Positions 1-37,881 of a stretch of DNA of 37,881 nucleotides are shown here, one piece after another. The position numbers and the translations under genes were made by a program. Position 1 is the stretch's first letter. Each line of letters opens with the position of its first letter. The notes under the pieces were generated by a model. It made no database searches. It saw only the letters and a list, made by a program, of their open reading frames with translations, and was not told the origin of the DNA. The DNA comes from Myxococcales bacterium 68-20 (GTDB lineage: Bacteria; Myxococcota_A; Polyangia; Polyangiales; Polyangiaceae): NCBI GenBank assembly GCA_001899635.1, contig MKVQ01000046.1, positions 1 to 37,881 of the forward strand. Reading direction: 5' to 3'.

Positions 1-284
1 TCCGGGAACGCGAGGCCGACTTCGTAGTGCAGCGTCCGCCCGTCTCCGAGGGCGTCGCAGAGGCCCAAGGCGGTGCCATCGTCCGCGTCGTCCGCAGCGA
101 GCACAACGGATAGCGGGCGCTGATACCAAAGGGCGAGACCTTCGAGCAGTGTCGCCACCGCTCGCGGGTGCGCTGTACGTATTGGACCGAGAATCGCTTG
201 CAGAAGGTCGTGCGACGGTGTCGTCGCCAGCACCCGAACCCGGTCGGGCTCCGGCGCGATTGTGACCGTAATCGTATCGCTCAT
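1..284 (-). CDS. Hypothetical protein, partial (N-terminal 94 residues)
   Basis: Reading the minus strand from an ATG at 284 gives an uninterrupted frame that runs off the left edge of the window. The product begins MSDTITVTIAPEPDRVRVL and includes a segment LLEGLALWYQRPLSVVLAAD followed by a short Asp-rich stretch and LGLCDALGDGRTLHYEVG. No signal peptide or membrane segment is visible. I do not recognise a named family. From memory, proteins of this look sit near IS66-rich regions in myxobacterial genomes, next to a small zinc-finger frame like the one immediately upstream here; that link is weak. The start is supported only by a modest AGG seven bases upstream. The C-terminus lies outside the window. 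Confidence 0.5.
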   Translation of the reverse strand, partial: MSDTITVTIAPEPDRVRVLATTPSHDLLQAILGPIRTAHPRAVATLLEGLALWYQRPLSVVLAADDADDGTALGLCDALGDGRTLHYEVGLAFP

Positions 285-600
285 CGTTGACCTGGCCCGT
301 CGAGACGTCGGACTCCGCCATGGAGACGCGCGCGCGATCGGGCTCGTCGAGCGTCCTCGACCAGGTCAACTTCCCGGGACCCGGATCCCCCACGCGCCGA
401 CGCCGGGCGCGCTCGTGGTCCCGGTGATCGAGCCGGCCTTCTTCCGATCGGCGATGACGCCTCCGGGCCTCGCGGGAGATCGCCCTACGAGCCGTGCGCC
501 GGCACGTGAGCCCGCAGTAGACGTTGCCTCGATCGCATCGGCGGCAGATCGAAAACAGCGCCATGCAGAGCGCACAAACCGCAAGCCTTTGGTCGGGCAC
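285..600 (-). pseudogene. Small Cys-rich zinc-finger-like frame, possibly decayed
   Basis: The minus strand encodes a cluster of cysteines in one frame: CALC, then ICRRCDRG, then VYCGLTCRR, followed by a very Arg-rich tail. The C-x2-C spacing and basic tail look like the small zinc-binding proteins that accompany some IS elements in myxobacteria. A GTG at 600 or the ATG at 564 could start it, with no convincing ribosome site. The frame has no stop before the ATG of the next gene and stays open to the window edge in a different frame from that gene. A normal member would end after the basic tail, so I think the stop has been lost or the copy is decayed. Confidence 0.35.
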
Positions 601-680
601 GTCCTCGCGTGCGCCGACTTGTTGCCTTCGAGCTCATCTCGGGCGAATCTGCGTCGGTCGACGCGTCCTCGCTCGACATT

Positions 681-710
681 GAAGGCCGGGAGTTGCCGCT
701 CCTGGCCTTC
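681..710. terminator. Inverted repeat downstream of dnaK
   Basis: Two 12-base arms, GAAGGCCGGGAG and CTCCTGGCCTTC, flank the 6-base loop TTGCCG. Eleven of the twelve pairs are Watson-Crick and the last is G-U on the plus-strand RNA. It lies about 150 bases beyond the dnaK stop. No U-tract follows on either strand, so a terminator role is only a guess. Confidence 0.25.
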
Positions 711-856
711 GTCCTATCGGCGCCTCTACGTCGTAGCCGCCCGCCCTCGGCTCACGAAGTTTCCTGCTGCCGAACCTCTGGCCGCAGATCTTCCGGATCG
801 GAGTGGCCGATCACAATATCTCCGCGACGGATCCGCGTTGAGCCGCGAGAACATGA

Positions 857-2755
857 CTACCTCGGCGTGTCCTCGAACTCCGCGTCGATGACCTGCTCCT
901 TCCCTGCTTCTCGAGGAGGCGGCGCCGCTCCAGGTGGCGGGGCTCCACCGGGAACGCCCTGATAGAGCATCGACGCGATGCGGTGGGACCCTTGCTGAAG
1001 GCGTTCGAGCGCGCCTCGAACGAGCACGTCGTCCTGTCTCGCGACCGCGTCGCGCCCTTCCTTGATGAGCGATTCGAGCGCTGCCAGGTCCGTCGCCGGC
1101 AGCTTGTCGTGGTTCTCGTGGATCGTCTTCTCGAGCGAATAGCAGAGGGTGTCGAGCGTGTTGCGGCGCTCGATTTGCTGACGCCGTTCCTGGTCTTCCT
1201 TCTCGTGCTCGGACGCCTCCTTCACCATGCGTTTGATGTCCTTCTCGTTCAGCCCGGAGTGCGCCGTGATCGTCACCTTCTGATCCTTGCCGGTTGCCGT
1301 GTCCTTCGCACGCACGGAGAGGATCCCGTTCGCGTCGATGTCGAAGCTGACCTCGATCTTCGGAACGCCGCGCGGCGCGGGCGAGATCCCCTCGAAGTGG
1401 AACTTGCCCAACGTGCGGTTGTAGCGGGCTTCGGTCCGCTCACCCTGGAGCACGTGGACCTCGACCGAGGTTTGACTGTCCGCCGCGGTCGAGAAGACCT
1501 CCTGCTTCTGCGCCGGGATCGTCGTGTTCCTCGGGATCATGGTCGTCATCACGCCACCGAGCGTCTCGATGCCAAGGGAGAGAGGCGTCACGTCGAGGAG
1601 GACCACCTCGCCGACTTCACCTGTGAGGACGCCGGCCTGGACGGCCGCGCCGACGGCGACGACCTCGTCGGGGTTCACGCCTTGGTGTGGCTCTCTTCGA
1701 AAGAACTCGCTCACCGTCTTCTTGACGAGTGGGATGCGCGTCGAGCCTCCGACGAGCACCACCTCTGCGATGTCCTTTACCGAACGCTTGGAGTCTTCGA
1801 GCGCGCGCTTCAATGGCACCATCGTCCGCTCGACGATCGGGGCCATCATCTGCTCGAGCTTTGCTCGCGAGAGCCGCATCTCCAGGTGCGCAGGGCCGCC
1901 CGGCCCCACCGTGATGAACGGCAGGTTGATCGACGTCTCTTGCACGCTGGAGAGCTCGATCTTGGCCTTCTCGGACGCCTCTCTCAAACGCTGGACGGCC
2001 ATCTTGTCGTTCGACAAGTCGAGGCCGGACGTCTTCTTGAACTCGGCGATGATCCAATCCATCACGATATTGTCGATGTCGTCGCCGCCGAGATGCGTGT
2101 CGCCGTTCGTCGCGATGACCTGAACGACGTTGTCTCCGACCTCCAAGATGGAGATGTCGAAGGTGCCGCCGCCGAAGTCGTAGACGGCGATGACCTCGTC
2201 CTTCTTCTTGTCGAGGCCATAGGCCAGTGCGGCCGCCGTGGGCTCGTTAATTATGCGTTTGACTTCGAGCCCAGCGATGCGCCCCGCATCCTTCGTCGCC
2301 TGCCGCTGCGCGTCGTTGAAGTACGCCGGGACCGTGATGACCGCGTCGGTCACCGTCGTGCCAAGATATGTCTCGGCAGCCCTCTTCAGTTTCTGGAGCA
2401 CCTTGGCGCTCACTTCAGGTGGCGTCACGATCTTGCTGCGAATGGAGAAAGCTGCTTCGCCGTTCACGCCACGGACGATTTTGAAAGGGATGCGTTTGAG
2501 CTCGCCGCTGGCTTCTTCGAAACGTCGGCCGATGAACCGCTTGGCGCTGAAGATCGTGTTCTCGGGATTCGTGATCGCCTGACGCTTGGCGATCTGACCC
2601 ACGAGGATCTCCCCCTTGTCGTCCCATGCGACGACGCTTGGAGTAATCCGGGCGCCCTCTTCGTTGACGAGCACCTTGGGCTCTCCGCCTTCCATGACAG
2701 CCACGACGCTGTTCGTCGTGCCGAGGTCGATGCCGATCATCTTCGCTTTTGCCAT
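857..2755 (-). CDS. dnaK: Molecular chaperone DnaK (Hsp70)
   Basis: This 632-residue protein is a full-length Hsp70, the cytosolic ATP-dependent chaperone that binds exposed hydrophobic segments of unfolded proteins. The N-terminal phosphate loop GIDLGTTNS is at residues 8-16, the second ATPase signature FGGGTFDIS and the third signature [11 protein letters not shown] are both present, and the hydrophobic linker region [14 protein letters not shown] joins the ATPase domain to the substrate-binding domain near residue 390. The lid helix region is charged as expected, and the tail is Pro/Gly-rich, ending in [11 protein letters not shown] rather than the common EEVKD-like end. The start has GGAG nine bases upstream. 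No grpE or dnaJ is adjacent, so this is probably an accessory DnaK of the stress island rather than the main housekeeping operon copy. Its gene is followed upstream by an aldehyde dehydrogenase on the same strand, separated by 33 bases, so the two may be co-transcribed. Confidence 0.97.
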
Positions 2756-2788
2756 AGCTCGGTGCTCCGTCTCGAAAGCCGCGACCTG

Positions 2789-4210
2789 CTACTGCAGGGC
2801 CCGGACGAGCTTCTTGTTCACGAACTCGTGGATGCCCAGCTCACCGCACTCCCGACCGTAGCCGGACTTCCTGATCCCGCCGAACGGCATGTCCTCGTAG
2901 ATCCAAGCCGGATGGTTGATGAACACCATGCCTGCCTCGATCTCCGCCGCGACGCGACGCCCGCGCGCGATGTCGCGTGTGTAGACCGAGCCGCCGAGCC
3001 CGTACTTGGTGTCGTTGGCGACCTCGATCGCTTTGGCTTCGTCACGGGCGGTGATCACCGCCGCGACCGGGCCAAAGAGCTCCTCGTCGTAGGCGGGCAT
3101 CCCCGGCTTCACGCCCGTCAGGATCGTCGGCTCGAAGAACGCTCCGTTCGGGTCGGGGCGTTTCCCGCCCAAGATGATCTTCGCTCCCGCAGCGACGGAG
3201 CGCTTCACCTGATCCTCGAGGAGGGCCGCTGCTTTCACAGTGGATAGCGGCGCGACTTCCGTCGAGTCGTCGAGCGGATCGCCCATCTTCAGCGAGGCCA
3301 TCTTCGCTTTGAACTTCTCGATGAAGGTCTCGCTGACCGACTCGACTGGTATGAAGCGCTTCGAGGCAACGCACGACTGACCCATGTTGGTCATGCGCCC
3401 CCAGACCGCCCTCTCGGCGGTCAGATCCAGGTCGGCGTCTTCGAGCACCACGAACGGGTCGCTGCCGCCCAGCTCGAGGATCGCCTTCTTGACGTTCTTT
3501 CCGGCTCTCTCCCCGACTCTGGCTCCGGCGTCGTCGCTGCCCGTGAACGACACGCCTTGTACCCGATCATCATCGATGACCCTGTTCACGAGGCGAGGAG
3601 AAATGACGAGGTTCGTGAACGCCCCCTCGGGGAAGCCGGCATCGCGGAACAGCGTAGCGGCGGCCGCGGCACATTGCTGGACAGTCGACGAGTGCTTGAG
3701 GAGCACGACGTTGCCAGCCATCAGGGTCGGCGCCGCGAAGCGGATGACTTGGTAGAAGGGGTAATTCCACGGTTCGATGCCGAGGATCACGCCGAGGGGT
3801 TGGCTCAGCAGCGTGCCGTCTCCGGCCGGCGAGGGGATCGTCTGCGGCTGGAGAAACTGCTCACCATTCTCCGCGTAGTAGTCGAAGATCCGCGCGCACA
3901 GATCGACCTCATGGCGGCCCTCGACGATGCGCTTGCCCATGTCGAGCGACATCGCCCTCGCCAGCTCTTCCCGGCGCTCACGGCATAGCCGAGCCGCCTG
4001 TCGGAGCAGGGCGCCACGTTCGGGGAACGCCAGGCGGCGCCAAGACGGGAACCGCTCGTGAGCTCTCGCGATCGCGCCGTCGATCTCATCGTCAGACATC
4101 TCTGTGAACGTCTTCAGCAGCTGCCCGTTGTAAGGGTTGACGGACCTGAGCACGCCGCGTTGTTGTTGCGTCGTTCGCTCGGTCGGCCGAGAGATCTCCG
4201 CTGTCACCAT
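2789..4210 (-). CDS. Aldehyde dehydrogenase, succinate-semialdehyde type
   Basis: The 473-residue product is a complete NAD(P)-dependent aldehyde dehydrogenase that oxidises an aldehyde to its acid in the cytosol. The family's catalytic residues are all present: Asn149 in PWNYPF, Lys172 in LLKHS, Glu246 in LELGGSDPF and the nucleophile Cys280 in GQSC. The whole sequence resembles the succinate-semialdehyde dehydrogenase group (GabD/Sad), although the substrate cannot be read from sequence. I chose the ATG at 4210 because AGGAGA sits seven bases upstream and the family N-terminus (NPYNGQLLKTF) follows after about 25 residues; the same frame stays open to 4600 but that extension shows no homology and has odd composition. 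It lies 33 bases upstream of dnaK on the same strand, so reactive-aldehyde removal and chaperone synthesis may be co-regulated. Confidence 0.93.
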   Translation of the reverse strand: MVTAEISRPTERTTQQQRGVLRSVNPYNGQLLKTFTEMSDDEIDGAIARAHERFPSWRRLAFPERGALLRQAARLCRERREELARAMSLDMGKRIVEGRHEVDLCARIFDYYAENGEQFLQPQTIPSPAGDGTLLSQPLGVILGIEPWNYPFYQVIRFAAPTLMAGNVVLLKHSSTVQQCAAAAATLFRDAGFPEGAFTNLVISPRLVNRVIDDDRVQGVSFTGSDDAGARVGERAGKNVKKAILELGGSDPFVVLEDADLDLTAERAVWGRMTNMGQSCVASKRFIPVESVSETFIEKFKAKMASLKMGDPLDDSTEVAPLSTVKAAALLEDQVKRSVAAGAKIILGGKRPDPNGAFFEPTILTGVKPGMPAYDEELFGPVAAVITARDEAKAIEVANDTKYGLGGSVYTRDIARGRRVAAEIEAGMVFINHPAWIYEDMPFGGIRKSGYGRECGELGIHEFVNKKLVRALQ

Positions 4211-4805
4211 GGGACTGTCTCCTGTGATCTGTGCCGTTTCCGACTCGTAGCCTCTGACAGGCGCCCTCACGGTCCGGACTGTTGTTGCCAAATCCAGGAG
4301 GTGCCCGTCTCTGACCAATGACGTTCCGGTGTCTTCATGCGACTCGCGTACCCGCAGCGGCAAGCGTCCGCCGAACGTGATGCGTGAGGAATCCGCAGGA
4401 CATGCCTGTTGGTTCACGGCCTCGCCGCCGTAACGGAGGAGCAGCGCGCGCGTGCCGACCTCGGTGCGCTCCTGGCGATGGGGACAGTCTGTCACTCCAG
4501 CCCAGCAGGCGTCGAAAGCGGACTGAGCTGCCGGGCACGGGCACGGCAGCAGATTCCACCCCGGCACCGCCGTATTTCGCACAGGACGTATGAAGTTCAC
4601 CCGCGTCGGTGGACAGGGTGGACAGGGTGACTATGCCGCGATCTCGGTCACCTGCGCCTTCAATTCGAGCTTGATCGGGCGCTCCGAACAACGGCGAGGT
4701 GGGCGCCGGCCGTGCCCGCTCGCGGGGCATGTCTGACCACGAGAGCTGAAGCTCGCGGTCTCGCACGCGGCTCCGTTCGCGCGCGCCCCCGCGAGCTGCA
4801 GAGCG
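4211..4805. other. Intergenic stretch, no gene recognised
   Basis: Frames on both strands are open for 60-140 codons but none has recognisable motifs, a good ribosome site or family resemblance. The sequence may be a decayed gene given the relics elsewhere in this half of the window. It contains a 9-base unit GTGGACAGG repeated twice in tandem at 4609-4626. Confidence 0.4.
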
Positions 4806-5804
4806 TCAGTCCACACGAACGACGACCTTGCCGAAGTGCTTGGCGCTCGCGAGGTAGCGGTATGCAGCCTCGGCCTCTGCGAACGGGAAGACCTTGTCGA
4901 TGATGGGCTCGATCTCGTTGGCCTCGATCGCGCGTAGGAAGTCCTCGAACATCCGGACCGAGCCGACGTAGACGCCGTGGACACGGATGTTCTGGTACAG
5001 GATGCGAGCCGTATCCACGGGCGCGGCCGTCCCGGCGAGGAAGCCCACCAGGCTCAGCGTCCCGCCGTGGCGGAGCGCGATCATGGACTCGTTGAGCGTG
5101 GCCCCGGCGGTCTCGACGTCGACGTCGACGCCCCGCCCGCGGGTCGCCTCGCGTACGGTCGCTCCCCACTTCGGCGTCGCGCGGTAGTCGATCGTGGCCA
5201 TCGCGCCCATCTTCTCGAGGTGGGCGCGCTTCTCCGCCGAGCCCGACGTCACGACCGCGTTCGCACCGGTCGCTCGTGCAAGCTGCAGCGAGAACGTCGC
5301 GACGCCGCCCGTTCCCTGCGTGAGGATGGTGTCGCCCGGCCCGAGGTTCGCCGCCTCGAAGAGCGAGTTCCACGCCGTCACACCTGCACACGGAAGCGTC
5401 GCCGCCTGCTCGAACGAGAGCGATGGCGGGAGCTTCACCCACGCGGTCTCGGGGAGCGCGACCTCTTCGGCGAGCATGCCGTCGAGCTCGCCGCCGAGCG
5501 CAGGCATGCGCTCCTCGGTGAGCTGTCCGTCGAGCCAGTACGGGAAGAAGTTCGCCGCGACGCGATCGCCGACAGCGACCAGCCTCACCTTCGATCCGAC
5601 AGCGACGACCTCGCCGGCTCCGTCGGAGGTGGGAATGATCGGCTTGGTGGGAGGCACCGGGTAGGTCCCCTCGAGCATCGAGACGTCGCGGTAGTTGAGC
5701 GACACCGCGCGGACACGGACACGGGCGTCGTATGGGCCGACCTCGGGCGACGGACGCTCGACCATCTTCAGCCCCTCCCTGGGAACGAGCTCGTAGGCTT
5801 TCAT
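4806..5804 (-). CDS. Zinc-free MDR oxidoreductase (quinone oxidoreductase-like)
   Basis: This 332-residue protein belongs to the medium-chain dehydrogenase/reductase superfamily. It has an N-terminal GroES-like domain with the motif AVSLNYRD at residues 34-40 in place of the zinc-binding cysteine of alcohol dehydrogenases. The nucleotide-binding Rossmann domain carries GTGGVATFSLQLA from residue 164. The structural-zinc cysteine quartet is absent too. Members reduce quinones or other small electrophiles with NAD(P)H, but the substrate here is unknown. The ATG at 5804 is preceded by GAAGGAG with good spacing, and the upstream 13 codons of the open frame are not needed. Two further MDR genes lie at 11806-12828 and 14371-15522, so the island is unusually rich in this superfamily. 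Confidence 0.9.
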   Translation of the reverse strand: MKAYELVPREGLKMVERPSPEVGPYDARVRVRAVSLNYRDVSMLEGTYPVPPTKPIIPTSDGAGEVVAVGSKVRLVAVGDRVAANFFPYWLDGQLTEERMPALGGELDGMLAEEVALPETAWVKLPPSLSFEQAATLPCAGVTAWNSLFEAANLGPGDTILTQGTGGVATFSLQLARATGANAVVTSGSAEKRAHLEKMGAMATIDYRATPKWGATVREATRGRGVDVDVETAGATLNESMIALRHGGTLSLVGFLAGTAAPVDTARILYQNIRVHGVYVGSVRMFEDFLRAIEANEIEPIIDKVFPFAEAEAAYRYLASAKHFGKVVVRVD

Positions 5805-5904
5805 GATCTTGCACTCCTTCGTGAGACGCATCCTGCGATGCAAGCCGTCTGCCTCCCAACGCCGCAGGTCGAGACGACGGTCCTCGCGAGCGCATCAGCG
5901 TCGG

Positions 5905-6300
5905 AGCTCATCGGCGGTCCGACCGGGAGCAGTCAACGCAAACCTCTCGCACTACCGGCACGCGGCGGAGGCGCGTGCTGGAGGCCCGACCGCCGCTGGC
6001 TCTCGAGGATGAGCACGCGGAAGAAGCTGCTCGATCGGCTGGCGGGAAGAGATCGAGGGACGGGACGTGAAGGCCGTCATCACGACGTTCCGCGAGTAGA
6101 TCGCCGGCGGGGGGACGAAAAGCGCTCGGCGTCGCGCTTCTCGAGGACGATCTGCCGGTCGACTCGCCGACGTTCACCGGCACCGTCTGCCCACGGACGA
6201 GACGCCGAGGAGGCAGACGATGGCGTTCGGCCGCGTTGCGGCGATCACCCGAAGATTGCTTGCGGAGCTCCCGTGCATTCGAGCACGACGTCCACCTCCC
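5905..6300 (-). pseudogene. Glucose 1-dehydrogenase-like 3' relic with inverted terminal segment
   Basis: Minus-strand frames from about 6296 to 6125 read VDVVLECTGAPQAIF, then VIAATRPNAIVCLLGVSS, then TVPVNVGE and RQIVLEK, each in a new frame. This is the order found in the C-terminal part of bacterial glucose 1-dehydrogenases (MDR family, Glu_dehyd_C). The expected end of the protein is missing on this strand but is found on the plus strand at about 5930-6099: VNANLSHYRHAAEA, then DRRWLSRMSTRKK, then GWREEIEGRDVKAVITTFRE and a stop TAG at 6097. The last third has therefore been inverted in place after or during decay. The N-terminal half is not recognisable. It lies between two live redox genes. 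Confidence 0.7.
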
Positions 6301-6556
6301 GACAGTCCGCGCTGGACCCCGAGCACGGCCGTGCAGCGCGCCCTCCGAGCGTAACCGCTATGCATGAGGCGGACGAACCCCCATCGCCGTCGGCTCGTCG
6401 TCGGCGAACGCGCCCCTGCACTCGTGAGGGGGGACCTCGACGGCGCTCCGCGCCGAGCTCTGCGCGCGCGGCTCCCGCGGCCCCGCACTTGCACGAACCT
6501 TCCAGGCCACCCGCTTGCTTCAGCCAGCGCGCGGTCTCCGAAATCGGTCCTGAGCC

Positions 6557-8209
6557 ATGGCCACCACCCATGATCTGCGTGCAGTCGCGTTCCCGAAGCT
6601 CACTCCCGAAGAGATCGAGAAGGTTGCTCGGTGCACGAGGGCGCCGCTCGAGCGCTACCGCGACGGGGACGTGCTGATTCGCGCTGGCGTTCGCGAGTCG
6701 AAGTTCCTTCTCGTCGTCTCCGGACAGCTCGCCGTGCTCGACGAGTCCGGCGACGAGCCGAAGACGATCGCGATCCTCGGTCCAGGAGAGTTCACGGGTG
6801 AGGTGACCGGGCTCACGGGCGCAGCATCGCTCGTGACAATCGTCGCTCGCAGCGAATGTGAGGTGTCTGCGCCGCCGGCGTCGAGCGTGCGCGAGATCAT
6901 CAGTCGCTCGCCCGTGCTCGGCGACCGCATCCTCCAGGCATTCATCGCGCGGCGGCAGCTCCTCGCCGAACAGGAGACCTTCGCCGGTCCCCGGGTAATC
7001 GGCTCGCGGCACTCGAGGGACATGCTCCGGATCCGCCAGTTCCTCGCCAAGAACCAGGTCCCGTTCGCGACGCTCGATCTCGAGCAGGAGCCGGCGGTGA
7101 AGACGCTCTTCGAGCGGCTAGGAGTGACCGAAGCCGAGACGCCCATCGTCGCGCTCGGGCGCGATCGCGTCTTTCGCAATCCGTCGAATGCGGAGCTCGC
7201 GGCGGCCCTCGGGATCCGACAGCCGCTGGAGCGTAAGGTCTACGATCTCGTGGTCGTCGGCGCCGGGCCCGCGGGTCTCGCCGCCGCGGTGTACGGCGCG
7301 TCGGAAGGGCTCGACACTCTCGTGCTCGAGCGCACTGGGCCCGGCGGTCAAGCCGGCTCCAGCATGCGCATCGAGAATTACCTTGGCTTCCCGACGGGCA
7401 TCACGGGCGGAGAGCTCGCAGAGCGCGCAACGGTCCAAGCCGCGAAGTTCGGCGCATGCATCCCGGTCGCCGTGACCGTCGTACGACTCTCGTTCGACAG
7501 TCGCTACGCGGTGCTCGAAGACGACGCCGGCGAGACGACCTCGGCGAAATGTCTGCTCATCGCGAGCGGCGCCGAATACCGGCGGCTCGAGGCCGAAGGA
7601 TGCGAGCGCTTCGAAGGTTGCGGCGTCTATTACGCGGCGACACCCGTGGAGGCGCCGGTCTGCCGCGGGTCGGTCGCCGTCGTCGTCGGCGGCGGAAATT
7701 CCGCCGGGCAAGCCGCGGTCTACCTCGCGAGCATCGCGCGAAAGGTCTACGTCGTCGTGCGCGGTGACAGCCTCTACAAGAGCATGTCGAGCTACCTGGC
7801 AAAGCGGATCGAGCAAACCGAGAACATCGAGGTGCTCTTGAAGACAAGGAGCCGGCGGATGCTCGGCGAAGAGTCGCTTCGAGCCGTCGAGGTCGTAAAC
7901 GACGAGACCGGTGAGGTGCGGACGATTCAGACATCCGCTCTCTTCAGCTTCATCGGTGCGGTCCCACGAACGGACTGGCTGCCACCCGAGATCGAGAAGG
8001 ACGAGAAGGGCTTCGTCAAGACCGGCATCGCAGTCGCGCAGTCGCCTCGGTGGTCATACGGGCGGTCTCCGTTCTTGCTCGAGACGACGCGCGCGGGCGT
8101 GTTCGCCGCCGGCGATGTGAGGTCCGGGTCCGTCAAACGAGTGGCATCGGCGGTCGGCGAGGGCGCAATGGCCGTTCAGGTCGTTCACGAGTACCTGAGG
8201 GGCATGTGA
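6557..8209 (+). CDS. cNMP-binding / glutaredoxin-like / thioredoxin-reductase fusion
   Basis: The 550-residue protein has three parts. Residues about 10-135 form a CRP-like cyclic-nucleotide-binding fold (FLLVVSGQLAVLD, then GEFTGEV). Residues about 145-220 look like a glutaredoxin or thioredoxin fold but have no cysteine pair. Residues 229-550 are a thioredoxin-reductase-type flavoprotein with the FAD loop GAGPAG at 235-240, the NADPH loop GGGNSAG at 378-384 and the second FAD motif GVFAAGDVRSGSVKRVA. The redox-active CxxC (CATC in classical enzymes) is replaced by CGVYYAAT starting at Cys355, so ordinary dithiol transfer to thioredoxin is unlikely. The start at 6557 has only a weak ribosome site but fits the domain. 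The context of stress genes suggests a nucleotide-gated reductase; this is inference. A decayed relative of its tail lies at 14012-14190. Confidence 0.9.
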   Translation: MATTHDLRAVAFPKLTPEEIEKVARCTRAPLERYRDGDVLIRAGVRESKFLLVVSGQLAVLDESGDEPKTIAILGPGEFTGEVTGLTGAASLVTIVARSECEVSAPPASSVREIISRSPVLGDRILQAFIARRQLLAEQETFAGPRVIGSRHSRDMLRIRQFLAKNQVPFATLDLEQEPAVKTLFERLGVTEAETPIVALGRDRVFRNPSNAELAAALGIRQPLERKVYDLVVVGAGPAGLAAAVYGASEGLDTLVLERTGPGGQAGSSMRIENYLGFPTGITGGELAERATVQAAKFGACIPVAVTVVRLSFDSRYAVLEDDAGETTSAKCLLIASGAEYRRLEAEGCERFEGCGVYYAATPVEAPVCRGSVAVVVGGGNSAGQAAVYLASIARKVYVVVRGDSLYKSMSSYLAKRIEQTENIEVLLKTRSRRMLGEESLRAVEVVNDETGEVRTIQTSALFSFIGAVPRTDWLPPEIEKDEKGFVKTGIAVAQSPRWSYGRSPFLLETTRAGVFAAGDVRSGSVKRVASAVGEGAMAVQVVHEYLRGM

Positions 8210-8321
8210 CATGGCTGCGGGGCGCGGCGACGAACGCTTCCAAGAAAACAACCGCCTTGGACACGCCCGTAAGCTCTTTGAGCACACCACCGACTCGCCC
8301 TGACTTGACGACGAGGCGTCG

Positions 8322-8495
8322 TCAGGGCGCCGCGGGGTGGGTGGAGCCGGGCCAAGAGCGCGAGGCCGAGGTCAGCACGATGCCGAGCAAGATCGAGGTG
8401 CCGATCGGGAGCCAAATGCGAACCGAGCCGACGTCGATCGACACATCTCCCGGCAGCCGCGGGATACCCGTGATTACGATGGGCGGAATCCTCAC
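8322..8495 (-). CDS. DUF2905-like small protein, probably N-terminally damaged
   Basis: A minus-strand frame from a GTG at 8495 gives about 57 residues containing GIPRLPGDVSIDVGSVRIW followed by LPIGTSILLGIVLT. The LPGD-I pattern followed by a hydrophobic segment is characteristic of DUF2905, a family of small membrane proteins of about 60-75 residues. The hydrophobic N-terminal helix normally found before GxLPGD is missing in this frame and no ribosome site precedes the GTG. Upstream frames carry short Met-rich pieces (KAMTPTMML) that could be the frameshifted first helix. It may therefore be a pseudogene. Its neighbour downstream on the plus strand ends convergently at 8209. Confidence 0.5.
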   Translation of the reverse strand: MRIPPIVITGIPRLPGDVSIDVGSVRIWLPIGTSILLGIVLTSASRSWPGSTHPAAP

Positions 8496-8651
8496 TGAGC
8501 ATCATCGTCGGCGTCATCGCCTTGCCTGGCCAAGCCAGGATCACGCTCGTGCCTCCTTCGTGGGCCGCGAACGCCGCGGCTCCCGACGGCGGCGGAGCGA
8601 GCGATGCCTCAGCCGTCCACGACGTAGATGCTCACCGCGTCGTGGACGACG

Positions 8652-9251
8652 TCAGTGACTGCCGGCGAGCCCTTCCGCAGGGACGGGCAGCGTCGGGCCG
8701 AGCCCCCGCTGCTTCATGCGGCGCAGCCGGATGCCAAGCGCGATCAGGAGGCCGCCGAGGAGGATTGCCCACGCTCCGATCCAGAGCAGCAGCCCGAGGG
8801 CGCCGGGCCCTGGGAAGAGGAAGAGTAGCACGCCGAAGACGATCGAGAGCACGCCGCTCGCCGCGAGGAGCCATTCGCCCTGCACCGACCTGCGCAGGCG
8901 GACGGCCGCCGCGATCTCGATCGCGCCGGTCACGATCGCGCGTGCCGCGATGAGCAGCACGAGCGCGAGCGCGGTGATTCCCGGGTAGAGCACGGCGATG
9001 ACGGCCGCGGCGATGCTCACGAGCCCGTAGACGACGAGCAGCCACCGCGGGGACTCGCGAACGGTCCTCTGGAACGCTGCGACGATCGCCGATACGCCGT
9101 CGGCGAGCGCGTAGGCTCCGAACAACAGCACGAGTGTGAGGAGCGCCATGCTCGGGAAGATCCACGTCAGCAGGCCGAAGACGACCGCGGCGATGCCGCG
9201 TAGAACGTAAGCCCACCAGTTTCGCGCTTCGAAGAACGTCGTCGTGTCCAC
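8652..9251 (-). CDS. HdeD-family membrane protein (DUF308)
   Basis: From a GTG at 9251 with GGAAGGAG six bases upstream the product is 199 residues and consists almost entirely of hydrophobic helices, about six membrane spans. Segments such as WWAYVLRGIAAVVFGLLTW near the N-terminus, ALADGVSAIVAAF, SPRWLLVVYGLVSIAAAVIA and GEWLLAASGVLSIVFGVLL show the repeated DUF308 pattern of HdeD, an inner-membrane protein linked to acid resistance in enteric bacteria. The biochemical function of the family is not settled. The longer in-frame ATG start would add a Ser/Arg-rich extension that looks like upstream noise. It stands alone, with relics on both sides. Confidence 0.88.
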   Translation of the reverse strand: MDTTTFFEARNWWAYVLRGIAAVVFGLLTWIFPSMALLTLVLLFGAYALADGVSAIVAAFQRTVRESPRWLLVVYGLVSIAAAVIAVLYPGITALALVLLIAARAIVTGAIEIAAAVRLRRSVQGEWLLAASGVLSIVFGVLLFLFPGPGALGLLLWIGAWAILLGGLLIALGIRLRRMKQRGLGPTLPVPAEGLAGSH

Positions 9252-9379
9252 GGCTAGCTCCTTCCTTGCTCGAGCCTCCGCTTCGCTCGAGGCATGGGCT
9301 CTTGGCGATCGGTGCACGTTCCGTGCGCGTACACTCAGGGATGAGCGGGACGGCCGCGACCGCCGTTCGTCGATCATCT

Positions 9380-9435
9380 CGTGGAGCTCGTGCGCAGCGG
9401 CGCTTTAGGACGAAGTCGGCGACGGTCGTGCTCAT
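9380..9435 (-). pseudogene. Possible N-terminal stub of a TPP-dependent enzyme
   Basis: A minus-strand ATG at 9435, preceded by AAGGAA at good spacing, begins MSTTVADFVLKR. This matches the usual opening of pyruvate-oxidase/acetolactate-synthase-like thiamine-diphosphate enzymes (M-TVADF-hydrophobic-x-RL). After about a dozen codons the resemblance ends and the frame becomes Arg-rich with no family signal. It is either a stub left by a deletion or chance similarity. The rest of 9252-9552 shows nothing else. Confidence 0.3.
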
Positions 9436-9552
9436 GGTGGCGTTCCTTCTTCCGGGTCGTGATGCGAAGCGCGAGCCGCCAACGTCCAGTCATCAAGGGT
9501 CGAGCGACCTGCTTCGAAGGGGGCCTGCAATGCCCCGGCACGTCGGAGGCCC

Positions 9553-9972
9553 TTACGGCGCGGAGGCCAGACAGAGCGTTGCCGTCGTGCATTCGTCGAT
9601 ACTCTGGAGCGACGAGACGAGTTTCGTGCAGTCCTGTTTCGCGAGCATCTCGAGACACGTGTGGAGCTTCTTTTCGTCGACCCCGTTCGGGCAGGCGGCA
9701 GCCTTCAGCTCGTCCTGCGTCCTGATGCCTTCATTTCGAGTGCAGATGTCACGCGTCTCGAAGCGCTTCTTCGCGCCGACCTGACTGCATGCCACCTCAC
9801 GGTCGCAACGTGCTCCGGTGATGCGCGCGGTCGCGGCCATGTACCGCACGGGCGTCGCCCCGCTGGTCGTCTCAGCTGCGCCGGTTGTGGATGTCGTTCC
9901 CGTCTTGTCTTGCTTGCAGCCCAATACCGTCACCGCACAGGCAAGGAACATCACGGTGCGAACGAGTTTCAT
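9553..9972 (-). CDS. DUF6184-like Cys-rich lipoprotein
   Basis: Starting at an ATG with GGAGGT six bases upstream, the product is 139 residues. The first 20 residues are a lipoprotein signal peptide ending in VTVLGC, so the mature protein is probably anchored by lipidated Cys. A Thr/Ser-rich linker (TGTTSTTGAAETTSG) leads to a compact domain with six cysteines (ARCDREVACSQVG, RDICTRN, AAACPNGVD, HTCLEML, KQDCTKL, DECTTATLC). This spacing fits DUF6184, a lipoprotein family frequent in myxobacteria. The function is not known. The longer frame to 10023 adds 17 residues without support. It lies between HdeD and a run of relics with no obvious operon partner. Confidence 0.8.
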   Translation of the reverse strand: MKLVRTVMFLACAVTVLGCKQDKTGTTSTTGAAETTSGATPVRYMAATARITGARCDREVACSQVGAKKRFETRDICTRNEGIRTQDELKAAACPNGVDEKKLHTCLEMLAKQDCTKLVSSLQSIDECTTATLCLASAP

Positions 9973-10219
9973 GTCATCACCTCCAGTGCGAAGGGCGGCT
10001 GCAACATGGGTGCCCCGAGCCACAGCGATGTATGAGCATGGTCAGTGTCCGCGCGTCGCCCGGCGGTGAGCTGTCCCTTGGAATGCTCACGACGTCAGCT
10101 CTTCCGCGATCCGACCGGGCAGCTCGTGTTCGTTGCTCTTCGTGAGATCCTTGGCCAGCCGGGCTTCGACCCGTCGTGCCACGACGTCTGGAAGCGCGGC
10201 TTCCAGCAAAGCGAGGCCC

Positions 10220-10348
10220 GGGGATCCTCGGCCCAGGCAGGAGGAGCTCGCGTCGCTACGTCTCGGTCTCGGGATGACCCTGATCGATAGCACGGAGATG
10301 TATGGACCGGGTCGCGCAGCAGAAGAGCTGGTCGGCGAAGCCATCAGG
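10220..10348 (+). pseudogene. Aldo/keto reductase fragment
   Basis: One plus-strand frame reads DPRPRQEELASLRLGLG, then MTLIDSTEMYGPGRAAEE and LVGEAI. This is the segment around the catalytic Asp and Tyr (DTAEMYG) of aldo/keto reductases, roughly family residues 25-70, with two residues missing before GMTLID. Neither the N-terminal strand nor the rest of the barrel is present. The fragment ends abruptly where the ClpB relic begins on the opposite strand. Confidence 0.65.
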
Positions 10349-10351
10349 CCT

Positions 10352-10715
10352 TCGATCGTGCTTGGTCAGCGCGAGCAGGAAGTGCTCGATCGAATGAAGT
10401 CATCCTTCAGGTTTCTCGCCTCGTCCTCGCCGCGACGGATGCTCTCCATCGTCCGGCGCGAGAGCGTCGGCTTCGCTCCGCCACTCACGCGCGGGAGCCT
10501 CTCGAGCTCCCTTTCGACGATCTCGACGAGCGCGTCCGGATCGCCTCCGGCCTTCTGGAAGACTGGAAGATCGGGGGCGCGACGCCGCCCTCCTGCTCGA
10601 GCATCGCGAGGACGAGATGCTCCGGCGTGATCTCCGGGTTAGCTTTACGGCTGGCGAGATCCGCTGCGCCGTGGAAAGGCTCATGGCTCTTCGTGGTCAT
10701 TCGATCCGGGCGCAT
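10352..10715 (-). pseudogene. ClpB N-terminal domain relic
   Basis: A minus-strand ATG at 10715, with AAGGAG six bases upstream, begins MRPDRMTTKSHEPF and continues NPEITPEHLVLAMLEQEGG, the first Clp_N repeat of the disaggregase ClpB. The frame then shifts to VFQKAGGDPDALVEIVEREL with RVSGGAKPTLSRRTME and RNLKDDFI, and shifts again to EHFLLALTKHDR, the second Clp repeat. After that all similarity ends: the two ATPase modules are absent. At least two frameshifts and a large deletion make it non-functional. Its ribosome site and start are still intact, which suggests recent decay. Confidence 0.8.
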
Positions 10716-10847
10716 CGGCAACTCCTTGGCGACGAAACAGCGCACGGCCGGCGCGGTAGCCTCGACGTGGCCTCGCTGATCGAGGACGCGCCGTGCCACG
10801 CGTTACCGAGACGACGGTCATCGCGTCGGTCTCGGAGATCTCCCTGC

Positions 10848-11534
10848 TCAGTGACGGCCGCCGATCTCGTCGATGTGTCGGAGGAGATCGGCGGGTCCTG
10901 TAGACGCGGATCGCGCCTGCTTGCCGGAGCTCTTCGGAGCCATACCCGCCACTCAAGAGCCCGACGGCGAGAGCGCGACATCGACTGGCCGCGAGCATGT
11001 CCCAGAGCTGTCGCCGACGACGACCGCCGCGGCGACGGGCAGCTTTAGGCGCTCCGCAGCGGTGACGAAGAGATCGGGATCTCTCCGTACCTCACCTGGT
11101 CGCGCGTCACCACATGCGGCTCGGCCGGGTCCACCCCGAGCGCGCGAATGCCTACGCTGGCGGTCTCCATCCTCCCGCTGGTTGAGATCGCCCAGGCGAT
11201 ACTCGTCCGTGTGAGCCAATCGAGGAGCGCTCGGGCGCCGGGAAGCGGAAGGACGAGGCTCGCCCGTCCCCGGTAGGCCTCGTCATGGCGCCGCCCTAGA
11301 CGCTGCACGCGCTCGGTGCTCATCTCGACCCCCTGTCTCGCGGAGCAGCTGATTCATGAACAGGCCACCGCTCATCCCGATTCGTCGGTGGATGCGCCAT
11401 ATCGCCAGATCGATTCCCTCGGCATCGAGCGCCTCCTTCCATGCGAGCCATGCGAGAACGTGCTCGTAGACGTTGTCGACCAGCGTTCCGTCGAGATCGA
11501 AGAGAAAGGGCGACTCGGTGTGCATGTGTTCCAT
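10848..11534 (-). pseudogene. HAD-family phosphatase relic, multiply frameshifted
   Basis: The minus strand encodes the whole order of a phosphoglycolate-phosphatase-like HAD hydrolase but spread over at least four frames. Motif I is FLFDLDGTLVDNVYEHVL just after the ATG, with RIGMSGGLFMNQLLRE as part of the cap. The next frame holds LPLPGARALLDWL and AISTSGRMETA (motif II region) and GVDPAEPHVVTRDQVRYG. The third holds DPDLFVTAAERLKLPVAA with VVVGDS (motif IV). The fourth holds MLAASRCRALAVGLLSGGYG with QAGAIRVY, and a last piece ADLLRHIDEIGGRH ends at a TGA at 10848-10850. Every block is well conserved, so inactivation looks recent. Confidence 0.8.
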
Positions 11535-11539
11535 AAGTG

Positions 11540-11734
11540 CCGAGCCTCGCCGCCAGACACGTGCTGGATCAACGTGCACATGACGGAGCGGATGGCGTCT
11601 TGCGGACTGATGTTCGACGGAGGCGCCGCGTGCCTCTTGATGTCGGCGAACAGGAACGCGGCCGCGTCTTCGCGCGATTGCGGCTCGGCGCGAGGGGCTG
11701 TCGGCTGCGCTGTCTCGGCGCGCTGTTCGACCAT
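11540..11734 (-). pseudogene. Possible DUF2267 fragment
   Basis: From an ATG at 11734 a minus-strand frame reads SREDAAAFLFADIKRHA and then ISPQDAIRSVMCTLIQHVSG with GEARHLW. The pattern of an amphipathic helix, then A-x2-V-x2-TL-x3-ISGGEA, resembles DUF2267 proteins, small cytosolic proteins common in stress islands. The frame then runs through the start of the HAD relic in another phase. The resemblance is limited, so this is tentative. Confidence 0.3.
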
Positions 11735-11805
11735 GACGGCCTCCGCGACGCGAGGGAGCACGCGCGACGCCAAGGGACCGCACAGGCTCGTCGCATCTCG
11801 TGCGG

Positions 11806-12828
11806 CTACGGGATCTCGAGCACGAGGACGCCGCGGACCTGCTTCGCGAGCACCTCGGCGAGCGCGCGCGGAGCGTGCTTGAAGGCGACCTTGTGCGCGA
11901 CCTCGAGCTTCAGCTCCTTGCGATCGAACATCTGCGCGAGCGTCGCCAGGCGGACGCGGTTGGGACGGACGACGTAGTCGGTGTCGACACGGCCAGCCGG
12001 GAGCACCCGCGTCGCGGAGCCCGTGAGGTCGACGACGTGACCGCGCGGGCGCACGGCCTGTACTACCTTGTTCGCCGTCGCGCCCTCGACTCCGTTGAGC
12101 GCCTTGTCGACGCCTTCGGGGAACAGCTTGCGCGTCGCGTGGACGAAGTCCTCTTCCGCGTAGTCGATGAGCATCTCCGCCCCGAGGTCGCGCAAGAATT
12201 CGTGGTTCTGCTTGCGCGCGATCGCGACCACGTGCGCTCCACGGCGCGCGGCGAGCTGGACGGCGAGATGGCCGACGCCTCCCGCCGCCGCGGTGATGAG
12301 GACGACGTCGTGCCTCTCGACCTGAAGAATGTCGACGATGGTCTCGTGCGCGGTCAGGCCGACGATTGGAGCGCCGCCCACGTAGGTGAGATCGATCGAC
12401 GTCGGCGCGAGCGCGACTCGGCGGAAGGGCACGAGCATGTACTCCGCCCACGAGCCGTTGTGATGATGTGACCGGCAGCCCCGGTGAGACAGGGGATGAC
12501 TGTAGGTCCAGACGAGGTCGCTCTTCTCGATACCGACGACGTCCTTGCCCACGGCGACGACGGTGCCGGAGCCCGCGAGCCCGAGCACGATCGGGAAGGA
12601 GCGCTCGACCGACCACTCGCCGCTCGCGACCAGCGCGTCCCAGTCGCCGATCTCGGCGCCGTACATTCGGATCAGCACGTCGTGCTTCTCGACCTTGGGC
12701 ACCGGCAGCTTCTCGAGCGAGAGAAGCGCACGGTCGCGCCGCAGATCGCCGAAGCGTTCGATCGCCCAGCCGGCCATCTGCTTCTGCAACGTCGTGCTCT
12801 CGGTCCGGCTCGTGCTCGTCGTGCCCAT
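11806..12828 (-). CDS. NADP-dependent MDR oxidoreductase (quinone oxidoreductase-like)
   Basis: The 340-residue product is a zinc-free medium-chain reductase. An N-terminal GroES-like domain (VEKHDVLIRMYGAEIGDWDA, FPIVLGLAGSGTVVAVG) is followed by the Rossmann domain with AAAGGVGHLAVQLAARRGAH. The sequence has an unusual His-rich insert around residue 115 (HRGCRSHHHNGSWAEY). The protein lacks both zinc-site cysteine sets. The ATG at 12828 has AGGAGAGG upstream and fits the family; the longer open frame upstream overlaps the divergent gene and is not credible. The probable activity is NADPH-dependent reduction of a quinone or enone. It is divergent from the UBP zinc-finger gene, with 124 bases between the two starts for shared promoter sequences. 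Confidence 0.88.
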   Translation of the reverse strand: MGTTSTSRTESTTLQKQMAGWAIERFGDLRRDRALLSLEKLPVPKVEKHDVLIRMYGAEIGDWDALVASGEWSVERSFPIVLGLAGSGTVVAVGKDVVGIEKSDLVWTYSHPLSHRGCRSHHHNGSWAEYMLVPFRRVALAPTSIDLTYVGGAPIVGLTAHETIVDILQVERHDVVLITAAAGGVGHLAVQLAARRGAHVVAIARKQNHEFLRDLGAEMLIDYAEEDFVHATRKLFPEGVDKALNGVEGATANKVVQAVRPRGHVVDLTGSATRVLPAGRVDTDYVVRPNRVRLATLAQMFDRKELKLEVAHKVAFKHAPRALAEVLAKQVRGVLVLEIP

Positions 12829-12952
12829 GGTCGACCCCTCTCCTGCTTCTTCTCTCCGCCTCTCCGCGCGCGCTCCTCGCGGACGCAGCAAGCGAGATGC
12901 CACGGCGCTCGGCTCCGCACCGGATGGTCCACCGGATGCAGCGCCGAGACGC

Positions 12953-13261
12953 ATGAACATCATCGAGAGCCCAGCCGACCTCATCGACCTCTCGCGGCCG
13001 TGCGCGCATACGACGCCACGTACGCCACGAAGGGTCCATCGACCTCCGCCCGGCTGCGAGGAGTGCCTCGCGCTGGGCTCGGCCTGGGTCCATCTGCGGA
13101 TCTGCCTGCAGTGCGGGCACGTCGGCTGTTGCGACGACTCGCCGAACCGGCACGCGACGGGGCACTGGCACGCGACGGCGCACCCGATCATCACGTCGGG
13201 CGAGCTCGGGGAGACCTGGGCGTACTGCTACGCGGACGACCGCCTCCTCTCCGCGCTGTGA
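12953..13261 (+). CDS. UBP-type zinc finger protein
   Basis: A stand-alone 102-residue protein. It carries the ZnF_UBP ligand series: Cys17 and His19, Cys35-x2-Cys38, Cys51-x2-Cys54, Cys59 in CLQCGHVGCCDDS, then His67, His71 and His77 in RHATGHWHATAHPI, and the ending TWAYCYADD. In eukaryotes this finger binds the free C-terminus of ubiquitin; in bacteria, small stand-alone versions occur in stress or redox gene neighbourhoods and their partner is not established. No signal peptide is seen. The ATG at 12953 lies at the expected position but lacks a clear ribosome site. The gene diverges from the MDR reductase at 12828 and ends 103 bases from the convergent DJ-1 gene. Confidence 0.88.
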   Translation: MNIIESPADLIDLSRPCAHTTPRTPRRVHRPPPGCEECLALGSAWVHLRICLQCGHVGCCDDSPNRHATGHWHATAHPIITSGELGETWAYCYADDRLLSAL

Positions 13262-13364
13262 CGAGGCTTCGCGGGTGGTTCGTCGTCGACCTTGCCTCGC
13301 AGCGTGACGACGCCGTCCACTCTTACGTCCGTCCTTACGTCGATGACCGCGACATAGGCCGAGT

Positions 13365-13967
13365 TCACTCCGCGCCCGCGGCCGGGCGTCGTGCGGCGAT
13401 GCGCTTCGCGCGCGCTTCACCGTGGACGCCTTCGGCGATCTCTTCGATGACCTTGCGGCTGAACGCCGGGAGGTCGTCGGGCTTGCGGCTCGTGACGAGC
13501 CCCTCGTCGCAGACGACCTCTTCGTCGACCCACTTGGCGCCTGCGTTGACGAGGTCGGTGCGGACCGACGGCCATGACGTCATCGTCCGGTCCTCGACGC
13601 AGCCCGCATCGATGAGCGTCCACGGCCCATGGCAGATCGCGCCGACTGGCTTCCCTGCGTCGAAGACCTTGCGCACGAACGCGAGCACCTCGGGGATGAT
13701 GCGAAGCTTGTCTGGATTCATGACGCCGCCCGGCAGGACGAGCGCGTCGTAGCTCGACGCGTCGGCGTCCTTCAAGACGACGTCGACGGCGATCTCGTCG
13801 GCCCAGTTGCCGTGCTGCCAGCCCTTCACCTTTCCTTCCTTCGGCGAAATGACGTCGCAATCTGCGCCCTCCTCCTCGAGCGCCCGTAGCGGCCCGGTGA
13901 GCTCCGTCTGCTCGAATCCGTCCGTCACGACGAATGCGACCTTCTTTCCCTCGAGCTTCGTACCCAT
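13365..13967 (-). CDS. DJ-1/PfpI family protein
   Basis: The 200-residue product is a complete PfpI-type member of the class I glutamine amidotransferase-like fold. The nucleophile elbow is AICHGPW with Cys112 followed by His113, and the conserved acidic residue is Glu19 in DGFEQTEL. The block LVLPGGVMNPDKLR matches the PfpI subgroup. Bacterial relatives act as general stress proteins, with glyoxalase III, deglycase or protease activities claimed for different members; which applies here is unknown. The ATG at 13967 is set by GGAGGT five bases upstream. The frame upstream stays open into the remains of a thioredoxin-reductase tail, which is a separate decayed gene. Confidence 0.93.
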   Translation of the reverse strand: MGTKLEGKKVAFVVTDGFEQTELTGPLRALEEEGADCDVISPKEGKVKGWQHGNWADEIAVDVVLKDADASSYDALVLPGGVMNPDKLRIIPEVLAFVRKVFDAGKPVGAICHGPWTLIDAGCVEDRTMTSWPSVRTDLVNAGAKWVDEEVVCDEGLVTSRKPDDLPAFSRKVIEEIAEGVHGEARAKRIAARRPAAGAE

Positions 13968-14011
13968 GTGCGACCTCCGTTTCTCCGCCTGCGAAGACGA
14001 GGCCACACCGG

Positions 14012-14190
14012 TCACTTCCGCGCGAGGTATTGGTGCACGAGCTGCACCAGCAGTCGAGCCTTCGCCAACGGCGGCGGCGACGCGATTGATCGAGCCGGCG
14101 CGTACGTCTCCGGCGGCGAAGACGCCGGCGCGGCTTGTCATGCGAACGAGCACGTCCTTCCTGAAGGGGTCGGAATCCTCGAGGCCCCTC
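14012..14190 (-). pseudogene. Thioredoxin-reductase C-terminal relic
   Basis: A minus-strand frame contains RAGVFAAGDVRAGSINRVA and AAVGEG, the second FAD-binding motif of thioredoxin reductases. It matches the block RAGVFAAGDVRSGSVKRVA of the intact fusion protein at 6557-8209. The expected ending follows in a different frame as VQLVHQYLARK and a TGA at 14012-14014, equivalent to VQVVHEYLRGM in the intact gene. A frameshift separates the two, and only about the last 55 residues survive. The relic is directly upstream of the DJ-1 gene on the same strand, so a reductase-DJ-1 operon may once have existed. Confidence 0.75.
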
Positions 14191-14370
14191 GCCCCGCACT
14201 TGGTGCCAGGCACCGTTCAACCACATCTGGTCGAAAACCTTTGTAGCGGAGCGGAGTGACCGAAGCTCGCTGTGCGACTGCGTTTGCCCTATGTGGAGAC
14301 CGGGCTGCGAGCTTCCCGGCACTCGAAGCTGAGCGCACCGGAGGGTCCACGCGTTGCATCACCCAGCGCC

Positions 14371-15522
14371 ATGAGAGCGCTCTCCTATCGTGGTCCGAAT
14401 TGGGTCGAGGTGAAGACGAAGCCTGATCCGCGGATCGAGCATCCGGATGACATCGTCCTCCGCATCACGCGCTCCGCGATCTGCGGATCGGATCTCCATC
14501 TCTACAGTGGGCTCGTGCCGGACACGCGCGTCGGCACGACGTTCGGTCACGAGTTCGCCGGGGTCGTCGAGGAGGTCGGCCCGGGCGTGGAGTCCCTCAA
14601 GCGCGGAGATCGTGTCGTCGTTCCGTTCAACATCGCGTGCGGGACGTGCTTCTTTTGCGAGCGCGGCCTGACGAGCGTCTGCGATCGATCGAACACCGCG
14701 AACGAGTTGGTGGGCGGCGTCTTCGGCTACTCGCACACCACCGGTGGCTACGACGGCGGGCAAGCCGAGTACGTGCGGGTGCCCTACGCCGACGTCGGCC
14801 CGACCAAGATCCCGGACGACATGGAATTCGAGGACGTCCTCTTCCTGTCCGACATCCTTCCGACCGGATACCAGGCAGCGGAGATGGGTTCGATCAAGCC
14901 GGGGGATACAGTCGCCATCTTTGGCGCCGGTCCGGTCGGCCTCTTCACCGCGAAATCGGCGTGGCTGATGGGCGCCGGCCGCGTGATCATCATCGACCAC
15001 TACGACTATCGCCTCGAGTTCGCGCGCAACTACACGAAGGCCGAGATCCTCGACTACCGCGAGGCAGGCGGTCACGACGTCGTCGGACGCTTGCGCAAGA
15101 TGACGGAGGGCCGCGGCCCCGACGTCTGCATCGACGCGGTCGGCTGTGAAGCCTCCGGGTCGGTCCTCAACAAGGTCACCGGCAAGGCCAAGCTGCAAGC
15201 AGGCTCGCCGACCGGTCTCTACTGGGCCGTTCAGAGCGTACGTCGCGCCGGTCATGTCGTGGCGATTGGCGTCTATGGGCCGCCCTGGAACCTCGTTCCA
15301 CTCGGCGAGTTGATGAACAAGGGCATCACGCTTCGTGCTGCTCAATGCAGCGTGAAGCGGTACCAACCTCACCTCCTCGAGCACATTCGCGCGGGGCGCA
15401 TCGACGCAAAGGGCATCATCACGCACCGTGCGCCGCTCGACGCCGCGCCAGACCTCTATCACCTCTTCCAGCACAAACTCGACGACTGCGTGAAATGCGT
15501 GCTCGTCCCGAACGCCGCCTGA
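14371..15522 (+). CDS. Zinc-dependent alcohol dehydrogenase (MDR)
   Basis: The 383-residue protein is a zinc-containing medium-chain dehydrogenase. The catalytic zinc ligands are Cys38 in AICGSDLHLYSG and the His60-Glu61 pair in FGHEFAGVVEEVG. The structural zinc site has Cys90, Cys93, Cys96 and Cys104 (CGTCFFCERGLTSVC). The NAD-binding loop is FGAGPVGLFTAK near residue 190. The sequence belongs to the glutathione-independent formaldehyde-dehydrogenase-like or threonine-dehydrogenase-like branch, which oxidises alcohols or aldehydes with NAD. The substrate is not determinable here. I use the ATG at 14371, because the family begins MRAL-Y-GP at this point; the ribosome site is poor. It is followed after 28 bases by a small conserved gene, probably in the same transcript. 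Confidence 0.92.
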   Translation: MRALSYRGPNWVEVKTKPDPRIEHPDDIVLRITRSAICGSDLHLYSGLVPDTRVGTTFGHEFAGVVEEVGPGVESLKRGDRVVVPFNIACGTCFFCERGLTSVCDRSNTANELVGGVFGYSHTTGGYDGGQAEYVRVPYADVGPTKIPDDMEFEDVLFLSDILPTGYQAAEMGSIKPGDTVAIFGAGPVGLFTAKSAWLMGAGRVIIIDHYDYRLEFARNYTKAEILDYREAGGHDVVGRLRKMTEGRGPDVCIDAVGCEASGSVLNKVTGKAKLQAGSPTGLYWAVQSVRRAGHVVAIGVYGPPWNLVPLGELMNKGITLRAAQCSVKRYQPHLLEHIRAGRIDAKGIITHRAPLDAAPDLYHLFQHKLDDCVKCVLVPNAA

Positions 15523-15550
15523 GCGGCCTCGACGTTGAAGGAGACCTCTC

Positions 15551-15928
15551 ATGCAACAGTCCGACATCATCGGTTGGGGCGCCGACGCGAGCTTCGAGAA
15601 GCGCCCTGGCGTCCCCGAAGAGCGTCATCCGCCCAAGCCGCTCGTCGAGATCGCTGGGTACCCGCAGCAGACACTGGGGACACCGTCGGCGAAGAGTTAC
15701 TACCGTCCACTCACAGCGGTCTACGGCACGGCCGTACCGCTGCGAGGGCTGTCCGGGGTCATTCGCCGCATCGCCTATCGGGTCCCCGACTACAAGCCGC
15801 GCCGCTGGATGTTGCTCATGCTCGCAGACCGGGTCGACGTCATCGAGCACAACGCGCTCCCGCTGACGCTCGGCGTCGGGGCGATCGCCGCCGGCGTGCT
15901 CGGCGTCCGCGCGCTCTCGAAGCGCTGA
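15551..15928 (+). CDS. Small conserved protein of unknown function
   Basis: The product is 125 residues, with AAGGAG nine bases before the ATG. It opens MQQSDIIGWGAD followed by a Pro-rich segment (EKRPGVPEERHPPKP). The middle contains VYGTAVPLRGLSGVIRRIAY, and a hydrophobic patch RRWMLLMLADRVDVIEHN leads to a C-terminal stretch ALPLTLGVGAIAAGVLGV that could be a membrane helix. I have seen proteins with the same DIIGWGAD opening and LSG-RRIA-R core beside zinc alcohol dehydrogenases and stress genes in other bacteria, but I know no assigned function. Position and spacing suggest co-expression with the alcohol dehydrogenase upstream. Confidence 0.8.
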   Translation: MQQSDIIGWGADASFEKRPGVPEERHPPKPLVEIAGYPQQTLGTPSAKSYYRPLTAVYGTAVPLRGLSGVIRRIAYRVPDYKPRRWMLLMLADRVDVIEHNALPLTLGVGAIAAGVLGVRALSKR

Positions 15929-16155
15929 CCGATCCTGCTCGTCTCGTTGGTCTGCTTCGTTCGATTCGAGCTCTTCTCTTTCGCCTATGCAACGTTCCGG
16001 AGGCGACCGTGGCAAGCCGAAGAGCTCCAGCAGTCCGTGGCGGATCGGATTCCCGTCCACCTTGGCTCATGCATAGTCATCATCCGCCGGAGGCCTAGAG
16101 TCCACGCAAATGGGCCTTGCAGCGGCTCCCCCCATCTTGAGCGATAGGGTGCTGC

Positions 16156-18060
16156 GTGATCCCTGAAACTCGACCGGATCGGCATGCGTCCAAGAGGCTC
16201 GTACTGGGCGCCCTCGGGATTGTCTTCGGCGACATTGGGACGAGCCCGCTTTACGCCCTCCGGGAGTGCATCAACGGCGAGCACGGCGTCACTCCAACGC
16301 CGGCGAATGTCCTCGGTGTGCTCTCGCTCATCGTGTGGAGCCTTACGCTAGTCGTCACCGTCAAGTACCTCATGTTCGTCATGCGCGCCGACAATCACGG
16401 CGAAGGCGGCATCCTCGCGCTGCTCGCGCTCGTCCCCGAGAAGCTCCGGTCGGACAGGGTGCACATGAGCTGGGTCACCGTTCTGGTCATCGTGGGCGCG
16501 GCTCTGCTCTTCGGCGACGGGATGATCACGCCCGCGATCAGCGTGCTCAGTGCCGCCGAGGGGCTCGAGACCGAGGCCCACCCGCTCCAGCCGTACGGCG
16601 TCCCGATCACGTGCGCGATTCTCGTTGGGCTGTTCGCGCTCCAGAAGCGAGGGACCGAAGGCGTCGGGCAATTCTTTGGGCCGGTCATGTTCGTCTGGTT
16701 CGCGACAATCGGCGGGCTCGGGCTCTGGCATCTGACGAAGAACCCGACCGTGCTCGCGGCAGCGGATCCGCGACACGCGGTGCAATTCTTTGTTGAGCAC
16801 AAGATCCATGGCTTCAAGGTCCTCGGCGCCGTCGTACTCGCGGTGACCGGTGCCGAGGCGCTCTACGCCGACATGGGACACTTCGGCCGTGCCCCGATCC
16901 GCATCGCCTGGCTCGGTCTCGTCTTCCCGAGCCTCCTCCTCGTCTACTTTGGGATGGGCGCGCTCGTCCTGCTCGATCCCGCAGCTGGCAGGACGCCGTT
17001 CTTCTCGATGGTCCCGCACGGCGCACCCACGTACGCGCTCGTGGGTCTCGCGACAGTGGCGACGATCATCGCATCGCAGGCGCTGATCAGTGGGTCGTAC
17101 TCGATAACCCATCAAGCCGTGCAGCTGGGCTTTTTTCCTCGCGTCCTCATCAAGCACACGTCGACGACCACCATCGGACAGATCTACGTGCCATTCATCA
17201 ACTGGGTCGTGGGCTTCGTCTGCATCGTCCTCGTGCTCTCCTTCCGTCAATCGTCGAGGCTCGCGGCGGCGTACGGCATCGCTGTGACGGGGACCATGGC
17301 GATCACCTCGACCGTCTTCTTCGTCGTGACCCATGAGACCTGGCGCTGGCCGCTCCTGAAGTCCGTCCCCCTGCTCTTCTTCTTTCTCTCCTTCGATCTT
17401 GCATTCCTCGGGGCGAACGCATTGAAGTTCATCAACGGTGGCTGGGTGCCGGTCCTCGTCGGCGCGTGCTTCTTCGTGACGATGATCGTATGGCGGCGCG
17501 GGCGCCGCTTCCTGGCCGACTACTACACGCAACGCTCTTGGCGTATCGACGAGTTCTTCGCGGCGATCGCCGGGAGGGGAACGAAGCCTGTGGCTCTCCA
17601 AGCGCGAACGACTGGTACGGGCGTCTTCATGACGTCCGTGCCGAACGGCATTCCGCCGATTTTGATCCATCACATTGAGCGAGTTCGCGTGCTCCACGAG
17701 CGCGTCGTTCTGTTGACCATCTTGACGACAAACGCTCCTTTCGTGGACGAGCACACGCGGACCGACGTGAAGCCGCTCGAGCAGGGGTTCTTCCGCGTCG
17801 TCGGCCGCTATGGCTTCATGGAAAGTCCGGACGTCCCGAAGCTCCTCCGCGATGCGAAGGCTCGCGGGCTGGAGGTCGATCTCGAGGGTGTCACCTACTT
17901 CCTTGGACGCGAGACGATCCTCGGACTGCCGAGCGGAAGGATGCACCGGACCGAGGAGACGTTCTTCGGGTTCCTCTGGCGCAATGCCCGCCAGTCCGGG
18001 CAGTACTTCAAGCTGCCTCCCCAACAGGTCGTCGAGATCGGGTTGCAGCTTGACCTGTAG
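16156..18060 (+). CDS. kup: Kup-type potassium uptake transporter
   Basis: At 634 residues this is a full-length KUP/HAK/KT transporter, an inner-membrane K+:H+ symporter. The signature GIVFGDIGTSPLYALREC lies at residues 21-38. About twelve membrane segments follow, including a conserved block GDGMITPAISVLSAAEGLE, then a hydrophilic C-terminal domain of about 170 residues (VFMTSVPNGIPPILIHHIE). The start is a GTG at 16156, which places the signature at the usual distance; an AGGGTG lies just upstream. Potassium uptake fits an osmotic or acid stress role alongside HdeD. No kdp or trk genes and no riboswitch-like structure were recognised in the 227 bases upstream. The gene is the last intact one of the stress island. 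Confidence 0.96.
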   Translation: MIPETRPDRHASKRLVLGALGIVFGDIGTSPLYALRECINGEHGVTPTPANVLGVLSLIVWSLTLVVTVKYLMFVMRADNHGEGGILALLALVPEKLRSDRVHMSWVTVLVIVGAALLFGDGMITPAISVLSAAEGLETEAHPLQPYGVPITCAILVGLFALQKRGTEGVGQFFGPVMFVWFATIGGLGLWHLTKNPTVLAAADPRHAVQFFVEHKIHGFKVLGAVVLAVTGAEALYADMGHFGRAPIRIAWLGLVFPSLLLVYFGMGALVLLDPAAGRTPFFSMVPHGAPTYALVGLATVATIIASQALISGSYSITHQAVQLGFFPRVLIKHTSTTTIGQIYVPFINWVVGFVCIVLVLSFRQSSRLAAAYGIAVTGTMAITSTVFFVVTHETWRWPLLKSVPLLFFFLSFDLAFLGANALKFINGGWVPVLVGACFFVTMIVWRRGRRFLADYYTQRSWRIDEFFAAIAGRGTKPVALQARTTGTGVFMTSVPNGIPPILIHHIERVRVLHERVVLLTILTTNAPFVDEHTRTDVKPLEQGFFRVVGRYGFMESPDVPKLLRDAKARGLEVDLEGVTYFLGRETILGLPSGRMHRTEETFFGFLWRNARQSGQYFKLPPQQVVEIGLQLDL

Positions 18061-18191
18061 TTTGAGCAGGCCGAGCGAGGCGAGTCTGAAGTCGGGGAAG
18101 GCTCTGATCATCTTCGGGCTGCTTGCCGCGGGGCTCGGGCTGGGGCAGCCAGGACGCGGCATCTCCGTTGCACCTCGGATTCTTCCGTGAA

Positions 18192-18465
18192 GAAGAGGAT
18201 CGCCTGGTGTGCGATGTTCTGGGCGACCATGGACTTGCCGAGGCCCTGCGGCGCGACGAGGACGACGCTACGCGCCGTCCCGAGGAAGTGGAGACCGACA
18301 GCGGACTCCACGAGGGGGCGATCGATCTTCGTCGGCCAGTTCCAGTCCTGGTCGGCGATCGGCTTGAAGCGACCGAGGTGGCTTCGCGACAGACGAGGCT
18401 CGAGGCTTCGCCGGCTGCGCTGCCGCTCCTCGATGTCGGCGAGATGCTCGAGGAGCTGGGCGGGG
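18192..18465 (-). pseudogene. istB: IS21-family IstB helper ATPase fragment
   Basis: A minus-strand frame reads QLLEHLADIEERQRSRRSLE, then RLSRSHLGRFKPIADQDWNW, then ESAVGLHFLGTARSVVLVAP with QGLGKSMVAQNIAHQAIL. This is the helical N-domain and the Walker A region of IstB, the AAA+ helper of IS21 transposons, where GxxGxGK appears as APQGLGKS. After AHQAIL the frame loses similarity, so Walker B and the rest are gone, and no istA transposase is present. It marks a dead IS21 insertion between the stress island and the surface-protein operon. Confidence 0.75.
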
Positions 18466-18561
18466 CATCTGATGGATGCTCGTCGCGCTCCTGGTTGTTG
18501 ATTTCATCACTCGCTTCGACGAGTGCGGCGTAAGACCTCGCCGTGGCGGCAGGGCGAGGAT

Positions 18562-18945
18562 TTACGCTGGGCCGCGCTCGCTGACGCCAGGAGCGGCAGC
18601 GAGAACGCCTTGAACACCACGTGCTCCAGCCAGCGAATCGCGGCCGGGCAACTCCCCAGGTGCACCACTCCCGACGGCGGCGTCGAGCATGGCGTCCCGT
18701 CTGCCAAGGGACGTCGTCACGGGACTCCCTCGGCCCGCGAGACTCCAGCGCCTGAACCATCGTGCGTCGCGAGCCGCCTCGAGATGCTCCAGGTGGAAGT
18801 CCAGCGACCCCGTGAAGATGCACGGCAGCTTCGCAAGACGGGCGTGTATCTCCTGCTCCGTCAGGTCTCGGGCGATGCGCCAAACCTGTCCGTGCTCGTA
18901 CGTCGGCTCGACAGTGCTGAACCGTAGCTTTCTCAGCGTCCGCAC
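18562..18945 (-). other. Unrecognised open frame in relic region
   Basis: The minus strand is open and begins MRTLRKLRFSTVEPTYEHGQ with VWRIARDLTEQEIHARLAKL and FTGSLDFHLEHLEAARD, a plausible protein-like composition for the first 65 residues. The C-terminal half turns Gly/Arg-rich and looks like read-through. The frame extends upstream into a piece DRLQSAAYDLVILTISN that abuts the proB relic. No family was recognised. It is probably another decayed gene. Confidence 0.25.
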
Positions 18946-19029
18946 GGTCTCGTCGAGGTTGCTAATCGTGAGGATTACGAGGTCGTACGCCGCGGACTGG
19001 AGCCGGTCGACCGTCTTGCATGCCCCAAG

Positions 19030-19800
19030 CGGCGCCGGCGATCCCAGCGCTTGCGCGCGATTGCGGGTGTGAGGCTGGCGCGGAAGAGCGTGTGCCGGCC
19101 GCCCTCCGTCAGCGCCATCAGGGGAGGGTGTGCCTCGGCCTTGGCGATCTCCACGTTGCAGCCCGTGCCGGTGGCGATGGGCGCGGCAATGATCTTGGAG
19201 ACCATGCCGCCCTCGCCCATGCCGATGACGGAGCCGGTAGCATCTGCGCCGTGATGGCAGCGACTTCGGGGATATGGGTCGTCGCTGCGGCCAGGCGAGC
19301 GTCGGCAGTAGTAGAGCCCATCGACGTCGGACAGCAGCACCAGCATGTCGGCGCCGATCGTGGAGGCCACGCGCGGGCGTAGCTGGTCATTGTCGCCAAA
19401 CTTGATCTCGGTGTGGCGACGTGTCGATCGCATTGATCATCGGCACTGCGCCCAGTCCGATCAGCGTGCCCAGCGTGGCGCGGGCGTTGAGATAGCGGTG
19501 GCGCTCTTCGGTATCGCCGAAGGTCAGCAGCACATGCGGGCGAGGATGCCGATGTCGGCACCGGGGCGGCGAGCGCACCTGCCCACTGCACGGACTGGGA
19601 TTTCTCCAGCCGTAATCCGCCGGTTTGGGCTTGAGCAGCCCGCGCCCCAGCGCGATGGAGCCGGGCGAGGCCAGCACCAGCTGGCGGCCTTCCTTATTCA
19701 GGCTCCAGATGTCGGTGCAAAGAGAGGTCAGCCAGTCGCGGCGCAATTTGCCGCTGGTACATCGACCAGCACCTTGATGACGATGCGGCGGCATCGCCGA
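19030..19800 (-). pseudogene. proB: Glutamate 5-kinase relic
   Basis: The minus strand encodes the amino-acid-kinase domain of ProB in several frames. In order there are [27 protein letters not shown] with [36 protein letters not shown] with [33 protein letters not shown] with IGADMLVLLSDVDGLYY, GMVSKIIAAPIATGTGC and LTPAIARKRW. The normal enzyme phosphorylates glutamate in proline synthesis. The conserved NENDT site is changed to NAIDT, and at least three frameshifts are present. The PUA domain is missing; after ARKRW the sequence is unrelated. The peptide blocks look more like alphaproteobacterial ProB than deltaproteobacterial, which would suggest transfer, but this needs a tree. Confidence 0.78.
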
Positions 19801-20009
19801 ACACCCGGCTGGTGGGTGCACCGCCATCTTCCTCTTAGGCGCGCCGGTCGGAACAACGAGGACTCAAACTGGGGCCGCGAGCTCACGCAACGAGTTCAGC
19901 TCCTCTTCGGCGGGAGCTCGTCCCGGCGCTCGTCGCTTCGAAAGCCGAACCGAGGACCCGACCGCGCCCGCTTTACCGTGGACCGTCGCGCTCGTAGTAT
20001 CAGTGCGAG

Positions 20010-21104
20010 ATGCTGCGGCGGCGAAGCATCGTTGTGATGACTGTCGTAGGCATAGCAGCTACGCCAGCACGCGCCGCCGACGGACTGGCATCGCCTTTGC
20101 TAGAGCGGGCCGTCTACGACGCTGGGAGCGCGTGTCCCACGCGCGAACAGTTCATCGAGAGCGTTCAACGCTACATCAGGACCCGAGAACCCGTCGAACA
20201 CGGCGCCCGGGACCTTCGCATTCGGATCGAGGGACGACCGCCGCACGTACTCGGCAAGCTCTCGATCTCGAGCGAACAGGGCAAGCTCACGAAGCGAGAG
20301 TTCTCCGGCCCCGATTGCGAAGCCGTCGCCCGTGGGCTCGCCATCGTCGTAGCGCTGACAATCGATCCACGAGCCAACGTCTTTCAGTCGACTTCCCCCA
20401 CCCTGGAGTCGAACGGCGACGAGCTCTCCTCCAAGGAGGGCCGGCCTTCAGAAGATCCGCCCGAACACGGAGCCCCTCCGAGCCCGCCGCATCCAGCGCC
20501 AGTGGACAGGCGGCCGCGTCCGCCCAGGCCGAGCCTCGTGACGGTTTCTCCTTCGTCGAAGGCGGCTGCGCGCGTCCATTTTTCCGCCGAGGTCCGGGCC
20601 GAACTTACGTCGGCCGTCGTGACTGGCGCCTTGCCCGTGCTTGGCGTGGCCATCGGAATGGAGGCCGCTCCCATGTACATGCCGCGCTGGTTCCGGCCGT
20701 CGCTGGCGATCGGCATGCGTCAAAGCATCTCCAAGGAAGTGAGCTCCTCCCGAGGAGGCGCGGATTTCGTTCTGACTGCAGCGACCGCTCGTATATGTCC
20801 GGTCCGATCTTCCGTGTTTGCGGAGCGCTTGGCGATCTTCCCTTGCGTCGAAGGGGAGATGGGAGCGCTGCAGGCCGAAGCTTACGGACTTCTCGATGCA
20901 CGGCGAACCACCAACCTCTGGCTCAATGTTGGGGCGTCGGCCTTCGGCACCCTTCGCATCGTCGACCACTGGTTCGTCCTCGCCAACGTCTTCGTGAGCC
21001 GCCCCCTATCGCGCAACCGGTTCGAGGTAGATACGGGTGAGCTCATCTCCAGAGCTCCACCAGCAGGCTTGACGGTGGGCTTGGGCTCGAGCGTGAGCTT
21101 CTGA
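20010..21104 (+). CDS. Secreted outer-membrane-like protein, cassette copy 1
   Basis: The 364-residue product starts with a Sec signal peptide (MLRRRSIVVMTVVGIAATPA, cleavage near ARA-AD). A small N-terminal domain follows with two cysteines (GSACPTREQFIESVQRYI and FSGPDCEAVARGLAIVVAL). Then comes a Pro/Ser-rich linker around residues 130-185. The C-terminal half has alternating polar and aromatic strands and ends in SVSF with a terminal Phe, typical of an outer-membrane beta-barrel. It is paralogous to 34410-35447 in layout, the paired cysteines and the linker. No named family is recognised. It lies 69 bases before the ECF sigma gene and opens the large operon, so it may be a sensor or target of that sigma factor; this is inference. 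Confidence 0.8.
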   Translation: MLRRRSIVVMTVVGIAATPARAADGLASPLLERAVYDAGSACPTREQFIESVQRYIRTREPVEHGARDLRIRIEGRPPHVLGKLSISSEQGKLTKREFSGPDCEAVARGLAIVVALTIDPRANVFQSTSPTLESNGDELSSKEGRPSEDPPEHGAPPSPPHPAPVDRRPRPPRPSLVTVSPSSKAAARVHFSAEVRAELTSAVVTGALPVLGVAIGMEAAPMYMPRWFRPSLAIGMRQSISKEVSSSRGGADFVLTAATARICPVRSSVFAERLAIFPCVEGEMGALQAEAYGLLDARRTTNLWLNVGASAFGTLRIVDHWFVLANVFVSRPLSRNRFEVDTGELISRAPPAGLTVGLGSSVSF

Positions 21105-21173
21105 CCGCCGAGGTACGGTGGGCTCGAGCGATTTCGTGATCGGTCTTTCCCCTCGCGGCATTATCCGGGTGAA

Positions 21174-21758
21174 ATGACCGCCTCCTCGGCAGCGCCTTCG
21201 GCCGCAGAAAGAGCTCTGCTGTCGATGAAAGATGAAGCGGAGGAAAGAGCTCGACTCGAGAGGTTGGTGGCGACCCATTTCTCGAGCATCTGGCGGTTCC
21301 TTCGGCGCCTCGGCCTCCCCAGCGCCCTAGCCGACGACGCCGCTCAGGACGTATTTCTCATCGCTTCGCGCCGTGCTTCAGAGATTCGGACAGGCAGCGA
21401 GTATGCATTTCTCGTCGGCACCGCTCTCCGCGTCGCTCGCGGGCTTCGCCGCAAGCGAGAGAGAGAGCCTGTATCCGACGAAGTCGATGTCGTCGTCGAA
21501 GATTTCGATGCCACCTCGCCCGAGCAGATGCTCGACGACCAGAAGATGTGCGCCCTAGCGTATCGCCTTTTGGAAGAGCTCGATGAAGACCTTCGGCAAT
21601 TGTTTGTCCTCTACGAAATCGAAGGACTGACTATGCCAGAGATAGCGCAACTCACTGGACTCCCCCTCGGCACCGCTAACTCGCGCCTTCGCCGCGCGCG
21701 ACAGACCTTTCGCCTCCGTTTCGAAAGACATCGCAAACGTCTGGGAGGTACCCGATGA
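21174..21758 (+). CDS. ECF sigma factor, cassette copy 1
   Basis: This 194-residue protein has only sigma regions 2 and 4, as in ECF sigma factors that direct RNA polymerase to a small regulon. Region 2 is FSSIWRFLRRLGLP with DDAAQDVFLIASRR. Region 4 is LYEIEGLTMPEIAQLTGLPL followed by GTANSRLRRARQTF, a clear helix-turn-helix. The ATG is preceded by GGGTGAA. About 30 residues of charged N-terminus precede region 2, also seen in the second copy. The stop overlaps the next start as ATGA at 21755-21758, so synthesis is coupled to the membrane protein that follows, as expected for a sigma/anti-sigma pair. Confidence 0.92.
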   Translation: MTASSAAPSAAERALLSMKDEAEERARLERLVATHFSSIWRFLRRLGLPSALADDAAQDVFLIASRRASEIRTGSEYAFLVGTALRVARGLRRKREREPVSDEVDVVVEDFDATSPEQMLDDQKMCALAYRLLEELDEDLRQLFVLYEIEGLTMPEIAQLTGLPLGTANSRLRRARQTFRLRFERHRKRLGGTR

Positions 21759-22468
21759 GGAACATTCCTCGCTTGCGAGACGAAGACTCAGACATCGCTA
21801 AGCTACTCTCGTCGCTGGATACCGACAAGCCCGCGGTCGATGTGAGTGCTCGCGCATCCAGTAGGCTCCGTGAAGCGACCTCCACTTCACACGCGAACGA
21901 ACGGCCCGTTTCGCTCACGATGAACCTTCTAGGGTACGCTTCGCCGTGGATAGTGGTGGGCCTTCTCGGCGTGACCCTCCTCACCGGATACGGTACCAGC
22001 GCGGCGCCGGTCGCGACGCCCTCATTCACGTCGCCGTCGGCGCCTTCGCTTCCAGAACACGCTCCAGTCCTAGCACCACCACCAGCCGCAACTACCATCT
22101 CTGTCGAAGACTTGCCGGCGGCGAGCGAAAGTAGGCCCTCCTCGATAGCCGCGAAGCGACCGTCGCCTTCCGGCTCGACATCCGCGCCTTCCAAATCGTC
22201 CTTTCGCGAAGAGCTCGCGCTCGTCGAGGCCGCGCGTACGCATCTCGACAACGGTGACGGCGCATCCTGCCTCTCGGTGATCGGGCGTTACGAGCGCCAG
22301 TTTCGCGGAGGCGTGTTCGCGCAGGAGATGGAGCTGATCCAGATCGAGGCGCTTGCTCGTGTGGGCGAACCTGAACGAGCTCGTTCTCTCGCCCAGCGCT
22401 TTCTCGCAAGCCAGCCCGATAGCCCATACGCAGAACGAGCTCGTTTGGTGCTCCAAAAGCTGCCCTAA
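21755..22468 (+). CDS. Single-pass membrane protein with TPR-like domain, putative anti-sigma
   Basis: The 237-residue product has a cytosolic N-terminus of about 60 residues, one membrane helix (SPWIVVGLLGVTLLTGYG), a Pro/Ser-rich periplasmic linker and a C-terminal helical domain. The linker contains the motif TISVEDLPAAS, matched by TVSVDELPTVA in copy 2. The C-terminal region (EEARTHLDNGD-like helices, FAQEMELIQIEALARVGEPE, RARSLAQRFLASQPDSPYAE) reads as two TPR-like repeats. Position directly after and overlapping an ECF sigma gene is the classical place of an anti-sigma factor, but no zinc-binding HxxxCxxC or other named anti-sigma motif is seen in the cytosolic part. The role is therefore inferred from context only. 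Confidence 0.8.
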   Translation: MRNIPRLRDEDSDIAKLLSSLDTDKPAVDVSARASSRLREATSTSHANERPVSLTMNLLGYASPWIVVGLLGVTLLTGYGTSAAPVATPSFTSPSAPSLPEHAPVLAPPPAATTISVEDLPAASESRPSSIAAKRPSPSGSTSAPSKSSFREELALVEAARTHLDNGDGASCLSVIGRYERQFRGGVFAQEMELIQIEALARVGEPERARSLAQRFLASQPDSPYAERARLVLQKLP

Positions 22469-22485
22469 TTGGCAGGAGGCGCAAC

Positions 22486-23676
22486 GTGAAATTTAGGATC
22501 AAGACCGCTGCGGGCGCCTTGCTCGTCGTCGGCGTGCTCGGAGTATTGGCAACCTCTTGCTCTACGGGACTCGAGCGTACGGTTCTGCTCGGGAGAAACC
22601 CGGACGGCGATGCGGGACTGACGCCCGCATTTACGCCACCCGAGCTCGACGGCGGCGAAACGGACGCGGGCAACGAGCTCACGATGTACTGCCCCTCGGA
22701 TAAATGTCCGGCAGGGCGAACGACCTGCTCCACTTCGCGTTTCCGCTGCGACGTGGACTTGAAGAACGATCAGAGGAACTGCGGTGCCTGCGGGGCCGCG
22801 TGTCCGGCGCAGAACACCCACGAGTTCTACGAGTGTGCCGAAGGGCGCTGCCTCCTCTACTGCAGGGAGGACTGGGCCGATTGCGACGGCATTCCTGACA
22901 ACGGCTGCGAGACATCGATCTCGACCAACGACAACTGCGGTGCGTGCGGCGCCACGTGCACCGACCCAGCAAAGCCTTGCGTCAGGCGAAGCCTAGGCGA
23001 TTACCAATGTGGATGTGAAGTCGGCAAACTGAAGTGCGTCGGCGGATGCCAGGATGTAACAGGAGACGATAAGAACTGCGGGGCCTGCAGGAACGTCTGT
23101 CCCAGCACCGTGGACGGAGGACCGGCCCCCTACGATTACATGTATTACGGGTGCGTGGACAGCCAATGCGACCGCCTGAAGTGCGTCCCCTATCGCGCCA
23201 ATTGTGACGGCGTCGATTCCAACGGCTGCGAAGTCGACCTGCTTTCGTCGGACAATTGCGGCGCGTGCGGAGTCGTGTGCCCGCCGGGCCAGGCATGTCG
23301 ACCGGACCAGCGCGGTGCGCCGCAGTGCATGTGCCCCGCCGGCACGACGTTCTGCATGGGCATGTGTGTCGACCTCGCGTCGGACCCAGCCAACTGTGGC
23401 GCGTGTGGTTTGGCATGCCCGAGCGGACCTTCGGGAGGATCGTCGGCAGTCGCAGTCTGTGAGTTCGGCATTTGCGGTCGGCAATGCATCGTTGGCACGG
23501 CCGACTGCAATGGGAATGAGAAGGACGGCTGCGAAGTCAACACGAACAACGACCCGAACAACTGCGGCGGCTGTGGAGTCACCTGTAACGCCGTCGCAGG
23601 GCAAGCCTGTGTCGGAGGCACATGCGTCGTTGAGCCATGCCCTCCTGGCGAAACACCGGTAGAGGTCCCGAAATGA
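22486..23676 (+). CDS. Cys-rich NCGACG-repeat lipoprotein, cassette copy 1
   Basis: The 396-residue protein starts at a GTG with GGAGG six bases upstream. Its signal peptide ends in VLATSC, a lipobox. The mature part is built of repeats in which a block such as DCDGIPDNGCETSI is followed by DNCGACGATC, with intervening CxxGxCxxxC segments. Matching blocks are NCDGVDSNGCEVDL plus DNCGACGVVC and DCNGNEKDGCEVNT plus NNCGGCGVTC. The spacing resembles the Stig1-like Cys-rich domains found in myxobacterial surface proteins, probably fully disulfide-bonded outside the cytosol. Function is unknown. Its stop overlaps the next gene by ATGA. The second copy at 36872-37813 is shorter and stops inside a repeat. 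Confidence 0.85.
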   Translation: MKFRIKTAAGALLVVGVLGVLATSCSTGLERTVLLGRNPDGDAGLTPAFTPPELDGGETDAGNELTMYCPSDKCPAGRTTCSTSRFRCDVDLKNDQRNCGACGAACPAQNTHEFYECAEGRCLLYCREDWADCDGIPDNGCETSISTNDNCGACGATCTDPAKPCVRRSLGDYQCGCEVGKLKCVGGCQDVTGDDKNCGACRNVCPSTVDGGPAPYDYMYYGCVDSQCDRLKCVPYRANCDGVDSNGCEVDLLSSDNCGACGVVCPPGQACRPDQRGAPQCMCPAGTTFCMGMCVDLASDPANCGACGLACPSGPSGGSSAVAVCEFGICGRQCIVGTADCNGNEKDGCEVNTNNDPNNCGGCGVTCNAVAGQACVGGTCVVEPCPPGETPVEVPK

Positions 23677-24884
23677 GATTGGTTCTCTGGATTGTCGGCG
23701 CTGGAATTGCGGCATGCTCGGCCGCGGGTGTTGGCGGCGGGGAATATGGAGACGATCCCGAAGACGCGTCCATGCCGACGCCGACGCCGGAGGTCGAAGC
23801 GGGCCCCGACGTCGGACCGACCGAGCTCGACGCGAGCGCTTGTACCGATTGCGAGTACTTCCCAGAGACATGCTCGGCCGACGTTCTCTGTCCCAATGGG
23901 CCGTTCGACGCGAATAGCTCCGAGAGCTTGGATGTGCGCACGTCGATCGAATCCATCCGAGGCCGGTCGTCGAAGGACGTGTGGGTCGTCGGTGCGCTCG
24001 GCGCCATCGCCCATTTCGATGGCGTCGTGTGGAAGCGCTCGGACGCCGAGACGCAGGACACGTTGATGAATCTCTGGCTACGCGAATCCTCCGAAGTAGC
24101 GCTCGGTGGATTCGGTCAGGTCTATGCGCGCGGCGTCGAGATAGTGGATGGCGGCGCATCTCCGTCCATCGACGGATGGGCGCCGTACTCGCCGACCTAC
24201 GTCGCGGGCCAGAAGCTCACGGACGCGCGCGTCGTGGGCGTATGGGCGGCCCCCGGCTCGGAGTGGCTCTGGTGCGCGGCACAAACCAGCTCCACCAGCA
24301 CCACGACGAGCGCTACGGCCGGACTGTGGCGTCTGCGGCAGCGTCCGTCGACGCCGTTCGAGGGTAACGTTGCCGTTGCTACGAGCGTATGCCGGCAGAA
24401 CGCGTGCACGCAGATGACGAGCGTTCATGGGGCGTCCGCCGACGAGCTCTGGGCCGTCGGAATCGAGGGAAGCATCGTTCGCGTGAACGATGCCGAGTCC
24501 GCTTCCCCGAGCGTCAGGGGATTCAACAGCCAGACATTGAATGCGCTGAACGGCGTCTGGAGTGCATCCGCGTCCGAAGCCTGGGCGGTCGGTGTAGCCG
24601 GAACCATCCGCCACTACACCGGGGATCCTGCGCGCTGGGACATCGTTTCGAACGTTCCGACGAGCGTCGACCTCAACGCCGTTTGGGGAACGTCACCGTC
24701 CGACGTTTGGGTGGTCGGTGACAGGGGCGTCGTCCTTCACTACGACGGAAACGGGTGGTCGCGCGTCAAGATCGCCGGCATCGGGCAGGATCGACCCGAC
24801 CTCAAGACCGTGTGGAGCGCCGCGCCGGGTCACCCCTGGATCGGTGGCAGGGGCGTGGTTCTTTCGCTTGGAGGAAAGCCGTGA
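23673..24884 (+). CDS. Beta-propeller lipoprotein 1
   Basis: The 403-residue product starts at the ATG inside the ATGA overlap with the preceding gene. The signal peptide ends in GAGIAAC, a lipobox. A Glu/Asp/Pro-rich linker follows. The rest contains five or more blade-like repeats of about 45-50 residues with the pattern VWGxSxxDVWVVGxxGxxxHxDGxxW; examples are GRSSKDVWVVGALGAIAHFD, SASASEAWAVGVAGTIRHYT and GTSPSDVWVVGDRGVVLHYD. Such repeats occur in many myxobacterial lipoproteins and are predicted to fold as beta-propellers that bind partners or glycans outside the cell. Enzymatic motifs were not seen. It ends in a GTGA overlap with the next gene. Confidence 0.85.
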   Translation: MRLVLWIVGAGIAACSAAGVGGGEYGDDPEDASMPTPTPEVEAGPDVGPTELDASACTDCEYFPETCSADVLCPNGPFDANSSESLDVRTSIESIRGRSSKDVWVVGALGAIAHFDGVVWKRSDAETQDTLMNLWLRESSEVALGGFGQVYARGVEIVDGGASPSIDGWAPYSPTYVAGQKLTDARVVGVWAAPGSEWLWCAAQTSSTSTTTSATAGLWRLRQRPSTPFEGNVAVATSVCRQNACTQMTSVHGASADELWAVGIEGSIVRVNDAESASPSVRGFNSQTLNALNGVWSASASEAWAVGVAGTIRHYTGDPARWDIVSNVPTSVDLNAVWGTSPSDVWVVGDRGVVLHYDGNGWSRVKIAGIGQDRPDLKTVWSAAPGHPWIGGRGVVLSLGGKP

Positions 24885-26194
24885 GGGTATGGTTCCTGGT
24901 CGCTTGCGGCTCCCTCCCACTCGTCGGTAGCGCCGCCGCAGCGTGTGCGAACGCCGAAGACGATGAATTGATGACGCCTCAGCCGGACGCGGCTCCGACC
25001 GAGCCTGTGGACGTGCCGGACTCGAGCAACGGTCCCGATGCTGCGGCGGATGCCCAAGACGACGCAGCCCTCGAACAACCGAGGTGCAGCTCCGACGGAT
25101 GGTGTGCCACCGCCTTGCCCGACACCGATCTGCTGGTGAAAGATATCTGGGCCCTACCGGGGTACGCGTTCGCGGTTGCGGAGAGCCCGACCCTCGGCGT
25201 GAAAGTCCTCGAGTGGAGCGATGCTCGCTCCCAATGGGACTACATCGATGATTTTACCCAAAACGAGCCAGGGGGGGGCCGGTATGCCGGGAAGATCTGG
25301 GCACCGAACGAGGACGAGGTTTACTACGGCGTGGCCCCTGGGTACGTCTACCACGGACTACGACCCAAGGCGCCCGCAACTCGTTGGTCGTGGGAACGTG
25401 GCCTGCTCGGGACAATCAACCTCTCGAACCCCGACGAAGCCAATCCATCGTATTGGAAGAATGCGTCCACTCGTGTGCCGGCATTGGGCGTCTGGGGCAC
25501 GAGCAGCGGCGACGTCTACGCGTGGTTCAAGAACACCATCTATCATTCGACGCCGGCCGATGGCGGCGGACTCGAATGGATACCCGAATACGTCGCCGAC
25601 GACACCGACGCCGCCGCCGAGCAGATTTACTTCTTCGACGCGACCGGGACGAGCTCGAACGACGTTTGGTTTGCTGGAGGACGCTCCCGCTCGTCGGCGG
25701 GATGTGCAGTCGTCGTTCACAAGACAGCTTCGAAATACGAGCGAATCGCGGACGGCGTCCTCACCGGTAACTCCAGTCCCTGCGCGACTCGAGCGGGAAC
25801 GCTGATGATTGGTGGAACCGAGGGGTGGTTGACCAACATCCAGGCACTCGGACCGAGCGAGCTCATCGGGCTCAAAGGGGCGCGCGACGTGGCGCGAATC
25901 TCCTCCAGCGACGTCGGCTACTCGGTCGCGCTCGCATCGGTACCTACGAAGGTCACCGCGAGCGGACTGAACTCGCTGTCCGCAGTCGCAAACGACCTCT
26001 GGCTGGGGGGCTCGGGCGTGGTCGTTCGCGGTGACAACGTTTGGGACGGCGGGACGTATGGGGGAGCATACGAGCTGTCGTCGATTGCCCTGAACGGTCC
26101 GCTCGGCCGAGCGATCTACCAAGTTCGAGGCACCTCCAACAACAACCTCTGGGCGATCGGTGTCCGCTATGCGCTCCACAAGACAACGCCTTGA
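24881..26194 (+). CDS. Beta-propeller lipoprotein 2
   Basis: The GTG at 24881 overlaps the previous stop and has GGAGG seven bases upstream. The 437-residue product has a lipoprotein signal ending in GSAAAAC. After an acidic linker rich in Asp and Pro it carries irregular blade-like repeats, such as GVWGTSSGDVYAWFKNTIYH, DATGTSSNDVWFAGGRSR and RGTSNNNLWAIGVRYALHK. It is related to the gene before it but with more diverged and less regular blades. Two Cys lie close together near the start of the mature domain (RCSSDGWC). The probable role is an extracellular binding module. It belongs to the same coupled operon; the next gene starts inside its 3' end. Confidence 0.8.
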   Translation: MRVWFLVACGSLPLVGSAAAACANAEDDELMTPQPDAAPTEPVDVPDSSNGPDAAADAQDDAALEQPRCSSDGWCATALPDTDLLVKDIWALPGYAFAVAESPTLGVKVLEWSDARSQWDYIDDFTQNEPGGGRYAGKIWAPNEDEVYYGVAPGYVYHGLRPKAPATRWSWERGLLGTINLSNPDEANPSYWKNASTRVPALGVWGTSSGDVYAWFKNTIYHSTPADGGGLEWIPEYVADDTDAAAEQIYFFDATGTSSNDVWFAGGRSRSSAGCAVVVHKTASKYERIADGVLTGNSSPCATRAGTLMIGGTEGWLTNIQALGPSELIGLKGARDVARISSSDVGYSVALASVPTKVTASGLNSLSAVANDLWLGGSGVVVRGDNVWDGGTYGGAYELSSIALNGPLGRAIYQVRGTSNNNLWAIGVRYALHKTTP

Positions 26195-27575
26195 TCGACA
26201 TTCGTTCGTCGGTCGATACCCGCTTTCTACGTTGCTCCTCCTGACGACGCTCGCGACCGGAGGCGCCGTCGCCAGCTGCTCGAGCGACGAAGAGCCGAAC
26301 CGGCTCGACCCCGGCGATGCGAGCCTCGAAGCGTGGACGCCGACGGAAGAGGCAGGCTCGTTCGATGACGGAGGCGCCGATGCGCTCTCGGATGCAGAGC
26401 CGGTTCTTGATGCCGCGCCGTTCGACGCTGGGCCGCGGCCGGTCGAGTGCACTTCGGCCCCCTGCGCGACCGAGCTCGTGACGACCTTCGCGCCGATCGA
26501 GTCCGACCGCAGCGAGGGATTCTGCGCGCTGCTGAACGACGGCACGGTCGCGTGCTGGGGCGCCAACGGGTACGGACAACTCGGCCGAGGTCCGGACGCC
26601 GGGACGCTGGACAGTCCGACGGCCATGCACGTCACCGGCCTTTCGGACATCGCGCACCTGAATCACACCTGCGCGATCGACAAGAGTGGCGGCGCGTGGT
26701 GTTGGGGGCGTGGACCTTTCCTCCAGAACGACGCCGGTTTGGTGACGAGCGAGTCTGCACCCGTGAAGCTTGCCCTGCCAGCCGCGAAGAGGGTCGCCGT
26801 CGGACTCAACGTGGGCTGCGCGGTCGTGGATGACGGAGTGCTTTGCTGGGGCCGCAACAGCAACGCGCAGCTTGCTCCGCTCTCGGAGGCCAACATCAGC
26901 GCGGTGTTCCTTCCGCGTCCCATGAGCTTCCCGAGCGGCGCGCCCGTCCGCGACGTATTCGTCGGAAATGGTTCGTTTGCTGTGCGCGAGGACGGGAGGA
27001 TGTCGACCTGGGGAGCCAGGACTTCACTGGCGCGCGCCACTCCGCTCACACCCGACCCTTATCCGACGGACATCCAACTCGCGGGGATCTCGTCGATCGA
27101 CGTGACGCTGGACAACGGATGCGCGACGGTCGCGGGGGTCGGTTATTGCTGGGGGCGCGCCATCGTGACAAGCGCGGTCAATTCCGTGATTCGTGTGCTT
27201 CCAGAGGCGGTAGCGACGCCCGAGCCGATCGTACAGATCTCCACGACGCGCGCCTTTGTCACGACCGAGCTCGGCGACACGATTCAGCGACCGCAGCGGT
27301 GGTGCGCGGTTGGCGTCTCCGGCGACGTGTATTGCTGGGGGTACAACGCCAGCGGCCAGGCGGGTGACGGGACGAAGACGGATGCATTCGACAGAGCAGT
27401 CAAGGTCAAGGGACTGCCCGAACCAGCCAATCAGGTAAGGACGATGCCCGACGCGACTTGCGCGCTGCTCACGAACGGAAAGGTCTATTGCTGGGGAAGC
27501 AACAACAACGGGCAGCTCGGGAATGGCGTACTGCGAGCCCCGAGCCTCGTGCCTCAGGAGGTGGTCTTGCCATGA
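26169..27575 (+). CDS. RCC1-repeat lipoprotein
   Basis: I use the ATG at 26169, which overlaps the previous gene by 26 bases; ATG 26160 is possible. The N-terminus is basic and then hydrophobic (LSTLLLLTTLATGG) with lipobox AVASC. The mature 468-residue protein has RCC1-type repeats, each with the pattern CAxxxxGxVxCWGxNxxGQLG: CALLNDGTVACWGANGYGQL, CAVVDDGVLCWGRNSNAQL, CAVGVSGDVYCWGYNASGQA and CALLTNGKVYCWGSNNNGQL. RCC1 repeats fold as a seven-bladed propeller; in eukaryotes they act on Ran, but bacterial secreted ones are of unknown function. The Cys pairs flanking each blade probably form disulfides. The stop is in an ATGA overlap with the next gene. Confidence 0.88.
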   Translation: MRSTRQRLDRHSFVGRYPLSTLLLLTTLATGGAVASCSSDEEPNRLDPGDASLEAWTPTEEAGSFDDGGADALSDAEPVLDAAPFDAGPRPVECTSAPCATELVTTFAPIESDRSEGFCALLNDGTVACWGANGYGQLGRGPDAGTLDSPTAMHVTGLSDIAHLNHTCAIDKSGGAWCWGRGPFLQNDAGLVTSESAPVKLALPAAKRVAVGLNVGCAVVDDGVLCWGRNSNAQLAPLSEANISAVFLPRPMSFPSGAPVRDVFVGNGSFAVREDGRMSTWGARTSLARATPLTPDPYPTDIQLAGISSIDVTLDNGCATVAGVGYCWGRAIVTSAVNSVIRVLPEAVATPEPIVQISTTRAFVTTELGDTIQRPQRWCAVGVSGDVYCWGYNASGQAGDGTKTDAFDRAVKVKGLPEPANQVRTMPDATCALLTNGKVYCWGSNNNGQLGNGVLRAPSLVPQEVVLP

Positions 27576-29371
27576 GGCGACTAGGAATGTCCCAGTGCGT
27601 GATCGCTGGCGGTTTCGTTTTCGGGCTCCTTGCTACCATGGGCGCGTGCGCGGACGATCGACCGGCGTTCGGCAATCGCAAGACCGAGTTCAACCCCGGT
27701 AACGATGCTGCTGTCGTCGAAACCCCAGACTGCCAGCTCCAATGCTCAGTCGATGGACGCTCGGTGATCGAGACGTGCACGGGTGCAATCGTCCAAGAAT
27801 GCGCAGCCGAGCTCGCGTGTGGAGCAGGGACGTGCATGACGCCATGCGCGGCGGCGGAGGCAGACCGGAGCTCGAACGGGTGCGAGTTCTATTTCCAGTC
27901 CCCACAGATGGCGCGCTCGACTCCAGCGTCCTGTTACGCAGCCTACATCGTCAACACATCGCTTCAGCCGGTCGACCTTTCGGTTGAGCTCGAAGGAAAG
28001 TCACTCGATGTATCGAAGGCGCTCTTTCGCACTGCCCCAGGTAGTGCGGACCTGATTCCGCATACCGGATCGATCGAGCCTGGTGAGAGCGCAATCGTAT
28101 TCCTCTCCGAGTTCACTCCGCAGCAAGCCTTGCCAGTCGACTGGAAGCAGAACTACATTGGCTGTCCGGCTGGCGTGGTTCCAGCCTCGTACGTCAATAG
28201 AATTCGACGTGGCACCGATATGGGGAACTCGTTCCGTCTGAAAACGAACGTGCCCGTGAGTGTCGCGACGATCTTTCCCTTCGGCGGAGCCGAGAGCTAC
28301 ATTCCGTCAGCGACGCTCGTCTTGCCGGTCGCCTCTTGGGCCAAAGAGCACATCCTCGTAAACGGATGGGAAGCTAGCGAGGCCGGACGGCCCAGCGCGC
28401 AGATCGTGGCCTCCGAAGACGACACCGAAGTAACCATCATTCCAAAGCACGACATCCAAGACGGAGAAGGGGTGACGGGCGGTCGGGCAGGACACCCGGC
28501 GACCTACCGGCTTGGCAAGGGACAACACCTGCAGATCGTCCAGCAGAAGGAGCTCACTGGGAGCATCGTGACCTCCACCAAGCCCACGACGATCTTCGGC
28601 GGAAACTCCTGCGCCTTCGTCCCGGCGCTCGCGCTTGCGTGCGATACGCTTTCCCAGCAAATTCCGGCGTTCGAGCAATGGGGAGCCGAGTACGTCGCCG
28701 TTGGCTATCGACCTCGCCTCGGCAACGAGCACGAGCCGCTGCCGTATCGCATCGTCGCCGCGCGCGACGGCACCATGCTCGACTACGATCCGGCGATCCC
28801 CGCTGGAGCCCCCACCATCCTGAATGCCGGCGAGATGGCCGTATTCCAGGCTGGCTCGGGAGACGCCTTCGTCGTCCGCACGCAGGATACCGAACACCCG
28901 ATCTACATGAGCGCCCACATGACAGGCGGAGCGGGAGACACAAGGACGACGAAGGCATACGGAAACTGGGGCGATCCGGAGTTCGTGAACGTCATTCCGG
29001 CGCGACAGTATATGTCGTCGTACAGCTTCTACGCGGATCCGACATACAGAGAGACATCGCTCGTCATCGTCAGAGCCAAGACTCGCGGCGAGTTCAAGGA
29101 TGTGTGGCTCGAGTGCACAGGCAATCTGACCGGCTGGCGAACGATCGGAACGGGTAGCGAATACGAGTTCGTGAGGGTCGATATCTCACGCAACGGTGGT
29201 CCAGGCGATAGCGTTGGAGCGAGCATATGCCAGTACGGCCTCCAGCGCATGCGGAGCGATGGCCCATTCACGGCGACGTTGTGGGGTTGGGATAAGTTCG
29301 CCAGCTACGCGTATCCCGGTGGCATGGCTCAACGTAAGCTGGTCCAAAAGCCGCTAGACCCAGTCAATTGA
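27572..29371 (+). CDS. IgGFc-binding-like surface lipoprotein
   Basis: The 599-residue product starts at the ATG in the ATGA overlap, with AGGAG upstream. Its signal peptide ends in LLATMGAC, a lipobox. A short Cys-rich segment (CQLQCSVDGRSVIETC, CAAELACGAGTCMTPC) precedes a large domain with alternating Gly, Ser and aromatic residues. This has the layout of the IgGFc_binding N-terminal domain (PF17517), including CYAAYIVNTSLQPVDLSVEL, SVATIFPFGGAESYIPSATL, VNGWEASEAGRPSAQIVASE and TTIFGGNSCAFVP. In myxobacteria such proteins are widespread surface proteins with no known ligand; the family name derives from a human mucin-like protein, so IgG binding must not be assumed. It closes the intact part of the operon. 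Confidence 0.82.
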   Translation: MRRLGMSQCVIAGGFVFGLLATMGACADDRPAFGNRKTEFNPGNDAAVVETPDCQLQCSVDGRSVIETCTGAIVQECAAELACGAGTCMTPCAAAEADRSSNGCEFYFQSPQMARSTPASCYAAYIVNTSLQPVDLSVELEGKSLDVSKALFRTAPGSADLIPHTGSIEPGESAIVFLSEFTPQQALPVDWKQNYIGCPAGVVPASYVNRIRRGTDMGNSFRLKTNVPVSVATIFPFGGAESYIPSATLVLPVASWAKEHILVNGWEASEAGRPSAQIVASEDDTEVTIIPKHDIQDGEGVTGGRAGHPATYRLGKGQHLQIVQQKELTGSIVTSTKPTTIFGGNSCAFVPALALACDTLSQQIPAFEQWGAEYVAVGYRPRLGNEHEPLPYRIVAARDGTMLDYDPAIPAGAPTILNAGEMAVFQAGSGDAFVVRTQDTEHPIYMSAHMTGGAGDTRTTKAYGNWGDPEFVNVIPARQYMSSYSFYADPTYRETSLVIVRAKTRGEFKDVWLECTGNLTGWRTIGTGSEYEFVRVDISRNGGPGDSVGASICQYGLQRMRSDGPFTATLWGWDKFASYAYPGGMAQRKLVQKPLDPVN

Positions 29372-29429
29372 TCGGCATTTGGGGCGGCGAGGCGGCCGGC
29401 CGCGTCGCACGTTCCGTTCCGTCACCGCT

Positions 29430-29960
29430 ATCCCGTTGCTGTCTCTTCCTCGTCGGCGAGTGCGGCAGTCGAATCCCAGGGCGCATCCACGGATGGCGAC
29501 GCGAGCGACGCGAGGGCGTCCGTGGTCGACGTAGGTATGGACGCGCTCGCCAACAACGAACGCGCTGCCAAGCCGGATGCGAAGAGCTGCATGGACTGCT
29601 GAACCTCGTACAACGAGAGAGGTTCCGTAGTTTTCTTCCATATGCTCAAAAAGTTCCGGTGTCCATCATCTCCAGGGGGGCTTCGCGACGGAGTGCAAAG
29701 ACACCTACTGCGCGACACCCTCGACGACTCTGTCCAAGGGCGACGCCTGCAACGTCTGCATCACTGCACTTGCCGAAGACACGAAATTCTATTCGGACGA
29801 GCCGATGCCATGTGCGCGCCGGTCGTGGACTGTTTCGCGCATCAACGAGCGGGCGGCGCAGAGCCTGGTTCGGTCTTGCGACAAAGACATGCTCCTGCAA
29901 CTTTGCGGGGTCTTCCACCCGCGAAAGGGAGGTTCGGTTTGTGGGCACCAAACCATCTTA
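29430..29960 (+). pseudogene. Decayed Cys-rich lipoprotein at operon end
   Basis: Downstream of the IgGFc-like gene, in the same direction, one frame reads an acidic linker like those of secreted lipoproteins (STDGDASDARASVVDVGMDA) and ends SCMDC and a stop at 29600. Other frames continue with FATECKDTYCATP, GDACNVCITALAEDTKFYSD and CAPVVDCF. The C-x2-C and C-x4-5-C pattern is typical of small Cys-rich myxobacterial lipoproteins. At least two frameshifts separate the pieces and no intact signal peptide is visible, so it is probably a dead ninth member of the operon. Confidence 0.45.
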
Positions 29961-30289
29961 TGTGACTTACCCTACCATCCGGGGTTCATCGATGCTGTTC
30001 CATCATATGCAGCCGCCGTCGTTCGGTTCGCTCTTGCGCGGAGCGGCGCCGTCATGTGCCACTCGACCATCGAGCCGGGCGAGGCTCGAGACATGGCTCG
30101 TCGACCGGGCGATGAGGGCTCTCTTTCGCTCATCCCTCCGTTGGTTCTAGAGACGACGCGGGATACAGGACCTGCATCCTGGTCCGATGACGACGTCGTC
30201 GCGCGTCGGAAGTTGGTACGAGAACATCATCGCTGGCAGCTTTTCAATTCAGAACTTCGGGTTCGGCATGTAAGCGATTTGCCCGGATC

Positions 30290-30689
30290 GTCGAGCCGAG
30301 AAGCTTTGCCCCACCACGGCACGAAGTTCGCGGTCGAAGGACGCTCCGAAGCGCTCCACGTCGAGATGGCCGCGATCGGAGTGCGTGTGAAGAACATCGA
30401 ACCGGGCGCGATCGCCACAGACTTCAGCGGGCGCTCGTTCGACTTCAACAACGACGAGAACAAGACCGAGTATCAAGGGCTCGTTCGTGCGATCATGGCG
30501 TCCATGGCCGCGGGCCGGCAGATGTCGCCTGCCGAGCTCGTGGCGGACGTGATCTATCAGGCCGCGACCCGACGGAAAGACCAACTTCGGTACGTCGCGG
30601 GTTCTGACGCCGTGCGGAGCATCGCCATGCGGAAGGCAGCCGACGACCCTACTTACGTGGGAGCGCTGAGGGCGCAGTTCGGTATCTGA
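30290..30689 (+). pseudogene. Short-chain dehydrogenase C-terminal relic
   Basis: One plus-strand frame reads HHGTKFAVEGRSEALHVEMA, then GVRVKNIEPGAIATDFSGRS and YQGLVRAIMASMAAGRQMSP followed by VADVIYQAATRRKDQLRYVAG. This is the C-terminal half of a classical SDR, starting at the catalytic YxxxK, which reads HHGTK with the tyrosine changed to His. The Rossmann half with TGxxxGxG is absent. The sequence upstream (29960-30290) shows no SDR resemblance. The loss of half the protein and of the catalytic Tyr indicates a pseudogene. An intact SDR lies 2.4 kb downstream but is not a close copy. Confidence 0.72.
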
Positions 30690-30752
30690 CCCGCGACCAC
30701 AACCGCACGTCGGGCCGTCCTGCGCCAAGGCCGGTGCTATCCTCGAGGAACC

Positions 30753-31784
30753 GTGGAGCAGCACGCTTACGCGCTCGACATGTCCTGGCCCGCCCTGCTC
30801 AAGGAGCTGGGCATCCGCACGGCGAATGTCCTTCGGCGAGCAGAGCTTCCGGAGGACCTCTTCGCGCGGCCGTCCGCTCGCCTGGACTCCGCTGCTTACT
30901 TCCGGTTTTGGGAGGCCCTCGAAGCGGAGGCGGGGGACGGACACTTCGTGCTTCGGCTCTACGCTGCGCTGCGGAGCGAGTCGTTCTCTCCGCCGCTGTT
31001 CGCAGCGCTCTGTAGCCCGAACCTGCTCTCGGCGCTCCAACGCCTCTCCCAGTACAAGACGCTTGTGGCTCCGATGCGTCTCGACGTCGTGGAGGGGCGC
31101 GACGTCGTGACGGCGCGCCTCGCGTGGCTCGACGCGACGCTACCGCCGCCGTCATCGCTCGTTGCCGCGGAGCTCCTCTTCTCTGTGGGGCTCGCACGCA
31201 TGGGTACCCATGAGCTGATTCGCCCCTCGCGCATCGTTGCGGAGGCTCCGCCGACTCCCGCCGCAGCGTACGAAAAGTTCTTGGGAGTGCCGATTCGAAG
31301 GGGGAAGGGACACTCGGTATCCTTCAGGCGGGACGACGCGCTCAAGCCATTTCTCTCGAGCAACGACGCCATGTGGGCGATATTCGAACCCGCGCTACGA
31401 AAGCGCCTGGCCGAGCTCGACGCTTCGGCGAGTACCGCCGAGCGCGTTCGCGCCACCTTGCTCGAAGGGCTTCCGAGCGGCAACGTTGCGATGGATAGCG
31501 TCGCGCGTCGCCTCGCCCTGAGCAAAAGAACCCTCCAACGCAGGCTCGAGGATGAGGGGACGTCTTACCAGGCGGTGCTGCGCGTCACTCGCGAGGCGCT
31601 CGCGCTCCACTACCTCGAGCGAACGAGCCTGCCCGTCACGGAGATCGCGTTCCTGCTGGGATTCGAAGAGCCGAACTCATTCTTCCGAGCGTTCAGCGAG
31701 TGGACGGGACGAACGCCGGAGACCGTGCGTCAAGAGATTCCGCCGCAGCACGGTCCATCGGCGCGCGCCACCTCCGCACGATGA
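30753..31784 (+). CDS. AraC-family transcriptional regulator
   Basis: The 343-residue product has the OruR/ArgR-type layout of AraC regulators: an N-terminal arabinose-binding-like domain (SWPALLKELGIRTANVLRRA onwards, about residues 10-200) and a C-terminal double helix-turn-helix. The first helix pair is LALSKRTLQRRLEDEGTSY, the second PVTEIAFLLGFEEPNSFFRA followed by FSEWTGRTP, the conserved end of the AraC signature. The start is a GTG at 30753 with GAGGAA just upstream; ATG 30780 is an alternative. Regulators of this group usually sit next to the oxidoreductase or catabolic genes they control; here an SDR relic lies just upstream and an intact SDR downstream. The stop overlaps an ATG at 31781. 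Confidence 0.9.
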   Translation: MEQHAYALDMSWPALLKELGIRTANVLRRAELPEDLFARPSARLDSAAYFRFWEALEAEAGDGHFVLRLYAALRSESFSPPLFAALCSPNLLSALQRLSQYKTLVAPMRLDVVEGRDVVTARLAWLDATLPPPSSLVAAELLFSVGLARMGTHELIRPSRIVAEAPPTPAAAYEKFLGVPIRRGKGHSVSFRRDDALKPFLSSNDAMWAIFEPALRKRLAELDASASTAERVRATLLEGLPSGNVAMDSVARRLALSKRTLQRRLEDEGTSYQAVLRVTREALALHYLERTSLPVTEIAFLLGFEEPNSFFRAFSEWTGRTPETVRQEIPPQHGPSARATSAR

Positions 31785-31924
31785 CCGAAGTTGTGGCGCC
31801 CTCCTCGCGAGGTGTGGCACGTTCGGATAGCACATTGGCGCGTTTCGCTGGTGCCGCCTCGGACGCAGAGCTCTACAACCCTATGGACACGAGCGGCGTA
31901 GACCCGCGGAGGAGCAAGCCACCC

Positions 31925-32431
31925 ATGGACCTCGTTCGACACTCCATCAACTGGGCTAGGGGCGAGATCTTCGAGATGACCCTCATCGCGATCGCCGGAG
32001 TCCTAGTGACCGTCATTGGAGTCGCATTCTGGAGGTTCGGCGCGACGCCGATGGCCAAGGCCCTGCTCATCCCACTCATGGTGCTCGGGCTCTTCTTTGT
32101 GTCAATCGGCGTCTCGGGCTACGTCGCCAATCAGCGGCGGATCCCCGCCTTCGAGCAAGCCTACAGAGCGAACCCGGCCGCGTTCGCGCGCGCCGAGAAG
32201 ACGCGTGTCGAAGGGTTCCAGTACATGTACACGAGCACCAACGTCGTGGCGCCCATCGGCTTCGCGCTGGCGGTCGCGATCTATTGGCTCTCGCTCGACC
32301 CGCGCGCACGAGCCGCGGGCATGGCACTGGTCCTCTTCGGCCTGTTTGGATTGGTAATCGACGGATTTTCCAAGGAGCGCGCCGACATTTACTACGCAAA
32401 AGTCCTAGAGGCGCTCGCCGTGCCGACATAG
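31925..32431 (+). CDS. Conserved membrane protein of unknown function
   Basis: The chosen start gives 168 residues beginning MDLVRHSINWARGEIFEM, with GGAGGAG nine bases upstream; an ATG at 31781 overlapping the AraC stop or at 31883 would extend it in frame by up to 48 residues. The protein has four predicted membrane helices: LIAIAGVLVTVIGVAF, LIPLMVLGLFFVSIGV, VVAPIGFALAVAIYWL and GMALVLFGLFGLVIDGF. Between helices two and three is a soluble loop with RRIPAFEQAYRANPAAFARA. The opening LVRHS-WARGE pattern recurs in hypothetical proteins of myxobacteria, as far as I recall. No function can be assigned. It is probably co-transcribed with the AraC gene. Confidence 0.75.
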   Translation: MDLVRHSINWARGEIFEMTLIAIAGVLVTVIGVAFWRFGATPMAKALLIPLMVLGLFFVSIGVSGYVANQRRIPAFEQAYRANPAAFARAEKTRVEGFQYMYTSTNVVAPIGFALAVAIYWLSLDPRARAAGMALVLFGLFGLVIDGFSKERADIYYAKVLEALAVPT

Positions 32432-33080
32432 TGGCGTTCGGGTCGACGCCGCGAAATCGGAACCTCGCTCCACGTGTCGAGCAGGCGCGATCGATGCCTC
32501 GGGGAGAGAGGGGCGCGACGAGCACGAGGTTTTAGGATCGATGTGGCATGTCGATCTAGTTCATAGTTTCTATGTGTCATGTCGATATCGGAAAGGGTCG
32601 CGGTTGCTTGCGTCGGAACAACGTAGTTCCTGCGCAGCCTCGCGCCGGCGGCCACAGTTGGTCCCCGAACCCAGACCTCCCGATACCGGCATGGCGAGAA
32701 GCCCAAGCGTCATCGGGTTCTCAAGGACGCGAGCCGCCAGAAGTGACATGACGCCCAGAGTACGGAACTCTTGCCGCGACGGAGCCGTCGACTTAGCGGA
32801 GGGGTTGAGCACCTAGCCGGTAACCGGTCTGTGAGCGGCACGCGCCTGATCGCCCGTGTCGCGAGCCGCCGAAGGCGCCAGCGGATGCGGGCGTATCCAT
32901 CCGCCAACGGGTGACAAGACGCTTGGCAGATCGGACGGGCAAAGCGTTGGACAAACCCCCGCGTAGCTCATCTTGTGAGGTGAGGCGGGTGGCGCGTTTC
33001 AATTGGGGAATTGGCCTCTTCCGCTGGTGTGGTCGTGGCCGCGGGTTCCTAGCTTTGATCGTAAGCGAAGGAGAAGGAAG
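32432..33080. other. Intergenic stretch of 649 bases, no gene recognised
   Basis: Frames of 60-110 codons exist on both strands but none shows family motifs or a ribosome site. The stretch has lower GC around 32530-32600 and holds a pair of near-identical direct repeats (separate entry). The last 20 bases provide the ribosome site of the SDR gene. Confidence 0.4.
32541..32586. repeat. Direct repeat pair ATGTGKCATGTCGAT
   Basis: Two 15-base copies, at 32541-32555 and 32572-32586, differ at one base (G or T at position 6) and are 31 bases apart, about three helical turns. The local sequence is AT-richer than its surroundings. Repeated blocks of this sort occur at the ends of IS21-like elements or as operator pairs; neither can be shown here. 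Confidence 0.45.
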
Positions 33081-33920
33081 ATGGATGCGTTCGAAAAGAA
33101 GGTGGTTCTCATCACCGGTGCCTCGTCGGGAATGGGTAAGGAAACCTCCCTTGCGCTCGCACGCGAGGGGCATGTCGTGTACGGGGCAGCGCGTCGCGTC
33201 GAGAGGATGCGCGATCTGGTGGAGGCGGGCGGTCACGCGGTCGAGCTCGACGTGACCGAGGAGGCTCAGGTTCGAGAGGTCGTTGCTCGCGTTCTCGAAG
33301 AGGCCGGTCGGATCGACGTGCTCGTCAACAACGCGGGCTATGCAGTCTACGGCGCCGTAGAGGACACCAGTCTCGACGACGCACGCCGACAGTTCGAGGT
33401 GAATCTGTTCGGAGCTGCTGCAGTCACCAAGGCGGTCTTGCCCGCCATGCGCGCTCAGCGAAGCGGTCGCATCATCAACGTCTCGTCGATGGGCGGCAAG
33501 GTTCACTCGCCTCTCGGCGCTTGGTACCACTCGTCGAAACACGCGCTCGAAGGCTGGTCCGATTGTCTGCGCATCGAGACGGCACAGTTCGGCATCGACG
33601 TCGTCATCGTGGAGCCCGGCGCGATTGCGACCGAGTTCGGCAGCGTACTCGAACAGCCGATGCTCGAACGCTCTGCCGAAGGCGCCTATGGAGCGATGAC
33701 CAAAGCCGTCGCGCTATCCACGAAAGCGACCTACGAGAAGGGCGGTTCATCCCCGGCGTCAGTCGTCGCGGATACGATATCGAAGGCCATTGTCGTGCGG
33801 CGCCCGAACACCCGCTACGTCGTCGGGAAGTACGCGCGGCCGCTTCTGTTCATGCGGCGCTGGCTCAGCGATCGGCTCTTCGACGCGATCATCATGAGCC
33901 AGGTCAAACGGACGACCTGA
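33081..33920 (+). CDS. Short-chain dehydrogenase/reductase (SDR)
   Basis: This 279-residue classical SDR has the nucleotide-binding motif TGASSGMG at residues 12-19, NNAGYAVYG from residue 83 and the catalytic Ser136, Tyr149 and Lys153 in YHSSK. The motif VEPGAIATEF follows the active site, as is usual. It probably oxidises or reduces a hydroxyl or keto group with NAD(P)(H) in the cytosol; the substrate is not predictable. The start is unequivocal: GAAGGAGAAGGA precedes the ATG. It may be controlled by the AraC regulator upstream, although a 650-base gap separates it from that transcript. Confidence 0.93.
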   Translation: MDAFEKKVVLITGASSGMGKETSLALAREGHVVYGAARRVERMRDLVEAGGHAVELDVTEEAQVREVVARVLEEAGRIDVLVNNAGYAVYGAVEDTSLDDARRQFEVNLFGAAAVTKAVLPAMRAQRSGRIINVSSMGGKVHSPLGAWYHSSKHALEGWSDCLRIETAQFGIDVVIVEPGAIATEFGSVLEQPMLERSAEGAYGAMTKAVALSTKATYEKGGSSPASVVADTISKAIVVRRPNTRYVVGKYARPLLFMRRWLSDRLFDAIIMSQVKRTT

Positions 33921-34012
33921 TGAGGCCCATTTCATCGCGAGGCCGAGCGGTTCGCTCCCTGCTCCCTTCCGTCGCCTTCATGCTCGCCGCTCCGCGCGTC
34001 GCACACGCCCGC

Positions 34013-34247
34013 TCTTCGGCTCCGACGATCACGCTCAGGCCGCAGCGAACCTCTTCTCGCTCATCGCCTCCTGCCGGCTGCACGACCTCGACGCCGAGGC
34101 CCACCTCGCCGACCTATTCGGGGCCTGCCGTACTGGCCTCGCGACCGCTACCTCGAGCTCGCCCGAAGTACTGGACCTCGACTCGAGCCGTGCGCGCTCC
34201 TGCCTCCGATCGGGCACGTCACCGTGCCGCCTCCCGCGGAACAGTAG
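34013..34247 (+). pseudogene. IS66 transposase C-terminal relic
   Basis: Plus-strand frames read GSDDHAQAAANLFSLIASCR with LHDLDAEAHLADLF, then after a frameshift LPYWPRDRYLELA, and finally GHVTVPPPAEQ with a stop at 34245-34247. These are the characteristic ending blocks of IS66 TnpC transposases (the IS66_C domain, where an RDRYLELAPKYW-like block is common). The DDE catalytic part is absent. It lies 160 bases upstream of the second copy of the surface-protein cassette. Confidence 0.72.
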
Positions 34248-34409
34248 TCGTCGTCGGACTGAGCTGGCCTGCACGCTCGACGGTCTGCGCCACCCCCGCG
34301 GCATCGCCATCACGCTCCTTCAGGCAGCGGATACCCAGATACCGAGCGTTCTCTCGGCTAGCCATGGGGCACCGCGGCAGTTAGCATCGGACGCCGAGGT
34401 TTCGGGATT

Positions 34410-35447
34410 GTGGCCAGGAGCGTGCGCGCTCGCGTATGGGCATGGAGCGCGGTGGTGGCAGCGACGTTTGCGTCGTGGCCGGCGCGAGCGGAGAACGCAC
34501 CCTTCACACTCGCGTGGTCCGCTCCGGCCGGATGCCCTTCGGCCGAGGATATCGTCGACGCGACACGCCTCCGCTTGAACGAGGCGGCCCCGGACCGCTC
34601 GGCGGAGCTCTTGGTGACGGGCACGGTGACCGAGGAGCGCGGTGGGTTTGTCGTCGAGCTCCAGACGACGGATGCGTCGGGGCGAGCCGTCGGGAGGCGA
34701 GCGATCCGCGTGAACGGACCGCGCTGCCGCGCGGTCGAGGAGCCGACCGCGCTCGTGCTCGCGCTGCTCGTCGCCAGTGCGCCCCCCGGCACGACGCCTC
34801 TGCCCCCTCCGGAGCCGCCGGAGGCTCCGCCTCCCGAAGCGCCGCCGTCGGAGCCGTCGCCGCGTACGCCGCCTTCGGGCTTCGCGAGAACGACGGCGTC
34901 TCCGCGATTGGCGCCGGAGGCGCGAGAGTCTCCCGCTCATGTCGCTCTCGGCCTAGACGGCGTGACGTCGGTCGGTGCACTTCCGATCGCCGGCTTGGGA
35001 GTTGCGATTCGCGGGACCTACGCGACGGGCTCGCTTCTCTTCGGTGTCGAAGGAAGCTTCGAGGTTGGTGGAACGGTGCGCGCTCGCGGCGGCGAAGTGG
35101 CGTTCCAGCTCGCTCGTGCATCGCTGCTTGCGGGCGTGCAGCTACTTGCCACCCGGCGGCTCGAGCTCGCGCTCACGGTCCGTGCGTGCGGCGGCACGCT
35201 TCGCGTCCTACCCACCAACGTGTCCGTGGTCCGGACGAACGCGCGCCCTGCGGCCTTTGTCGGCTCCGGGCTCCTTCTTCGGATGCCGCTTGTCCCCGGC
35301 TTCCATGCGGAGGTGTTCCCCGAGCTCGAGGCCACCATCGTGCGCGACCAGTTCAACATCCGCGACGGGGACGTGCTCTACCCCATCCATACGCCCGAGC
35401 GATTCGCCGCTCGCCTATCGCTCGGGCTTGCGTACGTATTCCGCTGA
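34410..35447 (+). CDS. Secreted outer-membrane-like protein, cassette copy 2
   Basis: A GTG at 34410, with GAGGT about nine bases upstream, starts a 345-residue protein. The signal peptide ends around SWPARA-EN. The N-terminal domain has the same paired cysteines as copy 1 (PAGCPSAEDIVDATRLRL and VNGPRCRAVEEPTALVLAL). A strongly Pro/Glu-rich linker (PPPEPPEAPPPEAPPSEP) leads to a barrel-like C-terminal half ending FAARLSLGLAYVFR. Sequence identity to copy 1 is low but layout, cysteines and neighbours agree. The function is unknown. The sigma gene follows 60 bases later. Confidence 0.8.
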   Translation: MARSVRARVWAWSAVVAATFASWPARAENAPFTLAWSAPAGCPSAEDIVDATRLRLNEAAPDRSAELLVTGTVTEERGGFVVELQTTDASGRAVGRRAIRVNGPRCRAVEEPTALVLALLVASAPPGTTPLPPPEPPEAPPPEAPPSEPSPRTPPSGFARTTASPRLAPEARESPAHVALGLDGVTSVGALPIAGLGVAIRGTYATGSLLFGVEGSFEVGGTVRARGGEVAFQLARASLLAGVQLLATRRLELALTVRACGGTLRVLPTNVSVVRTNARPAAFVGSGLLLRMPLVPGFHAEVFPELEATIVRDQFNIRDGDVLYPIHTPERFAARLSLGLAYVFR

Positions 35448-35507
35448 TCGCGGGGAATCGTAGTCGGGACGTTAAAAAGAAACGTACCGCTGAGCATTAA
35501 AGACTGT

Positions 35508-36047
35508 GTGGACGCCTCGCTGCACTTAGCCGAAGCCCGACGCGAGGCTACGGACGACGAGGTGGCCGCACGGATGACGATCGAGCAGCTCTTCTCCGCG
35601 CACGTCGATTTCGTCTGGCGGAGCCTCCGACACTTCGGTGTGGCAGAGATTGACCTCGACGATCAGACACAAGAGGTTTTTCTCGTCGCGCACCGGCGTC
35701 TGGCTCAGTGGAGCGGCGATCAACCTCGAGCATGGCTCGGGGCCATCGCCCGCCGCTGCGCAGCGGCCTATCGCAGGCGAAGCCATCGGCGTCACGAGCA
35801 GTCGGTCGAGGCGGTGCCGGAAGGGCTGGCTCCTCACGACCCTGCGCTGCGTGCCGAGGTCGATCGCCTGAGCCGGATCTTGGATTCGCTCGACGAGGAC
35901 AAGCGAGCCGTCTTTCTCTTGTACGAGGTCGAAGAAATGACGATGCGGGAAGTCGCTGAGATCGTCGGATGCACCCTCCCGACAGCGTACGCGCGCCTCT
36001 ATGCGGCTCGGCGTGACCTTGCACGCGTGCTCGAGGAAGCCCGATGA
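35508..36047 (+). CDS. ECF sigma factor, cassette copy 2
   Basis: This 179-residue sigma-70-like protein has region 2 (FSAHVDFVWRSLRHFGVA, DDQTQEVFLVAHRRL) and region 4 (FLLYEVEEMTMREVAEIVGC then TLPTAYARLYAARRDL). The N-terminal extension of about 25 residues matches the position of that in copy 1. The start is a GTG at 35508 with no good ribosome site; the ATG at 35574 has GAGG at long spacing and is a real alternative, but it would remove the shared extension. The stop overlaps the next start as ATGA at 36044-36047, as in copy 1. Sequence divergence in region 4 suggests the two sigma factors recognise different promoters. Confidence 0.92.
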   Translation: MDASLHLAEARREATDDEVAARMTIEQLFSAHVDFVWRSLRHFGVAEIDLDDQTQEVFLVAHRRLAQWSGDQPRAWLGAIARRCAAAYRRRSHRRHEQSVEAVPEGLAPHDPALRAEVDRLSRILDSLDEDKRAVFLLYEVEEMTMREVAEIVGCTLPTAYARLYAARRDLARVLEEAR

Positions 36048-36841
36048 GGAACGATCCCCCCCGCCTCGCGGATGAAGGCTCGGAGGCGCTACGAGCCCTC
36101 CTGCTCTTGCGTCGTGCAGGCCCCGGTCCTTCGAGGTCCGATCGGATCGCGGAGCGCCTCGCAGCCGCCGGAGTCATGTCCGCCACGCAGAAACGCGCCG
36201 TTGGCAAGGCGTCGCTCGTAGGTCTTTCGCTCGGCGCCCTCGTACTGCTCGCTGCGGGAGGCGCGGTCCTCTTTACACGAAGCGCGGCGGTCTCGCCGGC
36301 GCCTGCGAAGTCGCTCAGCGTGACGGCGCCGGTGCAGGCACTCGAGTCTGCGGAGCCCCAGCAGGCCGAGCTCGTGCAACCTCCCTCGATCGTCCCTTCG
36401 ACTACCTCTGCGGGCGCTTCGCACGCACCGGCTTCCGAAGTGCCTGGACCGGCGCGGACGGTCTCGGTGGACGAGCTTCCCACCGTCGCCGCGACGAACT
36501 CTGCCGCGCGACGAACTGCGGAGCCGCCGTCGAACGCAGGCTTGTCCGAGCTCCAGATCGTCCAGCGCGCGCAGGCCTCGCTTTCGTCCGATCCCGCGCG
36601 TGCGCTCGAGCTCGCGCGGACGCACGAGCGCACTTTCCCCGCAGGAGAGTTCGTGCAGGAGCGCGAGGTGATCGCCGTGGACGCGCTCGCGCGGCTCCAC
36701 CGTCGCGAAGAGGCGACGACCCGCGCACGGGCGCTCCTTCGTCACCACCCGGCCACGCCGTATGCCGCTCGGCTGGAAGCTGCGCTCGGGACCCCACTCA
36801 TTTCGACATCGAACTCCGAAGGCAATTCTGGGGCACCGTAA
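36044..36841 (+). CDS. Single-pass membrane protein with TPR-like domain, cassette copy 2
   Basis: The 265-residue protein has a cytosolic N-terminus of about 55 residues, one membrane helix (LVGLSLGALVLLAAGGAVLF), a linker with TVSVDELPTVA and a C-terminal helical domain (LSELQIVQRAQASLSSDPAR, FVQEREVIAVDALARLHRRE, RARALLRHHPATPYAARLEA). These align with copy 1 at 21755-22468 in every part. The conserved linker motif and coupling to an ECF sigma gene argue for a membrane-tethered regulator. Whether it acts as an anti-sigma is not shown by any motif. The next gene follows after 30 bases. Confidence 0.8.
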   Translation: MRNDPPRLADEGSEALRALLLLRRAGPGPSRSDRIAERLAAAGVMSATQKRAVGKASLVGLSLGALVLLAAGGAVLFTRSAAVSPAPAKSLSVTAPVQALESAEPQQAELVQPPSIVPSTTSAGASHAPASEVPGPARTVSVDELPTVAATNSAARRTAEPPSNAGLSELQIVQRAQASLSSDPARALELARTHERTFPAGEFVQEREVIAVDALARLHRREEATTRARALLRHHPATPYAARLEAALGTPLISTSNSEGNSGAP

Positions 36842-36871
36842 CGGGGCTCCGTTCCTCGAGGACATGTTGCC

Positions 36872-37813
36872 ATGTTGCGAAGCATCGCGCGCGTGAGCGC
36901 GCTAATGACCCTTGTCGTGCCGACGACTGTGGTGCTCGTCGGCGGCTGTGGTGAGAGTGTCACCGTGGCCGACGCCCTTGGCTCCGGACCGATCTTCGGT
37001 TCGGCCGACGCAGGCGAGGACGCGATCGCTCCTACAAACGAGATGGACGCCGAGGCCGTGGACGTCCTGATGTGCCCGGTGATGACGTGCACATTCCCCC
37101 AGGCGACCTGCCCCTCGTCCGCATCTCCCTGCGACGTCGACCTCCTCTCGGATGACGAGAACTGCGGGGCCTGCGGAGTTCGCTGCAGCGGACCGGGCGT
37201 CGACCACAGCAAGTGGACGTGCGTCGATGGGAAATGCACGTTCAGCTGCGACAGCGCCGACCGGCGCAACTGCGACGGCAATCCGACGAACGGCTGTGAG
37301 ACGCTCATCACCGACGTGACGAACTGCGGGGCCTGCGGGCGGCAGTGCGCGGAAGGTCAGATCTGTGACGAGGGCAAGTGCAAGCCCCGGTGCGAGTCGT
37401 GGGGCCTCCCGGACGAGTGCCCGCATCCTCAGCTCCCGACGAGCGCCATCTGCACCGACCTGCGAACGGACGACCAGAACTGTGGAGCCTGCGGCAACGT
37501 CTGCGACCCGACCGGGCCGGATCTGCCTCCGCTCACCTCGGACATGTACTACGGCTGCGGAGCCGAGAAGTGCGGGGTCCCGAAGTGCAGGCAAGCTCAA
37601 AGGGCGGACTGCAACTCCGACCTTACGGATGGCTGCGAAGTCGAGCTCGTCACGGCGGACAACTGCGCGGCGTGCGGTGACAAGTGCGGGCCGGGCCAGG
37701 CCTGCCTCTCCAACCCGCTGACCTCGAGCGCTCAATGCGTGTGCGCGCCGGGAGAGACGCTCTGCTTCGGCTTCCTGTGCGTGCGCGTGGAGGACGATCC
37801 CAACAACTGTTGA
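36872..37813 (+). CDS. Cys-rich NCGACG-repeat lipoprotein, cassette copy 2, truncated
   Basis: The 313-residue product has a signal peptide ending VLVGGC, a lipobox. It repeats the block pattern of copy 1: NCDGNPTNGCETLI with TNCGACGRQC, DQNCGACGNVCDPTGPDLPP with MYYGCGAEKC, and DCNSDLTDGCEVELV with DNCAACGDKC. It ends ...EDDPNNC and a TGA, exactly where copy 1 and every other repeat continue with Gly-Ala-Cys-Gly. Copy 1 has about 80 more residues after this point. A premature stop or deletion is therefore likely. No ribosome site is strong, but the ATG follows GAGGACATGTTGCC. Confidence 0.85.
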   Translation: MLRSIARVSALMTLVVPTTVVLVGGCGESVTVADALGSGPIFGSADAGEDAIAPTNEMDAEAVDVLMCPVMTCTFPQATCPSSASPCDVDLLSDDENCGACGVRCSGPGVDHSKWTCVDGKCTFSCDSADRRNCDGNPTNGCETLITDVTNCGACGRQCAEGQICDEGKCKPRCESWGLPDECPHPQLPTSAICTDLRTDDQNCGACGNVCDPTGPDLPPLTSDMYYGCGAEKCGVPKCRQAQRADCNSDLTDGCEVELVTADNCAACGDKCGPGQACLSNPLTSSAQCVCAPGETLCFGFLCVRVEDDPNNC

Positions 37814-37837
37814 TGAGCACGTGAAGACGCGGGAATA

Positions 37838-37881
37838 TGGTGAAGTTCACCGGTGAAGAACATGGCCGTCGGCGGTGAACT
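37838..37881. repeat. Cluster of GGTGAA palindromes at window edge
   Basis: The unit GGTGAA occurs at about 37839, 37852 and 37874. TTCACCGGTGAA at 37846-37857 is a perfect 12-base palindrome, and AGTTCACCG at 37844-37852 pairs with CGGTGAACT at 37873-37881, giving a 9-base stem with a 20-base loop. It starts 30 bases after the truncated Cys-rich gene. It could be a terminator without U-tract, an operator or the end of a mobile element; the window ends here. Confidence 0.5.

Follow-up and report, generated by a model that had tools for sequence, protein, structure and literature searches.

The window, the 37,881-nucleotide stretch of contig MKVQ01000046.1 from Myxococcales bacterium 68-20 that was analysed here, carries eight consecutive genes that we refer to as B, S, A, C, P1, P2, R and I, together with the beginning of a second, related copy. 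Their positions and those of two further features are as follows.

20010-21104, + strand: B, barrel gene, proposed sensor
21131-21165, + strand: promoter-like element, ATTTCGTGATCG (21131-21142) and GGCATTATC (21157-21165), an instance of the family motif
21174-21758, + strand: S, ECF sigma factor
21755-22468, + strand: A, anti-sigma-like protein
22486-23676, + strand: C, Cys-rich lipoprotein that opens the output block; lipobox TSC
22640-22692, + strand: inferred block boundary in C (window residues ~52-69), located at family level and mapped to the window by alignment
23673-24884 (ORF open from 23637), + strand: P1, lipoprotein, Ycf48-like propeller; lipobox AAC
24881-26194, + strand: P2, lipoprotein of the profile family shared with P1; lipobox AAC
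26169-27575, + strand: R, RCC1 lipoprotein; lipobox ASC
27572-29371, + strand: I, IgGFc_binding lipoprotein; lipobox GAC
34436-37813, + strand: second copy by profile grouping, with B 34436-35500, S 35508-36047, A 36044-36841 and C 36872-37813

As an earlier note on this DNA had claimed, all eight ORFs lie on the + strand, and the ORF coordinates give overlaps of ATGA at 21755, ATGA at 23673, GTGA at 24881 and ATGA at 27572, a 26-base overlap at 26169, and spacings of 69 bp between B and S and 17 bp between A and C. The second copy continues past the window end, and only its B, S, A and C genes lie inside. Its sigma domains were found in 35508-36044, and Stig1 scored below cut-off in 36872-37810. 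Between 19800 and 30000, both strands together contained 1 sigma-70-like and 7 terminator-like sites, compared with 1.5 and 7.0 in shuffled sequences. Such sites are thus no commoner than in shuffles and say nothing for or against an operon.

In the sampled fifth of the 11.9-Mb genome, the exact order B-S-A-C-P-P-R-I occurred 93 times, and the ECF sigma family to which S belongs had 134 matching ORFs. Multi-gene operons with an IgGFc gene numbered 129, together 1.20 Mb or 10.1% of the genome. Over 100 related copies, the window operon among them, make up about a tenth of the genome, and each seems to possess a sensor and a switch of its own. Across the 93 paralogous operons, 4-base overlaps recurred at the S-A junction in 72 (A overlaps S by any length in 81), at C-P1 in 56 and at P1-P2 in 77, and the P2-R overlap had a median of exactly 26 bases. 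Because the same overlaps recur, those in the window are not due to chance, and the coupled gene order proposed earlier holds for the family. Contamination or an assembly artefact is an unlikely source of the copies, since the closest cargo pair (P1, P2, R and I) is 88% identical and copies lie on many contigs; related MAGs, which hold 46 and 17 PF17517 matches, also argue against it. A contig scan with one IgGFc protein as query found no relative.

The proposed ECF sigma factor was confirmed by domain searches. S has only regions 2 and 4, as expected of an ECF factor, with matches to Sigma70_r2 (24.3 bits, cut-off 24), Sigma70_r4_2 (54.6 bits, cut-off 25.7) and TIGR02937 (58.2 bits, cut-off 42.9). 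From the position of the promoter-like element and the family median of 174 aa, the ATG at 21225 is more likely to be its start than position 21174. B consists of a signal peptide, a soluble N-terminal domain (~29-118), a Pro-rich linker and an eight-stranded barrel (187-364), and it matched no Pfam family. Its AlphaFold model (pLDDT 82) combines the soluble domain with an outer-membrane barrel of OmpA/NspA type, with Z 17.0 against OmpA and NspA over alignment rows (VIA-align) that span residues 187-364 only. B co-evolves with S and A, and we infer that it is the sensor. Matches of the B profile to PDB sequences were set aside, as they look like low-complexity linker; other weak matches of B may likewise be of this kind. 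A comprises N-terminal helices, a hydrophobic stretch at ~69-86 (read by eye), a Pro-rich linker and a C-terminal TPR region, with TPR_14 at 23.4 bits, just below the cut-off of 23.5, and a structure model of pLDDT 77. The C-terminal region resembled the TPRs of BamD/YbgF (best E 6.7e-3), and NCBIfam gave one YfiO match. No known anti-sigma domain was detected in A; Pfam searches at E up to 1 returned TPR-type and weak matches only. Its position, its overlap with S and its co-evolution with S (r 0.68) nevertheless suggest that A acts as the anti-sigma factor.

The five downstream products were said to be consecutive lipoproteins, and the signals were borne out: the lipobox rule was positive in 69 (C), 77 (P1), 83 (P2), 86 (R) and 58 (I) of the 93 operons, and the same rule gave 1, 0 and 0 for B, S and A. 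The count for I is too low because the start caller took an internal ATG in some copies, including that of the window; the lipobox Cys of I is invariant in 24 aligned IgGFc proteins. As to the scaffolds, C matched Stig1 (PF04885, 31.2 bits, cut-off 24.1) and fell below the cut-off of 100 for the MXAN_6577-like Cys-rich family NF041328 (91.4 bits), R matched PF00415 (86.4 bits, cut-off 21.7) and PF13540 (93 bits, cut-off 22), and I matched PF17517 (IgGFc_binding) with 340 bits (cut-off 25.6, E 1.6e-101). The IgGFc profile had no PDB match at E 0.01. For P1 the propeller assignment stands at profile level only: the window protein alone matched no Pfam family, its alignment profile matched Ycf48 with E 3.9e-4, and 5 of 17 relatives matched PSII_BNR. 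P2 matched no Pfam family, and its profile converges with that of P1 into the same family.

The histories of the genes were compared by Mantel correlations of distances. These were 0.68-0.75 among B, S and A, 0.85-0.94 among C, P, P, R and I, and 0.00-0.10 between the two groups. Within the first group the partial correlations were 0.52 for S-B given A, 0.41 for A-B given S and 0.32 for S-A given B. In 21 operon pairs the P, P, R and I proteins share a mean identity above 70%, and in every one of these pairs the regulators were at background (23-32%). A regulator partner above 45% was present for 57 operons, 4 of which shared cargo above 60%. In ACE_MYX5 the cross-block r was 0.21-0.31, so block pairing is less random there. 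The independent histories of B-S-A and C-P-P-R-I indicate that the operon consists of two modules that can be exchanged; judged from these sequence comparisons, sensor blocks and surface-protein blocks have changed partners repeatedly. The earlier description of an eight-gene operon is therefore retained for order and coupling but is not supported as regards a single unit. Its proposal of a joint lipoprotein assembly gains indirect support from the tightly co-evolving block, whose order is kept in 93 copies, and the five proteins probably form one complex, assembled together on the cell envelope and presumably exposed at the surface.

The exchange point could be placed inside C. The regulators correlated weakly but significantly with C (r 0.088, p 0.002), mainly due to the leader of C. 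The identity switch is reciprocal: the leader tracks the regulators and the remainder tracks the cargo, with the breakpoint between the signal peptide/linker and the first Cys motif. Of 21 change points, 3 fell outside this boundary region. At the other end of the cargo, identity drops at the stop codon of I; the non-coding DNA beyond may simply have diverged, and we claim no 3′ block boundary.

The promoter-like element before S co-varies with its sigma across the family. Co-variation with sigma was also seen in a stretch 3′ of the second promoter element (r 0.11), which means that part of the promoter signal is explained by shared descent. In an out-of-sample test, the motif at 8 bits was missing from 12 of 31 sigma upstreams of other genomes, and the second sigma of the window lacks a strong motif (5.3 bits). 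In 87 of 93 copies, B and S are more than 50 bp apart; with the element in this gap, the transcript is likely to comprise the seven genes S to I. This corrects the extent given earlier, which had included B; B probably has a separate promoter. Upstream of B, expectation maximisation found only a GC-rich pattern whose copies did not line up when listed, and a strong motif upstream of C (width 30) was taken to be conserved coding sequence at the end of A. Where C leads a rearranged locus, a sigma-type motif was seen for 1 gene of 6, so this comparison found no promoter specific to the cargo.

Computation showed the number of copies, the gene order and its overlaps, the lipoboxes, the co-evolution in two blocks, the breakpoint region and the sigma-linked promoter-like element. 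We consider it reasonably probable that the window operon is part of a combinatorial array with over 100 members, in each of which a sensor/switch block is paired with an output block of five co-translated lipoproteins. In such a system, B, an outer-membrane barrel carrying a soluble N-terminal domain, would contact A through the periplasm, and A would span the membrane with its TPR region in the periplasm. On arrival of a signal, A would let go of S, which would activate the promoter in the B-S gap and thereby yield more S and A together with the five lipoproteins. Recombination in the leader of C, the presumed mode of block swapping, would re-pair the blocks and give a lipoprotein set a new sensor. 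There is about an even chance that a tenth of the genome forms one combinatorial input-output array, in which over 100 envelope sensors, each owning a sigma and a promoter, exchange partners among over 100 variants of the five-lipoprotein set at a recombination point in the leader of C. If true, the rules of display would be shuffled along with the displayed molecules in a surface repertoire.

What the lipoproteins do admits several readings. They may serve recognition or contact as a repertoire (towards kin, prey or phage, or as antigenic display) in which re-pairing alters when variants are shown, a possibility we hold tentatively. The reading fits the copy number, the diversity of the sequences and the exchangeable control, and myxobacteria use a polymorphic surface receptor, TraA (PMC6372800); however, the copies are switched individually and do not share one expression site. 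The TraA/TraB system of outer-membrane exchange, described in the same source, resembles the array in having a polymorphic surface protein in myxobacteria, a likeness that carries no claim of homology, but it is a single locus for self-recognition. A rather unlikely reading, by analogy, is that the operons serve nutrient capture, as the Myxococcota equivalent of the polysaccharide-utilisation loci (PULs) of Bacteroides, with one polymer per sensor. A study of Bacteroides thetaiotaomicron (PMC3878776) describes 26 ECF sigma/anti-sigma systems controlling PULs, with the same logic of many paralogous sigma/anti-sigma pairs beside an outer-membrane protein and lipoproteins; the array has about five times as many copies. 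Against this, the eight proteins lack hydrolase, glycan-enzyme, TonB-dependent transporter and SusC/SusD domains by Pfam, and the output proteins of the array are different.

It is very improbable that whole operons were duplicated and their regulators then diverged very fast under selection against cross-talk, without swapping: the low regulator identity of recent cargo duplicates would fit, but close regulators with unrelated cargo exist, the two parts of C track different partners, and between species whole-operon counterparts occurred in 14 of 27 loci, with S 60-92% identical and never below RCC1 of the same locus. Since half of the tested pairings are kept from one species to another, fast divergence of the regulators does not account for the re-pairing and, given also the regulator-partner counts, is largely ruled out in favour of block exchange.

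Cell-surface signalling of the FecIRA type couples an ECF sigma factor and a membrane anti-sigma factor to an outer-membrane receptor, which is TonB-dependent and has a 22-strand barrel. The array shares with it an outer-membrane protein that has a soluble part in the periplasm, a single-span regulator, an ECF sigma factor and linked surface genes. In contrast, the window barrel is modelled as eight-stranded and OmpA-like rather than TonB-dependent, and B has no Pfam family; A carries TPR and has no FecR match in Pfam; and the array has more than 100 copies, with outputs swapped between switches. By this analogy, it is best read as FecIRA-like in logic and outside the FecIRA group.

Among the matches listed from open-licence literature, no title or abstract concerned such an array, which does not imply its absence from print, and no paper on IgGFc-binding proteins in myxobacteria was found in that literature. 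Whole-genome ECF sigma counts for myxobacteria are given as about 45, 87 and 118 in one report (PMC9304148), and the single ECF family of the array, in a fifth of the genome, exceeds all three. The array offers about 100 naturally occurring sigma/anti-sigma/promoter triples in which specificity and insulation can be studied, and makes it testable whether block exchange lets bacteria re-wire sensors to outputs. Moreover, more than 100 variants of a co-evolving five-protein set are sufficient for paired-alignment prediction of the putative surface complex. IgGFc_binding genes of other Myxococcota (Sorangium, Polyangium, Minicystis and Nannocystis) encode the same domain, but in the loci examined they lie outside a B-S-A-C-P-P-R-I module. 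A first look at 97 further genomes of the family gave 0-22 IgGFc candidates per genome, and a Nannocystis had 24 matches.

All eight ORFs and all seven junctions of the window operon (20010-29371, forward strand), which the earlier note had read as a translationally coupled surface lipoprotein operon under an ECF sigma factor, were confirmed on the window sequence. Pfam and NCBIfam recognised an ECF sigma factor (S), a TPR protein (A, with a Pfam TPR_14 score slightly below cut-off), a Stig1/MXAN6577-type Cys-rich protein (C), RCC1 (R) and IgGFc_binding (I); searched singly, the barrel protein (B) and the propellers (P1 and P2) matched no family in either database. B is predicted to consist of a soluble domain (helix/strand order H-E-H-E-E-E-H), a linker and an 8-strand barrel resembling OmpA/NspA, and A of helices, a low-confidence middle and the TPR. 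Gene remnants lie on both sides of the operon:
18978-19433, reverse strand, amino-acid-kinase fragment (PF00696)
30243-30686, forward strand, short-chain-dehydrogenase fragment (PF00106, slightly below cut-off)
A second family copy (B-S-A-C, 34436-37881) starts 5 kb downstream and continues past the window end.

The genome that the window comes from (G000) is 11.9 Mb in 52 contigs, with completeness 98.4% and contamination 4.2%; it contains 141 matches to PF17517 (IgGFc_binding), 3 of them fragments. The analysis covered 140 stretches, of which 135 surround PF17517 matches and 5 surround further sigma relatives; together with the window they merged into 107 segments totalling 2.35 Mb. Each of the eight window proteins seeded an iterated profile, which was run against the six-frame ORFs of these segments. 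The profiles matched 134 ORFs for B, 134 for S, 132 for A, 130 for C, 141 for R and 142 for I; those of P1 and P2 converged on a single family, with 255 and 260 ORFs respectively. When same-strand neighbours were grouped into operons, 93 had the exact order B-S-A-C-P-P-R-I and 103 contained all seven families. All seven lie within 11 kb, on either strand, of 124 of the 142 IgGFc ORFs, a count to which adjacent operons can contribute. Operons that include an IgGFc gene and have five or more members number 129; measured stop to stop they cover 1,201,946 bases, 10.1% of the genome. Four operons are consecutive on contig C17 and three on C12, and at a minority of loci B, S-A and C-P-P-R-I are mutually inverted yet still adjacent. 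Extra RCC1 genes adjoin some copies (G000 C49:28460-30643, C45:11539-14998, C27:45001-47151).

Coupling is conserved across the 93 operons, with 4-base overlaps at S-A in 72, C-P1 in 56 and P1-P2 in 77, and a median P2-R overlap of 26. Gaps above 50 bp occur at A-C in 34, at R-I in 32 and at B-S in 87 (median 129); the B-S gap of the second window copy is just 7 bp. A simple lipobox rule identified at least four of the five lipoproteins in 70 of the 93.

Protein distances over the 93 operons resolved two co-evolving blocks. Mantel r was 0.75 (B-S), 0.71 (B-A) and 0.68 (S-A) among the regulators and 0.85-0.94 among the cargo genes C, P1, P2, R and I, against 0.00-0.10 across blocks. Mean regulator distance gave r 0.044 (p 0.075) with the average over P1, P2, R and I, and r 0.088 (p 0.002) with C. 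Only 2 of the 93 operons have the same nearest neighbour by both blocks. A cargo partner above 60% identity exists for 49 operons, being also a regulator partner above 45% in 3; a regulator partner above 45% exists for 57, being also a cargo partner above 60% in 4. All 21 pairs with cargo above 70% have regulator identities of 0.23-0.32 (background mean 0.28), and among the 30 closest cargo pairs one kept both blocks (cargo 0.69, regulators 0.60). For the window operon, the nearest relatives of all five cargo genes belong to one operon on C37, and those of the regulators to two others, both on C48. The same blocks recur in 19 operons of ACE_MYX5, drawn from top hits rather than at random (within-block r 0.70-0.77 and 0.81-0.91), but cross-block r is higher there, at 0.21-0.31.

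The boundary between the blocks falls inside gene C. Its residues 1-45 (signal peptide, lipobox and linker) correlate with the regulators (r 0.07, 0.26, 0.13; p ≤0.012) and not with the cargo; from residue 46 C tracks the cargo (r 0.62, 0.74, 0.59 and onward), and the same holds for the signal peptides of the other four lipoproteins, P1, P2, R and I. Where two operons have close regulators but unrelated cargo (39 pairs), identity along C is 0.37-0.43 at residues 1-45 (background 0.24-0.31) and near background thereafter. Where the cargo is close and the regulators are unrelated (37 pairs), C starts at background and reaches 0.41 (residues 46-60) and 0.85 (61-75). DNA change points were placed in 21 pairs; counted from the start of C, their median is +174 nt (IQR 153-189), and three lie elsewhere (+537, +501, -5).

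Fast divergence of the regulators, the alternative to re-pairing, was largely ruled out by a between-species comparison of 27 loci from other genomes. At 14 of them, regulators and cargo share one best-matching own-genome operon; there, S identity is 60-92% and RCC1 identity 50-89%, with S equalling or exceeding RCC1 in all 14. The regulator-best operon is within the cargo's top five at 18 of the 27 loci and beyond its top 20 at 6. Locus L247 is a clear re-pairing, its S being 86% identical to one operon whose RCC1 is just 44%, and its RCC1 80% to another. The discordances at L242, L245 and L272 are near-ties between recent cargo copies. In G000, B-S-A occurs without cargo at C14:153961-156599, C17:7542-9933 and C27:147825-150616, and C-P-P-R-I has no recognised regulator within the fetched stretch at C31:7178-14339, C42:274654-281548 and C23:259483-266601; these six orphan blocks are possible exchange intermediates.

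Running EM on the upstreams of the 93 sigma genes gave the promoter-like element ATTTCgTGAtcA (log-likelihood 164, vs 39 for shuffled sequence). The B and C upstreams likewise exceeded shuffles (145 and 184), an excess that we attribute to GC pattern and to coding DNA. Scores of at least 8 bits precede 77 of the 110 internal sigma genes and 8 of the 9 leading ones in the own genome, 93 of the scored upstreams having trained the model, against B 8/114, R 10/127, I 11/133, C 15/123, A 17/117 and P 15/253. Out of sample, in other genomes, the motif precedes 19 of 31 sigma genes vs 2-6 of 30-43 for other genes. Aligning 66 upstreams on the first element revealed a second (GGcA) 27-30 nt onward. 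Sigma distance co-varies with the first-element edges (r 0.21, p 0.0005), the second element (r 0.15, p 0.001) and the stretch past it (r 0.11, p 0.0005), and not with the first-element core (r 0.07, p 0.10) or the spacer (r 0.007, p 0.40). This pattern fits putatively autoregulated, partly private promoters, plus some shared descent. The sigma gene of the second window copy lacks a strong motif (score 5.3).

We infer that a three-part envelope switch would drive a co-assembled lipoprotein quintet. The quintet might act in recognition or contact, a tentative reading that we favour over uptake, which seems unlikely. The parts and regulatory logic are of already known kinds; for the array scale and the re-pairing of blocks at a fixed point, searches of an open-licence library yielded no earlier account.

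PF17517 matches occur in 90 of 98 genomes sampled from the same family, own genome included; first-look candidates numbered 144 in the own genome and 0-22 in the other 97. Among named genomes, ACE_MYX5 has 46 matches, ACE_MYX7 17, Minicystis 15 and one Nannocystis 24. Named genomes were also scanned with an IgGFc alignment, and 80 of 169 loci were retained. The module, or the part of it for which the contig has room, surrounds IgGFc at many loci of the Labilithrix MAGs ACE_MYX5 and ACE_MYX7 and at loci of ACE_MYX8 and ACE_MYX12; it is present at one of two loci each in RYN_370 and Polyangiaceae bin.255. The IgGFc loci examined in Sorangium, Polyangium, Minicystis, Byssovorax and Enhygromyxa lack it. 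In Nannocystis sp. RBIL2, of another genus, a lone IgGFc gene has a divergent B-S-A triplet alongside (L297, 7033-11587), which suggests that sensor-IgGFc linkage predates the full module. The B family, matched in 52 of 60 family genomes, is probably older. The family member G043 has 33 B-family matches among 36 scored and no IgGFc match was found in it, so that elsewhere B-S-A cassettes may control outputs of another kind.
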